DNA of 54,125 nucleotides from positions 1 to 54,125 of the IMG/VR virus record IMGVR_UViG_3300048834_001323; one strand, given 5' to 3'. The notes beneath the pieces were generated by a model. It saw only the letters and a list, made by a program, of their open reading frames with translations. It ran no database searches and was not told the DNA's origin. Both the position numbers and the translations under genes were made by a program. Position 1 is the first letter of the stretch, and every line of letters starts with the position of its first letter. Of the stretch, positions 1 to 54,125 are shown piece after piece. Source of the stretch: a virus.

Positions 1-357
1 ATGATTTGGGGTTCAGAAATTGTTCACGAATCGTCTCTGTCCGTTTTGTTAATTTTTTGCGGTTTGTTCTTAGTGTTTTCCCCGCCTGTGCTGGCGGGGC
101 CTGTAGGACTAATGGCGAGAGATTTGATACCCCAATCTTTTCAGGGGTTATTCATTTTGGCTTTAGGTGTTTTCAGGATATATGGGGTTATTTATCAGAA
201 TCCAAAAGTCAGGGTCTCCGCAGCCGCTACCTCTGCGTTTTTATGGTTATCGTTTTTTTTGATGAGTATTGGTTCAGTGCCTCCCGGCATTGGAAGCCCG
301 ATGTATTTATGGCTTGCTCTTAACTCTTTGTTCATCATCTTTAAGATTAAAAAATAA
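1..357 (+). CDS. small polytopic membrane protein, possibly lysis-related
   Basis: The 118-residue product has about four hydrophobic segments (roughly residues 13-33, 45-64, 72-92 and 99-114) and a short basic C-terminus, so it should sit in the inner membrane. No enzymatic motif is visible. If the molecule is circular it directly follows the M15 endolysin at the right end and precedes the terminase, a usual place for a holin or accessory lysis membrane protein. The ATG is the first base of the window and no ribosome site is visible before it, so the true start may be further in. Function is inferred from position and topology only. Confidence 0.6.
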   Translation: MIWGSEIVHESSLSVLLIFCGLFLVFSPPVLAGPVGLMARDLIPQSFQGLFILALGVFRIYGVIYQNPKVRVSAAATSAFLWLSFFLMSIGSVPPGIGSPMYLWLALNSLFIIFKIKK

Positions 358-368
358 AAAGGAACAAC

Positions 369-752
369 GTGTCCGAAGAACTCATCATCGCTTTAAGTAA
401 AGGCTTCGGCGGATTGTTGACCCCCTTAAACTCGATTCTCATTGCTTTTATCACGGTTTGCGGCACCCTTCTTTTCAGAAGGCGGTTCACGCTTCAGGAT
501 CGCCGTCAAAGCAGGGAGGATCGTTGCGAAAGGCTGGAGATTGGTTACAACATACTCAGGGAGTGGTCTCAGTCAAATTTTAGAATGGTTTGCCGCATTG
601 CCCACCTTCGGGAAGAGGGGCGGGTTGATGATAAATACGTTTCTAATCGCGTGATGGAAATAGCGGCTCTCGCTCCGCCTTACGCCAGATTGGATGATTA
701 CATACAAACCGGCGACGGCTTGGAAGAAGTTGGGGAGCAGCCGAAGGGTTAA
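369..752 (+). CDS. membrane-anchored small protein upstream of terminase
   Basis: A GTG start lies eight bases after an AAGGA ribosome site, giving 127 residues. One transmembrane helix is visible at about residues 18-37, followed by a long, charged, helical tail, with a likely N-out, C-in topology. This architecture resembles inner-membrane spanin or holin-associated proteins, but no family signature is clear and the periplasmic side is short. The gene is co-directional with its neighbours and ends four bases before the next ATG. Function unknown; a lysis role is only inferred from its place next to other membrane genes. Confidence 0.6.
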   Translation: MSEELIIALSKGFGGLLTPLNSILIAFITVCGTLLFRRRFTLQDRRQSREDRCERLEIGYNILREWSQSNFRMVCRIAHLREEGRVDDKYVSNRVMEIAALAPPYARLDDYIQTGDGLEEVGEQPKG

Positions 753-756
753 AAAC

Positions 757-1623
757 ATGGCCGGAGGCCAGCAAAGCATGGGAAGGCGTAAAAAAGAAGA
801 AGATTGGATTGATGACGAAGACGGGGCGATTATTCCTCCCGGCTCTAAATCTGTGGGCGACACGTCGCTGCACGAGCCTCTTCTTGGTCAAATACCACTA
901 AGCGCGCCAGTGCGATGGATTGACTGCATGGACGAATGCCCTTACCCTAATCCTGAAGTTGAGTTCATTCGCTCTCCGTTTCCCATTTCCCTTTCTGTAT
1001 TAGCCGCCAGATGGGAGGGGCTGTTCAAGATTCACGAAATCGAGCAGTTATACGCCTGCAATATGTGGTCGATGAAGCGTTCCCAGTATTGGGACGAAAT
1101 CAATAAACAGGTGCTTGACACCTACCAGACTGAAGATGCTCAATTCCACGTCCGGCTTCTTAAAGATGACATTCGCCGCTTCAGCAACATCCTCGACCGG
1201 CTTGACGGCGATCTCACGCAAGGCGTGGAATATCAGAAAGCGCGTGGAGGCGGCGGCTTTGGCTACGTCAAAATGCCCATGACGGTCGATAGCATCGTCA
1301 AACTGTCCAACGCCGCTGTCAACGTCTCCAACCTTCGGGCCACGCGCGCCGGTATCGCTACCAAAATCACGCGCGAAGAAAAAGATATTGGGAAGAATAT
1401 CAAGGAAGTTCTCGACAATCGCCGCGCTACTGATGATGAGGCTTACAAGGACTTGATCGAGATCGCTCAGATGGGAGGCAGGATATTCGATTCAGGAGAA
1501 ACTGAAAGTGGCGTCCCGATTCGGGATGTAACAGCCGAAGCGCGCGTGATGCCTAACGGTGAGTATTCCGTTGAGGACGAAGAATTGAAGCGCATTCGGG
1601 GTGACTATGGACAATCTGAATAA
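757..1623 (+). CDS. terS: putative terminase small subunit
   Basis: The 288-residue protein overlaps the large terminase gene by 17 bases, the usual arrangement of the DNA-recognition subunit and its motor. The ATG at 757 is preferred over the upstream in-frame codon at 694 because AAGGG lies just before it and it starts four bases after the previous stop. Residues about 60-110 contain a possible helix-turn-helix region (LSVLAARWEGLFKIHEIEQL), and the rest is helical and charged as in oligomerising small terminases. Sequence similarity to a named family is not obvious, so the call rests mainly on position. It would bind packaging-initiation sites and load the concatemer onto the large subunit. 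Confidence 0.6.
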   Translation: MAGGQQSMGRRKKEEDWIDDEDGAIIPPGSKSVGDTSLHEPLLGQIPLSAPVRWIDCMDECPYPNPEVEFIRSPFPISLSVLAARWEGLFKIHEIEQLYACNMWSMKRSQYWDEINKQVLDTYQTEDAQFHVRLLKDDIRRFSNILDRLDGDLTQGVEYQKARGGGGFGYVKMPMTVDSIVKLSNAAVNVSNLRATRAGIATKITREEKDIGKNIKEVLDNRRATDDEAYKDLIEIAQMGGRIFDSGETESGVPIRDVTAEARVMPNGEYSVEDEELKRIRGDYGQSE

Positions 1624-3244
1624 CGAGCCGGTGTCCAAGCAAGTTGCGGCGGCGATGGTGGCGGGGCAGCGGCGTTTTGACTGGGTTCGCAGTTACGTCG
1701 ACATCTCCGCCGCTTCCGGCGACCCTGAGTCCACGACGCTCAATCCGAATCAGATATTCACCATTCTCGACCACCATCAATATCAGGTGGCTGAAAAGGG
1801 CAGGCAGGAAGGCCACTCGTTTGGCTTTTCTTTGGACTCTGTGGCCGGTTCGGTTATTGAGCCGCGCTCACGCCACGTTCACATTTCAACTGACAAGTGG
1901 GAAGCCCAAAACAAACAGGTTTACTGCCTCAACATTCTCGACTCCCTCCATCGGGAAACAAGGCAATACGCGCGTATCAAAACCGAAAGCAAAGAGCGAA
2001 TCGAGTTTGTCAACGGCGCGATGATTGACTTTCTTGCCTGCCGCCCTCCGCGCGGTGTTCCGCGCGCCCGTATCTATCTTGATGAAATTGCCTTCATGCC
2101 GAATGTGCTGGCGATCCTTAAAGCCTCCATCGCGGCCACGTTGCATGGCGGCTACATCCGCGCTGGCAGCACACACTTCGGCGTTGGCACCGAGTTTTAT
2201 CAGATGGTGCGGAATACCGCGAACGAAGCGGGGCGCAAGCCATACGACCCCTGGCACAGAGGCTACTTTCCCTGGTGGACTTGCCCGAATTTGTGCGTCG
2301 ATGTCAATCGCGCCATTCACGAAGCTCCGGGCATGGCGACCGAGGAGCGTGTAGAAAAATTTGGGAACTACAAGCTCAAGATGGTCTTTTCCGGCTACGC
2401 TCTTGTAGAAGACTTTCAGGAAGAAATGGAGTGCATTGCCTGCGACTTACTGCATTCGTTCTACCCCATTTCTCTCATTCAATCCTGCCATCCCCTGAAT
2501 CCTGATTCGCATTGGTTTGAATACGTGGAATGCAGCGGGGCCGAAGTTGATCCATTAGAACCGGCTAAAAATGCAATTCGCCTGCTGGCGCGCGAAATAA
2601 AAAGTAACAAGATCAACGGGCAGTGGTATTGGGCGATGGACATCGGGCATACCCATGACAAAGATGAAATTACGATTGGGAACCTTGACAAAAAAATTCT
2701 CTCTCCGCGCGTGATGATCTCCATGTCCCGGATGCCGTTCGAGAAAAAGGAAGAGCTAATTCATTATATGATGGAGCAACTCCCCATTCAGTTGGGTTTG
2801 ATTGACTCGACCGGCATGGGGACGCAGTTGGGTCAGAATATGAATGCCCGATACGGGGAAAAGGCTGCGCCTCTGGTATTCGACAATAACAACAAAGGCA
2901 TCATGGCGAATGACTTGAAGATTATGATGGAGGGTAGCTCGATTGTGATCCCTGTTCTTAGCTCTTTGGTGCGTCAGATTCACGCTATCAAGAAAACTGT
3001 GACTCGGCACAAGCGAGAGGTTTATGACGTGGAGGAAAACCGTGAGCATCACGGCGACAAATTCTGGAGCCTTGCAATGTTCGCTTCAATGGCGGCTTTG
3101 ACACCGGCCAAGTTTTCCTTTCCGATTATCGTCACCAACACATCTCAACTTCATAGTATCCCTTCGGTGCATTCGTATAAAAGAGGAAGCATTGGTCAGA
3201 CCTATCATCCTCATGGTATTATTATCAAGTCGAATCAAAATTAA
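1607..3244 (+). CDS. terL: terminase large subunit (ATPase and nuclease)
   Basis: This is the DNA-packaging motor. Numbering from the in-frame GTG at 1601, a lambda-type deviant Walker A motif is visible (KGRQEGHS, residues 66-73) and a Walker B motif RIYLDE ends with D161-E162. The C-terminal RNase H-like nuclease shows AMDIGHTHDKDEI as the first acidic strand, then LIDSTGMG, then HHGDKFWSLAM with the last conserved Asp, the pattern of Mu gp28-like and Terminase_6 proteins. About 545 residues is normal for the family. The ATG at 1607 overlaps the small subunit, suggesting translational coupling; GTG at 1601 is an alternative start. Confidence 0.93.
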   Translation: MDNLNNEPVSKQVAAAMVAGQRRFDWVRSYVDISAASGDPESTTLNPNQIFTILDHHQYQVAEKGRQEGHSFGFSLDSVAGSVIEPRSRHVHISTDKWEAQNKQVYCLNILDSLHRETRQYARIKTESKERIEFVNGAMIDFLACRPPRGVPRARIYLDEIAFMPNVLAILKASIAATLHGGYIRAGSTHFGVGTEFYQMVRNTANEAGRKPYDPWHRGYFPWWTCPNLCVDVNRAIHEAPGMATEERVEKFGNYKLKMVFSGYALVEDFQEEMECIACDLLHSFYPISLIQSCHPLNPDSHWFEYVECSGAEVDPLEPAKNAIRLLAREIKSNKINGQWYWAMDIGHTHDKDEITIGNLDKKILSPRVMISMSRMPFEKKEELIHYMMEQLPIQLGLIDSTGMGTQLGQNMNARYGEKAAPLVFDNNNKGIMANDLKIMMEGSSIVIPVLSSLVRQIHAIKKTVTRHKREVYDVEENREHHGDKFWSLAMFASMAALTPAKFSFPIIVTNTSQLHSIPSVHSYKRGSIGQTYHPHGIIIKSNQN

Positions 3245-3252
3245 AAAATACC

Positions 3253-4689
3253 ATGCCTACACCTGAATCAGTCGTTATTGTCGATGAGCAAGTGAGCCGC
3301 GCGGCCAGTCCGACGACCGACGTTCTTCCTTTGCGCTCACCCTGGCAGTCGAAATACGGATCGCCAAACCTCTTGCCGCCTCCGCTGGAGCTTGGTAACG
3401 CGCCCTGGAATATGCCCGAAGACTTGAAGTGGGCCATGCTCCGCGACCCGCAGGTATTCGCCGGTTATATGTTATGGAAGACCGCTATTTTAGTAGACGG
3501 CGTGCAGATTCACCCGAATGCCAACATCAAAAAAGGCTCCAAGCGATTTGAGTTGGCGCGCGAGATAGCGGCGTTTTGCTTGTGGAACCTCAACAACATG
3601 AGAGGTGGTATTCACAGCAAGCTGCTTCAACTTCTCGATTCGTGTATTCAAGGGCAAAAAGCCGCCTCTCAGGTTTATCGCTTACAGAACTCAAAGCGGC
3701 TTCGTGAATACTTCCCCAACCTCCCGACCGGCAACGTCCTAACGCTGGATTATTTGCGCGTAATGCCGAATGATTCTTATCGGATTCGCACCGATGATTT
3801 TGGCGTCGTGGTCGGGTTGCAGGACGTTAATTCATCCGGCGAAAAAGACATCTATCCGATCTCCAAGTTCACGCATTGCGTGTTCCGGCCTTATGACGAT
3901 CATCCGCTCGGCACCAACATCCTGTGGCCTGCCTATATGCCCTGGTATGAAAAGCAGCAGATCGCGCCGGAGCGCTTGGCAAACATGACGCAGTTCGGCT
4001 CCCCGTCCTTCGTCGGTATCACGCCGGAGGGCATTAACAGCGTGGCGATGCTCGATCAATACGGTCAGCCAATGATTGTTGACGGCAGGCCGGTAGAAAT
4101 TCCCATCAACGCACACATGATGCAGGCCTTGCAGAATTTTCAAGGCAACGGCAACGCTACGGTTATTCCCTATGGCGGCGACCTGCGAAAGATTGAAGCA
4201 GCCAACGGCGGCGAGATATTCCGTTTTTATTCAGATGATAAGAACTTGGAAATAATGAAAGCTATGTTCTTTACCGCTAACTGGACGGAGCAAACTAAAA
4301 ATCCTTCTTCCGCTCAAAGCAAGGCTGGACAGGGCATTGGCGCGTTTTCGATTCAGGATGGAAAATACAACCTGGCCGATGCAGTCGAGGAATCGCTGCT
4401 TTACAACATGACCGTGATGAATTATGGGGAAGAAAACGAAGACCTTGTTCCCGACATTGCCTTTGGCACCAGTCGGCAGGAAACTGTTTCTTTAGCCAAT
4501 GCGGTCGCGGCTTTATGGTCAACCGGATTCTTTGACAACACGCAGCGCGTTCAGCTTTGCAAGGACTTGGGCCTGCCGGAGCCTGACCCCGATCAGCCGC
4601 CGATTAACCCGAACACTCCGAATAAACCAACCGGGAATGTCGATCCAGCAGGGGTCGGCAAGGATAATAGCGATGAAACAGACGACTGA
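3253..4689 (+). CDS. portal protein, Mu gp29-like (DUF935)
   Basis: The 478-residue product follows the terminase directly and precedes the protease, the canonical portal position. It contains the portal-type stretch DLKWAMLRDPQVFAGYMLWKTAIL, then a region predicted as helices and wing around LLQLLDSCIQGQKAASQVYR, and a Pro/Asn-rich disordered C-terminus (last 35 residues). Twelve copies would form the ring through which DNA enters and to which the connector binds. The Mu-type terminase next to it fits the DUF935 assignment. The family is inferred from the overall pattern; the general portal call is firm from context. Confidence 0.85.
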   Translation: MPTPESVVIVDEQVSRAASPTTDVLPLRSPWQSKYGSPNLLPPPLELGNAPWNMPEDLKWAMLRDPQVFAGYMLWKTAILVDGVQIHPNANIKKGSKRFELAREIAAFCLWNLNNMRGGIHSKLLQLLDSCIQGQKAASQVYRLQNSKRLREYFPNLPTGNVLTLDYLRVMPNDSYRIRTDDFGVVVGLQDVNSSGEKDIYPISKFTHCVFRPYDDHPLGTNILWPAYMPWYEKQQIAPERLANMTQFGSPSFVGITPEGINSVAMLDQYGQPMIVDGRPVEIPINAHMMQALQNFQGNGNATVIPYGGDLRKIEAANGGEIFRFYSDDKNLEIMKAMFFTANWTEQTKNPSSAQSKAGQGIGAFSIQDGKYNLADAVEESLLYNMTVMNYGEENEDLVPDIAFGTSRQETVSLANAVAALWSTGFFDNTQRVQLCKDLGLPEPDPDQPPINPNTPNKPTGNVDPAGVGKDNSDETDD

Positions 4690-4849
4690 AAACATGGTCA
4701 ATAGTCCATACTTTATTTTTGATAAAGAATTTATGGATAAAGTCGAAGAAATAAGAACTAATACTGAGGAGAAAAAAGATAATGAGCATTCCCGGAATGT
4801 CGCAGGACAAGTGCAAACAAAGATCGCGCCTCGCCGCTCTAAGATATGA
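4673..4849 (+). CDS. possible 58-residue ORF between portal and protease
   Basis: This short frame starts with ATG eight bases after an AAGGA site, overlaps the end of the portal gene by 17 bases and the start of the protease gene by 68 bases, and so bridges the only gap there. The product is hydrophilic with a Glu/Lys/Asn-rich middle and a basic tail. No family is recognised. The spacing and ribosome site favour translation, but the long overlap with the protease start leaves open that it is spurious. Confidence 0.35.
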   Translation: MKQTTENMVNSPYFIFDKEFMDKVEEIRTNTEEKKDNEHSRNVAGQVQTKIAPRRSKI

Positions 4850-6269
4850 TGTCAACGCCGTCCCGCTGCGCTTCATTGGCTCCAGCACCAGGCAGGCCAA
4901 CGAAGATTTTATGGAGTTAAAGACGGTCGGCAAGCTGCCCGAATCGAATGATTCGATCATGCGTCTCATTAACTCCAAACTGCCTGAAGGTTCTCCGCCT
5001 TTGACTTCCGATCAGGTGTATGTCCACTTCCACGAAGCGGCCAACAACAACTTCGTCTCGGATCGCTCGATGCACATGAGCGAGAAGACCTTGAAGAATA
5101 TCGGGCAGGATGCGGCGGCAGGCGTGGCATTTATGAACTCGCACCGGACTGGCGGAATGTCCAGCCCCTCCGAGCTTCCTTTTGGCCGCACCTTTGCCGG
5201 TCAGTATCAAGAAGGCTTTGACGATAACAAGCGCCCGATCCGTCGCTCGATCATTGGCGTGTATATGCTCAAAGGCACTCATCCCAATGGTCAGAACGGC
5301 CCCTCGACTGATGACTTGCATCAGGGCATCCTCTCCGGCACTATCTTCGACATCAGCGTTGGCTTGAGCGGCGGGGAGTATATTTGCGAGGTATGCAGCA
5401 ACCCTTTGAACGCGCGCGATGATGATGGCGAATATCTCTGCAACCATTATCCTGGCACCCACATGGGCATGACCAAAGAAGAAATACTTGCCCAAAAGAA
5501 AGCCGATCCGCAAAACACAAAAGGGCTGGCTTCTTATTTACTTGATGACGCGCATCTCAACGAAAGCTCTGCCGTTTACGATGGGGCCGTCCCCGGCGCT
5601 GGCATTAAGAAGGTAATGAGCTTCGCGCAAAGTTCTTCGATCAGTAAAGAGCAATTCCGCGAGTTGGTAACGGAGGCTTATCAGGAGTTCGGATCGCTCT
5701 TGCCGTTTGACATTTCAGAAATTGTTACATTAAATTTAGAAGGGGATTGCCAAACCAACGGGGAACATGATACAATCCCTTCCAATGGAGAAAAGTTTAT
5801 GAACAACGAAAACCAAAACGAAGATTCGCAGGAAGAAACTCAAGAAGATGAAGTCGAGGTTGTTACCGAAGATGAAAGTCTCGAAACACCCGATCCGGCT
5901 CCGGTTGCGGAGGCTCCTGTAGTCGAGACCGCTCCGGTTGCAGGTAAGCAAAACAACGCCAACAAGCATGGCCGCGCTGCGAAGTATTTCGTGGAGTCTC
6001 ATTTGTTGTCTAATCGTATTCTGCCTACCGAGTCCGAGTCGTTGACTAACCTCTATCTCGCCTGCGCCGAGCATGGCATCGAAGATGAGCTTGAAGCGTT
6101 TGTGGAAGCGCGTCCCGGCCATAAATTCACCAACGATGTCATCGCGCCTCGGCTGGATGGGAAGAATTACTCCACCCCGACCTTACCTCAAGATGCAGAA
6201 GATGCGTCCATCGAACAGGCCCGTAAAGACACCTCAAAGTTCTTGAACGGCGACAAAGCTAAAGTCTAA
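4782..6269 (+). CDS. capsid maturation protease with C-terminal scaffold domain
   Basis: GAGGAG precedes the ATG. Residues 1-230 resemble the prohead protease group that carries a zinc site: H121 in NSHRTG, then S192 in DISVGLSGG as candidate catalytic residues, followed by C202-x2-C205 and C220-x-H222 (CEVC and CNH). Residues 340-390 are an acidic, Pro/Ala/Val-rich disordered stretch and the last 100 are helical, as in scaffolding domains. The protease would cleave scaffold and other head proteins during maturation. The C-terminal third can also be made separately from an internal start at 5799. Its place between portal and major capsid supports the call. Confidence 0.8.
   Translation: MSIPGMSQDKCKQRSRLAALRYDVNAVPLRFIGSSTRQANEDFMELKTVGKLPESNDSIMRLINSKLPEGSPPLTSDQVYVHFHEAANNNFVSDRSMHMSEKTLKNIGQDAAAGVAFMNSHRTGGMSSPSELPFGRTFAGQYQEGFDDNKRPIRRSIIGVYMLKGTHPNGQNGPSTDDLHQGILSGTIFDISVGLSGGEYICEVCSNPLNARDDDGEYLCNHYPGTHMGMTKEEILAQKKADPQNTKGLASYLLDDAHLNESSAVYDGAVPGAGIKKVMSFAQSSSISKEQFRELVTEAYQEFGSLLPFDISEIVTLNLEGDCQTNGEHDTIPSNGEKFMNNENQNEDSQEETQEDEVEVVTEDESLETPDPAPVAEAPVVETAPVAGKQNNANKHGRAAKYFVESHLLSNRILPTESESLTNLYLACAEHGIEDELEAFVEARPGHKFTNDVIAPRLDGKNYSTPTLPQDAEDASIEQARKDTSKFLNGDKAKV
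5799..6269 (+). CDS. nested internal-start scaffolding protein
   Basis: Inside the protease gene and in the same frame, ATG at 5799 is preceded by GGAG with eight bases between, a better ribosome site than many real starts here. It would give a 156-residue acidic, helical protein equal to the scaffold domain alone. This is the arrangement known for lambda C and Nu3. The preceding 60 bases encode a linker that need not be conserved. Production of the short form in excess is inferred from family knowledge; the sequence shows only the start signal and frame. Confidence 0.6.
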   Translation: MNNENQNEDSQEETQEDEVEVVTEDESLETPDPAPVAEAPVVETAPVAGKQNNANKHGRAAKYFVESHLLSNRILPTESESLTNLYLACAEHGIEDELEAFVEARPGHKFTNDVIAPRLDGKNYSTPTLPQDAEDASIEQARKDTSKFLNGDKAKV

Positions 6270-6334
6270 GACCTTCTTTTGGTCGCAGTAAAAGTCGCAC
6301 ACAAATAAACGTAGAATTTAACGGAGAAGACGAA

Positions 6335-7105
6335 ATGGGCAACGGAATTTTTGCAGAAGAACTGCCGGGAACCGGGACGCTAACTCAGGTTTTCGCTAAC
6401 GCGACCGGGATGCGTCAAAAAGTCGGTGGCGTTACGATTGACTGGTCGAAGGTCGCTGCTGCGGGAGCGGATGTTACATTCCCGGACGGCACCAAAATTT
6501 TGGCCGGTAAAAAATACTTGCGTTACGGCACGTTCATCGCCAAAATCACGCAGGTTGAAGTCAACACCGTCACCGTCGATGCGACGGGTGGCACCTTCAA
6601 GATTGGTGTTACGATTCGCGGCGTCACCGAGACAACGGCGGCGATTGTCGAAAACGCGACTCAAACGCAAGTTCAAACTGCTCTGGACGCGCTGTATATC
6701 GTTCAGCAGAATGGCGGCGTCACTGTCAGCACCGCTGGCAGCGTCCACACACTGACCTTCAATCAGCAGGCCGGTAACGTCACGGTCACAACTGACGCGG
6801 CATTGTTGACGGGTGGAGCGGGAACCGCAGCGGTCGTCGTCACGACCAATGGTGATGCGAATGCGGGGATGTATGGCCCGTATGATTCGACTGCTACCGA
6901 TGGCCGTCAAAACCGCAATCGCGGCGAGATTTTCTTCATCAACAAGACGGTGTTGGAAGATGATGAGATGTCGAATCATCCTCCGGCCTACGAAGGCGGC
7001 AACGTCTTTGTGGCGCGTCTTGATTTAGGCTCGGCTCCAAAACTGACTCGCGCTCAATGCGACACGGTTTTCCCGGACTTGAAATACACCTCGACCGCCA
7101 ATTAA
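6335..7105 (+). CDS. head decoration-like protein with accessory beta-domain
   Basis: The 256-residue protein lies between scaffold and major capsid, the place of lambda D-type decoration proteins. The first 65 residues and the last 80 (including FFINKTVLEDDEMSNHP and YEGGNVFVARL) look like the decoration core. Residues about 72-170 form an inserted Thr/Val-rich beta-domain with the pattern TFKIGVTIRG, then TQTQVQTALDAL, then HTLTFNQQAG. Related modules appear in two other virion proteins here. GGAG precedes the start by ten bases. Decoration of the capsid surface is inferred from position and size. Confidence 0.65.
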   Translation: MGNGIFAEELPGTGTLTQVFANATGMRQKVGGVTIDWSKVAAAGADVTFPDGTKILAGKKYLRYGTFIAKITQVEVNTVTVDATGGTFKIGVTIRGVTETTAAIVENATQTQVQTALDALYIVQQNGGVTVSTAGSVHTLTFNQQAGNVTVTTDAALLTGGAGTAAVVVTTNGDANAGMYGPYDSTATDGRQNRNRGEIFFINKTVLEDDEMSNHPPAYEGGNVFVARLDLGSAPKLTRAQCDTVFPDLKYTSTAN

Positions 7106-7170
7106 ATTAGTTGCGCTTTTGCGCTCCAGCACATTCTCTATCGTATAAATTCACAGAACAGGAAAATCAA

Positions 7171-8313
7171 ATGAACTCAGCATTAGGTGTGGGTTGGAGC
7201 GCCGCTCTTACTCAAAAACGTCTTCAGGCCATTGTCGAAACAATCACTGCCGAACAACGCGCGGATAACCGGCTCGTCTTTCTTGGCCGCACTCCGATCA
7301 CGCCGTCCACCAACAAAGAGTTGATGGGAACCTTTGAAGGCGAGACGTATGCCGCCGACCTGATCATGGACGATCAGGCCGCAGTCGTGCATGATGTCGG
7401 CAAGTTCCAGTTCCAGAAGTCCAACATTGCCAACTTGAAACATGGTTTCTTGATGGGTCAGGAGCAAATCGAAGAACTGGAATACCTGATGATGCAGGAC
7501 GGCGGGGTTGGCAGCTTTGCGAATCAGTATTTGGCGCGTAACTATGCCCGTTTGATTCGCGGTATCCAGCATCGTTTGGAAGCCTTGATCGTTTCGGCTT
7601 ACCGCGACGAAACGGTTTACAACCGCTACGGCATCATCATTCGCGGCACATGGGGCATGCCAGCCGACCTCAAGATGGACGTGGAAACACCCTGGGATGA
7701 CGTAGACAACGCGACTCCGGTTGACGACTTGCAATACATGAAGAACGAAGTCGCGCCCGACATGGAAACCGAGTTTGATCGCGCCACCATGTCCCGCCGC
7801 TCGTTTGGTCAAATGGTTCGCACGAAGAACTTCCAGGACAAAGCCCGTATCATTGTCGGCACCGGCTTCAATCTCAACTTCGACATCCCGGACAATGCGT
7901 TCCCCAATGCGTTCGATGATCGCATGGTGAGCATGGCTGAAGCGGTTGTCGGCATGAGCTTTGAAATCTACGACGCTGGCCTCAAGGTCAAGAATGACGA
8001 TGGCTCCGTTACGCGCCATCGCACGCTGCCGCACAACGAAGTCATTCTTTCTTCTCGCGCCGTAGACAACAACCCCGAAGCTCTTGACGTGGGCAACGCG
8101 ATTGTGACGGAATCGTTGATGGCGGAATACGTCAACAACACCATCGTTGGCGGTCTGCCGAATCGCGTAAGCGGCCCCGTTGCCTACGCCGCGCCGACGA
8201 CTGCTGACCTGAACCCTCCGGGCATGACCGGATGGGGCGTGCAGCGCGCTTTCCCGCGCAAGTGGGACAAAGTGGCGACCGGCCTGATGCGTATCGGCAC
8301 CAGTCCTACCTAA
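7171..8313 (+). CDS. major capsid protein, lambda E-like
   Basis: The 380-residue product follows the decoration protein and has the length and alternating helix-strand texture of lambda gpE-type major capsid proteins, with a conserved-looking N-terminal half (RLVFLGRTPITPS, then EQIEELEYL, then RLIRGIQHRLEALIVSAY). The ATG at 7171 is chosen over the in-frame 7111 start because AGGAAA lies just upstream and the earlier 20 residues are unlikely coding. Several hundred copies would make the icosahedral shell. Identification rests on position, length and general pattern. Confidence 0.82.
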   Translation: MNSALGVGWSAALTQKRLQAIVETITAEQRADNRLVFLGRTPITPSTNKELMGTFEGETYAADLIMDDQAAVVHDVGKFQFQKSNIANLKHGFLMGQEQIEELEYLMMQDGGVGSFANQYLARNYARLIRGIQHRLEALIVSAYRDETVYNRYGIIIRGTWGMPADLKMDVETPWDDVDNATPVDDLQYMKNEVAPDMETEFDRATMSRRSFGQMVRTKNFQDKARIIVGTGFNLNFDIPDNAFPNAFDDRMVSMAEAVVGMSFEIYDAGLKVKNDDGSVTRHRTLPHNEVILSSRAVDNNPEALDVGNAIVTESLMAEYVNNTIVGGLPNRVSGPVAYAAPTTADLNPPGMTGWGVQRAFPRKWDKVATGLMRIGTSPT

Positions 8314-8351
8314 GCTGTTTCGCACCGAGAATAAAAAGGAGAAGTCCATAG

Positions 8352-8705
8352 ATGCCTAAAACACGCGCAGAAATCTTGGCTACCATCGCAGAAGGGCGTT
8401 CACAGATGGTAGTCATCAACGGGGAGCGACACCGCTTCACTAAAGCCGAAGACGTTCCCTCGGATGCTATTTTATCCGCAGGGAACCCGGAGGCTATCGA
8501 GCAGGCTGAAAAACGCTTGAACGATCAGCAGGAAGCTCTTGACAAAGAGCGCGAAGCCCTCCGCGAAGAAAAAGAACGCATTGCCGCAGCCGAGGCCGAA
8601 GCTGCTAACGATTTCGTCATCCTCTCTGATGAAGAAGTTGCAGCACTCCCATCTAAAGAGCGCAAGGCTTACGAGAAAGAATTCGACAAGCATCTCGGTT
8701 CGTAA
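8352..8705 (+). CDS. small coiled-coil head or connector protein
   Basis: An AAGGAG site precedes the ATG. The 117-residue product starts with a short globular part and then has a long charged heptad region (residues about 52-90, rich in Glu, Lys and Ala) that should be a coiled coil, ending in a short helix. It sits between the major capsid and connector genes, where small head completion or connector accessory proteins are common. No family is recognised. Confidence 0.6.
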   Translation: MPKTRAEILATIAEGRSQMVVINGERHRFTKAEDVPSDAILSAGNPEAIEQAEKRLNDQQEALDKEREALREEKERIAAAEAEAANDFVILSDEEVAALPSKERKAYEKEFDKHLGS

Positions 8706-8721
8706 TTGTTTTTAGAAGTCA

Positions 8722-9453
8722 ATGACACCAACAGAAATTCAACGGAAGGCGTTACTCGAAGTGGGCGATCTCGGTGAGAACGCTCTCTACGAGCTACGCC
8801 TTCCGTTGTCTATTTCTGCGGGTTCATATCCGCTGACTTTTGCGGGGCTATCGACCGAAGAGATCGCTTTTAATGCCGCGCCGGAAGATGTCAAAGAAGC
8901 GTTGGAGGCACTTGATAATATCCGCGCCGGTAACGTGGATGTATGGGGTGCGCGGCGAGGCCCTTACCGCATCGCCATGATAGGCGAGATGGGCGAGTTG
9001 GCCCTCCCGGTAGAGGATTATCCATTTACCGGAGTTGGCACCGGCCTCACGCCTGCTGGCGCTGTAACGGTCACGCAGATTAAGAAAGGCTACGCTCCTT
9101 CTTTGGCCTCTGAGGTTATTACTTCTTATTCCGTCAGGGAGTCCAAAGGAAGCGAAGATTTAATTCTCCTTTACGTCAAGCTCGATCTTTATAACATCCT
9201 CGTTCCGCGCGCCGCGCGTTTGGTTGATACCAATGAGAATGATGTTGATCGCAAGCTCCGCCAAAAATATCTGAACTTGCAGTATGAGCGCGATGCGGTT
9301 CAAAAAGCGATCAATGCAATGGAAGCCGGGAACGCCGCCTTGACCGACACGCAGGAAAACTTTCGGATTTACACAGGGCAGATTATCAAGCGCACGCCTA
9401 ACAATGCGCCTTATGGCAAAATGGTTCGGATGCCGGATGGAACATACCGATGA
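8722..9453 (+). CDS. probable head-tail connector with inserted beta-domain
   Basis: The 243-residue product begins with a helical stretch (TPTEIQRKALLEVGDLGENALYEL) and ends with a helical region (residues 165-240). In between, residues about 25-130 carry a beta-module with LTFAGLSTEEIAFNAAPEDV followed by KEALEALDNI and a GNVDVWG turn, clearly like the module in the decoration protein at 6335. Connector function is inferred from the place between capsid and tail genes. The stop overlaps the next start by four bases, suggesting coupled translation. Confidence 0.55.
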   Translation: MTPTEIQRKALLEVGDLGENALYELRLPLSISAGSYPLTFAGLSTEEIAFNAAPEDVKEALEALDNIRAGNVDVWGARRGPYRIAMIGEMGELALPVEDYPFTGVGTGLTPAGAVTVTQIKKGYAPSLASEVITSYSVRESKGSEDLILLYVKLDLYNILVPRAARLVDTNENDVDRKLRQKYLNLQYERDAVQKAINAMEAGNAALTDTQENFRIYTGQIIKRTPNNAPYGKMVRMPDGTYR

Positions 9454-10040
9454 ACGCCAACTTAATAGATCGCAGTCTCAATAATGAGAGCTTTGCGAAC
9501 GAGCCGGAACCGGCCTTTCCGATGCTGGCTCTGACCAGAATTATTCCGTGTGAAGTATTGCGGAATTTTTCTACATCTGACCCGACTGGCGGCGCGCGTA
9601 ATGTTCTCTCGGTAAAAGGAAGTTATACCGCGCGCATCGGAAGCAGGCTGACCCCAACCGAGCGTGATTTTGACCAGAGCCTGTTATCAAGCTCTCAGTA
9701 TGTGATGGGCCTTCCTCTTGAAGCTGACGTGGTTCCTTCTGATAGGATTGCAGTCCCCGGACTGATCGCAAGATGGGTCGCCGGTAAAACTTATGCCGTA
9801 GGTGATTTAGTTATCCCCGTTACCAACAAATTGGGGATGCGCCGCTACTACCGATGCACCTCTGCCGGAGCTTCCGGCGCAAGTGAGCCTGCGTGGAAAT
9901 CAGAAACCTCTTCTCTGGTCACTGACGGTTCTTGCGTTTGGCGCGAAGCAGGCGAAGCGATTATGTTTGAAGTGAACGGGATGATAGATCAGATTACGGG
10001 TGGACATGAAATGCTGCTCCACGTTACGGAGGTGTTGTAA
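9450..10040 (+). CDS. head-tail joining protein with carbohydrate-module-like insert
   Basis: The 196-residue protein overlaps both neighbours by a few bases. Residues about 108-170 read W-x-A-G-K-T-Y-A-V-G-D-L-V, then YYRCTSAGASGASEPAW, then TDGSCVWREAG. That is the pattern of small CBM5/12-like modules often inserted in phage structural proteins. The N- and C-terminal parts (MLALTRIIPCEVLRNF and MFEVNGMIDQITGGHEMLLHV) would be the stopper or adaptor core. Binding of sugars is not shown; the module could simply decorate the neck. Confidence 0.5.
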   Translation: MNANLIDRSLNNESFANEPEPAFPMLALTRIIPCEVLRNFSTSDPTGGARNVLSVKGSYTARIGSRLTPTERDFDQSLLSSSQYVMGLPLEADVVPSDRIAVPGLIARWVAGKTYAVGDLVIPVTNKLGMRRYYRCTSAGASGASEPAWKSETSSLVTDGSCVWREAGEAIMFEVNGMIDQITGGHEMLLHVTEVL

Positions 10041-10576
10041 TGGCTGATAGCCGCGAAGTTAATCCCGAAACACCTTCTATTTTTATCCGTCAGGCGCTTA
10101 CTTCGCCCGATCCCGACTGGCCCTGGCCTGTTTTTATGAAGACTCAATCTAATGAGGCGTCTGCCGCATTGGTAGCCGAGCATAAGGACAGGTTTTGGCC
10201 CGACCTTAACGTGGATGACGATCCTGAGTTTCCTCATGTTTTATGGCAGGCAGTTGATCCAGAAACTCTCACTTTTTATTCGCCAAGAGGGGAGCATGAG
10301 ACCAGACAAAAAGCAGTTTATTATGTCTACTCAAGAAGAAAATACCCCTCCGGCGAAGCGACTTATTGGGAGTTTCAATCTGCGTATGCTAACATGAGAA
10401 AGGCTTTGTTGGCAGTTCCCGAAACTCCGGTGATGGTAGAAGATGTTCTGATTGGTTATATTACTCAATGCCGCACCATTCCCGGTGACGGTTTGTGGCG
10501 AAGAAGCTACAAGCTCACGCCGCAGGGCGCGACGATTGCAGAGTATGGCTTGAAGCTCGAAATAACGTATAATTAG
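10040..10576 (+). CDS. probable tail terminator or head-tail completion protein
   Basis: The start overlaps the previous stop in a TAATG junction, so translation is probably coupled. The 178-residue product is aromatic-rich in the first half and ends in LTPQGATIAEYGLKLEITYN, resembling the closing strand of small tail-terminator folds. It lies immediately before the tail tube gene, the usual terminator position. No motif proves it, so the function is a positional inference. Confidence 0.5.
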   Translation: MADSREVNPETPSIFIRQALTSPDPDWPWPVFMKTQSNEASAALVAEHKDRFWPDLNVDDDPEFPHVLWQAVDPETLTFYSPRGEHETRQKAVYYVYSRRKYPSGEATYWEFQSAYANMRKALLAVPETPVMVEDVLIGYITQCRTIPGDGLWRRSYKLTPQGATIAEYGLKLEITYN

Positions 10577-10615
10577 TTGGCCCCGTCAGGGAAATTTAAG
10601 GAAAGGTATAAAAAA

Positions 10616-11941
10616 ATGACAAGAGGCGCATCAGCGGCGAGACAGAAGTATCTCATTACTGTTCCAGAACTTCGGGCTGGAGAATTTGATTACGGCGGCG
10701 ATGCTACCTTTGCCGCCGACTTCAACACCGATGGCACCGGTCTTGATTTCATTCAACGCTATGCCGAGCATAAGCCCGATGGGTTTTTGTCTTTGTCCGG
10801 CGCGGCTTTGGTTGGAGACGAAGGACAGTTCCAGGGAACCTTCATGCCGCATTACGAATTGATGGAATTTCGTTTGCGTGCGATCTGTGGCGCTCCGGTC
10901 GAAACGACTTTGGGCGATGGACGCCGCCAACTGGTCTTCAAGCTCCCTGAGTTCGGTCGCGTCAACCGAGAAACCTTCAGCGGCTACTATGGCGCGGAAG
11001 AAATCGCCTATGAATTGCTTTACGGCAAGATCATGTCGCTGTCGATGGAGTCGGTTCGATCCGGCGATGTCGGCGGCTCCATGACGATGCACTTCAACCG
11101 CATTCGCCGGGGTCTTGCGATGTATGGCGCAGCAGCGGCCAATGCTCAGTTCACCATCACCAACAACGGTGCGACCGGCGATCTGGAAGTCGATGTTTCG
11201 GTCAATGGCGGCGCGGCCCAAACACTGACGGTCGCTGATGATGACGTGGCTGCTGATGTTCAAGCGTCTCTCATTGCCTTGAGCAACGTAGTGGCTGCGA
11301 CTTGCGTTGAGACCAATGGCGTTTTCGTTTGCACTATCACCGATCCTACCAACACGCGCGTCAGCGCCTACAAAGCGACTGGTGCGGCTGGATGGACTGT
11401 GACTAATACGGTGCTTGGAAGCAGCGGCATCCCGGCCCTTTCGATGCCTGACGGTGAATACATCGAATCTTCGCATGGCCTGGTTTACTTTGCGACGGAT
11501 TACGCCGACCTGCAAAGCATTGACATGGGCGACGATGAAGATTATGTGCATGACGACCCGCACATCATCGACACCATTCAGGGACACACCTTTTCTTTGG
11601 ACGCATTGGTGAATCCGCTCTATTTCGAGGATCGCACTTTGAATCCCGCGTCTCATGTTGACGGCGAAACCAACATCAGCAGCACCTTCACCATGCCTGA
11701 AGATAACAATGGCCCTGCCAACAATCTCTTCAACCTGGCGTATGGCTGCTCGGTGACGCCGTTCTTTAGTCGCCAAGCGTGGCGCTGTGGGCCGCGCGAG
11801 TTCTGGTTCGATATGTATGGCGGTCGCAACGATGCCCCAAGCAGCGCCAACGATCAGAACGTGGCTCAATGGGTCTTCAATCAGCGCCGCTTCTACAACG
11901 CGAACGGCAGCGCCGTATTCACCCTGCGCCTCCCGGCGTAA
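10616..11941 (+). CDS. major tail (tube) protein with inserted domain
   Basis: AAGGAAAGG precedes the ATG at 10616, which is preferred over the in-frame TTG at 10577. The 441-residue protein is long for a tube protein because residues about 178-280 hold an extra Ala/Val/Thr-rich beta-domain (QFTITNNGATGDLEV to TVTNTV) similar in plan to those in the decoration and connector proteins. The flanks contain tube-like segments such as GSMTMHFNRIRRG. It precedes the tail chaperone and tape measure, and a strong hairpin follows, as for an abundant structural gene. Confidence 0.7.
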   Translation: MTRGASAARQKYLITVPELRAGEFDYGGDATFAADFNTDGTGLDFIQRYAEHKPDGFLSLSGAALVGDEGQFQGTFMPHYELMEFRLRAICGAPVETTLGDGRRQLVFKLPEFGRVNRETFSGYYGAEEIAYELLYGKIMSLSMESVRSGDVGGSMTMHFNRIRRGLAMYGAAAANAQFTITNNGATGDLEVDVSVNGGAAQTLTVADDDVAADVQASLIALSNVVAATCVETNGVFVCTITDPTNTRVSAYKATGAAGWTVTNTVLGSSGIPALSMPDGEYIESSHGLVYFATDYADLQSIDMGDDEDYVHDDPHIIDTIQGHTFSLDALVNPLYFEDRTLNPASHVDGETNISSTFTMPEDNNGPANNLFNLAYGCSVTPFFSRQAWRCGPREFWFDMYGGRNDAPSSANDQNVAQWVFNQRRFYNANGSAVFTLRLPA

Positions 11942-11947
11942 ACAGAT

Positions 11948-11990
11948 GGAGCGGGAGTGGATTTTCTTCCCATGTTGCCACTCCCGCTCC
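11948..11990 (+). other. strong intercistronic hairpin after the tail tube gene
   Basis: GGAGCGGGAGTGG at 11948-11960 pairs perfectly with CCACTCCCGCTCC at 11978-11990 around a 17-base loop. No U-tract follows, so this is not a typical intrinsic terminator. It lies just past the stop of the tube gene and before the chaperone, where a hairpin could protect the 3' end of an abundant message and lower downstream expression. Confidence 0.7.
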
Positions 11991-12067
11991 GGTCTCACCA
12001 ATGACGCACAACATAGGCTAACGCCTTGCAAAGCATGGGAAAAATAATTACAGGAGTTGTAAACAAC

Positions 12068-13003
12068 ATGGGAAAAATTTTGAAGTTTCCAGACCCCGTT
12101 GATAAAAACGGGGAAGTCTTAACCGCCGAACAAATTGAAGAAATGTCGCAAGAAGCGGAATATATCGAAGTGCCGGTTGTGCTTGGTTCTGATACGGTCA
12201 AATGTTCCGTCGCTGTTGATTTTGAAAAGGTCGGCGCAAGCGAAGATCGTGCCTACCAGAAATTCAAAAGCAAGCTGCTTCGTTCGATGGATAGCGTGTT
12301 CAAGGAAGTTGCCCCTAAAAACTCTAAGTTCACTAATGTCCAGGCCGAAGAAAACGAAGCGCGCGAAAATCTTGCCATCATGGAAAAGATGATGGACTTG
12401 CTGCCGGAACAAACGGACGTGATGTTGAACTTACTTTTCCCGCAGGGCGAGTATTTCGATCAGATCATTTTGGGCCACAACATTCCTAATGTTCCCCAAA
12501 CCGGAACGGAACTTAAAAAATGGTTTGAAGGTGGCGCGCGGAACTCTCGTATGGTGCTGGAGGCCATTGTTGCGGCATACGACCCTACCAACCCTCTCGC
12601 CGGGATGCAACGGGCAACGCGGGGAGCGATGGAGCAGATGGAGAACAAGACGCCGGAGCAGATCGTGGAGATGGCAAAAATCGCCTCGGCAGAGACGGCA
12701 AGCCCCTCTCCGAATCTGACCTTGCTGCCGACCGATACGAGCGAGACTTCCTCCTCGACATCGCAAGGTCTTGGCGATGTCGAAATGGAGGCGGGGAGTT
12801 CGATATGCGAAACGGAGAAACCGTTGTCTACCGACTCGCCCTCTCCCTCAATTATCAGCGAAACAATCAGTCAGGAAGTGCCGACAGAGGATTCGTCCCC
12901 TGGTGGTGCCAATCATTGTGGCTCTGTGAAAAATACGGAAACGCAAGAGATTTTGGAGTTGACTTCTCCCGATACATCTGGAGACGCCGCGCCGCAATCC
13001 TGA
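12068..13003 (+). CDS. tail assembly chaperone, zero-frame product
   Basis: GGAG lies eleven bases before the ATG at 12068; earlier in-frame starts exist at 12026 and 12035. The 311-residue product lies between tube and tape measure, the place of lambda gpG-type chaperones that coat the tape measure during tail assembly. Residues 1-205 look like a real helical protein (EQIEEMSQEAEYIEVPVVLG to MENKTPEQIVEMAKIASA). After that the zero frame becomes low complexity, Ser/Thr/Pro/Glu rich, while the -1 frame becomes protein-like. The zero-frame C-terminus may therefore be a by-product of overlapping coding. Confidence 0.7.
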   Translation: MGKILKFPDPVDKNGEVLTAEQIEEMSQEAEYIEVPVVLGSDTVKCSVAVDFEKVGASEDRAYQKFKSKLLRSMDSVFKEVAPKNSKFTNVQAEENEARENLAIMEKMMDLLPEQTDVMLNLLFPQGEYFDQIILGHNIPNVPQTGTELKKWFEGGARNSRMVLEAIVAAYDPTNPLAGMQRATRGAMEQMENKTPEQIVEMAKIASAETASPSPNLTLLPTDTSETSSSTSQGLGDVEMEAGSSICETEKPLSTDSPSPSIISETISQEVPTEDSSPGGANHCGSVKNTETQEILELTSPDTSGDAAPQS

Positions 13004-13047
13004 ATGAAGCTGAGAATCGTTCCTATTCCTGGGACAAGAAGAAATAA
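12679..13047 (+). CDS. tail assembly chaperone -1 frameshift extension
   Basis: The -1 frame is open from 12490 to 13047 and has no good start of its own near its protein-like part. From about 12679 it reads NRLGRDGKPLSESDLAADR and continues with RDFLLDIARSW and a basic C-terminus ending in SWDKKK, much more plausible as a folded domain than the zero frame. Five A residues at 12676-12680 (GCA AAA ATC in the zero frame) would allow the P-site Lys tRNA to re-pair one base back. This matches the known -1 frameshift of tail chaperone G/GT pairs. The exact slip site is inferred; a G-run near 12790 is an alternative. Confidence 0.55.
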   Translation, partial: NRLGRDGKPLSESDLAADRYERDFLLDIARSWRCRNGGGEFDMRNGETVVYRLALSLNYQRNNQSGSADRGFVPWWCQSLWLCEKYGNARDFGVDFSRYIWRRRAAILNEAENRSYSWDKKK

Positions 13048-13055
13048 GGAAGATA

Positions 13056-13098
13056 ATGGCTCCAAGCATAGTAATTCATGCTATGGGGCCATTTTTTT
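13056..13098 (+). terminator. intrinsic terminator after the tail chaperone
   Basis: ATGGCTCCA plus AGCAT pairs with ATGCT plus TGGGGCCAT, with one bulge and a short loop, and is followed by seven T residues. It lies between the chaperone frameshift product and the next tail gene, so it probably reduces rather than ends transcription of the downstream tail genes. Confidence 0.75.
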
Positions 13099-13109
13099 AA
13101 GGTGGCATT

Positions 13110-13607
13110 ATGGGCGATTGGAACATTGATACTTCGTGGTTAGATCGGCTCAAGGAAGACTTTGCCATCGAAGGCCAGTTGCTATGCGATGAAGCCGCTG
13201 AAGAAGTCATGGCGCGTGCTAAGGCGCGTATCCCGCAGCCGGGGATGAGTAAGGGCTACGCGACCGGAGCGGCCAAAGAAAGTGGCTACACGGCCAATCC
13301 TCGCACCAGTGGCTACGATCAAGCGATAGCGATGGCTAAGGCTGCGCCGGGAACAAGGATTGTTGAACGGGATCAGATCGAGCCGGAAGAAGTGGTGGAT
13401 GTTCATGGGCCGGATTCTTTTATGGCTATCGTTCATTTTCCGTTGACTTACGTTGATTTAATCCGCTTTGGATACTACCACGTCCAGGCAAAGAAGCAGA
13501 TACCGGGGAACGACTTTTTCTTGGCCGCACTCAATCCCGTCGAAAGAAAGTTCAATACGCAGGCGAATCGGGTTGCTCGTTACCTCATGGCGAAATACAA
13601 TCGTTGA
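13110..13607 (+). CDS. HK97 gp10-like neck or minor tail protein
   Basis: AAGGTGG precedes the ATG. The 165-residue product has a helical N-terminus (WLDRLKEDFAIEGQLLCDEAAEEVMARAKARIP) followed by a Gly/Ser-rich middle and a C-terminal part with RFGYYHVQAKKQIPGNDFFLAAL, the plan of HK97 gp10 family neck proteins. These usually precede the tail tube gene; here the gene follows the chaperone. The family call is from pattern only. Confidence 0.55.
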   Translation: MGDWNIDTSWLDRLKEDFAIEGQLLCDEAAEEVMARAKARIPQPGMSKGYATGAAKESGYTANPRTSGYDQAIAMAKAAPGTRIVERDQIEPEEVVDVHGPDSFMAIVHFPLTYVDLIRFGYYHVQAKKQIPGNDFFLAALNPVERKFNTQANRVARYLMAKYNR

Positions 13608-13657
13608 TTTTTGGTATTCTTTAAGCAGTTCTCATTACAGTTTTTATCAGGAAAATT

Positions 13658-16600
13658 ATGGCCCACGCAAAGTTTACCGGAGACGCCAAGCAGCTATTCA
13701 GCGTCATCGACCAGATCAAAAAAGAGGTAAGGTCTCTTCGAGAAGAATCGACTAAGATCAATTTCGGCTCTTCGCCTTCTGGCGGCGGCAAAGTGTCTGA
13801 TATTAGCAAGATGGCGGCTCAAAGAAGAGCGGCTTCGCAAGCTATTATCAACGGCATCAAAGAAGAAACTGCCGCAGCCATTAAAGGTGCCGCCGAAAAA
13901 AGGAAAGCGTCTCAGGATAATATCAACTATCTTAGAGAGCAGGCTTCTATGGAGACTGCTTTAGCTCAAGAAAAAAGGAAGTCTGCTGCCGAGGCTATTA
14001 AAGGTGCCGCTGAAGAACGAAAAGCGTCTCAAGCCGTAGTAAATGCAAAAAGAGAGGAGACGGCTCAGATACAGAAAGTCGCTTCTCAAAGAAAAGCTGC
14101 TTCCGAATCTGTAATACAGGGGATAAACAAAGAAATTGCTGCGCTTAAAAAGAAGACGGCGGCTCATCAGGAGTCTATTAACGCGGCTAAAGCGTCTTCT
14201 GCGGCTCAACTTGAAGCTGATAAGTTGGCTTTGTCAGGCTCAAGAAAAAGGCTGTCGTTAATGCGCGAGGAAGATTATGCAAAGCAGCGCGCCAAGAAAG
14301 CCGATGTGGATTTGCAAAAGAGCGGCAGAAAGTTTCACGCAGATTGGGCCGAAGCTGCGCGTATGAATGCCGTTGGGGTGGATAAGTTCGGGAACGCGAT
14401 CAAGAAGACGGCTGCTGAAACCAAGAAGCTGCGAGGCGAGATGGGCTTGATCCGCACCGCTGCCAAAAGGTTCTTGGCGACGATGCTGGCCTTTGCAACG
14501 GGATACTTGGTCATCACCGGATTGACCAGAGCTTTTGGCGCGTTGAAGTATGCCATTCTTGACTTTAACGATCTTATATCTCGCACGCGCATTTCCTTTA
14601 CCACCATGATGGATGGAAATGCGAAGGCGGCAGACAGGCTGCTTGTTCAACTACAAAAATTCGCAGCAACGACTTCATTCTCTTTCACCGATCTTCTCCC
14701 CTTGTCCAAGCAAATGATCGCTTTGGGCGTGGCGACTAAAGATCAAGTTATTCCAGCGATGGAGGGCATCGGCGGCGCGGCTGCTGCTCTGGACGTTGGC
14801 GCCGAAGGCATGGGGCGCATCATTCGCGCTTTGGGTCAGATGGGCCAACGCGCGAGGGCCAGCGCTGAAGAATTTAATCAGCAGTTGGCCGATGTGGGCG
14901 TCAACGGTTTGAAGTATTTGGCTGAGGCTTACGGCAAAAGCCAGTCTCAAATCGTTGAATACATGAAGAAGGGCATGATCGGCGGAAAGGATGCTCAAAA
15001 GGCCGTCCTTGAAGGCTTGCGCCGGGAATACTCCAAGCACCTTAAAGCTCAGGAAAATGAGTTTTCCGTTTCGTGGAGCAATATCAAAGACTCGGCTACG
15101 GTCGTGGTGGCTCAGGCGTTCAAGCCGATGTTCTCCTCCTTGTCCAAGTTCACCAAAGAAATATCCGATATTGTTTCAACTGATGCGTTTGCTAAATGGG
15201 CGCAAGATACGGCTACCAGAGTTCAGGTCTTTGGCGGCAAGATACTCGGTGTCTTCAAAGTTATTTACGATTTTCTGACCAGCGGAAGCCCGTTGGCTCA
15301 GGCCGCTTTATATGGCTTAACCGCAGCGATTATCCGCATGGCGGTCGTGGCTATTTTTGGCTCCCTCTGGTCTTCTATTGCCGTCATTGCAACATGGGTT
15401 TCTTCCATTGTTGTAGGGATGTGGACTGCCGGAGCCGCTGTAGTTACTTTTGTTAGAACTGCAACGATTGCTTCCCTGTGGGCCAGGTTTACAGCAGTGT
15501 TAGCCGCAGCGCGTCTTGCGGTCGTTACATTCGGCACAACCTCAGCCACTTCATTTATTGTCGCCGGAGGCCCATTAGCATGGCTCATCGCCGCCATCGC
15601 TGCGTTTGGCATTGCTTGGGCCACTAATCTTGGTGGCATACGCGACCTAACGTCTAAATGGGCGCGCGGCATCGTTGAAGCTATTGCCGGAGCGTATGAC
15701 TGGATCGCTGAAAAAACTGGCGGAGAAGGCGGCTTTCTTGCGTCCACCAAAAGTTATCTCGATAATGGTGGATTCGATAAAGACATGGCGTCTCTCAAGT
15801 CAACTCTTGTCAGCACATTAGCTTTGCCGTCATTCGATATTAAGAGGATGCTGGCGGATGCCAATAAGGAAATCGCAGCGGCTTTCAAGAATGCTCCGTC
15901 CATTCCCGGCATCACTCCGGCAAAACTCCTTCCCGAAAAAGATGACGGCGAAAAAAGAAGAAAGGCCGCTGCCGCTGCTGCCGCGCGACTGGAGAAAGAC
16001 AAGCTCCAAGATATGATCGCCATGTATGACCAGTTGGCGAAAGCGGTCGAAGACTCCACCAAGCGTCAGATGGGCGCGCTCACATCTCTGCGCGACAAGT
16101 TGCGCGATTTGTTCGGCACCATGCAGGACACGTTGCTCAAAGAGGGCGTCATCACCAACCCGCTTGGGCCGCTGATTTCATCTTTTGAGAGGTTTATTTC
16201 GCTCGGCTCCCGGATGAAGGAAGTCGTCAACAAAGCAAGGCTTTCTTTGGACGCTATCGGTAACGCACGCGCGCCTTTCCAAAGCCGCCTCGACACGATG
16301 AGTGGCGGCGATGGATCGGGAGTAGGATACAGCGGCGGAGGAGCGACTTCAGGCGGTTCTTCCGGTAGCTCGAAAGGCGAGGCTATCGCCAGGATTGCGG
16401 CTGCTCGGATTGCCAGCGGCGAAGCTCGTAATTTTGTTCGATTGTGCCAAAGACTTGCCCGAACAACCGTTCAGCAGGTTTCCGATGCCTACAATCGTTA
16501 TTTCTCAGGTAGCGCTAAATCGACCATGAGGAATTTTCAGAAGGCCGGTATCGGAGGTAGATACAAGCCGGGGATGAAGTTGGCTCCCGGAAGCCTGCTG

Positions 16601-19273
16601 TATTCAAGCACGATGGGAGGTGGCTACGGCCATGTTCAGACCATCGGGCCAAACGGCGAGCGGATTGATCAACACGGCGTTAATAAATTCAAGCAATCTA
16701 ACTTCCAGTGGTTTGTTCCGCCTCCGGGCGGTAGAGTTTCCGCAGGCTCCAAAGCTCCTAAGTATCTTCCTAAAAACAATGCCGCCGCCATCTCCTCGAC
16801 CGGCAACGGAGGCGGCGCTGACCCTCGCGCTTTCTTGGCCGAAATGGTTAGTTCCATTGACGGCACCCTGTCTAAAATCAGCGCTGTTCCTAAAGCGTGG
16901 GGTGCTGCGGTGCGCGATACAGGGCAAAACACAACTCGCTTCATGGCTCAGACTATGCTGGCTAATACCGAGTTGCAGCAGATGTTTATCGCCCTCGCCG
17001 GTCAAAAGAAGTTCGATGAGTTTGCAGCGAAGCTCCGCAAGACCGCAAACCAAATGGACTTTATGGTTAATCGCACCAAAGCGGTTAATGCAGCGCTCGA
17101 TGAAATGCAGGACAATCGGAAGAAAATCGCCTTATCTCAAATGGGCGATAATCCCGTTAATGCTCTGGAATTAGAGTTTGCTCCGGGCGGTAAATACGCA
17201 GACTTGCCGACTCGTGCCAAGAAAGCGCAAGAACAGGCGAACGCCGACTTAATCAAAAGAATGATAAAGTCAGGCGCGGTTAGCTCTCGCACTAATATCC
17301 CTGATGTAGCTAAAGCGACCAAAGAGGATTTACGCGCTTCCACTTACGCTGGCGTGGCGGAAAAAGCCCGTCGCGCAACCGAAGACTTCACCAAAGCTCA
17401 AAACGATCAAATTGCCATTCTCGATGTGTCCAATAAGTATCTTAAACAAAATAGTTACAATCAGATTGAGCTTTCACGAGCCGTTGAAGTTGCTAAGTTT
17501 GAGCAGGAGCAATACAACCAACTCATCAAAGACGGTGTGAAGGATGCCGACGCTAAAAATCAAGTCGCCTTGCGCTCGATCAGCTTCCAGGCCGCATACG
17601 ATCAAGCTCTCAGCACCAATGCTCTGACCGAATACTCGCAGCGGATGAACGATCTCACCAAAGAGTATGCGGCTCTTAATGATGAGAGCGTTCAGCAAAT
17701 CGCTCACAGGGCCGTCTTTGGCCGGGACGATGCCGGATACCTCGACAGCTTGCAGTTGGAAGCGGAGTATGTGGCGCGCGTAGCTTACGGGTTGGCTCAG
17801 ATCAACAAAGAGCAGATGGGAAGAAAGCGCGATCAAGGGGATTCTTTCGCGTTACTTGGTCAGAAATCCGATATTGCCGGTAAGGGCTTGTTCGGCGCGG
17901 CTTTCGATGAAGAAGCAACCCGAATCGCCACATTCATGTCCCGTCGCAATGAAATCTTCCGTAGAACAGGGGATAGTGCCTACGCCTTGAAAACAGCCGA
18001 GGACGAAGCCTTCTCCGAGATGATAATTAACCGTTTGGCTAAAATGGTCGATTATCAAAAGGAACACAATCAGGCGATCTACGAAACGGCTCTTTCTTAT
18101 CAGTTGGCGACGATCAAGGCCGGTATCTACAACACGACTGTTTCAGGCTCTTTTGACCAGGAAAAGTTGCTGGCGTATGCTGAAGCCGAAGACGCCGCCC
18201 GTAAAGAAGCTAAAGCAAATAATTGGAATAACGATCAATTACGCGAAAGCATTCGGCTTCGCAAGCAAGACATTGATTTAAGGATGGCCGGTAATAAAGT
18301 CAGCGAGGCTTCAAGCCGTAATTTAGCAATGGCGAATCAGTTGATTGATATTCGCGCGTCTTACGCTCAAGCACAACGAGAGCTTACGGCAGATTCCGGG
18401 CATTACAGCAATCTTGTCGATCAGTTGGAGATCGAAAAAGAGAAAATGATAGCTGCGGGGAAGTGGGTCGAATTAACTGAAGAACAAATCCAACTTCAGG
18501 ACGAATTATACGATAAAGCGAAAAAGATGGATCAACTCGCCATCACGAAAATAACGATGGGCCTTCAACAACAGATCGAGGCAATGTCTTACACGGCAGG
18601 CGCGGCGCGCGATGCGTTCAACCGAAGCGCCGAGCTTGACCGGATGCCGGGAATGACTGCCGAAACCCGCGATCAAATCATGGGTATGGAAACATACCTG
18701 CTTGGGCTGCAAAGAACAGAAGAAGCAACACGCGATTGGGCCGATAATGTGCGAGGCATCTTTGACAGCGCCTTGAATAATATCTACGAAACAGGATTCG
18801 GGAGCTTCTTTAGCAATGTGCTAAACGGCTTCGTGGATTTATTCAACAAGATTTCTTCTCAAATCCTGTCAGCGATGGCGACGAAGATGCTGATGAACTT
18901 AATTCCGGGCATGGGCGGCTTTGGCGGCATGATTACCGGCGCGGCCTCAGCGCCGATGTCGTTTGCCAGCGGAGCCAGCCGGATTCCGTTTGACGGGATG
19001 CCTGCCATACTGCACCGCAACGAAGCGGTTCTTAATGCAGCGCAGGCCGAAGATTGGCGCAGGAGCCAGAGCGTAATTGGTCGCGGCGGAAACACTTCTT
19101 TTGGTCGCGGCGGAGATTCTTCGATTGTAATCAATGTCGGAAACGTCAATACTCCCGATGCAAGGAAGTTTATGGCCGACATGGAAGGCGTGGCCGCGCA
19201 ACGGGGCCAGTCGCCATCGCGCCGCACCACCACAAAAAACATGAGAAAGACGGTTGACTCAGCACGAGGATAA
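13658..19273 (+). CDS. tape measure protein with embedded hydrolase-like domain
   Basis: At 1871 residues this is the largest gene and sets tail length. Residues 45-240 are coiled coil with a repeated KGAAEKRKASQ-type element. A hydrophobic segment lies at about 268-305, followed by a TP901-type core (residues 305-460). A long hydrophobic run at about 540-655 would form several membrane helices. Residues about 905-1020 resemble a CHAP or NlpC peptidoglycan-hydrolase fold, with C930, H992 in GYGHVQTIG and H1006. The C-terminus has the ILHRNEAVLN box common in tape measures. The stop overlaps the next gene's possible upstream start. The hydrolase would help the tail cross the cell wall; its activity is inferred. 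Confidence 0.9.
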   Translation: MAHAKFTGDAKQLFSVIDQIKKEVRSLREESTKINFGSSPSGGGKVSDISKMAAQRRAASQAIINGIKEETAAAIKGAAEKRKASQDNINYLREQASMETALAQEKRKSAAEAIKGAAEERKASQAVVNAKREETAQIQKVASQRKAASESVIQGINKEIAALKKKTAAHQESINAAKASSAAQLEADKLALSGSRKRLSLMREEDYAKQRAKKADVDLQKSGRKFHADWAEAARMNAVGVDKFGNAIKKTAAETKKLRGEMGLIRTAAKRFLATMLAFATGYLVITGLTRAFGALKYAILDFNDLISRTRISFTTMMDGNAKAADRLLVQLQKFAATTSFSFTDLLPLSKQMIALGVATKDQVIPAMEGIGGAAAALDVGAEGMGRIIRALGQMGQRARASAEEFNQQLADVGVNGLKYLAEAYGKSQSQIVEYMKKGMIGGKDAQKAVLEGLRREYSKHLKAQENEFSVSWSNIKDSATVVVAQAFKPMFSSLSKFTKEISDIVSTDAFAKWAQDTATRVQVFGGKILGVFKVIYDFLTSGSPLAQAALYGLTAAIIRMAVVAIFGSLWSSIAVIATWVSSIVVGMWTAGAAVVTFVRTATIASLWARFTAVLAAARLAVVTFGTTSATSFIVAGGPLAWLIAAIAAFGIAWATNLGGIRDLTSKWARGIVEAIAGAYDWIAEKTGGEGGFLASTKSYLDNGGFDKDMASLKSTLVSTLALPSFDIKRMLADANKEIAAAFKNAPSIPGITPAKLLPEKDDGEKRRKAAAAAAARLEKDKLQDMIAMYDQLAKAVEDSTKRQMGALTSLRDKLRDLFGTMQDTLLKEGVITNPLGPLISSFERFISLGSRMKEVVNKARLSLDAIGNARAPFQSRLDTMSGGDGSGVGYSGGGATSGGSSGSSKGEAIARIAAARIASGEARNFVRLCQRLARTTVQQVSDAYNRYFSGSAKSTMRNFQKAGIGGRYKPGMKLAPGSLLYSSTMGGGYGHVQTIGPNGERIDQHGVNKFKQSNFQWFVPPPGGRVSAGSKAPKYLPKNNAAAISSTGNGGGADPRAFLAEMVSSIDGTLSKISAVPKAWGAAVRDTGQNTTRFMAQTMLANTELQQMFIALAGQKKFDEFAAKLRKTANQMDFMVNRTKAVNAALDEMQDNRKKIALSQMGDNPVNALELEFAPGGKYADLPTRAKKAQEQANADLIKRMIKSGAVSSRTNIPDVAKATKEDLRASTYAGVAEKARRATEDFTKAQNDQIAILDVSNKYLKQNSYNQIELSRAVEVAKFEQEQYNQLIKDGVKDADAKNQVALRSISFQAAYDQALSTNALTEYSQRMNDLTKEYAALNDESVQQIAHRAVFGRDDAGYLDSLQLEAEYVARVAYGLAQINKEQMGRKRDQGDSFALLGQKSDIAGKGLFGAAFDEEATRIATFMSRRNEIFRRTGDSAYALKTAEDEAFSEMIINRLAKMVDYQKEHNQAIYETALSYQLATIKAGIYNTTVSGSFDQEKLLAYAEAEDAARKEAKANNWNNDQLRESIRLRKQDIDLRMAGNKVSEASSRNLAMANQLIDIRASYAQAQRELTADSGHYSNLVDQLEIEKEKMIAAGKWVELTEEQIQLQDELYDKAKKMDQLAITKITMGLQQQIEAMSYTAGAARDAFNRSAELDRMPGMTAETRDQIMGMETYLLGLQRTEEATRDWADNVRGIFDSALNNIYETGFGSFFSNVLNGFVDLFNKISSQILSAMATKMLMNLIPGMGGFGGMITGAASAPMSFASGASRIPFDGMPAILHRNEAVLNAAQAEDWRRSQSVIGRGGNTSFGRGGDSSIVINVGNVNTPDARKFMADMEGVAAQRGQSPSRRTTTKNMRKTVDSARG

Positions 19274-19274
19274 C

Positions 19275-19955
19275 ATGAGAACTTGGAACAATACCTACCC
19301 TATATTTAACGATAGCATTATTCAGGAATCAGTCGGGAGCCTTCAGTTTTCGACGAAGCGATTCGTGGCCCGTAAGTCCGAGTCCCGCAGCCGGAGCGCG
19401 TTTAAGGATTACTGGATTCTTGACCTGTCAAATCTCTTGCTGAGTCCTGAACAATACGAAGAAATACTCGCTTTCAACATGGCGAGTGTCGGCGCTTTGA
19501 AAGAGATACTCGTTCGTAATGCCCGGTGGTGCCTGCTGGAAAGTTACGATCTGATTCCGGCTTTGATTGACCCCATCGAAGGCGATGCTTCAAAGTTCCA
19601 ACTGGCAAAGACGGTAGAGTATCAGGGGCGCGAGTTTAGCTATGATGTCCATTTTCCTAACTACAACTACCCGCCACTCATCGACCTGAACAAAGAAGAT
19701 TGGACACCTCTTCCTGAATTGCAGATATGGGTCGGAGGGGTAGAGCGGCTGACCGGATGGACGGTAGATCGCAACAGTGGCATCGTTACTTTTACATCGA
19801 ATATCCCCGCTCAGATCGAGGCGACCGGAGGCTTCTATACGAAGATGATCGCTCCTGACGCCATTCCGGTTACGCTGGATGGGCCGATGTTTCGCGTCAG
19901 CGGCTCGGTCAATTTCATCGAGCCGTTCGAGGGCGTAGAGGAGTTCTTAGGATAA
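19275..19955 (+). CDS. distal tail protein, DUF2460-like
   Basis: GAGG lies five bases before the ATG at 19275, preferred over the TTG at 19254. The 226-residue product carries a strand-rich C-terminal pattern GWTVDRNSGIVTFTSNIPAQ, then GGFYTKMI, typical of DUF2460 and gene-transfer-agent gp12-type proteins at the tail tip. It follows the tape measure and precedes the hub, as expected. It would link the tail tube to the baseplate hub. Confidence 0.7.
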   Translation: MRTWNNTYPIFNDSIIQESVGSLQFSTKRFVARKSESRSRSAFKDYWILDLSNLLLSPEQYEEILAFNMASVGALKEILVRNARWCLLESYDLIPALIDPIEGDASKFQLAKTVEYQGREFSYDVHFPNYNYPPLIDLNKEDWTPLPELQIWVGGVERLTGWTVDRNSGIVTFTSNIPAQIEATGGFYTKMIAPDAIPVTLDGPMFRVSGSVNFIEPFEGVEEFLG

Positions 19956-21607
19956 TGTCTTGCGATTACAAATTACGGGCAGAGCCGATGCCTGAAGAGC
20001 CGCCTGCTGGATTCACATACCAATATCAGTGGACAAGCAGCGAAGAGGGCGTTGGTGTCATTGGCGATAAGCAGGAAATCAACGTCTCGGTAGCAGACGA
20101 TCACTCCGTCACCTTTTACTGCGAAGTTTATTTAGTAGGTGAAAGTGGCGTGAAATGTTCTCTTTCCGAAGAGTATCAGATTGATTGCGGAAGCCCACCG
20201 CCGCCTGCTGACGAATGTGGATTAACGGGGACATTCGCGGCGATCAAGCACTCGAATCAACCCTCTTCCTGGACACTCAGCCTTACCGCAGAGATTGTGG
20301 GCTACCCACCATCGGTCGATCCGGTCAATGTGACTTGGGATATTTTTGCGGGGCAGCAAGTATCCGAAATTCCGGTAGCAACTGTTTACGGAGTGGGGCC
20401 AACCGCCAGTGTTCTCTACGGCAGTCTCGCTTATAGCGCGTGGTATACCATCCGTATGACAGTCGTTGATGCGCGCGGCTGCGTTGCCTCTTCAGTCCAG
20501 TTGATTAAGATTGATTCAAGTTGCCCTGACGGAAAATACTTCAATGGCCTGGAGTGCGTTGATAAACCAGATGAAGACGGCGACCCGCCTCCAACATTTC
20601 CCCCTTGCGCTGATGGGTTTCATTGGGATGTTGAAGCGAAGGCGTGCGTCCCGTCATGGTGCAGCGTTGTCCCCGGCGCTCCGGCGCAAAGAAGCGGAGG
20701 TAGGCTCGTCCCGTCAGCGATGTATGAAGAGCTTATTACGACATGGAATGAGCATTTCTGGGTGTTGTGCATCAAACCTTTGTATGGCGACTGGGAGGCT
20801 TACAACTCGGTCGACATCGCATTCACTCATCCATCCTATACCTCCAAAAACGGGAAAAACCCCATCCCTTCTCTGGTCTCATTACCTTCGCGCGGCGTTG
20901 ACATATCATCGGTCGCCAACACGCTCAAACTGGAAGCCGACAGCACCGATGCCATCATCGTTAATTTTGACCAAAAGAAAGTCAGGAACGGTTATTATCA
21001 GAAGGCGACTTACGAATTGTTTCGCGTCACGCCGAGCGACCTGTCCCTGCGATGGGTCGCTTCAAGTGGCACTATCGGGCTGTCGCAGACCGGAGAAATT
21101 GACGCCACTATCGAGTTAATATCTTGGGAAGATATGGCGCAGAAGCCGATTGGAGACGACCAGACTTATCTGTGCCGCCATCAATTCGGGGTGGGCGGAT
21201 GCCGGAACTCCATGCTCAACAATGGGCCGCTATTGGCGGATTGGACGCGCTACGGCTCAGTCATTGAAGAACACAACCGCTCACGATTTACGGTGCGATT
21301 GACGGGGACTTCAGGTTCAGGCGATGTGTTCTTCGACCGGCTCCGCGACGGTCAGGTTTATTTTGCCGGAGGCGACAACGAATACTTGATGCGCGACATC
21401 AAGCAGGGCGCATGGGTTGCTGGCAGCGGGGACGTGGTGATTACTTTGCGCGAGATCGCTAATTACTTGCCGCAGGTGGGTGATGCGGTTCATGTGATGG
21501 CAGGGTGTGTCAAGAACCCGGAGATGTGTAAGCAGTATGATAATATAAAAAATTACGGCGGATTCTTATATATCCCGTTGAGAGAGGGTGTGATGAATCG
21601 TGCCTGA
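19955..21607 (+). CDS. tail tip hub protein (BR0599/DUF2163-like) with Ig-like N-terminus
   Basis: The start overlaps the previous stop (GATAATG). The C-terminal 250 residues match the BR0599 pattern: CRHQFGVGGCRNSM, a strand-rich middle, then VGDAVHVMAGCVKNPEMC and a final GGFLYIPL. The first 260 residues are an unusual extension with two Ig-like beta-domains (CDYKLRAEPMPEEPPAGF, then YQYQW) and a Cys-rich EGF-like stretch (CPDGKYFNGLEC, then CADGFHWDVEAKAC). The first Ig-like module resembles part of the Gly-Ser fibre protein at 27858. It would sit at the tail tip and probably display the N-terminal domains outward. Confidence 0.72.
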   Translation: MSCDYKLRAEPMPEEPPAGFTYQYQWTSSEEGVGVIGDKQEINVSVADDHSVTFYCEVYLVGESGVKCSLSEEYQIDCGSPPPPADECGLTGTFAAIKHSNQPSSWTLSLTAEIVGYPPSVDPVNVTWDIFAGQQVSEIPVATVYGVGPTASVLYGSLAYSAWYTIRMTVVDARGCVASSVQLIKIDSSCPDGKYFNGLECVDKPDEDGDPPPTFPPCADGFHWDVEAKACVPSWCSVVPGAPAQRSGGRLVPSAMYEELITTWNEHFWVLCIKPLYGDWEAYNSVDIAFTHPSYTSKNGKNPIPSLVSLPSRGVDISSVANTLKLEADSTDAIIVNFDQKKVRNGYYQKATYELFRVTPSDLSLRWVASSGTIGLSQTGEIDATIELISWEDMAQKPIGDDQTYLCRHQFGVGGCRNSMLNNGPLLADWTRYGSVIEEHNRSRFTVRLTGTSGSGDVFFDRLRDGQVYFAGGDNEYLMRDIKQGAWVAGSGDVVITLREIANYLPQVGDAVHVMAGCVKNPEMCKQYDNIKNYGGFLYIPLREGVMNRA

Positions 21608-22160
21608 AGAATCCTTTATCAAATTCCTCCCCGCCCAATCATCCCGCTCCCAAATGCTCCGGGCCATCCGCCGCTATATTGGCGTGGAGTATTCCATGAG
21701 AAATGTTTATGTGCGCGAAAGGCCCGATGGTTCGCTCTACGGCAAGACCGACTGCCTGCGCCTGTTGCTCATGGCCTGCCGCGATGTCGGCTATCTGCCT
21801 CCTGAATTTAACATGAACATGAAGCGGCCAAGGGAAGCCAATGGCAGACCGCCTTCGCCATCGGACACGGTGTGGCAGATGCTCGAAACGAATTGCGAAA
21901 AAATTGATAAAGAAGCGGCGATGCCGGGAGATGTGCTGCTGATGCAGTTCGATGACGTTGATCCGCGCCTCAATGAGATACATCACGTCGCCATGAAGAC
22001 AAGTAACGATCCGTTCCCGTATGGTATGATGATTCATGCCCTCAACTCTGAAGCCGATGGTTCGGGGCGCGTTCAGGAAGTGACGATTAACCAACTTTCT
22101 TTTGGCCGCATTAAAAGTGCTTACTCGATTAAAGGAATTGTAAACGACTTATGCCAGTAG
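21600..22160 (+). CDS. NlpC/P60-type tail cell-wall peptidase
   Basis: The GTG start at 21600 overlaps the hub gene by eight bases. The 186-residue protein shows the nucleophile motif YGKTDCLRLL (D51, C52), a GDVLLMQFDD strand and the histidine motif IHHVAMKTS (H128-H129), the plan of NlpC/P60 cysteine peptidases that cut peptidoglycan stems. Its place after the BR0599-like hub matches the gene-transfer-agent gp14 arrangement. It would act at the tail tip during entry. Confidence 0.8.
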   Translation: MPEESFIKFLPAQSSRSQMLRAIRRYIGVEYSMRNVYVRERPDGSLYGKTDCLRLLLMACRDVGYLPPEFNMNMKRPREANGRPPSPSDTVWQMLETNCEKIDKEAAMPGDVLLMQFDDVDPRLNEIHHVAMKTSNDPFPYGMMIHALNSEADGSGRVQEVTINQLSFGRIKSAYSIKGIVNDLCQ

Positions 22161-22846
22161 AGAATAAAAGAATTAGATCGTGTGATGCTACACCTGAAGA
22201 CGAATCTTTGATTTGCCTGCTTTATAATTCGGGCCTTAGCTCAATTAAAGTCGCCGCTCAGGTGGGATTTTCAAAACCGACCGTTCTGAAAGCCTTGCGC
22301 CGAAACGGGGTTGAGATCAGGAAGCATGGCAATCCTGACGCGACTTCTAAGGTATGCGTTGATTGCTCGGTTGAAAAAGAAATTGGTGAGTTTTATGTTC
22401 GTCAGCCGCGCTGTAAAAAATGTTTAATCGCTCGGAACGCGGAATACAAAAGAAATAATCGTGAATTAGTAAGGAAGTGGGGGCGGGATTATAGTAAGAG
22501 GCACAGGGCTGAAAACAGAATTAAAGATAGGATTTGGGCGGCTGATAATCCAGAAAAAGTTCGTCTCGGTAAAATGAGGGCGAGTCATAATCACCTTAAT
22601 CATAAAGGGATATGCACACTTCAGGAATGGTTAGATATTCTGGAAAAATATGATCACAAATGTTTGCGCTGCGGGTCTGAAAGCAAGATAACCCTCGACC
22701 ATATCATTCCGGCCAGCCGTGTCGGATCGAGCAATACGGCTGATAATTTACAGCCGTTATGCCATTCTTGCAATTCAGGGAAGCAGGCTAAGGTTATAGA
22801 TTACAGGCCGGATAAGTCGTGCTTAGTAAACAGGGATAAACAATGA
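22151..22846 (+). CDS. HNH endonuclease, probably free-standing homing type
   Basis: The 231-residue protein has a helix-turn-helix at about residues 30-52 (SSIKVAAQVGFSKPTVLKAL), a Cys pair region (C69, C72, C88, C91) likely to bind zinc, and a C-terminal HNH domain with C171-x2-C174, D183-H184, N199 and C204-H205-x-C207-N208. It overlaps both neighbours by a few bases and separates two tail genes that are adjacent in related layouts, as expected of a mobile endonuclease gene. It would nick or cut DNA to spread or exclude competing genomes. Confidence 0.88.
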   Translation: MPVENKRIRSCDATPEDESLICLLYNSGLSSIKVAAQVGFSKPTVLKALRRNGVEIRKHGNPDATSKVCVDCSVEKEIGEFYVRQPRCKKCLIARNAEYKRNNRELVRKWGRDYSKRHRAENRIKDRIWAADNPEKVRLGKMRASHNHLNHKGICTLQEWLDILEKYDHKCLRCGSESKITLDHIIPASRVGSSNTADNLQPLCHSCNSGKQAKVIDYRPDKSCLVNRDKQ

Positions 22847-25182
22847 GTTCATCTGTTGGAGCGGTTGCACAACTGGGAACTGCCGTTCTTGGCGGGGTTA
22901 TTGGAGGGCCGTTGGGATATAGCGTGGGCAACCTCGTAGGCAGCCTCCTCTTCGGCCCAAAACCGCATGACACAGCCGCCCTTCAAAAGCTCCAGGTCGA
23001 AACCAGTGAATACGGCGTCTTTATCAAAGAGTTCTACGGCTCCATGCTGACGAGCGGTAACATCATTGACTGCCGCTACAAGAACGGCAAGCCCTCCGGC
23101 ATCACTACAAAGAAAAAGAAAATATCTCCTAAAGGCGGCACAGGCGCAGGCGCTCCGGCGACCGAAACCGAGATCATCGAATACTACCTCACCGCAGCCT
23201 ATCTGCTTGGTCGGGGGCCGCTCGACGTTGATAAAATCTGGATGGAAGATGATGGCGAAAAGAAACTCATCTACAACCGATACGGGGAAACCAGGAAGAA
23301 ACGGGGCTACGACCTCACGCCACAGTTAGACATCTTCGGCAACGTGGTCGCAGAGCTATCTGACAAGGTTCAGTTGTATCGCGGCCTTGAATCACAGCCG
23401 GTCAACCCCATTCTCGAAGAGTTCCACCCTGACGGCGTTCCTTCCTATCACGGCACCGCTTATGTTTTATTCAACAAACTCAAGGTCAAGAGTGTGCCGA
23501 GTTTTAGCTTCTTGGTTCGCAACAATATCACAGGCCGCAAAGAAATCGTTCAACATCGCCTGGAGCGTTGTGGCATCCCGTCCGACCGCATTGATCTCAG
23601 CCAACTCTCCGGCTCGGTCTGCGGCGCGGTTGTAGCGCAACGCGAGGGCGCGGCTCAGTTATGTGAGAGCATCGCCATCACCTCCCTGTGCGATATGGCC
23701 TTTGTGGATGGCTTGATAACGGATCGCAACCGTCAAGCCCCTCTTTTTTGGCCGCTTGTCCAAGAAGAAATGGCAGCGTTTGAAGCTGACGAAAATGGCG
23801 CGTCTGACAATGCTCCCGACCCTTACAAAGTCTCGACCATTAACGAAACGGATTTGCCAAGCCGGTTCAAGGTGCAGTTCCAGAACACCGAGCTTGATTA
23901 CGCCGATGATTCAGCCCCGGCAGATCGCAACACAGCCACTCATTTTAACGAGCAAAGCATCACCCTCCCCATCTCCGGTCAGTATGAAGATATGGTCGTT
24001 CTTTCTAAAGTGTTGATAGATGAGTTGTGGGCCGCTAAGGATTCGGCGGAACTCCCACTCTTGCCACATCGCATCAAAGCCTCTCCGGGCGACGTGTATG
24101 AACTGCCGGAGGATTCAAGATACAAATATCTCCGCATTGGCGATCAGCAGATCGGGCCGGATGGTTTGCTGTATCACAAAGCCACCTCCTACGACCCTGG
24201 CGTATACGGGCAATATCCGGTTTCTTATACGCCGCCTCACCCGCCTTCTGAAGTCGATGTTTACGAAGAGCCTCAAATCGTGATTTCAGATACAGTGGCG
24301 CTGCATGATGAAATGGCTGCGGGGCCAGGGTTTCTTTCCGGCGTTTCGGTTTCGGCAGAATCGGCGTTTGATGGCGCGCAACTTCAAAGCGATGAACTCG
24401 GCAATGTCGATTATGGGTTCAAAGCCATCATCGGCAAGACCCTCACCCCCTACTACTTCCTTGAAGAAGAAACAACACGCATCAACTACGATAAATCCAT
24501 TCGCTTGCGATTGGTCGACGGCGAATTATCTTCAACAACAGAAGAATTACTTCGCAACAAGAAAGCCAACACGATATTGATTGGTAATCTTTCGCTGCAA
24601 TTCATGGAAGCCGAGCAGGTCGATGATAATGAGTGGTTGATTACCGGCCTACTCCCAGGTCGGGACGGTTCGGATTACGTCAACTCGTCTCCGCCCAACT
24701 CGCCGGTCATGGTCATTACTGACGACGCAGGCGCTTTAGATCAAGGTGTGGTCTGGACTCCGCTGCCTTACTCAGCGCTCAATTCTTCGCACGAATACTC
24801 GGTGGTTATGAACAGTCCGAACGGAGAATTTACCGGGCCTCTGTCATTTACCCCATCGGGCAATTCGGTTAAAACACTTTCTCCTGTTCACATTCGTTTG
24901 ATCGAGCGGGTAGCCGGAGTTCATGTTAAAATTGGCTTCTCGCCGCGCACCAGACTTAATCCTAATGCGTCATGGGCAATGACCAACGAAAGTGATCCGA
25001 CTTTATTCCGAGTTGAACTCAGCGGCGGTTTGGTCAAAACGGTGAGCGATAACGAAGTGGTGTTTACAGAAGCAGAACTTATTGCTCAATACGGGTTTGT
25101 CCCCGCGTCCTTGAGTGGTAAAATTCAAGGCAAGAACAATCTGACCGGACTTGGATTTATCCGCAACTTTGAAGGACTTTAA
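22843..25182 (+). CDS. tail hub, GTA TIM-barrel-like protein
   Basis: The 779-residue product begins with a hydrophobic Gly-rich segment (VAQLGTAVLGGVIGGPLGYS) and then the conserved LQVETSEYGVFIKEFYGSML region of central tail hub proteins of the gene-transfer-agent and phage-tail_3 type. A strand-rich C-terminal half follows. The start overlaps the HNH stop by four bases. It is the central baseplate component to which fibres attach. The original translational coupling with the NlpC/P60 gene is now interrupted by the HNH gene. Confidence 0.75.
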   Translation: MSSSVGAVAQLGTAVLGGVIGGPLGYSVGNLVGSLLFGPKPHDTAALQKLQVETSEYGVFIKEFYGSMLTSGNIIDCRYKNGKPSGITTKKKKISPKGGTGAGAPATETEIIEYYLTAAYLLGRGPLDVDKIWMEDDGEKKLIYNRYGETRKKRGYDLTPQLDIFGNVVAELSDKVQLYRGLESQPVNPILEEFHPDGVPSYHGTAYVLFNKLKVKSVPSFSFLVRNNITGRKEIVQHRLERCGIPSDRIDLSQLSGSVCGAVVAQREGAAQLCESIAITSLCDMAFVDGLITDRNRQAPLFWPLVQEEMAAFEADENGASDNAPDPYKVSTINETDLPSRFKVQFQNTELDYADDSAPADRNTATHFNEQSITLPISGQYEDMVVLSKVLIDELWAAKDSAELPLLPHRIKASPGDVYELPEDSRYKYLRIGDQQIGPDGLLYHKATSYDPGVYGQYPVSYTPPHPPSEVDVYEEPQIVISDTVALHDEMAAGPGFLSGVSVSAESAFDGAQLQSDELGNVDYGFKAIIGKTLTPYYFLEEETTRINYDKSIRLRLVDGELSSTTEELLRNKKANTILIGNLSLQFMEAEQVDDNEWLITGLLPGRDGSDYVNSSPPNSPVMVITDDAGALDQGVVWTPLPYSALNSSHEYSVVMNSPNGEFTGPLSFTPSGNSVKTLSPVHIRLIERVAGVHVKIGFSPRTRLNPNASWAMTNESDPTLFRVELSGGLVKTVSDNEVVFTEAELIAQYGFVPASLSGKIQGKNNLTGLGFIRNFEGL

Positions 25183-25184
25183 TC

Positions 25185-25712
25185 ATGGCTACTACAGGCG
25201 CTCCCCTTAACCTACCTTATCTTGAAGACAACGAATCCGCGCCGGAAATCCCCTGGCGCGTTGCGATGGACGCCATCAATAATGGCTTCTCTGAGTTTGA
25301 TGGCGGCGATGGCGGCGGCGGGGCTGTTTTTTCGCGCGCCCAGGCAACGGTCACTTCTTCTGGTCTCGACCCTTTGGATGCCGATGCCGCTAAAAGCATT
25401 GATTTAGGCAAAGGTGGTTTGATTTACTTAATCGAAACCAATCTCCCTGCATGGGTAACGATCTACACCAATGAAGAAGCGAGGACTAACGACCTGTCCA
25501 GAGATGTCAGCGCTGACCCTAAGAGCGGCACCGGGGTATTGGCTGAAGTCGTCACCGGCTCAGGATTATTACGCATCCCCATGTCGCCTCCCGCTACTTA
25601 CTGGAATGACGAAATGCCGATCAGCACCGCCCTTCCGGTCAAAATAGTGAGCTATTATGACATCAATGCCGAGATTGAATTAACTGTTCATTACTTAGAA
25701 ATAGAAAGTTAA
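25185..25712 (+). CDS. minor tail or baseplate protein, unknown
   Basis: The 175-residue protein starts two bases after the hub gene. A Gly/Asp-rich linker (residues 38-48) joins a short N-terminal part to a beta-rich domain with GLIYLIETNLPAWVTIY and a terminal IELTVHYLEIES strand. The texture is that of small jelly-roll domains at the tail tip. No family is named. Confidence 0.6.
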   Translation: MATTGAPLNLPYLEDNESAPEIPWRVAMDAINNGFSEFDGGDGGGGAVFSRAQATVTSSGLDPLDADAAKSIDLGKGGLIYLIETNLPAWVTIYTNEEARTNDLSRDVSADPKSGTGVLAEVVTGSGLLRIPMSPPATYWNDEMPISTALPVKIVSYYDINAEIELTVHYLEIES

Positions 25713-25714
25713 TC

Positions 25715-26665
25715 GTGAATAATCTCCCTAAACAACCCATTCTTTGCTGGAAATGCGCTGCCGAAATTTGCGTGCCATGCGGTCAAGCTGCGGCGCATGA
25801 AGTCGATTGGAAAACGCGCACCGGGCTTTGCTCGAAGTGCAAGCCTCGCGTCATTGAGTGCTTCAATTTCGGCGCAGGGATCGGGGATGCCGTCACTGCG
25901 ATGTATGCCGTGTCCGGCGCGGCGGCGGCAGGGCATCAGGTCAAGTTTTATTCAGCGCAGGCACACTGGCTTTCACGCGCTTCGTTTCCCGGCGTCGAGG
26001 TCGTTCCTTCTCAAGATAAAATCGGCATAGATTTATACACCGGATACAATCAGAACTTGAAGGCCGGAACTTCGCGCAAACAGTGGTATTGCGATAACAT
26101 CTCACGCGCCGCTGGCGTGCCGAAGTTTACTCCTGCCGTTCCTAAAGTAAACAGGCGTGTCCAAGAAAAAAGAATTGCGCTTGATGATTACGTTTTACTG
26201 GCCCCGTTTTCTGCGTGGCATACGCGCGAATGGCCGGGAGTGCATTGGGCGCGATTGGCGGCGCTGCTGGCCGATAGAGGACTTCGCGTTGCGGCGATTG
26301 GCGGATGGTCGGAAGGCGCGAAGTTGGCTGAGACTTTCTCAGGCACGTCGGCGCAATACTACTACGGCTGCGATTCCGAATGGGTGCAGGACGCGATTCT
26401 CGGCGCGCGTGGCGTTGTCGGTAATGATTCCGGCATGGCGCATTTATCGGGGATGCTTGGCGTCCCGACCGTCGCCGTTCACGCACAAGTCACGGCAGAG
26501 CAACTCTGGAGCGACACCGATGTCCTCTCTGTTGCTGCGAAGAATATGAGTTGCGTCGGCTGCGGCTGGCGCATCGAAAGAGGTTGGCGTCGAGCGTGCG
26601 AAAACCAATGCAGCGCCCTTTACTCCACATCGCCCGAACAAGTCATGGAGGCATTAAATTTATGA
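25715..26665 (+). CDS. glycosyltransferase family 9-like protein with N-terminal Cys motifs
   Basis: The GTG start lies three bases after the previous stop. The first 45 residues carry CWKCAAEICVPCG and CSKCK, a likely zinc ribbon. The rest follows the GT9 heptosyltransferase plan: GAGIGDAVTAMYAVSGAAAAG in the acceptor half, LLAPFSAWHTREWPGVHWARL, and the donor-site motif VGNDSGMAHLSGMLGVPTVAV (residues about 228-250). Such enzymes transfer sugars from nucleotide donors. Here it could modify fibres or the host envelope. Its place inside the tail-fibre cluster and its overlap with the methyltransferase suggest joint action. Confidence 0.8.
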   Translation: MNNLPKQPILCWKCAAEICVPCGQAAAHEVDWKTRTGLCSKCKPRVIECFNFGAGIGDAVTAMYAVSGAAAAGHQVKFYSAQAHWLSRASFPGVEVVPSQDKIGIDLYTGYNQNLKAGTSRKQWYCDNISRAAGVPKFTPAVPKVNRRVQEKRIALDDYVLLAPFSAWHTREWPGVHWARLAALLADRGLRVAAIGGWSEGAKLAETFSGTSAQYYYGCDSEWVQDAILGARGVVGNDSGMAHLSGMLGVPTVAVHAQVTAEQLWSDTDVLSVAAKNMSCVGCGWRIERGWRRACENQCSALYSTSPEQVMEALNL

Positions 26666-27234
26666 GCAACGAAGCAAGCAAGGCGCTCCATCGCAGGCAG
26701 AGCAATCCGTTATACCATCGCGCGTTTCGCGGTCACGGTCTGGACATCGGCTGCGGCAACGATCCGCTCCGCGCGTGCGATTGGCCGGGAATAATTCGGT
26801 TGGACACTTTCGATAAGGAAGATGGCAACGCGGAGAATATAAATAACTTTCTCCCTTATAACAATTTCGATTTTATCCACGCTTCGCAATGCCTGGAACA
26901 CATGACCGATCCGGCTGATGCGTTTCGGAATTGGCTCAAGGTACTCAAAGTTGGCGGTTACGCAGTGATTTCCGTCCCCGACTTCGATCTTTACGAACAA
27001 GGCTTTTGGCCGTCGCGCTTCAACCCCGATCATAAAAGCACATGGAGTATGGAAGCCGCGCCGAACGAAGTAGGCGTTTGTGTTTTGAATTTTGTGCGTC
27101 AATTTAATGTTCGCACGCACCTCATTCAGCTTTGCGATCAGGGCTACGATTACAGCGTCAAAGGGCGCGACCAAACTTACGAGCATCCGGGCATTGCGGA
27201 AGCGTTCATTGAGTTCGTAGTCCAGAAGTGCTAA
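26662..27234 (+). CDS. class I SAM-dependent methyltransferase
   Basis: The ATG at 26662 overlaps the GT9 stop (ATGA), so the two are coupled. The longer in-frame frame from 26551 lies inside the GT9 gene and is not used. The 190-residue product has motif I LDIGCGNDPL (residues about 27-36), an acidic residue after strand 2 in RLDTFDKED, HASQCLEHMTDP, and KVLKVGGYAVISVPDFDLY. The pattern is that of small-molecule or sugar methyltransferases of the Methyltransf_11 type. It could cap or modify the sugar added by the neighbour. Substrate unknown. Confidence 0.82.
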   Translation: MSNEASKALHRRQSNPLYHRAFRGHGLDIGCGNDPLRACDWPGIIRLDTFDKEDGNAENINNFLPYNNFDFIHASQCLEHMTDPADAFRNWLKVLKVGGYAVISVPDFDLYEQGFWPSRFNPDHKSTWSMEAAPNEVGVCVLNFVRQFNVRTHLIQLCDQGYDYSVKGRDQTYEHPGIAEAFIEFVVQKC

Positions 27235-27246
27235 AATAGCGGTATC

Positions 27247-27852
27247 ATGGGAAACAGCTTTGATGTGAACAATGACGTAAAAGAGCCGGGAATCCGCGAG
27301 TGCTGGAAAGTCGTCTTAGCGATGGCGTTGTTTTTCTTCGCGTTCTGCATCGGCACAGTGTTTGTCGTTCGCTACCAAATCGGCCAAGAAGAAATTGCGC
27401 GCGCCGCATTAGCGCAAAAAGAACAGTCGGGTTTAGTTAAAATCAGCGCGGCGAAAGCGGCGAAAATTACGAAGAAACGGAAAACGAAAATGGTAAAAAT
27501 TGCACTTGGAACAACGAAGCAAGCGGATTTAGTGTCCACGCTTTGCACAATAGGCGCGCAAATACATGGTGCATCGGCTATCCAATACGGAATTCGGCCT
27601 CGCGGTGGCGGCGCTTGGGTAAAGCTGTATGACAGCGGCTCGCCACCATCGGATTGGGGCGTTGACGGTAGTGATAACGTGAAGGCGTCGGCTGATATTC
27701 CCCCCGGCGAATACGAATCGGTTTATGAAGTTCCTTATTCTTGCGACCCCGGCGGCCCCGATGCTCCCGGTTCCGGCACAGCGCAAAGAATTTGTGAATT
27801 TGAAGTCGTTTGCATCGAAAAAGTAGTCATCACTGCGACGAAAATCGACTAA
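27247..27852 (+). CDS. single-pass membrane protein in the fibre cluster
   Basis: The 201-residue protein has one transmembrane helix at about residues 22-43 (VVLAMALFFFAFCIGTVFVV), a basic stretch KITKKRKTKM at about 74-83, and a C-terminal beta-rich region with two Cys residues (CDPGG and CEFEVVC). No strong ribosome site is visible. It lies between the methyltransferase and a fibre gene. It may anchor or modify something at the membrane, but no function can be assigned. Confidence 0.55.
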   Translation: MGNSFDVNNDVKEPGIRECWKVVLAMALFFFAFCIGTVFVVRYQIGQEEIARAALAQKEQSGLVKISAAKAAKITKKRKTKMVKIALGTTKQADLVSTLCTIGAQIHGASAIQYGIRPRGGGAWVKLYDSGSPPSDWGVDGSDNVKASADIPPGEYESVYEVPYSCDPGGPDAPGSGTAQRICEFEVVCIEKVVITATKID

Positions 27853-27857
27853 ACATC

Positions 27858-29162
27858 ATGCCTCTCGATACCGACATCCCCTATCCCGAAGCGTGCAAAC
27901 AGGCGATCCGTATTTTGCGCTTGCGCGGCGTGCCGCCTGAGCTTTGGCCGGAAGAATACAGTCTGCTCGATTTGTATTACCATGATTCCGGCTCCGGCTC
28001 AGGGAGTGGCTCTGGTTCTTCTTGGACACTGATTTCATCCGGCATCGGCATCGGTGAACCGCGTGACATCGTGACGGGCTTCGACCTGACGCTTCCTTTT
28101 TGGATTCGCTTTGAAGGCGTGCAAGGCTCCGGCTCTGGTAGTGGTAGCGGCAGCGGCTCAGGTAGTGGTAGCGGCAGTGGAAGCGGCTCAGGTAGCGGTT
28201 CTGGTAGCGGCAGCGGCTCAGGTAGCGGTTCCGGTAGCGGTAGCGGCTCTGGCAGCGGTTCCGGCTCCGGCTCCGGCTCTGGCTCCGGTAGCGGCTCTGG
28301 CAGCGGCTCCGGCTCTGGCTCCGGCTCTGGCTCCGGCTCCGGCTCCGGCTCCGGCTCAGGTAGCGGCTCCGGTTCGGGAAGTGGGTCAGGCTCAGGCTGG
28401 AAGGACGACGACGGCGACGGCTGGCCGGATATTCCGGGAGGCGATCCTGACGATGATAATCCTGATGTTGGCGGCTTTATTGGCGATCCATCTGACGACT
28501 GGCCCGGAACTAATGGCGGCACAGGCGGCGATGGTATTGATGATGCGGGAAACACCAGTGCGACTGGATGCAAATACACGCTCTCGGCAAACCCGTTCCC
28601 CGAAGATGGCACCTATACCTATCAGTGGTATCTGGTCAATAACTTCATCAATACGACCATCGGGAGTCCTCCCGATGATTACGTGACGCCCGTAACAATG
28701 GGGACAAGCCAAACGCAAACGGTCGCCATCGCCTGCGGTAGAACGGCGGTTTATCAAGCGGACGTAACGCGCATGAGCGGCGAAACAGAACTTTGCACCA
28801 AGTCCGTCATTAGCCGCGTGATGTGTTCTTGCGGGGATTGTGATTTTGAGGTGACGAGCTTCCCGGCATCCGGCACTAAGGGTTCGTCTATTACAGTTGA
28901 GGGTTCAGGGCTTCAAGACACTTTCCTGTATCTCAACAGTGTGAGCGGGGATAAATTCTCTTCGATTAGCCAGAACACCAGTGACGACAACACTATCTCG
29001 TTTACGGTTCCTTCGACATGGAGCAATGGCTCAGGCTTTACGTCTATACCGAACGACACAGAAGTAACCATTTGGATATACGACAGGCTCGTAAGTCCGA
29101 CCTGCCGTAAGGGCTTCCCCTTCACAATCAACCCCTCCGGCAGCGGCAGCGGTGGCGGCTAA
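27858..29162 (+). CDS. fibre-like protein with long Gly-Ser linker and Ig-like domain
   Basis: The ATG at 27858 is preferred over the in-frame 27810. The 434-residue protein has a short N-terminal domain with [21 protein letters not shown], then an unbroken Gly-Ser alternation at residues 90-180, then an Asp-rich calcium-loop-like stretch ([14 protein letters not shown]), an Ig-like domain ([20 protein letters not shown]) and a second beta-domain ([20 protein letters not shown]). The Ig-like part resembles the N-terminus of the hub at 19955. A flexible tether carrying an adhesive tip is the simplest reading. Confidence 0.65.
28125..28397 (+). repeat. Gly-Ser codon repeat, 91 residues
   Basis: The run of 273 bases encodes strict alternating Gly and Ser. 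The codons are mixed: GGC and GGT for glycine, TCC, TCT, TCA, AGC and AGT for serine. The nucleotide repeat is therefore imperfect while the peptide repeat is exact, pointing to selection at the protein level. Confidence 0.9.
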
Positions 29163-29167
29163 ATATT

Positions 29168-30136
29168 ATGGAAAATTATTGGGGTAATTACACAGTCGTT
29201 AGTGAGGAGTGTGCGTCGGTCGAGCAGCCTGATCCGGGACAGCTTTGGCCTCGCGGCGGGGACAGGCGCGGCCATGAAGAGGGTGCCGGTCATATTATTC
29301 AGGATGAAGGCACCTCGCAAACCGCCAGGTCGAAACTGAACTTTGTCGGCGCGGGCGTGACGGTGACGGACGACAGCGGCGATGATGCGACAGTCGTTAC
29401 GATTACCGATACTCCCACCGTCACTGCCTGCCAGCGCGACATCACGCAAACCGCGCACGGCCTCGCGCTCGGCGACATTGCGAAATTCGACACCGCTTTC
29501 ACCAAAGCCAAAGCGGACGCAGCCGCGAACGCCGACGTGATTGGCATAGTTTCGGCAGTCGCGGATAGCGATAATTTCACACTGGTATCAGATGGTTTTG
29601 TAACCGATTTGTCGGGTTTGACTGAGGGGCTTTATTTTCTCGATCCCACAACGGCGGGTGCAATGACGCAAACCGCGCCGACCTCGCCGGGGCAAGTCTC
29701 CAAGCCGGTATTTTTCTCGGTTTCGACAACGTCGGGTTATATCCTAAACCAGCGCGGCATCGTCATTCCGACGCCTGCCGATATTCACGAAACTTTAACT
29801 ATTCCCGTTTCTGACAACACGACCGAGCTTGTGACAGGAGCTTCGGACATGGCGTTCCCGATGCCGTTTAATTTCACGCTGCAAAGTATAAAGGCGAATG
29901 TGACAGGAGCATCGAGCAGCGGCGCAGTTACGATTGACGTGAAGAAAAACGGCACGACTATTCTCTCTACGAAAATCACGATTGACGCGAGCGAAAAAAC
30001 GAGCCTCGCAGCGGCAACAGCAGCGGTTATCAGCGTCACGTCATTCAGCATTGACGACGAACTTACATTCAGCATTGACGCGGCTGGAACCGGCGCGTTT
30101 GGCGCGACGGTGACGCTACAAGGAGTTCGCGCATGA
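29168..30136 (+). CDS. tail fibre-like structural protein
   Basis: The 322-residue product has the fibre motif SKLNFVGAGVTVTDDSGDDA at about residues 56-75, then a strand-rich region around residues 85-210 with TQTAHGLALGDIAKF, and a Thr/Val/Ser-rich C-terminal domain (SIKANVTGASSSGAVTIDVK). These elements are common in fibre and tip proteins. The start overlaps nothing but lies six bases after the previous stop. The stop overlaps the next ATG. Receptor binding is inferred. Confidence 0.65.
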   Translation: MENYWGNYTVVSEECASVEQPDPGQLWPRGGDRRGHEEGAGHIIQDEGTSQTARSKLNFVGAGVTVTDDSGDDATVVTITDTPTVTACQRDITQTAHGLALGDIAKFDTAFTKAKADAAANADVIGIVSAVADSDNFTLVSDGFVTDLSGLTEGLYFLDPTTAGAMTQTAPTSPGQVSKPVFFSVSTTSGYILNQRGIVIPTPADIHETLTIPVSDNTTELVTGASDMAFPMPFNFTLQSIKANVTGASSSGAVTIDVKKNGTTILSTKITIDASEKTSLAAATAAVISVTSFSIDDELTFSIDAAGTGAFGATVTLQGVRA

Positions 30137-30786
30137 GTGTGAACATCGTTAGTCCTTTTAGTTTAGCGAAGCCCTACACACCGCCTACAAGCGGTCAGGT
30201 GGTCTATCTCAAACCCAACGCGCCGGGCAGCGGCACGACTTGGAGCGACCAAAGTGGAGCAGGAAATCACGCTACGCTCATGGGCGGCGCGACGTGGGGT
30301 AGTGGTGAAATCGCGCTGAATGGCACGACCGGCTACATTAAAATCCCCGGCTCGGCGTCCATGCGCGGCATGGCAGGTTTGACGCTTTGTTGCTGGGTAA
30401 GAAAAGCAACGAAGGATATTAAACCGTGTGTGTGGTGGACGCCCAACAACCATTACAATTTCCGAGAAGTTTCCGGCGCTTTGCAGTTTTACTTGAATAC
30501 GACGTCGGCAAAAGGCACCATTGGTGGCACTGGCTCGACAGGCGTTCATTTTTATTGCGCTCGGTATGACGGCGCGACGATGGCTATCTATAAAGATAGC
30601 GTGCTCGTGTCTGGGCCAGTATCAAAAACCGGCACAGTGAACGACACTTCTGGCGGCGATGTGATATTGGGCGCAGAATACAATTTAGGGTTAAACCAAA
30701 ATGGCGGGTATAAGCGATTCTTAATGTATAATCGCGCGCTGAGCGAAGCAGAAATTTCAGTAATGTATCGTGGCTTCATGTCGTAG
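30133..30786 (+). CDS. LamG/concanavalin-like lectin domain protein
   Basis: The ATGA junction couples it to the preceding fibre gene. The 217-residue product is almost entirely a LamG-like jelly roll: VYLKPNAPGSGTTWSDQSGAGN, GEIALNGTTGYIKIPGS, LTLCCWVRK, MAIYKDSVLVSGP, DVILGAEYN and the closing KRFLMYNRALSEAEISVMY. Such domains bind sugars or proteins. In this position it is a good candidate for the host receptor-binding tip. Confidence 0.8.
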   Translation: MSVNIVSPFSLAKPYTPPTSGQVVYLKPNAPGSGTTWSDQSGAGNHATLMGGATWGSGEIALNGTTGYIKIPGSASMRGMAGLTLCCWVRKATKDIKPCVWWTPNNHYNFREVSGALQFYLNTTSAKGTIGGTGSTGVHFYCARYDGATMAIYKDSVLVSGPVSKTGTVNDTSGGDVILGAEYNLGLNQNGGYKRFLMYNRALSEAEISVMYRGFMS

Positions 30787-30803
30787 GACAAGGAAAATTT
30801 ATC

Positions 30804-31019
30804 ATGGCAAATTCAGCATTTGAACTGACAACTGGACTGAAGGGCGCTGATGGCACGAATGGCACGAATGGTACTGACGGCGTGTTTTCAGCAATCAACT
30901 CGCAAGTCGAAGCCGAAGCCGGAATCGAAAACACGAAGGGCATGACGGCACTACGAACCGCGCAGGCAATCGCGGCACTGGGCGGCGGCGTTTCCGACCT
31001 CACGACCTACCCACTCTGA
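30804..31019 (+). CDS. small collagen-like fibre accessory protein
   Basis: AAGGAAAA precedes the ATG. The 71-residue product has a short collagen-like stretch (GLKGADGTNGTNGTDG) followed by a helical C-terminus. It is the last gene of the rightward structural block. Its final 13 bases overlap the end of the opposite-strand lipoprotein gene. Probably a small fibre or trimerisation element. Confidence 0.5.
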   Translation: MANSAFELTTGLKGADGTNGTNGTDGVFSAINSQVEAEAGIENTKGMTALRTAQAIAALGGGVSDLTTYPL

Positions 31020-31201
31020 GCGCCGTCGTATCGAATTTTCACCAGGAACTTCTCATGGCGCGGCAAGGGGGCGGAGTCGACGCTGTTGGAAGCTGGAGGT
31101 GTTGTGTCGTCAACCGGCTCATTCGGTTTGCATCCAGCAAAGCAGCTTATGGCAACAGCAGCGGCCAAGAAAGCAGTCCAACATCTGAGATTCGTTTTCA
31201 T
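31007..31201 (-). CDS. small lipoprotein, last gene of the leftward operon
   Basis: AAGGAG lies eight bases before the ATG at 31201, which excludes the longer in-frame reading from 31255. The 64-residue product has a basic N-terminus, a hydrophobic core (residues 8-22) and a lipobox ending F21-A22-G23-C24, then a Pro/Asp/Ser-rich mature part. Signal peptidase II cleavage and lipid attachment are inferred. Small phage lipoproteins act as superinfection-exclusion proteins (Cor, Llp) or as outer spanins; nothing here separates these. It converges with, and overlaps by 13 bases, the structural block. Confidence 0.65.
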   Translation of the reverse strand: MKTNLRCWTAFLAAAVAISCFAGCKPNEPVDDTTPPASNSVDSAPLPRHEKFLVKIRYDGAQSG

Positions 31202-31226
31202 TTTTTGCTTCTCCTTAATTACGTTT

Positions 31227-31430
31227 TTATACAACAGGCTCTTCCAGAGGGCCAATCCAAGATGGCGTATCTCCCATTATATCGAGAAGCATGGACTCTT
31301 TTTGAGAGGGGTAAATTACTTCGCCGCTTTCGATGTCCACATAGACAATAATGGCAATCGGCAACTTGCATTCCGGGTCTGTCATCCAATACCATCCCGT
31401 TTGAGTTGGTCTTTCTTTTGTCCACTCCAT
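31227..31430 (-). CDS. unknown small phage protein
   Basis: The ATG at 31430 follows AGGAGAAG at good spacing; the preceding in-frame TTG is less likely. The 67-residue product is Trp-rich near the start (MEWTKERPTQTGWYWM) and then alternates strands (PIAIIVYVDIESGEVIYPS). The WTKERPTQxGWYW pattern is seen in small DUF551-like phage proteins. Function unknown. Confidence 0.6.
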   Translation of the reverse strand: MEWTKERPTQTGWYWMTDPECKLPIAIIVYVDIESGEVIYPSQKESMLLDIMGDTPSWIGPLEEPVV

Positions 31431-31446
31431 CAATCTTCTCCTATAA

Positions 31447-31977
31447 TTAAACGAGCGACAAGGATTTTACCAGAACCCCATCCTTTGCCGCGATGTAGAT
31501 GGCTAAACTATCATAAGAATGCTCCGAGACGCTCTCCCAATCACAAGCATCCGGCCCAAAGTAATCGCGCACCGCCAACTGAACAAGCTCTTTAGGAACC
31601 TTTCGACCGGCGATGTTGGCGACCTTTTTGATGTCGTTCGGGCTGTAGTATTCCGCCAGTTTGTTGTAGCGCACTTCAAGAATGGAAGCGACCGCTGCGG
31701 CTCTCGCCATCTCGCCCATCGCGTTCGCGTTTTGCGCGCCGCCATGAGGCATTTCAAAAAGCAGGCCTGCCGGATCGTGTTGCTTAATAATGCGGCGCAA
31801 GGACTTGTAAAGCCCCTGCACCCGCAAAATGTTGTCGTCGGCCACGCGCATTTGCAGCTTCTTGTTCGCCTTTGGCATATTGATGACGCCATGATCAACA
31901 ATCCGTTCGGACGGGACTTCAATCACAGCCCATCCCCATGTTCCTATGCCGACATCGCTGAGTAAAATGTTTTTCAT
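31447..31977 (-). CDS. RuvC-like Holliday-junction resolvase
   Basis: The ATG at 31977 starts two bases after the previous stop; an in-frame TTG at 31983 is an alternative. The 176-residue product follows the RNase H-like RuvC plan: KNILLSDVGIGTWGWAVIEV with a first acidic residue (D8), LLFEMPHGGAQNANAMGEMAR with the Glu after strand 4, EYYSPNDIKKVANIAGRKVPKE, and EHSYDSLAIYIAA with the last acidic pair. It would resolve branched replication or recombination intermediates before packaging. The family assignment is by motif order. Confidence 0.75.
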   Translation of the reverse strand: MKNILLSDVGIGTWGWAVIEVPSERIVDHGVINMPKANKKLQMRVADDNILRVQGLYKSLRRIIKQHDPAGLLFEMPHGGAQNANAMGEMARAAAVASILEVRYNKLAEYYSPNDIKKVANIAGRKVPKELVQLAVRDYFGPDACDWESVSEHSYDSLAIYIAAKDGVLVKSLSLV

Positions 31978-31979
31978 AG

Positions 31980-32201
31980 TCAAGTATCACTGAATAAAAT
32001 CCCGCATCCCATCATCAGAACAGACCACTCCATATCCGTTAATTCTATTTCTTCATGGATTTTATTGAGAATATAGGCCGGAGTTTTCCCCTCCTGAATC
32101 CCCTCCATCAAAATCACACTTGCCTGCTCCGACTTTTCGCCGGATAAAATCTGATCCGGCCCCACTTCATCTAAAAAATGAATTTCTCTTGTGTTTGGCA
32201 T
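31980..32201 (-). CDS. unknown small acidic protein
   Basis: AAGGAGA precedes the ATG. The 73-residue product is acidic (EIHFLDEVGPDQILSGEKSE) and ends with a hydrophobic stretch (WSVLMMGCGILF). Its stop lies two bases before the resolvase start. No family is recognised. Confidence 0.5.
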   Translation of the reverse strand: MPNTREIHFLDEVGPDQILSGEKSEQASVILMEGIQEGKTPAYILNKIHEEIELTDMEWSVLMMGCGILFSDT

Positions 32202-32203
32202 TT

Positions 32204-32677
32204 TTATTTCTCCTTGTAAACAAATACATTGTCCGGCAACGCCTCCAACAAATTCAGAACGGCTTTATCTTTTGTTTCTTCCTGGCCGCGCCACGTTGGA
32301 AATTCCAGCGCGATCCTGTCCCATTTATCAGACCAAAAATCAAGCATCCTGACCGAGTTCTTCACGACCGCATCATTGACGGGGCCATGCTGATTGTCGT
32401 GCGTTTGGAATAGGCCGGGAATGGTTGTGAGATTGCATTCAGGCAGGCATATCTCTCCGGCGTGCATGATGCCGTAGAGCTTTTTCTGCTTTTTACGCCG
32501 ATGCAACAATTCCCCGAACGCGACCGGCATCCACTTGAAATGCTTAGTAGCGACCGTTCCTTCGCCTCGATCCAGTATGACCCTGCCCTGCTTATCGACG
32601 AGGCTACCGGCGCATACAAAGATGGCATCGGCTACGTCCAACTCTTCCCATATATCTTCTCCTATAATTAAATTCAT
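32204..32677 (-). CDS. macro-domain-like phage protein (tentative)
   Basis: The 157-residue product overlaps the primase stop (ATGA). The texture of a nucleotide-binding alpha/beta domain is visible: ADAIFVCAGSLVDKQGRVI, a basic loop, IPGLFQTHDNQHGP, RIALEFPTWRGQEETKDKAV and LPDNVFVYKEK at the end. The last two elements resemble the closing part of ADP-ribose-binding macro domains, but key glycine loops are not clear. Treat the family as a guess; the gene itself is secure from context. Confidence 0.45.
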   Translation of the reverse strand: MNLIIGEDIWEELDVADAIFVCAGSLVDKQGRVILDRGEGTVATKHFKWMPVAFGELLHRRKKQKKLYGIMHAGEICLPECNLTTIPGLFQTHDNQHGPVNDAVVKNSVRMLDFWSDKWDRIALEFPTWRGQEETKDKAVLNLLEALPDNVFVYKEK

Positions 32678-35265
32678 ACCTCATCCTCCGCCATGCGTCT
32701 CAGTTTGATGTATCTCTTTCCTCCAGACCGGCCCGACTTGTAATCAATTCCGGCTTTTCTAAGATTAGGAGATATTCTGGTTAAAGCAGTAGAAAACCAT
32801 TTAGTGCTTGTCGGCCAAGAGTCGGAGTTTCTGTTTTCAGCCAAAGCCCTCCGGTTAAGAATTTCTCTTAATTCCGTTGGCGTTGATTCATAAAACGATT
32901 TTGCCTCCATCAATCGCACAATCTCACTGCCAAGCGGAGAGTTTTCTAAAGCAAGCTCGACAAGCTCATCACGATTGTCCATCAAGACTTCCATGAATTT
33001 TCCGTTTTCCCAGGGCATCAATTCCTCACCGGCCACAATGCGTTTTACAAAGTCAGCCATGCGCGGCGTCTTTTCCAATTTTACGTTGTCGATGTTGGCG
33101 AGACTGTGAGCGATCACATCAAATATCCAGCCCAGTATTCCCGGCTGCAATTCTTCTACTTTAGTATTGATTTCGTTTTCGTCAATACGATTGGAGTCGC
33201 TGATCGGAGGCAGGTTACAGGCAAGGCACCTGTTTTGAAAGTCTTCGCGGCCAAGAAGAGGCTCGATGCCGTTGACAATCATAGGACGCTTGGCGTTGAA
33301 GAGGATTTCTTCGTCATCGGTATGGAGCTTACGGGTGCGAAACCCCTGCCCCGTCGCCAACTGGCACAAGGCGTCTGACTGCCACTTTGAAAGACCGGAC
33401 AGGTTGTCGAAGCCAATCACATACGAGTTGCGCGCGGTGATGGCAAGGTCGCGTTCTTCCCGAACAGAGGAACCAATGAGCGGTGTAAAGTTCGGGTCGA
33501 TAATCTTCTTCAAGATGCGACAGGTCGTGGACTTGGCGCTGCCTTGCTCCCCGTTAATCGCCAGCACCGGAAAGGATGCCGAGGGCGGGAACATAGCGTT
33601 TACCATCCACGCGACCATCAACATCCAGTCTTCGTCATGCCCTGCGTTAATGAGTGGCCGGAGCTTGTTGATGTCGCCGCCCCTGATCGGCAGCGGCAAC
33701 TCCCAAAACCCCTTCGGCCTGCGGAAGTAAACCGGAGGGTCGTTAGTCAGTTCCCAACCATTATCACAATCAGCGCCAATTTTAACGACCGTATTATCAT
33801 CGCGCGCCAGGTCGATATAAATATGACCTTCATGCCACGCCGACCGAATCCAGACTTCCTCTTTGAATCGCTCGTTGAGAGCGTAGCCTTTGAGCGTTCG
33901 CATCGCATTATCCAATGCGGAGTTGTCGATCATCTTTCCTGTTTTGTTGTAGTAAAAATAATACAGGCGATGGCCGAGCAGGGAGTCTTCCATCGGATAA
34001 ACCATGTTGATGCCGTTTTGAGGAATGGTGATGTAGAAAGCATCCTCTTCGGTATAGAACGGCCTCGCTCCGGCATCCATCAGCATCCGACCCAACTGTT
34101 CGCTCTTGGCGGCTTTGGCATCAGATGAATCGCGCTGCACTTCTTCTTTCTTGGCCTCTTCCGTTGAGGGCGCGTTGTCAGACCACTCCGCCAACTTCGC
34201 AGGACTGACGCGGGAAATACCCTTGAGCGATTCGATAAACGCTTCTTTATCGAAACCGGCAAACTCATAGTAATCCGAGATGTCGCAGCCTTCCTTGCCC
34301 ATCAATTCGTAAGCATGGTAAGCAAGGCCAATGGATTCGGCGCGCTCAACGGCGCGAACGGTTGCTCTGTGTCCTGTGGGGTCGTTATCAAAGGCGATGT
34401 GAATGCGGCCCACATGAGCGGCCTTGCAGTCTTCGATAATGGCCTCGATCATACGCGCCTCGCCCATCGGTGAAATCGCTTTGACGCCGATTTGATGGAG
34501 CGACCAAACGGACACTTCGCCGTTGACAATCCATAAATCCTTGTCTTTGGCCTCCTTCATAGCGGGGTGGTTGTAGCACTTGGGAATGGCCGCTGAATCG
34601 CCGGGAAGCCACCTGTATTTGATGGGCTTCTTGTTTTTTCCGTATTTTAGTCCCGCCTGTTCAGGATCGAACATCTTCTCACGGTAACGCATGGACTTAC
34701 CGCTAATGGTAAAAGTAGGGTAGGCCCATGATTCTTTTCCGGCGCGAATGCCGAAATGATCCATCGTCGCTTTAGAGATGCCGCGCTCTTCCAATGTGCG
34801 GGTATCTACTTCTTTTGGTTTCTTGGCATCACTTTTAATAACAACAGAATGAGAAGATTTAGCTCCATTCAAAGCAGAACCGATGCTGCTGTTATTGAGG
34901 CCAAAAGAAGAGGTTGGGCTGGTGCCGTTTTTTGCCTTGTAGTTTTTGTATGGCTCGAAATGGTCGGGATTGATACCGGCTAATTTGGCGACTTCAACGG
35001 ATGTGTATTTCTTCTGGCTTTTGCGGTCGAGCGCGTTCCCTTCCTGAAAAAGCATGAATCCATCGTCACCGGCATTAAGCTCGCCGCCTTCGGGGTTAGC
35101 GCCATGATACTCGATTTTGCCGCTGGACTTGACCGGAGACAAATTCAATAAAGCAGCGACATCGGCAACGGTGATTTCTTCAGATGGAGCAGGCGGGATA
35201 AATGTTTGAGCGACAGGCTCTCCCACGAATATCTGCTCCGGCATTGCTCCGTTGGCTGTAGACAT
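32674..35265 (-). CDS. primase-helicase with TOPRIM and P-loop ATPase domains
   Basis: The ATG at 35265 follows GAGGAG at nine bases; the in-frame 35304 start lies inside the leader structure. The 863-residue protein has an N-terminal region with possible DNA-binding segments, a TOPRIM domain at about residues 235-330 (VNGEVSVWSLHQIG with the catalytic Glu, then IAFDNDPTGH with the Asp pair), and an ATPase at about 540-700 (Walker A NGEQGSAKSTT near 566, Walker B VIGFDNLSG near 615). The C-terminal basic part probably binds DNA. It would unwind and prime the phage origin. A promoter and structured leader precede it. Confidence 0.88.
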   Translation of the reverse strand: MSTANGAMPEQIFVGEPVAQTFIPPAPSEEITVADVAALLNLSPVKSSGKIEYHGANPEGGELNAGDDGFMLFQEGNALDRKSQKKYTSVEVAKLAGINPDHFEPYKNYKAKNGTSPTSSFGLNNSSIGSALNGAKSSHSVVIKSDAKKPKEVDTRTLEERGISKATMDHFGIRAGKESWAYPTFTISGKSMRYREKMFDPEQAGLKYGKNKKPIKYRWLPGDSAAIPKCYNHPAMKEAKDKDLWIVNGEVSVWSLHQIGVKAISPMGEARMIEAIIEDCKAAHVGRIHIAFDNDPTGHRATVRAVERAESIGLAYHAYELMGKEGCDISDYYEFAGFDKEAFIESLKGISRVSPAKLAEWSDNAPSTEEAKKEEVQRDSSDAKAAKSEQLGRMLMDAGARPFYTEEDAFYITIPQNGINMVYPMEDSLLGHRLYYFYYNKTGKMIDNSALDNAMRTLKGYALNERFKEEVWIRSAWHEGHIYIDLARDDNTVVKIGADCDNGWELTNDPPVYFRRPKGFWELPLPIRGGDINKLRPLINAGHDEDWMLMVAWMVNAMFPPSASFPVLAINGEQGSAKSTTCRILKKIIDPNFTPLIGSSVREERDLAITARNSYVIGFDNLSGLSKWQSDALCQLATGQGFRTRKLHTDDEEILFNAKRPMIVNGIEPLLGREDFQNRCLACNLPPISDSNRIDENEINTKVEELQPGILGWIFDVIAHSLANIDNVKLEKTPRMADFVKRIVAGEELMPWENGKFMEVLMDNRDELVELALENSPLGSEIVRLMEAKSFYESTPTELREILNRRALAENRNSDSWPTSTKWFSTALTRISPNLRKAGIDYKSGRSGGKRYIKLRRMAEDEV

Positions 35266-35287
35266 AAATAATACTCCTCGCATATAA

Positions 35288-35380
35288 ACAAAAAGGCGCT
35301 GCACTTAGAGGAACCGTCCAAGCCGTTCAGAAAGGGATGTGCGGCCCCAACTTGAACGGCTCCTCTAAAAGCAGCGCCTT
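35288..35380 (-). promoter_or_regulatory. nested-stem leader RNA with terminator-like end before the primase
   Basis: Three coaxial perfect stems are visible: 35293-35302 with 35371-35380 (10 bp), 35305-35312 with 35361-35368 (8 bp), and 35322-35328 with 35354-35360 (7 bp). The loop contains a GGG/CCC pairing. On the leftward transcript the structure is followed by UUUUUG and ends about 20 bases before the primase ribosome site. It could act as an attenuator, a protein-binding site or a riboswitch-like element. Function inferred. Confidence 0.65.
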
Positions 35381-35422
35381 ATTGATCGCACATTTTAGCG
35401 GGTTCTGAAGCCCGAACAACAA

Positions 35423-35450
35423 ATTATAACAAAAATAATAGCGGAGCCAA
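35423..35450 (-). promoter_or_regulatory. candidate promoter for the primase transcript
   Basis: On the minus strand TTGGCT (35445-35450) and TATAAT (35423-35428) are separated by 16 bases. The -10 box is perfect and the -35 box matches four of six. The promoter overlaps the terminator hairpin of the preceding gene. The transcript would start near 35416 and carry a 150-base leader. Confidence 0.5.
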
Positions 35451-35466
35451 TCGGCCCCGCTATTAT
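35430..35466 (-). terminator. intrinsic terminator after the ssDNA-binding-like gene
   Basis: ATAATAGCGG (35435-35444) pairs with CCGCTATTAT (35457-35466), with an inner GCC/GGC pair, and on the minus strand is followed by a run of U. It closes the preceding gene and isolates the primase leader. Confidence 0.75.
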
Positions 35467-35488
35467 CATTACTTCCTAAACGACCGAC

Positions 35489-36661
35489 TTACCAAGCCAC
35501 TCGGCCTTCAGCGATTTCTTTCATCAACAAAGCGCAACCGGCAGCTTTGGTGTTGAGGTCAATCAAGGCGTTGAGCGGCTTCTTCTTCATCGCAACCAAC
35601 CGATTGTTGATGGCGGCGAGGGCTTCTGCATTGTCGCAGAATTTCACCGTGTCCAGCATTTCATCATCGGCCTTGTCGATCAGCAAGCGAAACGAATCGC
35701 TGAGTTCAGGAACGCCGTTCTCAGCCATACGCGCGGCTTCAGCATCAGCGGCGCTTTGACCGAAGATGTCATCTTCGTCTTCGTCGTCATCCGATTTCGA
35801 CTTGGCCTTTGCTACAACGTCACCAACAGCGTCGTTGATGTTGCCTGCTTTCTTCTTGGGCGCTTCAGATTTTTCTTCAGCGACCGTTTCTTCATACGCG
35901 GCATCGAAATCAAAATCGCCTTCTTTAGACTCTTCGCTTTTAGATTCGGCTTTAGCTTTGATTTGCTTCTTAGCTTCAGCGATTTCTTCTTCAAGGGCTT
36001 TGATGGCATCTTCAGCGTCTCCGGCAGAAATGTTGTCAATGTCGCCGGTCACAATGTCTTCAAGGCCATACGTCTTGGCGACATTGATGAGATTCTTGAT
36101 TTTGGCGACCTGCTGTTGAAGATGCTCGGTGTCGGCAGCGCCGCTATTCTCCGGGCGATCCTTCCAGCGCACATACGTTTCGGAAACTGTGATACGAGGA
36201 ATGGATTTGAGGAGGGAGGAAACATCAACCACGTTACCGTAAATTTTACCGTCTTTAGGTTCGCTGTGATTGATCGTCACCTGGCAGTTTGCGCCAAGCA
36301 GGGAGGCGATGTTGAAGCCGCGCGGCTTTTGTTCATCAGCGGTCAATTTGCGTCCGAGCATCGCTTCAATGTCTTTGCGAAGACGCGCTTTTTCGTGGAG
36401 TGATAAGACGTAGCGGCGAGAGACCAAGAAAGGTTGACCGCCGTATTTCTCATCCGACTCCGGCACTGTTTCGGTCGTGAGCCATGAAAGCAGGATGTGC
36501 GGCTTTTCGCCTTTGCTTACGCCCTGGAACTGCACTTCGATCATGCCGAGGCTGCGAATGTCGCATACGACTGCTTGATACGCGCCTTCGGGATGGGGAA
36601 TTGATTTTCCGCCTGCTCCCACTTCTGCAAAAAATTCGTCTGCTGTTTGTCCTGTAGCCAT
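35489..36661 (-). CDS. probable single-stranded DNA-binding protein with acidic tail
   Basis: The 390-residue protein starts with a domain of about 170 residues that reads like the OB-fold proteins found next to phage primases (YQAVVCDIRSLGMIEVQFQG, VSRRYVLSLHEKARLRKDI, GANCQVTINHSEPKDGKIYG). Residues 215-320 are strongly acidic and Lys-rich, probably disordered, with DDDEDEDDIFGQ. A helical C-terminus follows. Acidic tails in SSB-like proteins recruit partners such as primase-helicase, encoded next in the operon. The gene has its own promoter and terminator, suggesting high expression. Family call is by pattern. Confidence 0.65.
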   Translation of the reverse strand: MATGQTADEFFAEVGAGGKSIPHPEGAYQAVVCDIRSLGMIEVQFQGVSKGEKPHILLSWLTTETVPESDEKYGGQPFLVSRRYVLSLHEKARLRKDIEAMLGRKLTADEQKPRGFNIASLLGANCQVTINHSEPKDGKIYGNVVDVSSLLKSIPRITVSETYVRWKDRPENSGAADTEHLQQQVAKIKNLINVAKTYGLEDIVTGDIDNISAGDAEDAIKALEEEIAEAKKQIKAKAESKSEESKEGDFDFDAAYEETVAEEKSEAPKKKAGNINDAVGDVVAKAKSKSDDDEDEDDIFGQSAADAEAARMAENGVPELSDSFRLLIDKADDEMLDTVKFCDNAEALAAINNRLVAMKKKPLNALIDLNTKAAGCALLMKEIAEGRVAW

Positions 36662-36801
36662 TGTCTTTTTCCTTATCGGCCTGTTCGTTCAGACCTTTTC
36701 TAATTGGGCGCTTTTCAGCGCTGTGTTCTTTTTGCCCGTAGGCTGTGTTCTGTTTGCGGCGATCACTGTTTGGTTGGCATCACCTTTCTTATGAGTGGAG
36801 T

Positions 36802-36830
36802 ATCTTATTTACTATTCAGGAATTTGTCAA
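36802..36830 (-). promoter_or_regulatory. promoter and structured leader of the ssDNA-binding-like gene
   Basis: On the minus strand a perfect TTGACA (36825-36830) lies 17 bases before TAAGAT (36802-36807). The leader of about 130 bases has no coding sequence. It includes two copies of AGAACACAGC and a small hairpin GCGCT-GAAA-AGCGC near 36706-36720 whose loop is a GNRA tetraloop. Confidence 0.6.
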
Positions 36831-36836
36831 GTCCCA

Positions 36837-36941
36837 TTATTTTACGACTTCAAAACGTTCAGGGAGTTTGAGGCAGAGAGGGCAGACCCACCCCATCTTC
36901 GCAACCACTTTGTAGCCCATCGCTTTTAATGATTCGTCCAT
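36837..36941 (-). CDS. possible short zinc-knuckle-like ORF
   Basis: From ATG at 36941 this frame gives 34 residues with a GWVCPLC motif. The same frame stays open upstream to the stop of the gene at 36990, and the added residues include GYCHESEIIIRREGE, which would complete a Cys/His metal site. No start codon with a ribosome site is seen in that upstream part. It may be a short real gene, a decayed start, or a readthrough extension of the preceding gene. The promoter of the next gene overlaps its end. Confidence 0.3.
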   Translation of the reverse strand: MDESLKAMGYKVVAKMGWVCPLCLKLPERFEVVK

Positions 36942-36989
36942 CGTTTCGCCTTCGCGCCGGATAATGATTTCCGACTCATGGCAGTATCC

Positions 36990-37199
36990 TCAGCCAACAA
37001 CTGTGCGATCCGCTTGGCGAAAGTTTCCGCGATCCCTCTCTTCCATCATGGCATCAGCGGTCTGATATGACAATCTTGCCAGCAACGGAGGGTCGGATAT
37101 TTTATTGCCCATCAACGCGACAAGCGCTAAACCAGCGAAGTCATCACGTAACTTAACTTCTTCTTTTGTTTTTCCCATGCTTTGCAGAGCTTTGCTCAT
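36990..37199 (-). CDS. small conserved-looking phage protein
   Basis: The ATG at 37199 follows AAGGAGA; the in-frame ATG at 37217 precedes that ribosome site and is rejected. The 69-residue product has DFAGLALVALMG then a helical end with YQTADAMMEERDRG, a pattern common in short early phage proteins. No function is known to me. Confidence 0.6.
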   Translation of the reverse strand: MSKALQSMGKTKEEVKLRDDFAGLALVALMGNKISDPPLLARLSYQTADAMMEERDRGNFRQADRTVVG

Positions 37200-37213
37200 T
37201 TTATTTCTCCTTG

Positions 37214-37783
37214 TCATTTAATCGAGACGTGATCGCCACGCTCTAACACCGTCACGCCTGGAATGTATAAATTCGGGTTTTCTTTGAGGGCCGCTTCGAT
37301 TTCTTCCCGAATCGGCATCGGCACATGGCGAACATACTCTTCGGGCAGCATGACCGGATTGATGTCCAGCGGCACCTTGCCGCCATTGCCGCGAATAGAA
37401 ACGACCAGATGCTTGACCTGCACTTTGGTCGTTCCTATAAAGTCGAGCAATCGCCGGATGTTAGACTTGTTTTCAGTCTGCATCATAGCGTCGATCTTGT
37501 TGAGACCTTCAAGGCGTTTGACTTCAGCTTTGCGCGCCTCGATTCGCGCTTTCATCTCCTTGTCGAAGATCGCTGCGTAGAAAAGAGCGTCTTCCTTGCT
37601 GGCGTAACAGGCGTTGAGCAGGCGCTCGTATTCCAGCGCATTTTCTTCGGTAGACACATCGCCCTGAACTTCGTGCATGAACTCATCCAGTTCGCTAAAG
37701 GCGCGGCTGATGCCGTAGGTGCCGCTGTTGATGCGTTTTTGGGGTGGTATTTCAAACTTCTCTTTCTCTTTTTCTTTTAACAT
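37214..37783 (-). CDS. Siphovirus Gp157-like protein
   Basis: AAGGAA precedes the ATG. The 189-residue product has a long helical coiled-coil half (DEFMHEVQ to VKRLEGLNKIDAMMQTENK) followed by a strand-rich half with KVPLDINPVMLPEEYVRHVP and a final YIPGVTVLERGDHVSIK. This is the plan of the Gp157 family of early phage proteins, usually encoded near ssDNA-binding and recombination genes. Gp157-type proteins have been linked to phage resistance and DNA metabolism, but a biochemical role is not established here. Confidence 0.7.
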   Translation of the reverse strand: MLKEKEKEKFEIPPQKRINSGTYGISRAFSELDEFMHEVQGDVSTEENALEYERLLNACYASKEDALFYAAIFDKEMKARIEARKAEVKRLEGLNKIDAMMQTENKSNIRRLLDFIGTTKVQVKHLVVSIRGNGGKVPLDINPVMLPEEYVRHVPMPIREEIEAALKENPNLYIPGVTVLERGDHVSIK

Positions 37784-37796
37784 GATTCAATTCCTT

Positions 37797-38405
37797 TTAC
37801 GGTCTTCTTAAAATTCGGTAGCGAGTGTCAGTTGCGCCCTTCTGCCAAACCATCCACGAGAAATCCATTGTCGGACTTTTACCTTTCTCCTCCTCCAAAA
37901 AGCTCGGCCTCCAGTTGAGAGGTAATACATAGGACGGCGGATTATCTTCAAATAATTCCGTTCGGCTGGAGGCGTGCCAGTATTGAGACTTTAAGAAGAT
38001 AGCAAATCCATCTAAATCGAAATCAATACATTTCTCAATAAATTGAGAGGCAAGAGTAAATGGAGGGTTTGTCACAACCCAATCTCCCATTTTTACAGGA
38101 TGAGTTAAAAAATTCACATCGCCTTCGCCGTAACCCCTATCAATCAGATCGGTAGAAATTACGCTATAAGAACGAGAATCAAAAACCTTGCTGATATGCC
38201 CTTCTCCGCAGGCAGGCTCCCATATCGCAACATCGAGAGGAATGTTTAAGAAGTCAATCAAAGCGATTGTCGCTTTTTCTGGAGTTGGATAAAAATCTGA
38301 TTCTTTACGTTTTGTAGAACCCGCTCCGCCTATAATAGTGCTTGATTTTATTGGCGGCACTTCAAAAGAGGTCGTTTCTTTGGTCTTGTTTTCGGTTTTT
38401 AGCAT
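37797..38405 (-). CDS. DNA N6-adenine methyltransferase-like protein
   Basis: AGGAGA precedes the ATG. The 202-residue product shows SDFYPTPEKATIALIDFL, motif I IWEPACGEGHISKVF, a second-strand acid in ISTDLIDRGYG, and the catalytic motif WVVTNPPFTLA. NPPF is typical of N6-adenine enzymes. It lacks a large target-recognition domain, so specificity is unclear. It would methylate phage DNA, perhaps to evade restriction. Its start overlaps the end of the second methyltransferase gene. Confidence 0.8.
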   Translation of the reverse strand: MLKTENKTKETTSFEVPPIKSSTIIGGAGSTKRKESDFYPTPEKATIALIDFLNIPLDVAIWEPACGEGHISKVFDSRSYSVISTDLIDRGYGEGDVNFLTHPVKMGDWVVTNPPFTLASQFIEKCIDFDLDGFAIFLKSQYWHASSRTELFEDNPPSYVLPLNWRPSFLEEEKGKSPTMDFSWMVWQKGATDTRYRILRRP

Positions 38406-39109
38406 GATGCTATCTCCTGTTCAATTCTATTTCTGGCTACTTCAAAGTATTTATCGTCCATCTCGATGCCGACAAACTTCCGCTTGGTGCGTATGGCTGC
38501 GGCTCCGGCGGTGCCACTGCCCATTGCGAAGTCCAGTATCTTCTCATTTTCGTTAGTGTAGGTCTTGATGAGGTATTCAAGGAGAGCAACGGGCTTTTGG
38601 GTGGGGTGGAGTCTTGGTTTAGGCCTGCGGGACGCAACTTTAATAATACTGCCAGGATTCTTTGATTCGGCATCATATTTATTTGCATCAACTTCCTCTA
38701 ACTCAGCCCCCGGTTGATGGTCGGTTTTCCCTTTCTTAAAAGTGGTTCCATTATTCTGGTAAGCCTTCACAATCTTCATTCCTGATTCCATTCTCTTCAT
38801 TGGCTGCTTATTAAAACAACCGCGCCCGTCATTAAAAACCGAAATGATTTCATGGTATTTCATAGGCATAAAAGCCGCTGTCGCCATTCCGGAAGGACAA
38901 GTTTTTTCCCATATCCAATCATACTTGAACCAATCTAAATTACTGATCCGCAGAACACTGCTAAAAGGCTCGGAACCAAACAAAACAATCGCCCCTTTCG
39001 GCTTAATCAAGCGCTTCAACTGCAACCACATTGGCTCAAACGGGATCACACTGTCCCATTTACAGGCCGTTGTGCTAACCGTAGGGAGGGTCACAGATAA
39101 TTGCGTCAA
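38399..39109 (-). CDS. DNA methyltransferase (N4/N6 beta-type), C-terminal part of a frameshifted gene
   Basis: The frame contains most of a beta-class DNA methyltransferase: TTACKWDSVIPFEPMWLQL, KGAIVLFGSEPF, a target region around residues 65-160, LHPTQKPVALLEYLI and motif I ILDFAMGSGTAGAAAI. The catalytic DPPY motif is missing from this frame but is found immediately upstream in another frame, in the fragment at 39075-39236. The 5' end of this frame (MTQLSVTLPTVS) is therefore artificial. A one-base change would rejoin the two parts. Confidence 0.75.
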   Translation of the reverse strand: MTQLSVTLPTVSTTACKWDSVIPFEPMWLQLKRLIKPKGAIVLFGSEPFSSVLRISNLDWFKYDWIWEKTCPSGMATAAFMPMKYHEIISVFNDGRGCFNKQPMKRMESGMKIVKAYQNNGTTFKKGKTDHQPGAELEEVDANKYDAESKNPGSIIKVASRRPKPRLHPTQKPVALLEYLIKTYTNENEKILDFAMGSGTAGAAAIRTKRKFVGIEMDDKYFEVARNRIEQEIASC

Positions 39110-39236
39110 AGCATTTATCAGGCAATGATGCCATCACTTCCAAACACTCACCGTGATGCAGTATTGCCGCGACCTTCCCTACGTTGTTTCTCACCTTCCT
39201 TGTCTCAAAAGTCATGCCTTGCAGACCGTTGGTCAT
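39075..39236 (-). pseudogene. N-terminal fragment of the frameshifted methyltransferase
   Basis: AAGGAGA precedes ATG at 39236. The 53 residues include ILHHGECLEVMASLPD and FDAIICDPPYG, then a TAG stop at 39075-39077. Shifting +1 at this point reads straight into TTACKWDSVIPFEP of the downstream frame, the normal continuation in this family. One extra T in the GGTTAGC stretch explains the break. It may be a real mutation, an assembly error or, less likely, programmed frameshifting at the stop codon. Confidence 0.75.
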
Positions 39237-39249
39237 TTATTATTCTCCT

Positions 39250-39822
39250 TTAGTAAACATCATTCTTTCGATCCTGCTTTCTATTCATGTCGTTGTTCCA
39301 TCCCGGCACCGTATAAAGATAGGGTGCCAAATTCTTGGGTAAATATAACGGATGACCCGGATACCCTTCTTTGGTCACATGAAGGCAATGCAAGAGCGGG
39401 AATAAACGCACAATCTCTTTGTCGCGCCCCATGTGTCCACCATCCGCGCCCCACCCTGCCACAATCACCGGACACTGCTTTGCCATCTTAATCAGGTGCT
39501 TGTCGTTGTCGGGGCCAATGGGATCAAACTCGACCTTCATGCGCGCTGGCAGCGTAGCCCGAAACGCAAAGATGTTGCCCATGTATAAGCCGCCTGCGCC
39601 CCAGTCCATCGCAAAGTTGATGATACGGCTAATGGTCGGGTCGTTTTGGGCATGGTCTGCGGAACTGGGGTTGAGGCCAAAAAAAAGTAAAGGCGATAAA
39701 TCCTCATTCCATATCCTTTTCAGCGTGTAGCGATATTTTTCGCAGGGAGAAAACTCGGCCTCGCTATACATCTCGACCATCTCCCCGTCGTGATTGAACG
39801 TCATTGTGGCTGATTTTTTCAA
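39250..39822 (-). CDS. DUF1643 domain protein
   Basis: The TTG start overlaps the preceding stop (TTGA) and is seven bases after GGAGG. The 190-residue product has YRYTLKRIWNEDLSPLLFFG, LNPSSADHAQNDPTISRIIN, FAMDWGAGGLYMGNIFAFRAT, IVAGWGADG and CLHVTKEGYPGHPLYL, the ordered motifs of DUF1643. These proteins occur in phages and mobile elements with no settled function. Confidence 0.85.
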   Translation of the reverse strand: MKKSATMTFNHDGEMVEMYSEAEFSPCEKYRYTLKRIWNEDLSPLLFFGLNPSSADHAQNDPTISRIINFAMDWGAGGLYMGNIFAFRATLPARMKVEFDPIGPDNDKHLIKMAKQCPVIVAGWGADGGHMGRDKEIVRLFPLLHCLHVTKEGYPGHPLYLPKNLAPYLYTVPGWNNDMNRKQDRKNDVY

Positions 39823-40043
39823 AACGCCTCCTCCATCAATTTCCAGTTGATGATTTCCACTTCGACTAATTTGGCATCCACCCCGACACGATCTCCTTCT
39901 AAGGAAGCTATTTGATCCTTGACTTCTTCCAACTGGTCGAAATCGGATAGCCGGAAATTTTCGTCAAAGTCGAGTATTGTGGAAGAAATGCTCTTCGCCT
40001 TTCTGTTGATATGACATTGATACGACACAAAGTATTTACGCAT
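39819..40043 (-). CDS. unknown small protein
   Basis: AGGAGG precedes the ATG, which shares one base with the stop of the small membrane ORF upstream. The 74-residue product begins KYFVSYQCHINRKAKSISST and ends in an acidic helical part (LEEVKDQIASLEGD). The start pattern is like small proteins that alter cell envelope or ubiquitous early phage proteins, but no family is claimed. Confidence 0.5.
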   Translation of the reverse strand: MRKYFVSYQCHINRKAKSISSTILDFDENFRLSDFDQLEEVKDQIASLEGDRVGVDAKLVEVEIINWKLMEEAF

Positions 40044-40144
40044 TATCCTCCTAAGACGACGCTGAAAAAGTATCCGAGCAGTCCGAATAGAACGCCGTAG
40101 AATACAGCTAATTGGAAGGCATCAGTGTTGAGTATGTGTTTCAT
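40043..40144 (-). CDS. 33-residue single-span membrane protein
   Basis: AAAGGAG lies before the ATG at 40144. The peptide has one hydrophobic segment covering most of its length (AVFYGVLFGLLGYFFSVVLGG). It overlaps the end of the AAA+ ATPase gene and its stop overlaps the next ATG, so it fills the only gap between two co-directional genes. Good ribosome sites on both sides support translation. Function unknown. Confidence 0.55.
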   Translation of the reverse strand: MKHILNTDAFQLAVFYGVLFGLLGYFFSVVLGG

Positions 40145-40673
40145 TCTTCTCCTTTGGTTTATTCTTCATATAAAACCGAATCCCTTCCATCATCAATTCC
40201 TTTTCATGGAAGCCCGAAGGAGTAGAATGAAACGATTCAGGTATTTCAATCGTAATCATTCGGCGCGTCAACACATCGGGCAGATGATTGAACAAAGCGG
40301 TGATGATAAAATGGGTTTTACTGGTGTCTATCACGACTTCTTCATCGGTGTATAAGGCGCGATGATTGATGTTGCCTAAAGCAATGGCCCTTGTAATAAC
40401 CTCCGACATACTCCCCGTCACTCGCGGCAAACCATCGTAGGTTAGCGTGTCGAATTGGCGCATTGCGGAAATCATTTCCGATTCTTTCCATGAGTGGAAG
40501 ATAATCATTGGCTTGTTGTCGAGTATTTCATTGATGGCCGAAGCCATAATGGTTTTTCCGACTCCCTGCTGTCCTATAATAAGCAATCCTCGTGGGGCAT
40601 CAGATACTCGGCCAGCACGCCTATCCAGCACCCCGTCGCAAAACAAAGCTGCTTTCTGGTAGATGTTCAACAT
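40122..40673 (-). CDS. AAA+ P-loop ATPase, DnaC-like or helicase loader-like
   Basis: The 183-residue product has Walker A GLLIIGQQGVGKTIMA at about residues 29-44, a likely Walker B region near TLTYDGLP, sensor-type THFIITALFNHLPDVLTRRM, and a basic C-terminus. Size and motif spacing fit small helicase-loader type ATPases. It sits in the replication block upstream of the primase-helicase in transcription order, so it may load or remodel it. A GGAGG site lies about 12 bases before the ATG. Confidence 0.7.
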   Translation of the reverse strand: MLNIYQKAALFCDGVLDRRAGRVSDAPRGLLIIGQQGVGKTIMASAINEILDNKPMIIFHSWKESEMISAMRQFDTLTYDGLPRVTGSMSEVITRAIALGNINHRALYTDEEVVIDTSKTHFIITALFNHLPDVLTRRMITIEIPESFHSTPSGFHEKELMMEGIRFYMKNKPKEKNETHTQH

Positions 40674-40678
40674 ATAAA

Positions 40679-41065
40679 TTATCCGCCTCCGGGCCTGATG
40701 ATTTTTTTAACAAGCGGCGTTTCAATGACAACCTCTTCGCCGGTCGCAACATTCTGAGCCTTAAAAATCATGCCTTCTTTATTTTCTAATGCGATGGCCG
40801 TGAGGGTGATAAGTTGTCCAAGAAGCTCCATGCTGTTGCAATGCTGCTTGGAGCCTTTGCCCGTCGATCTCGATTTGATGCTAATGACCCATTGATTAGC
40901 CGGATCGTTATCAAACTTTTCGTTCGGAACGGCCAGGACAATTAAATTCACAGTCTCGGCAGACGGCGTGACTTCTTTCAATTCCTTCAAAGAAGAAGGA
41001 GCAGTCTCTTCAGACCGCTCCTCTTTTGTGTCTTCGATGAAGAATCCTGGAGTATCTCTTTCCAT
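40679..41065 (-). CDS. unknown early protein
   Basis: The ATG at 41065 follows AAAGGAAT; the in-frame 41101 codon is rejected. The 128-residue product has a charged N-terminal third and a strand-rich part (VNLIVLAVPNEKF, NQWVISIKSRS, LITLTAIALENKEGMIFKAQ). No motif is recognised. It precedes the ATPase gene by five bases, suggesting coupled expression. Confidence 0.5.
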   Translation of the reverse strand: MERDTPGFFIEDTKEERSEETAPSSLKELKEVTPSAETVNLIVLAVPNEKFDNDPANQWVISIKSRSTGKGSKQHCNSMELLGQLITLTAIALENKEGMIFKAQNVATGEEVVIETPLVKKIIRPGGG

Positions 41066-41084
41066 GTTGATTCCTTTTTTGTTT

Positions 41085-41651
41085 TTATAATTGAGCGGCA
41101 ACGTCTTGCTGGAGCGATTCGCGCCGCTTGGCGGTTTGCTTCATCACCTTACGGCCTTCGCCCGTCACGCTGTAATACGTCACGCCTTTGCCGCCCTGCA
41201 TCGACTTGGCCTGACCACGCGCTGACTTGATGAAGCCGCGCGACTGCAAGCGAGACAGGCAAGCGTATAAAGCGCCCGTAGCGATGGGGAAGCCGATCTT
41301 ATTGAGTTCTTCCTTGATCGCCACGCCATAAGCGTCTTTTTGGAGTTTGTCGGAGGCCATCATCGCCAGTTCTTCGGTCGTGTTGATGACCATGAGACTG
41401 CGGGATGGAGGCGCGATGGTTTCTTCTTTTTTATCGACGACTGGCTTTGGATCGACCGGAGCGGCCTTGATCGGCTCGGCCTTTGGCTCGGCCTTTGGCT
41501 TCGGCGCTGATACCGCTTTCTTGGCCTCGACCGGCTTCTTGGTAGCCGGAGCTTTAGCTGCGGCCTTCGCAGCGATAACTTTCTTTTCTTTGGGCGCGGC
41601 TTTCGGTTTTGCTGCGACTTTTGCTTTCTTGACTTTTTCTTGATCTGACAT
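41085..41651 (-). CDS. PadR-like winged-helix regulator with histone H1-like Lys/Ala/Pro tail
   Basis: AAAGGAG precedes the ATG. The first 80 of 188 residues are almost only Lys, Ala, Pro, Val and Glu, like bacterial histone H1-like tails. Residues about 95-185 form a PadR-type wing: YGVAIKEELNKIGFPIATG, LYACLSRLQSRGFIKSARG and TYYSVTGEGRKVMKQT. It probably binds DNA with sequence-specific and non-specific parts. A related but tailless protein is encoded next. It may control the early operon or organise phage DNA. Confidence 0.75.
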   Translation of the reverse strand: MSDQEKVKKAKVAAKPKAAPKEKKVIAAKAAAKAPATKKPVEAKKAVSAPKPKAEPKAEPIKAAPVDPKPVVDKKEETIAPPSRSLMVINTTEELAMMASDKLQKDAYGVAIKEELNKIGFPIATGALYACLSRLQSRGFIKSARGQAKSMQGGKGVTYYSVTGEGRKVMKQTAKRRESLQQDVAAQL

Positions 41652-41716
41652 AATAAGTAATTCTCCTTTGGTGTTTCTTGAATGATGAATTTAATATAAC
41701 GAGATGATTTTGTCAA

Positions 41717-42019
41717 TCAAATTTTACGACGCGCTTGCTGGCGGTTGTTTGCGGCCAAAGAAAGGGCTTCCGATCCGGCCTGCGTAATGGCGAATAATGA
41801 GACGTTGCTCTTGCCGCGAATCGCCTTGATCTTGACTTTTGACTTTGAGACCAATCCCTTCTTCTCCATTCGATTGGCGGCAATATAAAACTGCCCGTCA
41901 TTGGCGCTGATGCCGATGTCTTCGATCAACTCCTTGCACTCCGTCCCGGTAAGGGGGCCACGCGCCTGAAGTATCAAGAGAATGATTTCTTCGGCTGGCC
42001 CTAAAAAGTTATTTTTCAT
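41717..42019 (-). CDS. PadR-like winged-helix regulator
   Basis: The 100-residue protein has ILLILQARGPLTGTECKEL, a helical recognition region GQFYIAANRMEKKGLVSKS and the wing SLFAITQAGSEALSLAA. It resembles the C-terminal half of the neighbouring H1-tailed protein, suggesting duplication. Its ATG overlaps the preceding stop. It may form heterodimers with the neighbour. Confidence 0.65.
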   Translation of the reverse strand: MKNNFLGPAEEIILLILQARGPLTGTECKELIEDIGISANDGQFYIAANRMEKKGLVSKSKVKIKAIRGKSNVSLFAITQAGSEALSLAANNRQQARRKI

Positions 42020-42282
42020 GTTGCGTTGTTGACTTTCAATCCTTTGGTGTGGCCGTCTCTATAAGAAACATAGCCATGAATGATTTTGTCTTCTTCGTCG
42101 GTTACGGTAATCAGCGTGTAACCCAAACTCTGATGGCTCGGAGATGGGTATTTCCTGATCGCTTCTTTGGCCGTTTTAATGGCCGCTGGCAACTTGTGTT
42201 TGATGATGCAATCGACCGGCGTTCTCTTATGCGGTGTCGAGCCTTTGAAGATGTGCGTGATGGTGATCGCATACATACTCAT
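42016..42282 (-). CDS. unknown small protein
   Basis: The 88-residue product is beta-alpha-beta like, with YAITITHIFKGSTPHKRTPV, a central helix LPAAIKTAKEAIRKY and GYTLITVTDEEDKIIHGYV. It overlaps both neighbours by four bases. Two start codons (first and third residue) are possible. Function unknown. Confidence 0.55.
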   Translation of the reverse strand: MSMYAITITHIFKGSTPHKRTPVDCIIKHKLPAAIKTAKEAIRKYPSPSHQSLGYTLITVTDEEDKIIHGYVSYRDGHTKGLKVNNAT

Positions 42283-42353
42283 ATCCTCTTCGCCACCTTT
42301 TTCCCCACCTCGTAGAAAAATACGAATACGATGATAAATAAAATGATTCCCAT
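42279..42353 (-). CDS. 24-residue membrane peptide
   Basis: GGAGG precedes ATG at 42353 by about nine bases, in a leader (GGAGGTTTACACAGC) like that of the small basic gene at 45298. The peptide is one hydrophobic helix (GIILFIIVFVFFYEVG) with a basic end. The stop overlaps the next ATG. Short, but the ribosome site and the overlaps make it credible. Confidence 0.45.
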   Translation of the reverse strand: MGIILFIIVFVFFYEVGKKVAKRI

Positions 42354-42387
42354 GCTGTGTAAACCTCCGGTTATCGTGTAACTCCTT

Positions 42388-42831
42388 TTACTCTTCGCCG
42401 TCTTTAGCGAAAAGATCAATTTCTCCGTTCCAAAACAGCGCGCCATCGACCGGCTTTTCATTCTTACCCGTCACTAAGCCGTGTTCCAGATCGGCATCAT
42501 ATAAACGCCTTCGTCTTTCTTGCGCGCTATCATGTTGCATTTGGATGATGCGCCCTGCTTTCATATAAAGAGGACTACACGCCTTGTAGCGCGCCAGTTT
42601 CGGAGCGCTGAGGTATGACCATGTATAACGCGGAAAGTCTTCAGGGTGCATGGATAATCGGTGTTGCTGGCGTGCCTTGTGCTTGGCGACGGCTGCCCTG
42701 ATGTCGTCGGCTTCGGGCTTCTTGAGGCGCTTGATGCCAATGATGAATTTGATTTGACTGGCGGCAACTTTATAAGAGTGAAACCATTGCCATTGCCATT
42801 TTTGACCGCTTTTAGGTTTGAGTATTTTCAC
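42388..42831 (-). CDS. unknown basic protein
   Basis: The GTG start at 42831 follows AAAGGATT and overlaps the preceding gene by 20 bases. The 147-residue product is rich in Lys, Arg, Trp and Gln (KWQWQWFHSYKVAASQIKF, KARQQHRLSMHPEDF, RRRRLYDADLEHG), suggesting nucleic-acid binding. No family is recognised. Confidence 0.5.
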   Translation of the reverse strand: MKILKPKSGQKWQWQWFHSYKVAASQIKFIIGIKRLKKPEADDIRAAVAKHKARQQHRLSMHPEDFPRYTWSYLSAPKLARYKACSPLYMKAGRIIQMQHDSAQERRRRLYDADLEHGLVTGKNEKPVDGALFWNGEIDLFAKDGEE

Positions 42832-43540
42832 AGTTAATCCTTTGGAGGTAAATCTTCTCTATCTTTTCGGTCATCGCGCGATACTTCCAATCCATATTCA
42901 ATGGATGGCAATATAAGGAGCAATGCTGCGATAAATGGTGATCCTTATACAGGTATAAGGCGCGATGTTTTGGATGATGCTCTTGAAAGTAACGATCCAT
43001 CGCCGCTTGCTGACCGCGCGCCACATACTCAGCTACTTTTCTTGGCCGCAATCCATTTGCCTCCATATAAATAGAGAAGATCAATTTTCCTCCCGAATTA
43101 GGAGCGTCCAAAGAAAGCCCTGCGTTGAATTGCTCGTATTCTTTAGCCATGCGCGCCTCTTCATTGCAGAAACATTCGTGGCACACTTTGAGTAAGCGGT
43201 TCTTGCCTGGAGTTGTGATGGCGTTTTTGTGTTCGGTCGTGGCGTTGCATAGCTCACAGTTAAAGAAGTCATCATTTACATCGGGATTGACGGGAACGCC
43301 CAAACCCCGACCGCCAAATTCTTCTTCGACGATATAATGGCGCACTGTAATCATGTCCAATACTCCGAATAGCTTCTTTACGACCTTCAAGGCAAACATC
43401 ACGGAGTCGCTTGTATAAAACTCATCGAAGACGTTGTTATAAGCCGTTAATTCATCTTCTGTTAATTCGATGTCGGACACGTCGCATTGTGATGGATTTT
43501 GAAGCCATTGGTCGCGCTGTTCTTGAGTTGTTTTTTGCAT
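42812..43540 (-). CDS. unknown protein with a four-Cys zinc site
   Basis: AAGGAATA precedes the ATG. The 242-residue protein holds a probable zinc ribbon: CELCN near residue 95 and CHECF near residue 119, with a basic spacer. The flanking parts are helical and end with a His/Tyr-rich stretch (LYLYKDHHLSQHCSLYCHPL). Function unknown; a DNA- or RNA-binding role is possible. Confidence 0.5.
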   Translation of the reverse strand: MQKTTQEQRDQWLQNPSQCDVSDIELTEDELTAYNNVFDEFYTSDSVMFALKVVKKLFGVLDMITVRHYIVEEEFGGRGLGVPVNPDVNDDFFNCELCNATTEHKNAITTPGKNRLLKVCHECFCNEEARMAKEYEQFNAGLSLDAPNSGGKLIFSIYMEANGLRPRKVAEYVARGQQAAMDRYFQEHHPKHRALYLYKDHHLSQHCSLYCHPLNMDWKYRAMTEKIEKIYLQRINCENTQT

Positions 43541-43571
43541 TTTATTCCTTTAATACTAAATTATGTTTAGC

Positions 43572-44444
43572 TTAATCAGCGGTCGGTCGGGCGAAACCAT
43601 GCTTTAATACTCTTTTGCCTGCCGCAACACGCCAAACCTTGTTTTTTCCACTGGCCCTAACCGTTGGATGTTCGCCTTCGCTATGGCGTATGCTGGCGGG
43701 GCCGGTGACGTAATACTCAACCGGACTAAAATACTCGCGTTCTCCGATTTGAATAAAGCCTCGATTCTTGGCCGCTTCACTTCTTTCTTCTTCTCCCATC
43801 ATCGCCAGTTTGTCGACAAAGCTATAAGGCTTTCCGGCTCCAGTGCCATAAGAAACAGTTTTTGGCTCCATCGGAACGATATAAGTGTTTCCGGTTGCCC
43901 AAAGCTGACCGCCTTTAAGTGCGCGAACGTGATGTGTTTCACGGATTGTTACCATATTTTCGGTAATTTCTCGCGCGTCTTCAGGAAGTTTTTTGACAGG
44001 TATAAACGCCACGTCGCCATTGCGGATAATCCCTGAAAGCTCGCGTTCTTTTACGCCCCAGATTTTACAAAGTGCCATGCGTATTCCCGCCGTAGGATCG
44101 TCGCTTGTCATTTTACCCGCCGCGCGAACGTCGCAAGGATGCGCGAATGGTTCGCCGTTTTCCACGCGGCCAATCAGGAAGTAATCTTTTTTGACTTGAT
44201 TGAATCTGCGCGGATGAAAAATACACTGCCTGACTTGTATAACAGCCAATTCCTGTAATTCATCATAGGCATATAAAGCAACATTAACCGCGCTGCCTCG
44301 TTGTTTTCTGTCGCTTTCGATGCCTAATTCATAGGCTTCGCCATCTAATTCTTCAATGAGCTTTTTGACAAATTCTGGAGTGCAGCTTTCACGGATTGCG
44401 CCCCAGTCATTGCGTGTTACTACTGTCTGATTTAATGTATCCAT
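43572..44444 (-). CDS. unknown early protein with phage QGDV-like C-terminal domain
   Basis: The ATG at 44444 follows AAGGAGA, which excludes the longer frame from 44642. The 290-residue product contains GDVAFIPVKKLPED followed by ETHHVRALKGG and, near the end, YYVTGPASIRHSEGEHPTV and WRVAAGKRV. This order resembles small phage proteins that begin QGDVL and carry paired His motifs. The N-terminal 150 residues, with LYAYDELQELAVIQVRQC, have no match that I recognise. Function unknown. Confidence 0.55.
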   Translation of the reverse strand: MDTLNQTVVTRNDWGAIRESCTPEFVKKLIEELDGEAYELGIESDRKQRGSAVNVALYAYDELQELAVIQVRQCIFHPRRFNQVKKDYFLIGRVENGEPFAHPCDVRAAGKMTSDDPTAGIRMALCKIWGVKERELSGIIRNGDVAFIPVKKLPEDAREITENMVTIRETHHVRALKGGQLWATGNTYIVPMEPKTVSYGTGAGKPYSFVDKLAMMGEEERSEAAKNRGFIQIGEREYFSPVEYYVTGPASIRHSEGEHPTVRASGKNKVWRVAAGKRVLKHGFARPTAD

Positions 44445-44481
44445 TGTAATCTCCTTACTCCTAAATAATTTTCCCTGCGTT

Positions 44482-45045
44482 TCAATCGCCATAAATAAAA
44501 CCGTCATCGCCTTTATAAAGGCTGATTGTCGGAAATGCGTGGGAGGCATCGGTGAGTTTTTCGGCGTTAAGGTCGCCATATACTCCGGTTTCCCGATCCC
44601 AAAATCCACTTCCATGCCCATTTCTCGTAAGAAGAAAATCATACCCTGCCTGAGCGAGTTGCCTGTCTGTAAAGCACAGTTCTAACAGATGAGCGTTATA
44701 AAACCGCGCGCAATCAATGCGCGCTGATTCGATGAAAGATTCGGCAATCTCGGCGTCATCCCACTCTTCGCTTTCGTCATCTTCTGCCCACATCGCACAT
44801 TCCATATAAGCGTCATAAAAGACTTCAAAGGAGTGTTCAGTTTTCTCCAGCAAAGCCTTGATAGCATATAAGGACGCCAACTCTTTGCCGTCTAACGTGT
44901 CCATATAAAGGCGTTCGGCTTCGGCTTCGGCTTCGATGACTTCGCTCCAGTATTGCGGCGGCGGTCGCCATGATTCATTCATCACAAACTCTTGGCGCAA
45001 TTCTTCCAACTCTTCGATTCGATCCTGCAATTCGTTTTTTGTCAT
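44482..45045 (-). CDS. acidic early protein, plasmid/phage conserved type
   Basis: AAGGTAAC precedes the ATG. The 187-residue protein starts with a helical NELQDRIEELEELRQEF, is strongly acidic in the middle (WAEDDESEEWDDAEIAESF), and ends with AGYDFLLTRNGHGSGFWDR and YKGDDGFIYGD, a pattern frequent in plasmid and phage accessory proteins. The N-terminal heptads recur in the protein at 47357. A DNA-mimic or anti-restriction role is a possibility only. Confidence 0.6.
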   Translation of the reverse strand: MTKNELQDRIEELEELRQEFVMNESWRPPPQYWSEVIEAEAEAERLYMDTLDGKELASLYAIKALLEKTEHSFEVFYDAYMECAMWAEDDESEEWDDAEIAESFIESARIDCARFYNAHLLELCFTDRQLAQAGYDFLLTRNGHGSGFWDRETGVYGDLNAEKLTDASHAFPTISLYKGDDGFIYGD

Positions 45046-45127
45046 GTTGTTACCTTGTAAATTAGATTAGCTGCGCTTAAAGCGGAGCTTATTTTGATTG
45101 ACTTTGTAGCGGCCAAAAGGAAGTGTC

Positions 45128-45298
45128 TTACTTCCAGTTATAATACTGCTTGCGCTTGAAATTTCCCGCTTTTCGTCGCAGCAGTCGCAAATGTTCAGCG
45201 ATGCTGAGTTTCTTCTTACTTGTCTTGTAAGGATTGATCTTGCCGTCATTCTTGCGCTCCAATTCCTCGCCAGCAATTCGTGTTTTCTTGTTTGCCAT
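45128..45298 (-). CDS. 56-residue basic protein
   Basis: GGAGG precedes the ATG at 45298. The product is very basic and helical (KKTRIAGEELERK, KKKLSIAEHLRLLRRK), suggesting nucleic-acid binding. It overlaps the end of the preceding gene by 53 bases. The overlapping alternative frame at 45067-45330 has no such ribosome site and a less regular composition, so this frame is preferred. Confidence 0.55.
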   Translation of the reverse strand: MANKKTRIAGEELERKNDGKINPYKTSKKKLSIAEHLRLLRRKAGNFKRKQYYNWK

Positions 45299-45527
45299 AC
45301 TTTGTAAACCTCCAAGACTTTTGGAACCACCTGCGGCCTATCACTTCGATTTTATAAGGAACCGTTACGCCGTCAATCGTTTTAGGTGATAACTCTTCGA
45401 TTATCTTTAATCGTGCTGCTTCATAATCAAAGCCAATAGTAATCCCCATATTCAATACTTCAGGAGTTTTGTTAAGACGCGATAACTTCAAAATTCCTAC
45501 AATTTCTTGTTGTGTTTTAATGTCCAT
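45246..45527 (-). CDS. unknown early protein
   Basis: AGGAAAG precedes the ATG. The 93-residue product has a helical first third, a mixed middle (GITIGFDYEAARLKIIEEL) and a basic, Trp-rich end (RRWFQKSWRFTKYG). It could be a small regulator. No family is recognised. Its 3' end overlaps the next gene. Confidence 0.5.
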   Translation of the reverse strand: MDIKTQQEIVGILKLSRLNKTPEVLNMGITIGFDYEAARLKIIEELSPKTIDGVTVPYKIEVIGRRWFQKSWRFTKYGKQENTNCWRGIGAQE

Positions 45528-45589
45528 TGTTTTACTTTCCTATAGGTTTATAAACCTGCCTTGCGGCTAAATAAGTTTGTTGTGACGCT

Positions 45590-46006
45590 TTACCATTCCG
45601 AATCTAATACGACGCTACCACTTTCCAACATTCGATCAATCTCGGATATAACACAATAACCGCGCCATCCATAAACTTCCTCGCATGATATAAGCTCGCC
45701 GTTATCGTCACGATCCGCAGTCATTGTATAAATGGTGCAATCGGTTAGTGCGCCAACTTCCTCAGGTCTTACAGTTTCAAGCGAAGAGTTTGCCCAATGT
45801 TCTTCTAATAGCGACCAAAGAAGATTATCATCATTTTGCCACATTGACGGGTGCCGTTTATAAGTCGCTTTTTCCTCAGCGATGTATCGGCGTCCTTTTC
45901 CTTTCAATACAATAATCATGCGTTGCTTATTGTAGAGAATTGTGGTGAGCTTGCCGCGCATTATTGTATAATCGGCGTTTTGTGTTGGATTCTTTTCTTT
46001 GTGCAT
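45590..46006 (-). CDS. unknown early protein
   Basis: The ATG follows the AGGAAGTAA leader used by several early genes. The 138-residue product has a Lys-rich first third (MIIVLKGKGRRYIAEEKATY) and an acidic Trp-containing remainder (LWSLLEEHWANSSLE, EEVYGWRGYCVISEIDRML). No function is evident. Confidence 0.5.
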   Translation of the reverse strand: MHKEKNPTQNADYTIMRGKLTTILYNKQRMIIVLKGKGRRYIAEEKATYKRHPSMWQNDDNLLWSLLEEHWANSSLETVRPEEVGALTDCTIYTMTADRDDNGELISCEEVYGWRGYCVISEIDRMLESGSVVLDSEW

Positions 46007-46063
46007 TTTGTTACTTCCTATTGCCTAAAGGCACGCCTAAAGGCTAAATTAGATTTTGAGTTC

Positions 46064-46124
46064 TAACACTCACTGCAACGGCGCGCCATTATAAGCAATG
46101 GCGCGCCGCTGAGTGTGAAAGTTA
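46064..46124 (-). repeat. GGCGCGCC hairpin element, copy 1
   Basis: The element is TAACACTCAC, then GGCGCGCC (46080-46087), a short AT-rich loop, GGCGCGCC (46100-46107), then TGAGTGTGAAAGTTA. The palindromes extend as an 11-bp stem (GGCGCGCCATT with AATGGCGCGCC), and ACACTCA pairs with TGAGTGT. It lies between two early genes, just past the end of the upstream one on the leftward transcript. Confidence 0.85.
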
Positions 46125-46136
46125 GGTATAAGGCGA

Positions 46137-46988
46137 TTAATCTTCTAATGCTATGCAAGCGCATAAAGGAATAGGATAATTACATCCTTTGCACTTTTCG
46201 ACTTTTGCTTTATGACGCCGATTATAGCGCGTCTTTGCCTTATAAGACGATTGATTATCGCCTTTCCAATTATCCGCATTGATGCCGCCATATTCGCGCC
46301 GCGCGATATAATTTTGCAGCTTCGCACTTTTGGAGCTATGATCCGGCGCGCCATATTTTTGATTGATGACGGTATAACCGGCCTTTTCTAATTGGCAAAC
46401 TACTTCCATAGCAATATCGCGCATTGATTCTTTGATATAAGAATCGCGGCAATCTTCAAAAGTATCAGACTCATAAACGTCTTCTGATTCAAAGCCCCAA
46501 CATGAATGGCTATAAGTTTCGCCGTCTTCATCTTCATAATCGCACACGATGCCAAAACATGAGACGCGATCCGTATAAACTTTTTTGATATAAGCGATAG
46601 TTGTTTGGATGTTGGCGGCTATGTTTTCCGCTTGCACTTGCTTGCTCGCGCCCTTATTCCAACCATTGCCCCAATCATCTTTTTTGGCCTTGTCTTTGTC
46701 TATAAGGATAATGGAATATTCGCGCCAACCATCACGCCAAAAATATCCGCGCGCGTCTTCTAATGATTCGCGCAAACTTTCGTTATAAGAGTATGAATAC
46801 TCTTCTTTAGTTGCCGCAAACTTATCGGCGCTGATAACTTCATGTTCATACCCATCATAATCAAACCACTTATAATCCTCATCATGCTCCAGCTTGACAT
46901 TGGCTAAAATGTCTTTGAAGTCAATTATTGCATTGACTTCTTTGGTAATGATCAGCTTGTCTTCTTTGCGTTCCGTTGTTGTGTTCAT
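46137..46988 (-). CDS. acidic early protein with C-terminal Cys cluster
   Basis: The AGGAAGTAA leader precedes the ATG. The 283-residue protein is acidic and aromatic-rich (DEDYKWFDYDGYEHE, YSYSYNESLRESLEDARGYFW) and ends with a basic stretch and CKGCNYPIPLCAC, a probable metal site. It contains SCFGIVCDYEDEDGETYSHSC in the middle. No family is recognised. The position in the first-transcribed part of the early operon and the acidity are compatible with a host-takeover or anti-defence role. Confidence 0.5.
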   Translation of the reverse strand: MNTTTERKEDKLIITKEVNAIIDFKDILANVKLEHDEDYKWFDYDGYEHEVISADKFAATKEEYSYSYNESLRESLEDARGYFWRDGWREYSIILIDKDKAKKDDWGNGWNKGASKQVQAENIAANIQTTIAYIKKVYTDRVSCFGIVCDYEDEDGETYSHSCWGFESEDVYESDTFEDCRDSYIKESMRDIAMEVVCQLEKAGYTVINQKYGAPDHSSKSAKLQNYIARREYGGINADNWKGDNQSSYKAKTRYNRRHKAKVEKCKGCNYPIPLCACIALED

Positions 46989-47059
46989 TGTCTTACTTCC
47001 TATAAGTAAAATTTTTGTGTCTTACTTCTTACTTCTTACAACTTGCGACCAAAAGAAAA

Positions 47060-47343
47060 GGCGCGCCTATAACTGCGACAGCGGCGCGCCAATAACTGCG
47101 ACAGCGGCGCGCCTATAACTGCGACAGCGGCGCGCCAATAACTGCGACAGCGGCGCGCCAATAACTGCGACAGCGGCGCGCCTATAACTGCGACAGCGGC
47201 GCGCCAATAACTGCGACAGCGGCGCGCCTATAACTGCGACAGCGGCGCGCCTATAACTGCGACAGCGGCGCGCCAATAACTGCGACAGCGGCGCGCCAAT
47301 AACTGCGACAGCGGCGCGCCAATAACTGCGACAGCGGCGCGCC
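47060..47343. repeat. tandem array of twelve 23-bp repeats with GGCGCGCC
   Basis: After one GGCGCGCC at 47060-47067, twelve consecutive 23-bp units run from 47068 to 47343. Each is (T/A)ATAACTGCGACAGC followed by GGCGCGCC. The units are identical except for the first base, which reads T A T A A T A T T A A A in order. The spacing is exact with no spacers, so it is an iteron-like array rather than a CRISPR. It fills the gap between two leftward genes. Candidate origin, partition or regulatory protein-binding site. Confidence 0.95.
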
Positions 47344-47356
47344 TATATAACTTCCT

Positions 47357-47767
47357 TTAGCTTGCGAGATAATAATACTCTTGACCTTTATAAGTGATTG
47401 ACGAATAATCATGCAGCAACTCTTTTGCGGCATACTCCCAATCAATACAATAAAAAGGCCATTGATTAGAGTTTGGCATCCCGCAAGTATCTTCCGCTAA
47501 TTCCTGAGCATACTCTTCAAAGTCATCTTCTAAAATCAATGTGACGCCGTGTATAAACTCACTGCCAATCTCTTCAGCGATTGATTCTAATTCCTTTAAC
47601 TCTTCGCCGTCTTTGCTGCTATTCCAGGCCGTTAAAAAGTCTTCGCACTCTTCGCACTCTTCGCAACTATCGCACTCTTCGCGCTCGTCATTCAAGGCAT
47701 CTTCGCGCAAACTTTCTAACTCTTCGATCCGTTCTTTTAATTCTCTTGTGTCAATTCGTGCGTCCAT
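47357..47767 (-). CDS. acidic early protein, plasmid/phage conserved type
   Basis: The AGGAAGTAA leader precedes the ATG. The 136-residue protein begins with heptads (RELKERIEELESLREDAL) like those of the protein at 44482, has an acidic Cys-rich stretch (ECDSCEECEECEDF), and then DDFEEYAQELAEDTCG and WPFYCIDWEYAAKELLHDYSSI, typical of conserved accessory proteins on plasmids and phages. Its end lies against the 23-bp array. A DNA-mimic or anti-restriction role is possible but not shown. Confidence 0.6.
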   Translation of the reverse strand: MDARIDTRELKERIEELESLREDALNDEREECDSCEECEECEDFLTAWNSSKDGEELKELESIAEEIGSEFIHGVTLILEDDFEEYAQELAEDTCGMPNSNQWPFYCIDWEYAAKELLHDYSSITYKGQEYYYLAS

Positions 47768-47812
47768 TGATTTTACTTCCTATAAATAAGATTTGAGTTG
47801 TAAGCGATTAGC

Positions 47813-47874
47813 TAACACTCACGGCAACGGCGCGCCAATATCATATAAAGGCGCGCCGCTGAGTGTGAAAGTTA
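47813..47874 (-). repeat. GGCGCGCC hairpin element, copy 2
   Basis: Same order as copy 1: TAACACTCAC, GGCGCGCC, an AT-rich loop containing CATATAAA, GGCGCGCC, then TGAGTGTGAAAGTTA. Loop sequences differ between copies while arms are kept, showing selection on the stem. Confidence 0.85.
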
Positions 47875-47948
47875 GTTTATGGCCTATGGCCTGTAAAGCA
47901 TAAAACGATTCGCGCTATAGTGACTTTGCGCGCTGATATTAAAATGGT

Positions 47949-48611
47949 TTAGCTTGCTAAGTTTGGCGCGCTATCCATTGATTCGACTAATGATTCAATG
48001 TCTACCCAGTAATCAGTGCCGTTTTGATTCTCAAAGTAAACATTTTCGGATTCCATAGCGGCCAAAAGAAGAGAATAGACTTCGCTATCTTCTTTTTGGT
48101 TAAGTTCCTCTTCGCGCTCAGGAAACTTTTTGACAAGCGCGCTAATAAAATCTTCTTTTATATAGCCATTAGTGAAACTTTCATATTGCCATTTTAATTC
48201 TAATTCGCTATGCAAATCTTCATCACATAATGGGTAATCGCACAACTTTTGAAGCAATTCGATCAATTCGTTAGACTCTTCAGTATTGGCGGTTAAAAAA
48301 TCAATACCGATATAAACCGATTCACCGCCATAGCTCCAATTTTCAATCAGAATTGATTCATTATCAGCATAATCACGCTTGAAAAATTCCACGTTTGCGG
48401 CTTGCACACTGCCGTTATGGTAGTCTGAGAATGAGAGAATGTCTAACGCGATATAATCGCCAGCTTGCAATTCGTTTGCACTTTCCACGCGATCATACTT
48501 TGAATAAAGGCCTTCGCGCATAATGTCACACTTTAAGGCCGTTTTACCTGTTACCAATTCCGTTAAAAAATTGGCGTGCTCTGTTGTGAGTTGACTAAAC
48601 ATTTTTTGCAT
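47949..48611 (-). CDS. acidic early protein of unknown function
   Basis: The AGGAAGTAA leader precedes the ATG. The 220-residue protein is acidic (ESNELIELLQKLCDYPLCDE, EREEELNQKEDSEVYS) with aromatic patches. No domain is recognised. It is the second gene transcribed leftward from the repeat-rich control region. Confidence 0.5.
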   Translation of the reverse strand: MQKMFSQLTTEHANFLTELVTGKTALKCDIMREGLYSKYDRVESANELQAGDYIALDILSFSDYHNGSVQAANVEFFKRDYADNESILIENWSYGGESVYIGIDFLTANTEESNELIELLQKLCDYPLCDEDLHSELELKWQYESFTNGYIKEDFISALVKKFPEREEELNQKEDSEVYSLLLAAMESENVYFENQNGTDYWVDIESLVESMDSAPNLAS

Positions 48612-48648
48612 TTTTCTTACTTCCTGTAAATTAGATTTAAGTGTTAGC

Positions 48649-48710
48649 TAACACTCACGGCAGCGGCGCGCCAATAATAAGTAAAGGCGCGCCGCTGAAT
48701 GTGAAAGTTA
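48649..48710 (-). repeat. GGCGCGCC hairpin element, copy 3
   Basis: TAACACTCAC, GGCGCGCC, loop with AATAATAAGTAAA, GGCGCGCC, then TGAATGTGAAAGTTA. One arm base differs from the other copies. The last bases form the stop of the first early gene. A partial copy with a single GGCGCGCCGCT lies near 48987, upstream of that gene. Confidence 0.85.
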
Positions 48711-48950
48711 GGAGTAAACTAATTGATCCAGTTCTTTTTGTGGCACTTTGCGCGCAAACTCATAACCGGCTTTTTTAATGTGTCGCGTTGTGGTAGCACT
48801 CCATTTTTCACAAGTTTGGACGAAATCGCCATTTGAAAGTTGCGCCGCTACTGGAGTCTCATAAGAAAACAACACTGTTACGGCAGTTGGCGCGCCTTTG
48901 GGCGTATACGTCAACTCGGTGCAGTTTGGAGCAATTTGTTTAATTCGCAT
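48708..48950 (-). CDS. small DUF8033-like protein, first gene of the leftward operon
   Basis: The AGGAAGTAA leader precedes the ATG. The 80-residue product has VTVLFSYETPVAAQLSNGDF followed by KWSATTTRHIKKAG, the pattern of small early proteins grouped as DUF8033 in phages and plasmids. It is the first gene on the leftward transcript. Function unknown. Confidence 0.6.
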   Translation of the reverse strand: MRIKQIAPNCTELTYTPKGAPTAVTVLFSYETPVAAQLSNGDFVQTCEKWSATTTRHIKKAGYEFARKVPQKELDQLVYS

Positions 48951-49079
48951 TTTTTTTACTTCCTGTAAATTAGATTTTACGACTAAAGGCGCGCCGCTAA
49001 TCGCAAACGGTTAAAATTCTAAAATCAATTCGCGCCGGTTTCACTTCTCTTTTCTAATCTGTTATTTTATTTATTTATT

Positions 49080-49155
49080 CCTTTTTGAATTGTGAGTCCA
49101 AAAAGGAGCGCGCCCACTGTAGCGATTAGGTTAGAAAACTAATCGCACGCGCTCA
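49080..49155. repeat. adjacent inverted repeats upstream of the leftward operon
   Basis: CCTTTTTG (49080-49087) pairs with CAAAAAGG (49099-49106). Next to it GCGATTAG (49122-49129) pairs with CTAATCGC (49139-49146), flanked by GAGCGC and GCGCTC. A further pair, GCTGATAAT (49161-49169) and ATTATCAGC (49222-49230), follows. Such clusters are typical of operators or origin folding, and the exact role is unknown. Confidence 0.6.
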
Positions 49156-49750
49156 TGTTTGCTGATAATCAATCTTTGTGATTATGTTTGGTTCGGACGC
49201 CTTACGGCGCGCTACCATGTCATTATCAGCACTCATGCCACGTTATTATGATTCGTAAACTTTGCATTAAAGAAGTGATATAGAATAACGCTAAACTTTT
49301 GGAATTTTGGCGCGTTAGTTTAGGTTTAATCCATATTATCACGCGTTATTATTCACTGTTAAAAGTCGCATTTTCGCACACTGGGACAAACTTTAGTTTG
49401 TATGCTTTATTGCTATTTTTACGAATCGAATTATCAAGGATCAAACTTTCAAAAAGTATTTTTACGGATAACAGTTTGCTTTATTAGTATCACGGCGCGA
49501 ATTTTCGCGTTTATCCGCTAACATTGCCCCTACACTGCGATCCTAACACTTTATGAAGTTGTGTTTTACGACTTGAGATAATGAGAAATTGAAAAGATTT
49601 TAGCGTTCGCAAGTTTAGAGATAATACAGATTATAGGCGCATTGCCAACTGCGTTATTCATTCGTGCTAATGACTTTATGTGACTTCTTTTCGTTATTCT
49701 CTTTTCTCTTTGGTGCAATGTCAGTTCCGAAAATTTCTTTTCTCGACTGC

Positions 49751-49920
49751 GATGAATCTATTCTATCAGCTATCCGCTTGTGTGTCAACTGTTAGAGAAG
49801 ATTTATTTTTCTGATTAGATATTGCCCTGAGGCGTGCTCAACTTCGCTTCTTTCTAATCAGATGAATCTATTCTATCAGCTATCCGCTTGCGTGTCAACT
49901 GTTAGAGAAGATTTATTTTA
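49751..49920. repeat. duplicated 60-bp block around an inverted repeat
   Basis: The 60 bases at 49751-49810 recur at 49861-49920 with two differences, 110 bases apart. The 50-base spacer begins and ends with the inverted pair CTGATTAGA (49811-49819) and TCTAATCAG (49853-49861). Confidence 0.9.
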
Positions 49921-49932
49921 TTTCTTTTTTTT

Positions 49933-50112
49933 GGCGCGCGTGCTGATGCTCCAGTGCTGATGACGTGGCGCGCGTGCTGCTGACCATGAGCGCGCGTGCT
50001 GATGACCGAGCAGCGCGCGTGCTGATGACCGAGCAGCGCGCGTGCTGATGACCGAGCAGCGCGCGTGCTGATGACCGAGCAGCGCGCGTGCTGATGACCG
50101 AGCAGCGCGCGT
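49933..50112. repeat. second 23-bp tandem array
   Basis: Five perfect 23-bp units run from 49990 to 50104, each GCGCGCGTGCTGATG followed by ACCGAGCA. A degenerate 23-bp copy precedes them at 49967-49989, another degenerate stretch begins at 49933, and a partial unit ends at 50112. The sequence is unrelated to the array at 47060 apart from GCGCG cores, yet the period is identical. Confidence 0.9.
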
Positions 50113-50193
50113 TATTCCTTTATATCATGCGACCAAAAAGAAGAGAATTGTGCTTTTTTGCAGCATTTTTTAGCATTTTTCGCGCTTTTCTTT

Positions 50194-50515
50194 TTTGTGC
50201 CGGATTTTGTGCCGCATTTTTCCAAAAAGTGCCGCTTGTGCCAGATTATTTTTTGGGAGTGCCGGATTTTGGTGGGTTGAGTGACTTATTATCAAGGAAG
50301 TTGAGTAAAAATAATCCGGCACTTTTTCGAAAAATGCGGCACAAAGTGCCGGATTCAATGACACGTGCTTTATACTATGTAAATACAAAGTGCCGCTTTT
50401 GACGGATTTTTTTCTTTGATTAAGAGTGCAAAGAAAACAGAAAACACATTAAAATCTTTTTGCTTTTTTATTCACACTACAAAGTGCACTTTGATGCGTC
50501 ACAAGCGGCACTTTC
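50194..50515. repeat. field of GTGCCG motifs and long inverted repeat
   Basis: About ten copies of GTGCCGC, GTGCCGG or close variants occur in both orientations, often preceded by AAA. A 28-base arm at 50206-50233 is the inverted complement of 50318-50345 with one mismatch, and a second inverted pair is nested inside it (near 50238-50252 and 50305-50322). The layout suggests a multi-site operator or initiator-binding region. Confidence 0.75.
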
Positions 50516-50885
50516 TCATTTTAATCCTACTTTGCACGACAATACGCCATTTTTCTATCATAATACAAATTATATTACTTAATGTCTTATTGACTCCCTC
50601 CCTCCCGTCTTTTTTGTTGACCCCACCCCGATCCACAGGCGTGGGCAGGTGCGTAAATATACCGAGGTAACTCCCGAAAAGTTTTCAATATCTAAACAAA
50701 AAAGGAAGAAATAAGCTCGATTCACAACGAAAACCACTTCTTTCTGGTCACGCCCCAATCGAGTTACGACTGAGCCAATAAACATCCACCACAAGCCGCC
50801 TCCGAGCCTCCAACGCGCCCTGGGCCACGACCGAGCCACTATCGCCCTGCCGATCTACAGCCTCCAACCACTCATAGCATTGAAT

Positions 50886-50914
50886 TTGACACTACGAATT
50901 TTCCATGTTACAAT
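50886..50914 (+). promoter_or_regulatory. consensus sigma70-type promoter for the rightward late-left operon
   Basis: TTGACA (50886-50891) and TACAAT (50909-50914) are separated by 17 bases. The start point would be about 50921, two bases before the ATG at 50923. The message of the first gene would then have almost no leader. Confidence 0.8.
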
Positions 50915-50922
50915 CCGTTCTT

Positions 50923-51288
50923 ATGAACAACTTCCTCGCCTTTGCCCTCGGCTCCATCATCACCTGCTTCCTTATGCTCGTTCCGGTATGGGTTGATTCA
51001 ATCAAGCGGCAGAAAATCATCGCCGCCGTCACCGACACCTTCATCCCTCTGCGAAACCTGCTCGTGCAGTCCGAGTCGCACCTCTTCCTCATCCGCCAAA
51101 AGCAGATCGAGGACTTGTCCAGCCTCACCGAGCAGGACGGCCTCATCGACCGCTTGGAACAAAAACACGAGCGCATCCAGCAGGACGAACATTACTTTAC
51201 GACCGTCGAAGAAGCTCACCGCGCCGTAGAACGGCTCAAAGAACTCGTCCATCAAGACGAAAACCACCTTCTTTGGCCGCTCGACTAA
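50923..51288 (+). CDS. N-terminally anchored membrane protein with coiled-coil tail
   Basis: The ATG at 50923 is chosen over 50905 because the latter lies inside the promoter -10 region. The 121-residue product has one transmembrane helix at about residues 4-24 and a long charged helical part (LIRQKQIEDLSSLTEQDG, RLEQKHERIQQDEHYF). The topology resembles inner-membrane spanin-like or envelope-associated proteins. No ribosome site is present, so it may be translated from a nearly leaderless message. Confidence 0.55.
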   Translation: MNNFLAFALGSIITCFLMLVPVWVDSIKRQKIIAAVTDTFIPLRNLLVQSESHLFLIRQKQIEDLSSLTEQDGLIDRLEQKHERIQQDEHYFTTVEEAHRAVERLKELVHQDENHLLWPLD

Positions 51289-51303
51289 CAGGAGAAAATA
51301 ATT

Positions 51304-52341
51304 ATGATACAAGCAACAAACGACGTAAAACGATTCATGGTGGAAATGGGGCAGAATGTGCGTCTTGTGCCGGATGCCGACATTCCCGCAGTGGAAATGC
51401 AACTGCGCTATGATTTAATTGCCGAGGAAGTCAATCAGGAGCTTCTTGAAGCCATCGCCAACCGCAACCTCGCCTCCATCGCTGACGGCTGCGCTGACGC
51501 CATCTACGTCATTATCGGCACCGCCCTCGCCTTTGGCATTGACCTGTCGCCCATCTGGAACGAGGTGCAGCGCGCCAACATGGACAAGCTGCATGGCCCC
51601 ATCCGCGAGGACGGCAAGCGGCTCAAGCCCGAAGGGTGGCGCGCTCCCGACATTAAGGGGTTGATTGAAGAGCAAGAAAGCCCTGATTACACCGCCTTAC
51701 AAGAAGAGCGATACTTTATCGGTAGCGATGATTCGGGACATAATTACATCGTCCCCACATCGAAATACCGTGAATGGTCTGCGTGGCGCGAAATCTCCGA
51801 AGACAATGAAGAATCGTGGGATGCCCCAGGATGGGCCGAGCGCATTGAAGGCGGATTCACGTTCACCAATCCTGTTGTAGAATCATTACCAAGCCGCAGA
51901 AAACAAAGGAGAAATAACATGGATACAAAGCTATTCAAAAAGTTGGCCGAGAACGCTCGTAAAATCGATTGGGACGAGACTGCCTTGCTCGACAAGCGCG
52001 AGGTCGCCGTCAAGGACGTTGACCTCAATGGTAAAGTCGATGTCGGGACTGTGATTGGCGCGGTGACAGGCAAGCCGGTCAGCCCTATGAGCGCGACCGT
52101 GACTTTCATCGACGGCGGTCAGGAGCGCACCGTTCACGGCACCTTTTGGCCTCGTGACTTTCGCCCCGAATCGGTCAATCTCGATGGCGCGGGCAAAGAA
52201 AACGGCAAAGTCTCTCTCGCTGGCAGCTTTGCTTTCACCGAAGTTGATTTACGCCTGCGCTTTCGGTGGAGCGACCCCGGCAACGCCTTCGTGCATGAGT
52301 TTCTCGTAGAGGGAGAAGTCTCTATCGGGAATTTCCTCTAA
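51304..52341 (+). CDS. MazG-like NTP pyrophosphohydrolase fused to two further modules
   Basis: AGGAGAAAATAATT precedes the ATG. The N-terminal 115 residues are an all-alpha MazG/DR2231-type domain: YDLIAEEVNQELLEAI with the EExxE motif, then ASIADGCADAIYVIIG with the acidic pair. Such enzymes hydrolyse nucleoside triphosphates. Residues about 125-200 read YFIGSDDSGHNYIVPTSKYR to GGFTFTNP, normally a separate small phage protein. The last 140 residues are strand-rich. The third module has its own ribosome site inside the frame, at 51919. The fusion looks like loss of stop codons between once separate genes. Confidence 0.7.
   Translation: MIQATNDVKRFMVEMGQNVRLVPDADIPAVEMQLRYDLIAEEVNQELLEAIANRNLASIADGCADAIYVIIGTALAFGIDLSPIWNEVQRANMDKLHGPIREDGKRLKPEGWRAPDIKGLIEEQESPDYTALQEERYFIGSDDSGHNYIVPTSKYREWSAWREISEDNEESWDAPGWAERIEGGFTFTNPVVESLPSRRKQRRNNMDTKLFKKLAENARKIDWDETALLDKREVAVKDVDLNGKVDVGTVIGAVTGKPVSPMSATVTFIDGGQERTVHGTFWPRDFRPESVNLDGAGKENGKVSLAGSFAFTEVDLRLRFRWSDPGNAFVHEFLVEGEVSIGNFL
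51919..52341 (+). CDS. possible internal-start product of the MazG fusion
   Basis: AAAGGAGAAATAAC lies directly before an in-frame ATG at 51919, the same form of ribosome site as the real starts at 51304 and 52666. The product of 140 residues is strand-rich (VGTVIGAVTGKPVSPMSATV, FIDGGQERTVHG, LRLRFRWSDPGNAFVHEFLV) with no family recognised. The upstream residues RKQRRNN are simply the translated ribosome site, which favours this start. It may be made separately or alongside the fused form. Confidence 0.5.
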   Translation: MDTKLFKKLAENARKIDWDETALLDKREVAVKDVDLNGKVDVGTVIGAVTGKPVSPMSATVTFIDGGQERTVHGTFWPRDFRPESVNLDGAGKENGKVSLAGSFAFTEVDLRLRFRWSDPGNAFVHEFLVEGEVSIGNFL

Positions 52342-52349
52342 AGAACATT

Positions 52350-52631
52350 ATGGATATTCAAGATACTTTGAAAGAGCGTGGCAAGAAATACGGTAGCTTC
52401 CAAGAACACGCGCGTATTTCCCAAAACCTCAAGAGCGCGATGCACGACAGCCCAAATTGGGATGCTTTACCGCCTCATACCAAAGAAGCGTTTGAAATGG
52501 TTCAGCACAAGATCGCCAGGGCATTGAATGGCGATCCCGGATATTCCGACAACCCACGCGACATGGCCGGATATTCACAACTACTCACTGAAATACTGGA
52601 AGCCGCAGAAACAGAGCTTCCTCAACCATGA
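52350..52631 (+). CDS. DUF6378 domain protein
   Basis: The 93-residue product has LKERGKKYGSFQEHARISQN, AMHDSPNWDALPPHTKEAFE, MVQHKIARALNGDPGYSDN and DMAGYSQLLTEIL, the ordered motifs of DUF6378. The ribosome site is weak and the gene starts eight bases after the preceding stop, so translation may be coupled. Members occur next to phage nucleotide-metabolism genes. Function unknown. Confidence 0.8.
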   Translation: MDIQDTLKERGKKYGSFQEHARISQNLKSAMHDSPNWDALPPHTKEAFEMVQHKIARALNGDPGYSDNPRDMAGYSQLLTEILEAAETELPQP

Positions 52632-52665
52632 GCCTTGCTCTACGAAGTAAAGGAGAAATAATCAA

Positions 52666-53256
52666 ATGGCAGAAAACAAAAACGTCACCGTCCAGGTCGA
52701 CACCACCCCGTCTAAAGCAGGCAGCAAGACAAGCACCTTCCTGCTTTACCTCATCAGCCTCGCCGTCACTTCGGTCTTGCCGTTCGCGCTGATCGCCGCC
52801 GAGAACTACTATAAGGCCATCCCGGAGAACTCCTGGGTCGCCATCCTCATGTCGGGCCTCATTCCGATTGGCTACGGCATCCAGCGCCTCATGGCGACCG
52901 GCAAAGAGCGCGACACCATTGCGCGCGTGGCCGAAGCGCAGGCCACTATCGAAGTCAGTCAGGCCGGTAGCTCCAGCATCCTTAAAAATGCCGGACTGGA
53001 ACTTCTTCTTGGTCTCATCAAAGAAAAAGCAGGCGAGAAGATCGGATTGGACGAAGATGAGCGAAAGGAGGCTGATCCGGTTGTTAATGCAGAAGATTAC
53101 GGAATGGACGATGCACCTAACGTAGCCCCTGAACCGACCAATCGAACCAACATCACTGATGAAAATCTAAGTGCCTTTATCGGTAAGAACATGGGTCTGC
53201 TCGACCTTGCCGCTAAAAAGGAAGTGGCGCAACTAATTACGCAAAAACTCAGCTAA
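52666..53256 (+). CDS. holin-like protein with two transmembrane helices
   Basis: AAAGGAGAAATAAT precedes the ATG. The 196-residue protein has two hydrophobic helices at about residues 24-46 and 57-74, then a charged helical tail and an acidic Asn/Pro-rich end. Its stop overlaps the start of the endolysin gene (TAATG). Two helices next to a lysin is the usual arrangement for a holin, although the long cytoplasmic tail is unusual. Confidence 0.6.
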   Translation: MAENKNVTVQVDTTPSKAGSKTSTFLLYLISLAVTSVLPFALIAAENYYKAIPENSWVAILMSGLIPIGYGIQRLMATGKERDTIARVAEAQATIEVSQAGSSSILKNAGLELLLGLIKEKAGEKIGLDEDERKEADPVVNAEDYGMDDAPNVAPEPTNRTNITDENLSAFIGKNMGLLDLAAKKEVAQLITQKLS

Positions 53257-54125
53257 TGAATAAGGCTTACACTCAACGAGTGCCGACTCCTCATCGCAAA
53301 AGCATGAATACCGGCTTGAGCGCCTGTAAGGTCAGCACTCTCAAAGCAATCTTCGGCCCGTTCCCCGACCTGCCGGTGAATTGCAGCAGCGCCCCGAAAA
53401 ACAAGAAGGTCGCCGCTTTGACCGAGACTCGTAACGTCATGCCTCCGGGCGCGAAGGCGATGAGGGTGACGGCGATTAAGCCTTTCCTGGACGCTTTGGA
53501 GCGCGTGTTCAAAAAAGTTTACAAAGACCACCCTGCGCTTTGCGATTTAATTAAGAGTCAAGGCGGTCTTTGCTACCGAGCGGTGCGCGGGAGTAGCAGC
53601 CCAAGTAATCACGCAGCCGGAACTGCGATTGATTTGGAGATCGGCGGATACTTGCCCCCGATGGATTACAGCCCGGAGACGCCTGACCCGATCCCGATAG
53701 GCTTCGTCATCCTCTACGGCTATATGCACGCTGAAGGAATCTACTGGTCGGCTGGATATGCCGGAAGTCGTGTTGACTCAATGCACTGGGAAGCGGCTGA
53801 CGAAACTTTGCGCGAATGGGCAAAGGACGGATTGCTCGACCCGAATTACGCCCCGCCAAAAAAATCCGCCGCCAAAAAAGAACCGATACTGATTCTTAAC
53901 GGCAAGGAAGTTGAAGGAGCGTATCTGACGCCTGCCAGCAATGGGTTGAAGGATTGGAACGCGACCGAAGGCGCGCTGGCTGTCATTCTGGGCTTTACAA
54001 CTCAGTATCCGAACCGGATGGTCGATGTGTCGGACTGTTACGAAAGTCACGGCTGGAAGCTGCAAAAATATACAGGTCGTCTCGAAGCAAGAAATCGGGT
54101 TGACATCCGCGTAGTGCGCGCGTAA
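53256..54125 (+). CDS. M15-family peptidoglycan peptidase, endolysin
   Basis: The ATG overlaps the holin-like stop. The 289-residue protein has the zinc motifs of VanY/M15 D-Ala-D-Ala peptidases: SNHAAGTAIDLEIGG with H119 and D126, and DSMHWEA with H177. The N-terminal 70 residues may help wall contact, and the last 90 residues after a Lys/Pro linker (PPKKSAAKKEP) form a separate C-terminal domain of unknown type. It would cut peptide stems to release progeny. No signal peptide is visible, so release depends on the holin. Confidence 0.88.
   Translation: MNKAYTQRVPTPHRKSMNTGLSACKVSTLKAIFGPFPDLPVNCSSAPKNKKVAALTETRNVMPPGAKAMRVTAIKPFLDALERVFKKVYKDHPALCDLIKSQGGLCYRAVRGSSSPSNHAAGTAIDLEIGGYLPPMDYSPETPDPIPIGFVILYGYMHAEGIYWSAGYAGSRVDSMHWEAADETLREWAKDGLLDPNYAPPKKSAAKKEPILILNGKEVEGAYLTPASNGLKDWNATEGALAVILGFTTQYPNRMVDVSDCYESHGWKLQKYTGRLEARNRVDIRVVRA

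Follow-up and report, generated by a model that had tools for sequence, protein, structure and literature searches.

The window analysed here, 54,125 bp long, covers an entire IMG/VR virus record and belongs to an unclassified tailed phage. Its rightward genes include those for the terminase, portal, capsid and tape-measure proteins, and a leftward set, which starts at about 49 kb and extends to 31 kb, comprises the replication and early genes. The five promoter-proximal genes of the leftward operon (48708-48950, 47949-48611, 47357-47767, 46137-46988 and 45590-46006) all have long leaders. Two duplicated sigma70-type promoters on the minus strand (49760..49898; near-identical copies at 49,898-49,870 and 49,788-49,760) read TTGACA-17-TAGAAT with a TG ahead of each -10, and are the presumed source of a transcript running through all five leaders. 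Each leftward TTGACA-17-TAGAAT promoter is carried by one copy of a duplicated 73-bp segment (49737-49919, 90% identical), and about 800 nt of untranslated leader separate the duplicated promoters from the first leftward gene. A 23-bp tandem array occupies positions 47060..47343 (minus strand), in the leader of gene 46137-46988. Upstream of it in the operon lies a gene for an ArdA-like antirestriction protein (47357..47767, minus strand; phrog_25535, 4e-17; phrog_2059, 3e-7), and downstream a 283-aa orphan gene (46137..46988, minus strand). The array lies 13 nt beyond the stop codon of the former and 71 nt ahead of the start codon of the latter; its placement between two leftward genes in the original prediction is correct.

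The same prediction had described twelve exact, palindrome-bearing 23-bp repeats with a T/A toggle. A base-by-base check confirmed twelve exact 23-mers of the form GGCGCGCC[T/A]ATAACTGCGACAGC from 47060, and added a thirteenth GGCGCGCC that closes the array at 47336-47343. Counted from the toggle base (47068), exactly 12 units of W-ATAACTGCGACAGCGGCGCGCC extend to 47343, and the next base is T. TRF reported a period of 23, 12.5 copies and a score of 534. On the mRNA strand, the array ends in GGCGCGCC-UUUUCUUUUGG. A coding role was set aside, as 23 is not divisible by 3 and the T-type units carry TAG in one frame. A CRISPR array was discarded as well, since the units are identical and head-to-tail, with none of the unique spacers that would separate CRISPR repeats.

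The toggle base follows the order T A T A A T A T T A A A (T), which makes nine runs and in which the longest repeated word spans three units. Every four-unit window of the toggle is unique, a property found in 18% of same-composition shuffles and in 10% of all 13-letter binary strings. The idea that the ordered toggle records the duplication history is thus not borne out: the string has no readable order, and its uniqueness is within easy reach of shuffling. On the other hand, because all four-toggle windows are unique, the order of the array would be resolved once k-mers reach about 92 nt, which lowers but does not remove the risk of an assembly error such as a collapse. Arrays that can be resolved by such k-mers are also the ones that assemble.

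The original prediction did not include the GGCGCGCC elements of the sister leaders, and these change the interpretation of the array. The window contains 22 copies of GGCGCGCC, about ten times the expectation (2.07 +/- 1.37 in dinucleotide shuffles, with a maximum of 5), and all 22 are confined to 46080-48995, the promoter-proximal part of the leftward operon. Hence, they are not due to chance. At least one copy is present in the leader of each of the five promoter-proximal genes (5/5), followed by a conserved Shine-Dalgarno box, AAATCTAATTTAYAGGAAGTAA; such leaders are absent from the subsequent leftward genes. Ahead of gene 46137-46988 the box takes the form AAATTTTACTTATAGGAAGTAA (46993..47013, minus strand), and related boxes precede the other four genes on the same strand at about 48956-48976, 48617-48637, 47773-47793 and 46011-46019. 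Two further copies of GGCGCGCC are intragenic, within the same 3 kb.

Three of the leaders carry a common element, which we call A (48648..48711, gene 47949-48611), B (47812..47875, the ArdA-like gene 47357-47767) and C (46063..46125, gene 45590-46006), all on the minus strand. Each of them is a long inverted repeat that reads CTAACTTTCACAYTCAGCGGCGCGCC / GGCGCGCCGYTGCMGTGAGTGTTAG on the mRNA strand; its inner arms are a pair of GGCGCGCC copies 20-21 bp apart (21 bp in A), with arms of 25-26 nt in all and an AT-rich, variable loop of 13 nt in A and B and 12 nt in C. The stop codon of the gene upstream of element A falls within the first helix. In leader E (48988..48995, minus strand, gene 48708-48950) there is only one GGCGCGCC, with TTT after it; this copy keeps the register of the 5' arm seen in A, B and C and has no nearby partner arm. 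A potential 11-bp pairing (GGCGCGCCUUU/AAAGGCGCGCC) links site E to an AAA-flanked GGCGCGCC inside the same gene (48889..48896, minus strand). This pairing would enclose the Shine-Dalgarno sequence and the start codon, and its fold is weak (z -1.4).

At its mRNA-3' end, the array can be aligned to the 5' arm of elements A, B, C and E, and the array unit has 17 bp in common with element A (CAGCGGCGCGCCAATAA). Based on this alignment and on the common 17 bp, we read the array as a probable recent, local tandem amplification of one half of the leader element. Recent unequal expansion, as originally proposed, is supported by the perfect units, the degenerate flanks and the shorter tandem duplications in other leaders of the same operon. 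These comprise GCCTTTAGGC twice in leader C (46010-46045) and GGCCATA twice in leader B (47880-47900); the array leader itself (leader D) has AAGAAGTA repeats at 47015-47035. Altogether, the short duplications suggest frequent slippage or recombination in this operon. A second 23-bp tandem array (49932-50112; GCGCGC plus GTGCTGATGACCGAGCA) sits immediately upstream of the leftward promoter pair, with exact units and, on the promoter side, degenerate ones. It has the period and the GCGCGC core of the first array and a different linker. Moreover, an 11-mer, TGCGACCAAAA, flanks both arrays (47044-47054 and 50128-50138), with a third exact copy in the window at 6277.

Expansion of this kind could also have left a functionless minisatellite: slippage or unequal recombination at a palindrome would have generated it, and it would be tolerated in an intergenic leader. 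The perfect identity of the units fits such an origin, as do the GCCTTTAGGC, GGCCATA and AAGAAGTA duplications, the second array with its different linker at 49.95-50.11 kb, and a linker that bears no sign of selection for RNA structure. We nevertheless consider this explanation unlikely. Nearly 290 nt of very stable palindromes would be expected to be costly for transcription and replication, and the array is nonetheless intact between two apparently intact genes. In addition, the parent element is conserved across five leaders.

Several features of elements A, B and C bear on whether the palindromes act in RNA. When the three are aligned, 3/51 arm columns vary vs 8/13 loop columns (Fisher p = 4e-5, a guide only, as the copies are three and related). 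The helices taken from the fold pair at 22/22 positions on the mRNA strand in all three elements, and at 21, 20 and 20 of 22 positions on the opposite strand; the mRNA strand pairs better because the departures are G-U on that side. The leader folds on the mRNA strand have z-scores of -5.1, -7.0 and -6.8. The arm and loop variation, the G-U pattern and the fold z-scores, which rest on about two independent changes, favour an RNA stem. The array behaves otherwise. Versions with shuffled linkers fold equally well (z -0.2 to -0.3 on the mRNA strand), and its better fold on that strand is explained by base composition. A test for RNA selection at the level of the linker found none, and since the linker contributes no structure beyond GGCGCGCC, the array displays a potential for pairing, not selection for pairing. 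The last array stem (-18.8 kcal/mol) has a long loop of 15 nt and is directly followed by a U-rich run, UUUUCUUUU, and so has the G+C stem and U-tract of an intrinsic terminator. No such U-tract is present in elements A, B and C.

The main rival to an RNA function is that GGCGCGCC is a palindromic DNA site for a phage or host regulator. In such a scheme, the pairs 20-21 bp apart (two helical turns) would control leader promoters, and the 13-site array would serve as a multi-site operator or as a titrating sponge. The palindrome is indeed found in every leader, even in E, which has no local hairpin, and the two additional copies are intragenic and fall within the same 3 kb, with zero elsewhere. 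The phage also encodes two PadR-like winged-helix proteins (41085-41651 and 41717-42019). When the leader elements were searched for SigA-like -10/-35 motifs with a spacing of 17-18 bp, leader B was the only one that scored, with TTCACA-18-TATGAT around its arm. Furthermore, a report on Cluster K phages describes inverted repeats with putative SigA-like promoters, the ESAS, for which regulator binding was proposed (PMC11373665). Yet the -10 would have to lie in the AT-rich spacer, where the element varies most (8/13 columns), and the -35/-10 spacing, by eye, is 20 in A and C vs 18 in B. The 23-bp period would place the sites of the array off a single face, and the bias of G-U pairs to the mRNA strand is not predicted by an operator. 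Multi-protein binding, one of the original suggestions, is a possibility. The operator scheme, taken as a whole, is possible but in our view less likely than not.

The original prediction had also considered origin iterons or a partition-like site. Direct repeats of 22-23 bp fall in the size class of iterons, and the array resembles those of plasmid and phage origins in its many exact, tandem direct copies of about that length. However, it sits in one of five similar leaders within a single operon, and its palindromic core recurs in the neighbouring ones. The GC skew keeps its sign across 47.2 kb, and an exact DnaA box is found nowhere within 2 kb. When the leftward genes and the main rightward genes were scanned with Pfam and PHROG, together with part of the small ORFs, no Rep or iteron initiator was revealed. 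ParA and ParB gave zero matches among the proteins scanned, and the array does not qualify as a parS-type partition site. A region between the divergent operons (50190-50520) has a better claim as a candidate origin or control region, judging from its motifs: it contains five exact copies of AAGTGCCG in both orientations, 29-nt inverted arms (97%) and, at 50468, an exact DnaA-type box, TTATTCACA. An origin or a partition centromere at the array is therefore unsupported, and we regard it as very improbable. The array is better understood as an extreme member of a private leader-element family.

The closest described analogue of this family is found in the leader repeats of Cluster K mycobacteriophages, which it matches in layout without being a member. 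In those phages (PMC3203893), start-associated sequences (SAS) contain a Shine-Dalgarno box, in about half of cases an imperfect inverted repeat of 17 bp, its spacer variable, lies just upstream, and SAS and ESAS are restricted to non-structural genes with large intergenic gaps. Putative SigA-like promoters have been seen in ESAS, whose role is called unclear in two further reports (PMC11373665; PMC12699233). As in those phages, a lineage-private, Shine-Dalgarno-containing box precedes the start codons of a subset of genes with long intergenic gaps, and an imperfect inverted repeat lies upstream in a subset of cases, with a spacer of 4-13 bp there and a loop of 12-13 nt in A, B and C. Unlike the SAS, a 13-bp motif, GGGATAGGAGCCC, no more than a few nt away from start codons, the box of this phage is AAATCTAATTTAYAGGAAGTAA and the core of its element is GGCGCGCC. 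No sequence homology exists between the leader element and SAS or ESAS, no close relation of this phage to Cluster K was found, and the spacer of its leader elements holds no clear conserved promoter. The amplification of one leader half-element to 13 tandem copies is a further difference, being undescribed in the accessible parts of PMC3203893 and PMC11373665. We found no description of similar amplified phage arrays in the searchable literature.

A second point of comparison lies in bacterial genomes. REP and BIME sequences are G+C-rich intercistronic palindromes in transcribed spacers, sometimes in tandem, that can form stable mRNA hairpins. The array likewise consists of G+C-rich, hairpin-capable palindromic units in a transcribed spacer. 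Unlike REP and BIME, the phage element is limited to one 3-kb operon of one phage and is tied to a Shine-Dalgarno box, and the array is made of exact 23-bp head-to-tail units instead of alternating inverted ones.

Searches for relatives returned no other instance of the element in the collections searched. The exact array unit had 0 matches in viral_contigs. Three copies of GGCGCGCC at 19-23 bp spacing occurred at 22 unrelated loci (51-74% G+C), none with this leader layout. The three matches to the hairpin pattern lay in coding sequence of G+C-rich phages, the six to the Shine-Dalgarno box pattern were in apparently coding contexts with none near GGCGCGCC, and the single match to GGCGCGCCTTT...GGAAGTAA was within a long open frame. 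The leader had no blastn match among phages and plasmids, and in the same groups the right-hand 14 kb had no nucleotide relatives. The proteins of neighbouring genes had no relatives in viral_contigs, where TerL relatives were only about 27% identical, and a scan of genome_contigs with the methyltransferase 38399-39109 recovered distant homologues only (40-52%). Rfam yielded no match, and no tRNA was found.

Our best reading, to which we give roughly even odds (about 50%), is that a cis-regulatory leader element, private to this phage, was recently amplified in tandem to give the array. The anatomy of the array, the element common to the leaders, the alignment between the end of the array and the 5' arms and the pairing on the mRNA strand are direct observations behind it. 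The most likely function, as far as sequence can indicate, would be that of a structured intercistronic mRNA leader that punctuates or damps expression. The promoters at 49.76-49.90 kb would drive a polycistronic early mRNA, in which successive GGCGCGCC copies would pair as G+C hairpins. These hairpins may separate neighbouring genes: they would protect the upstream 3' ends and, on the downstream side, lower or delay both read-through and ribosome loading. In the gene 46137 leader, the half-element and its linker would have been multiplied to 13 copies, and the last array hairpin with UUUUCUUUU could then act as a strong, terminator-like break that sets the ArdA-like gene apart from gene 46137.

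A more elaborate version, in which the array acts as a copy-number rheostat whose unit number varies between phage lineages and sets the expression of the surrounding genes, seems quite unlikely to us; if true, it would amount to a contingency-locus-like switch in an early, antirestriction-bearing operon. Leader elements that recur before a subset of early genes are known from one actinophage group, and the presence of this layout in a second, unrelated phage suggests a recurring way of organising early operons. The amplified copy offers a natural dose series, with 1, 2 or 13 sites before sister genes, that could separate the RNA and DNA explanations. Elsewhere in the window, beyond the tail genes, the rightward ORF 27810-29162 contains a long run of short tandem repeats (GGTAGCGGCAGCGGC...) at 28130-28372, likely of Gly-Ser type if read in frame.
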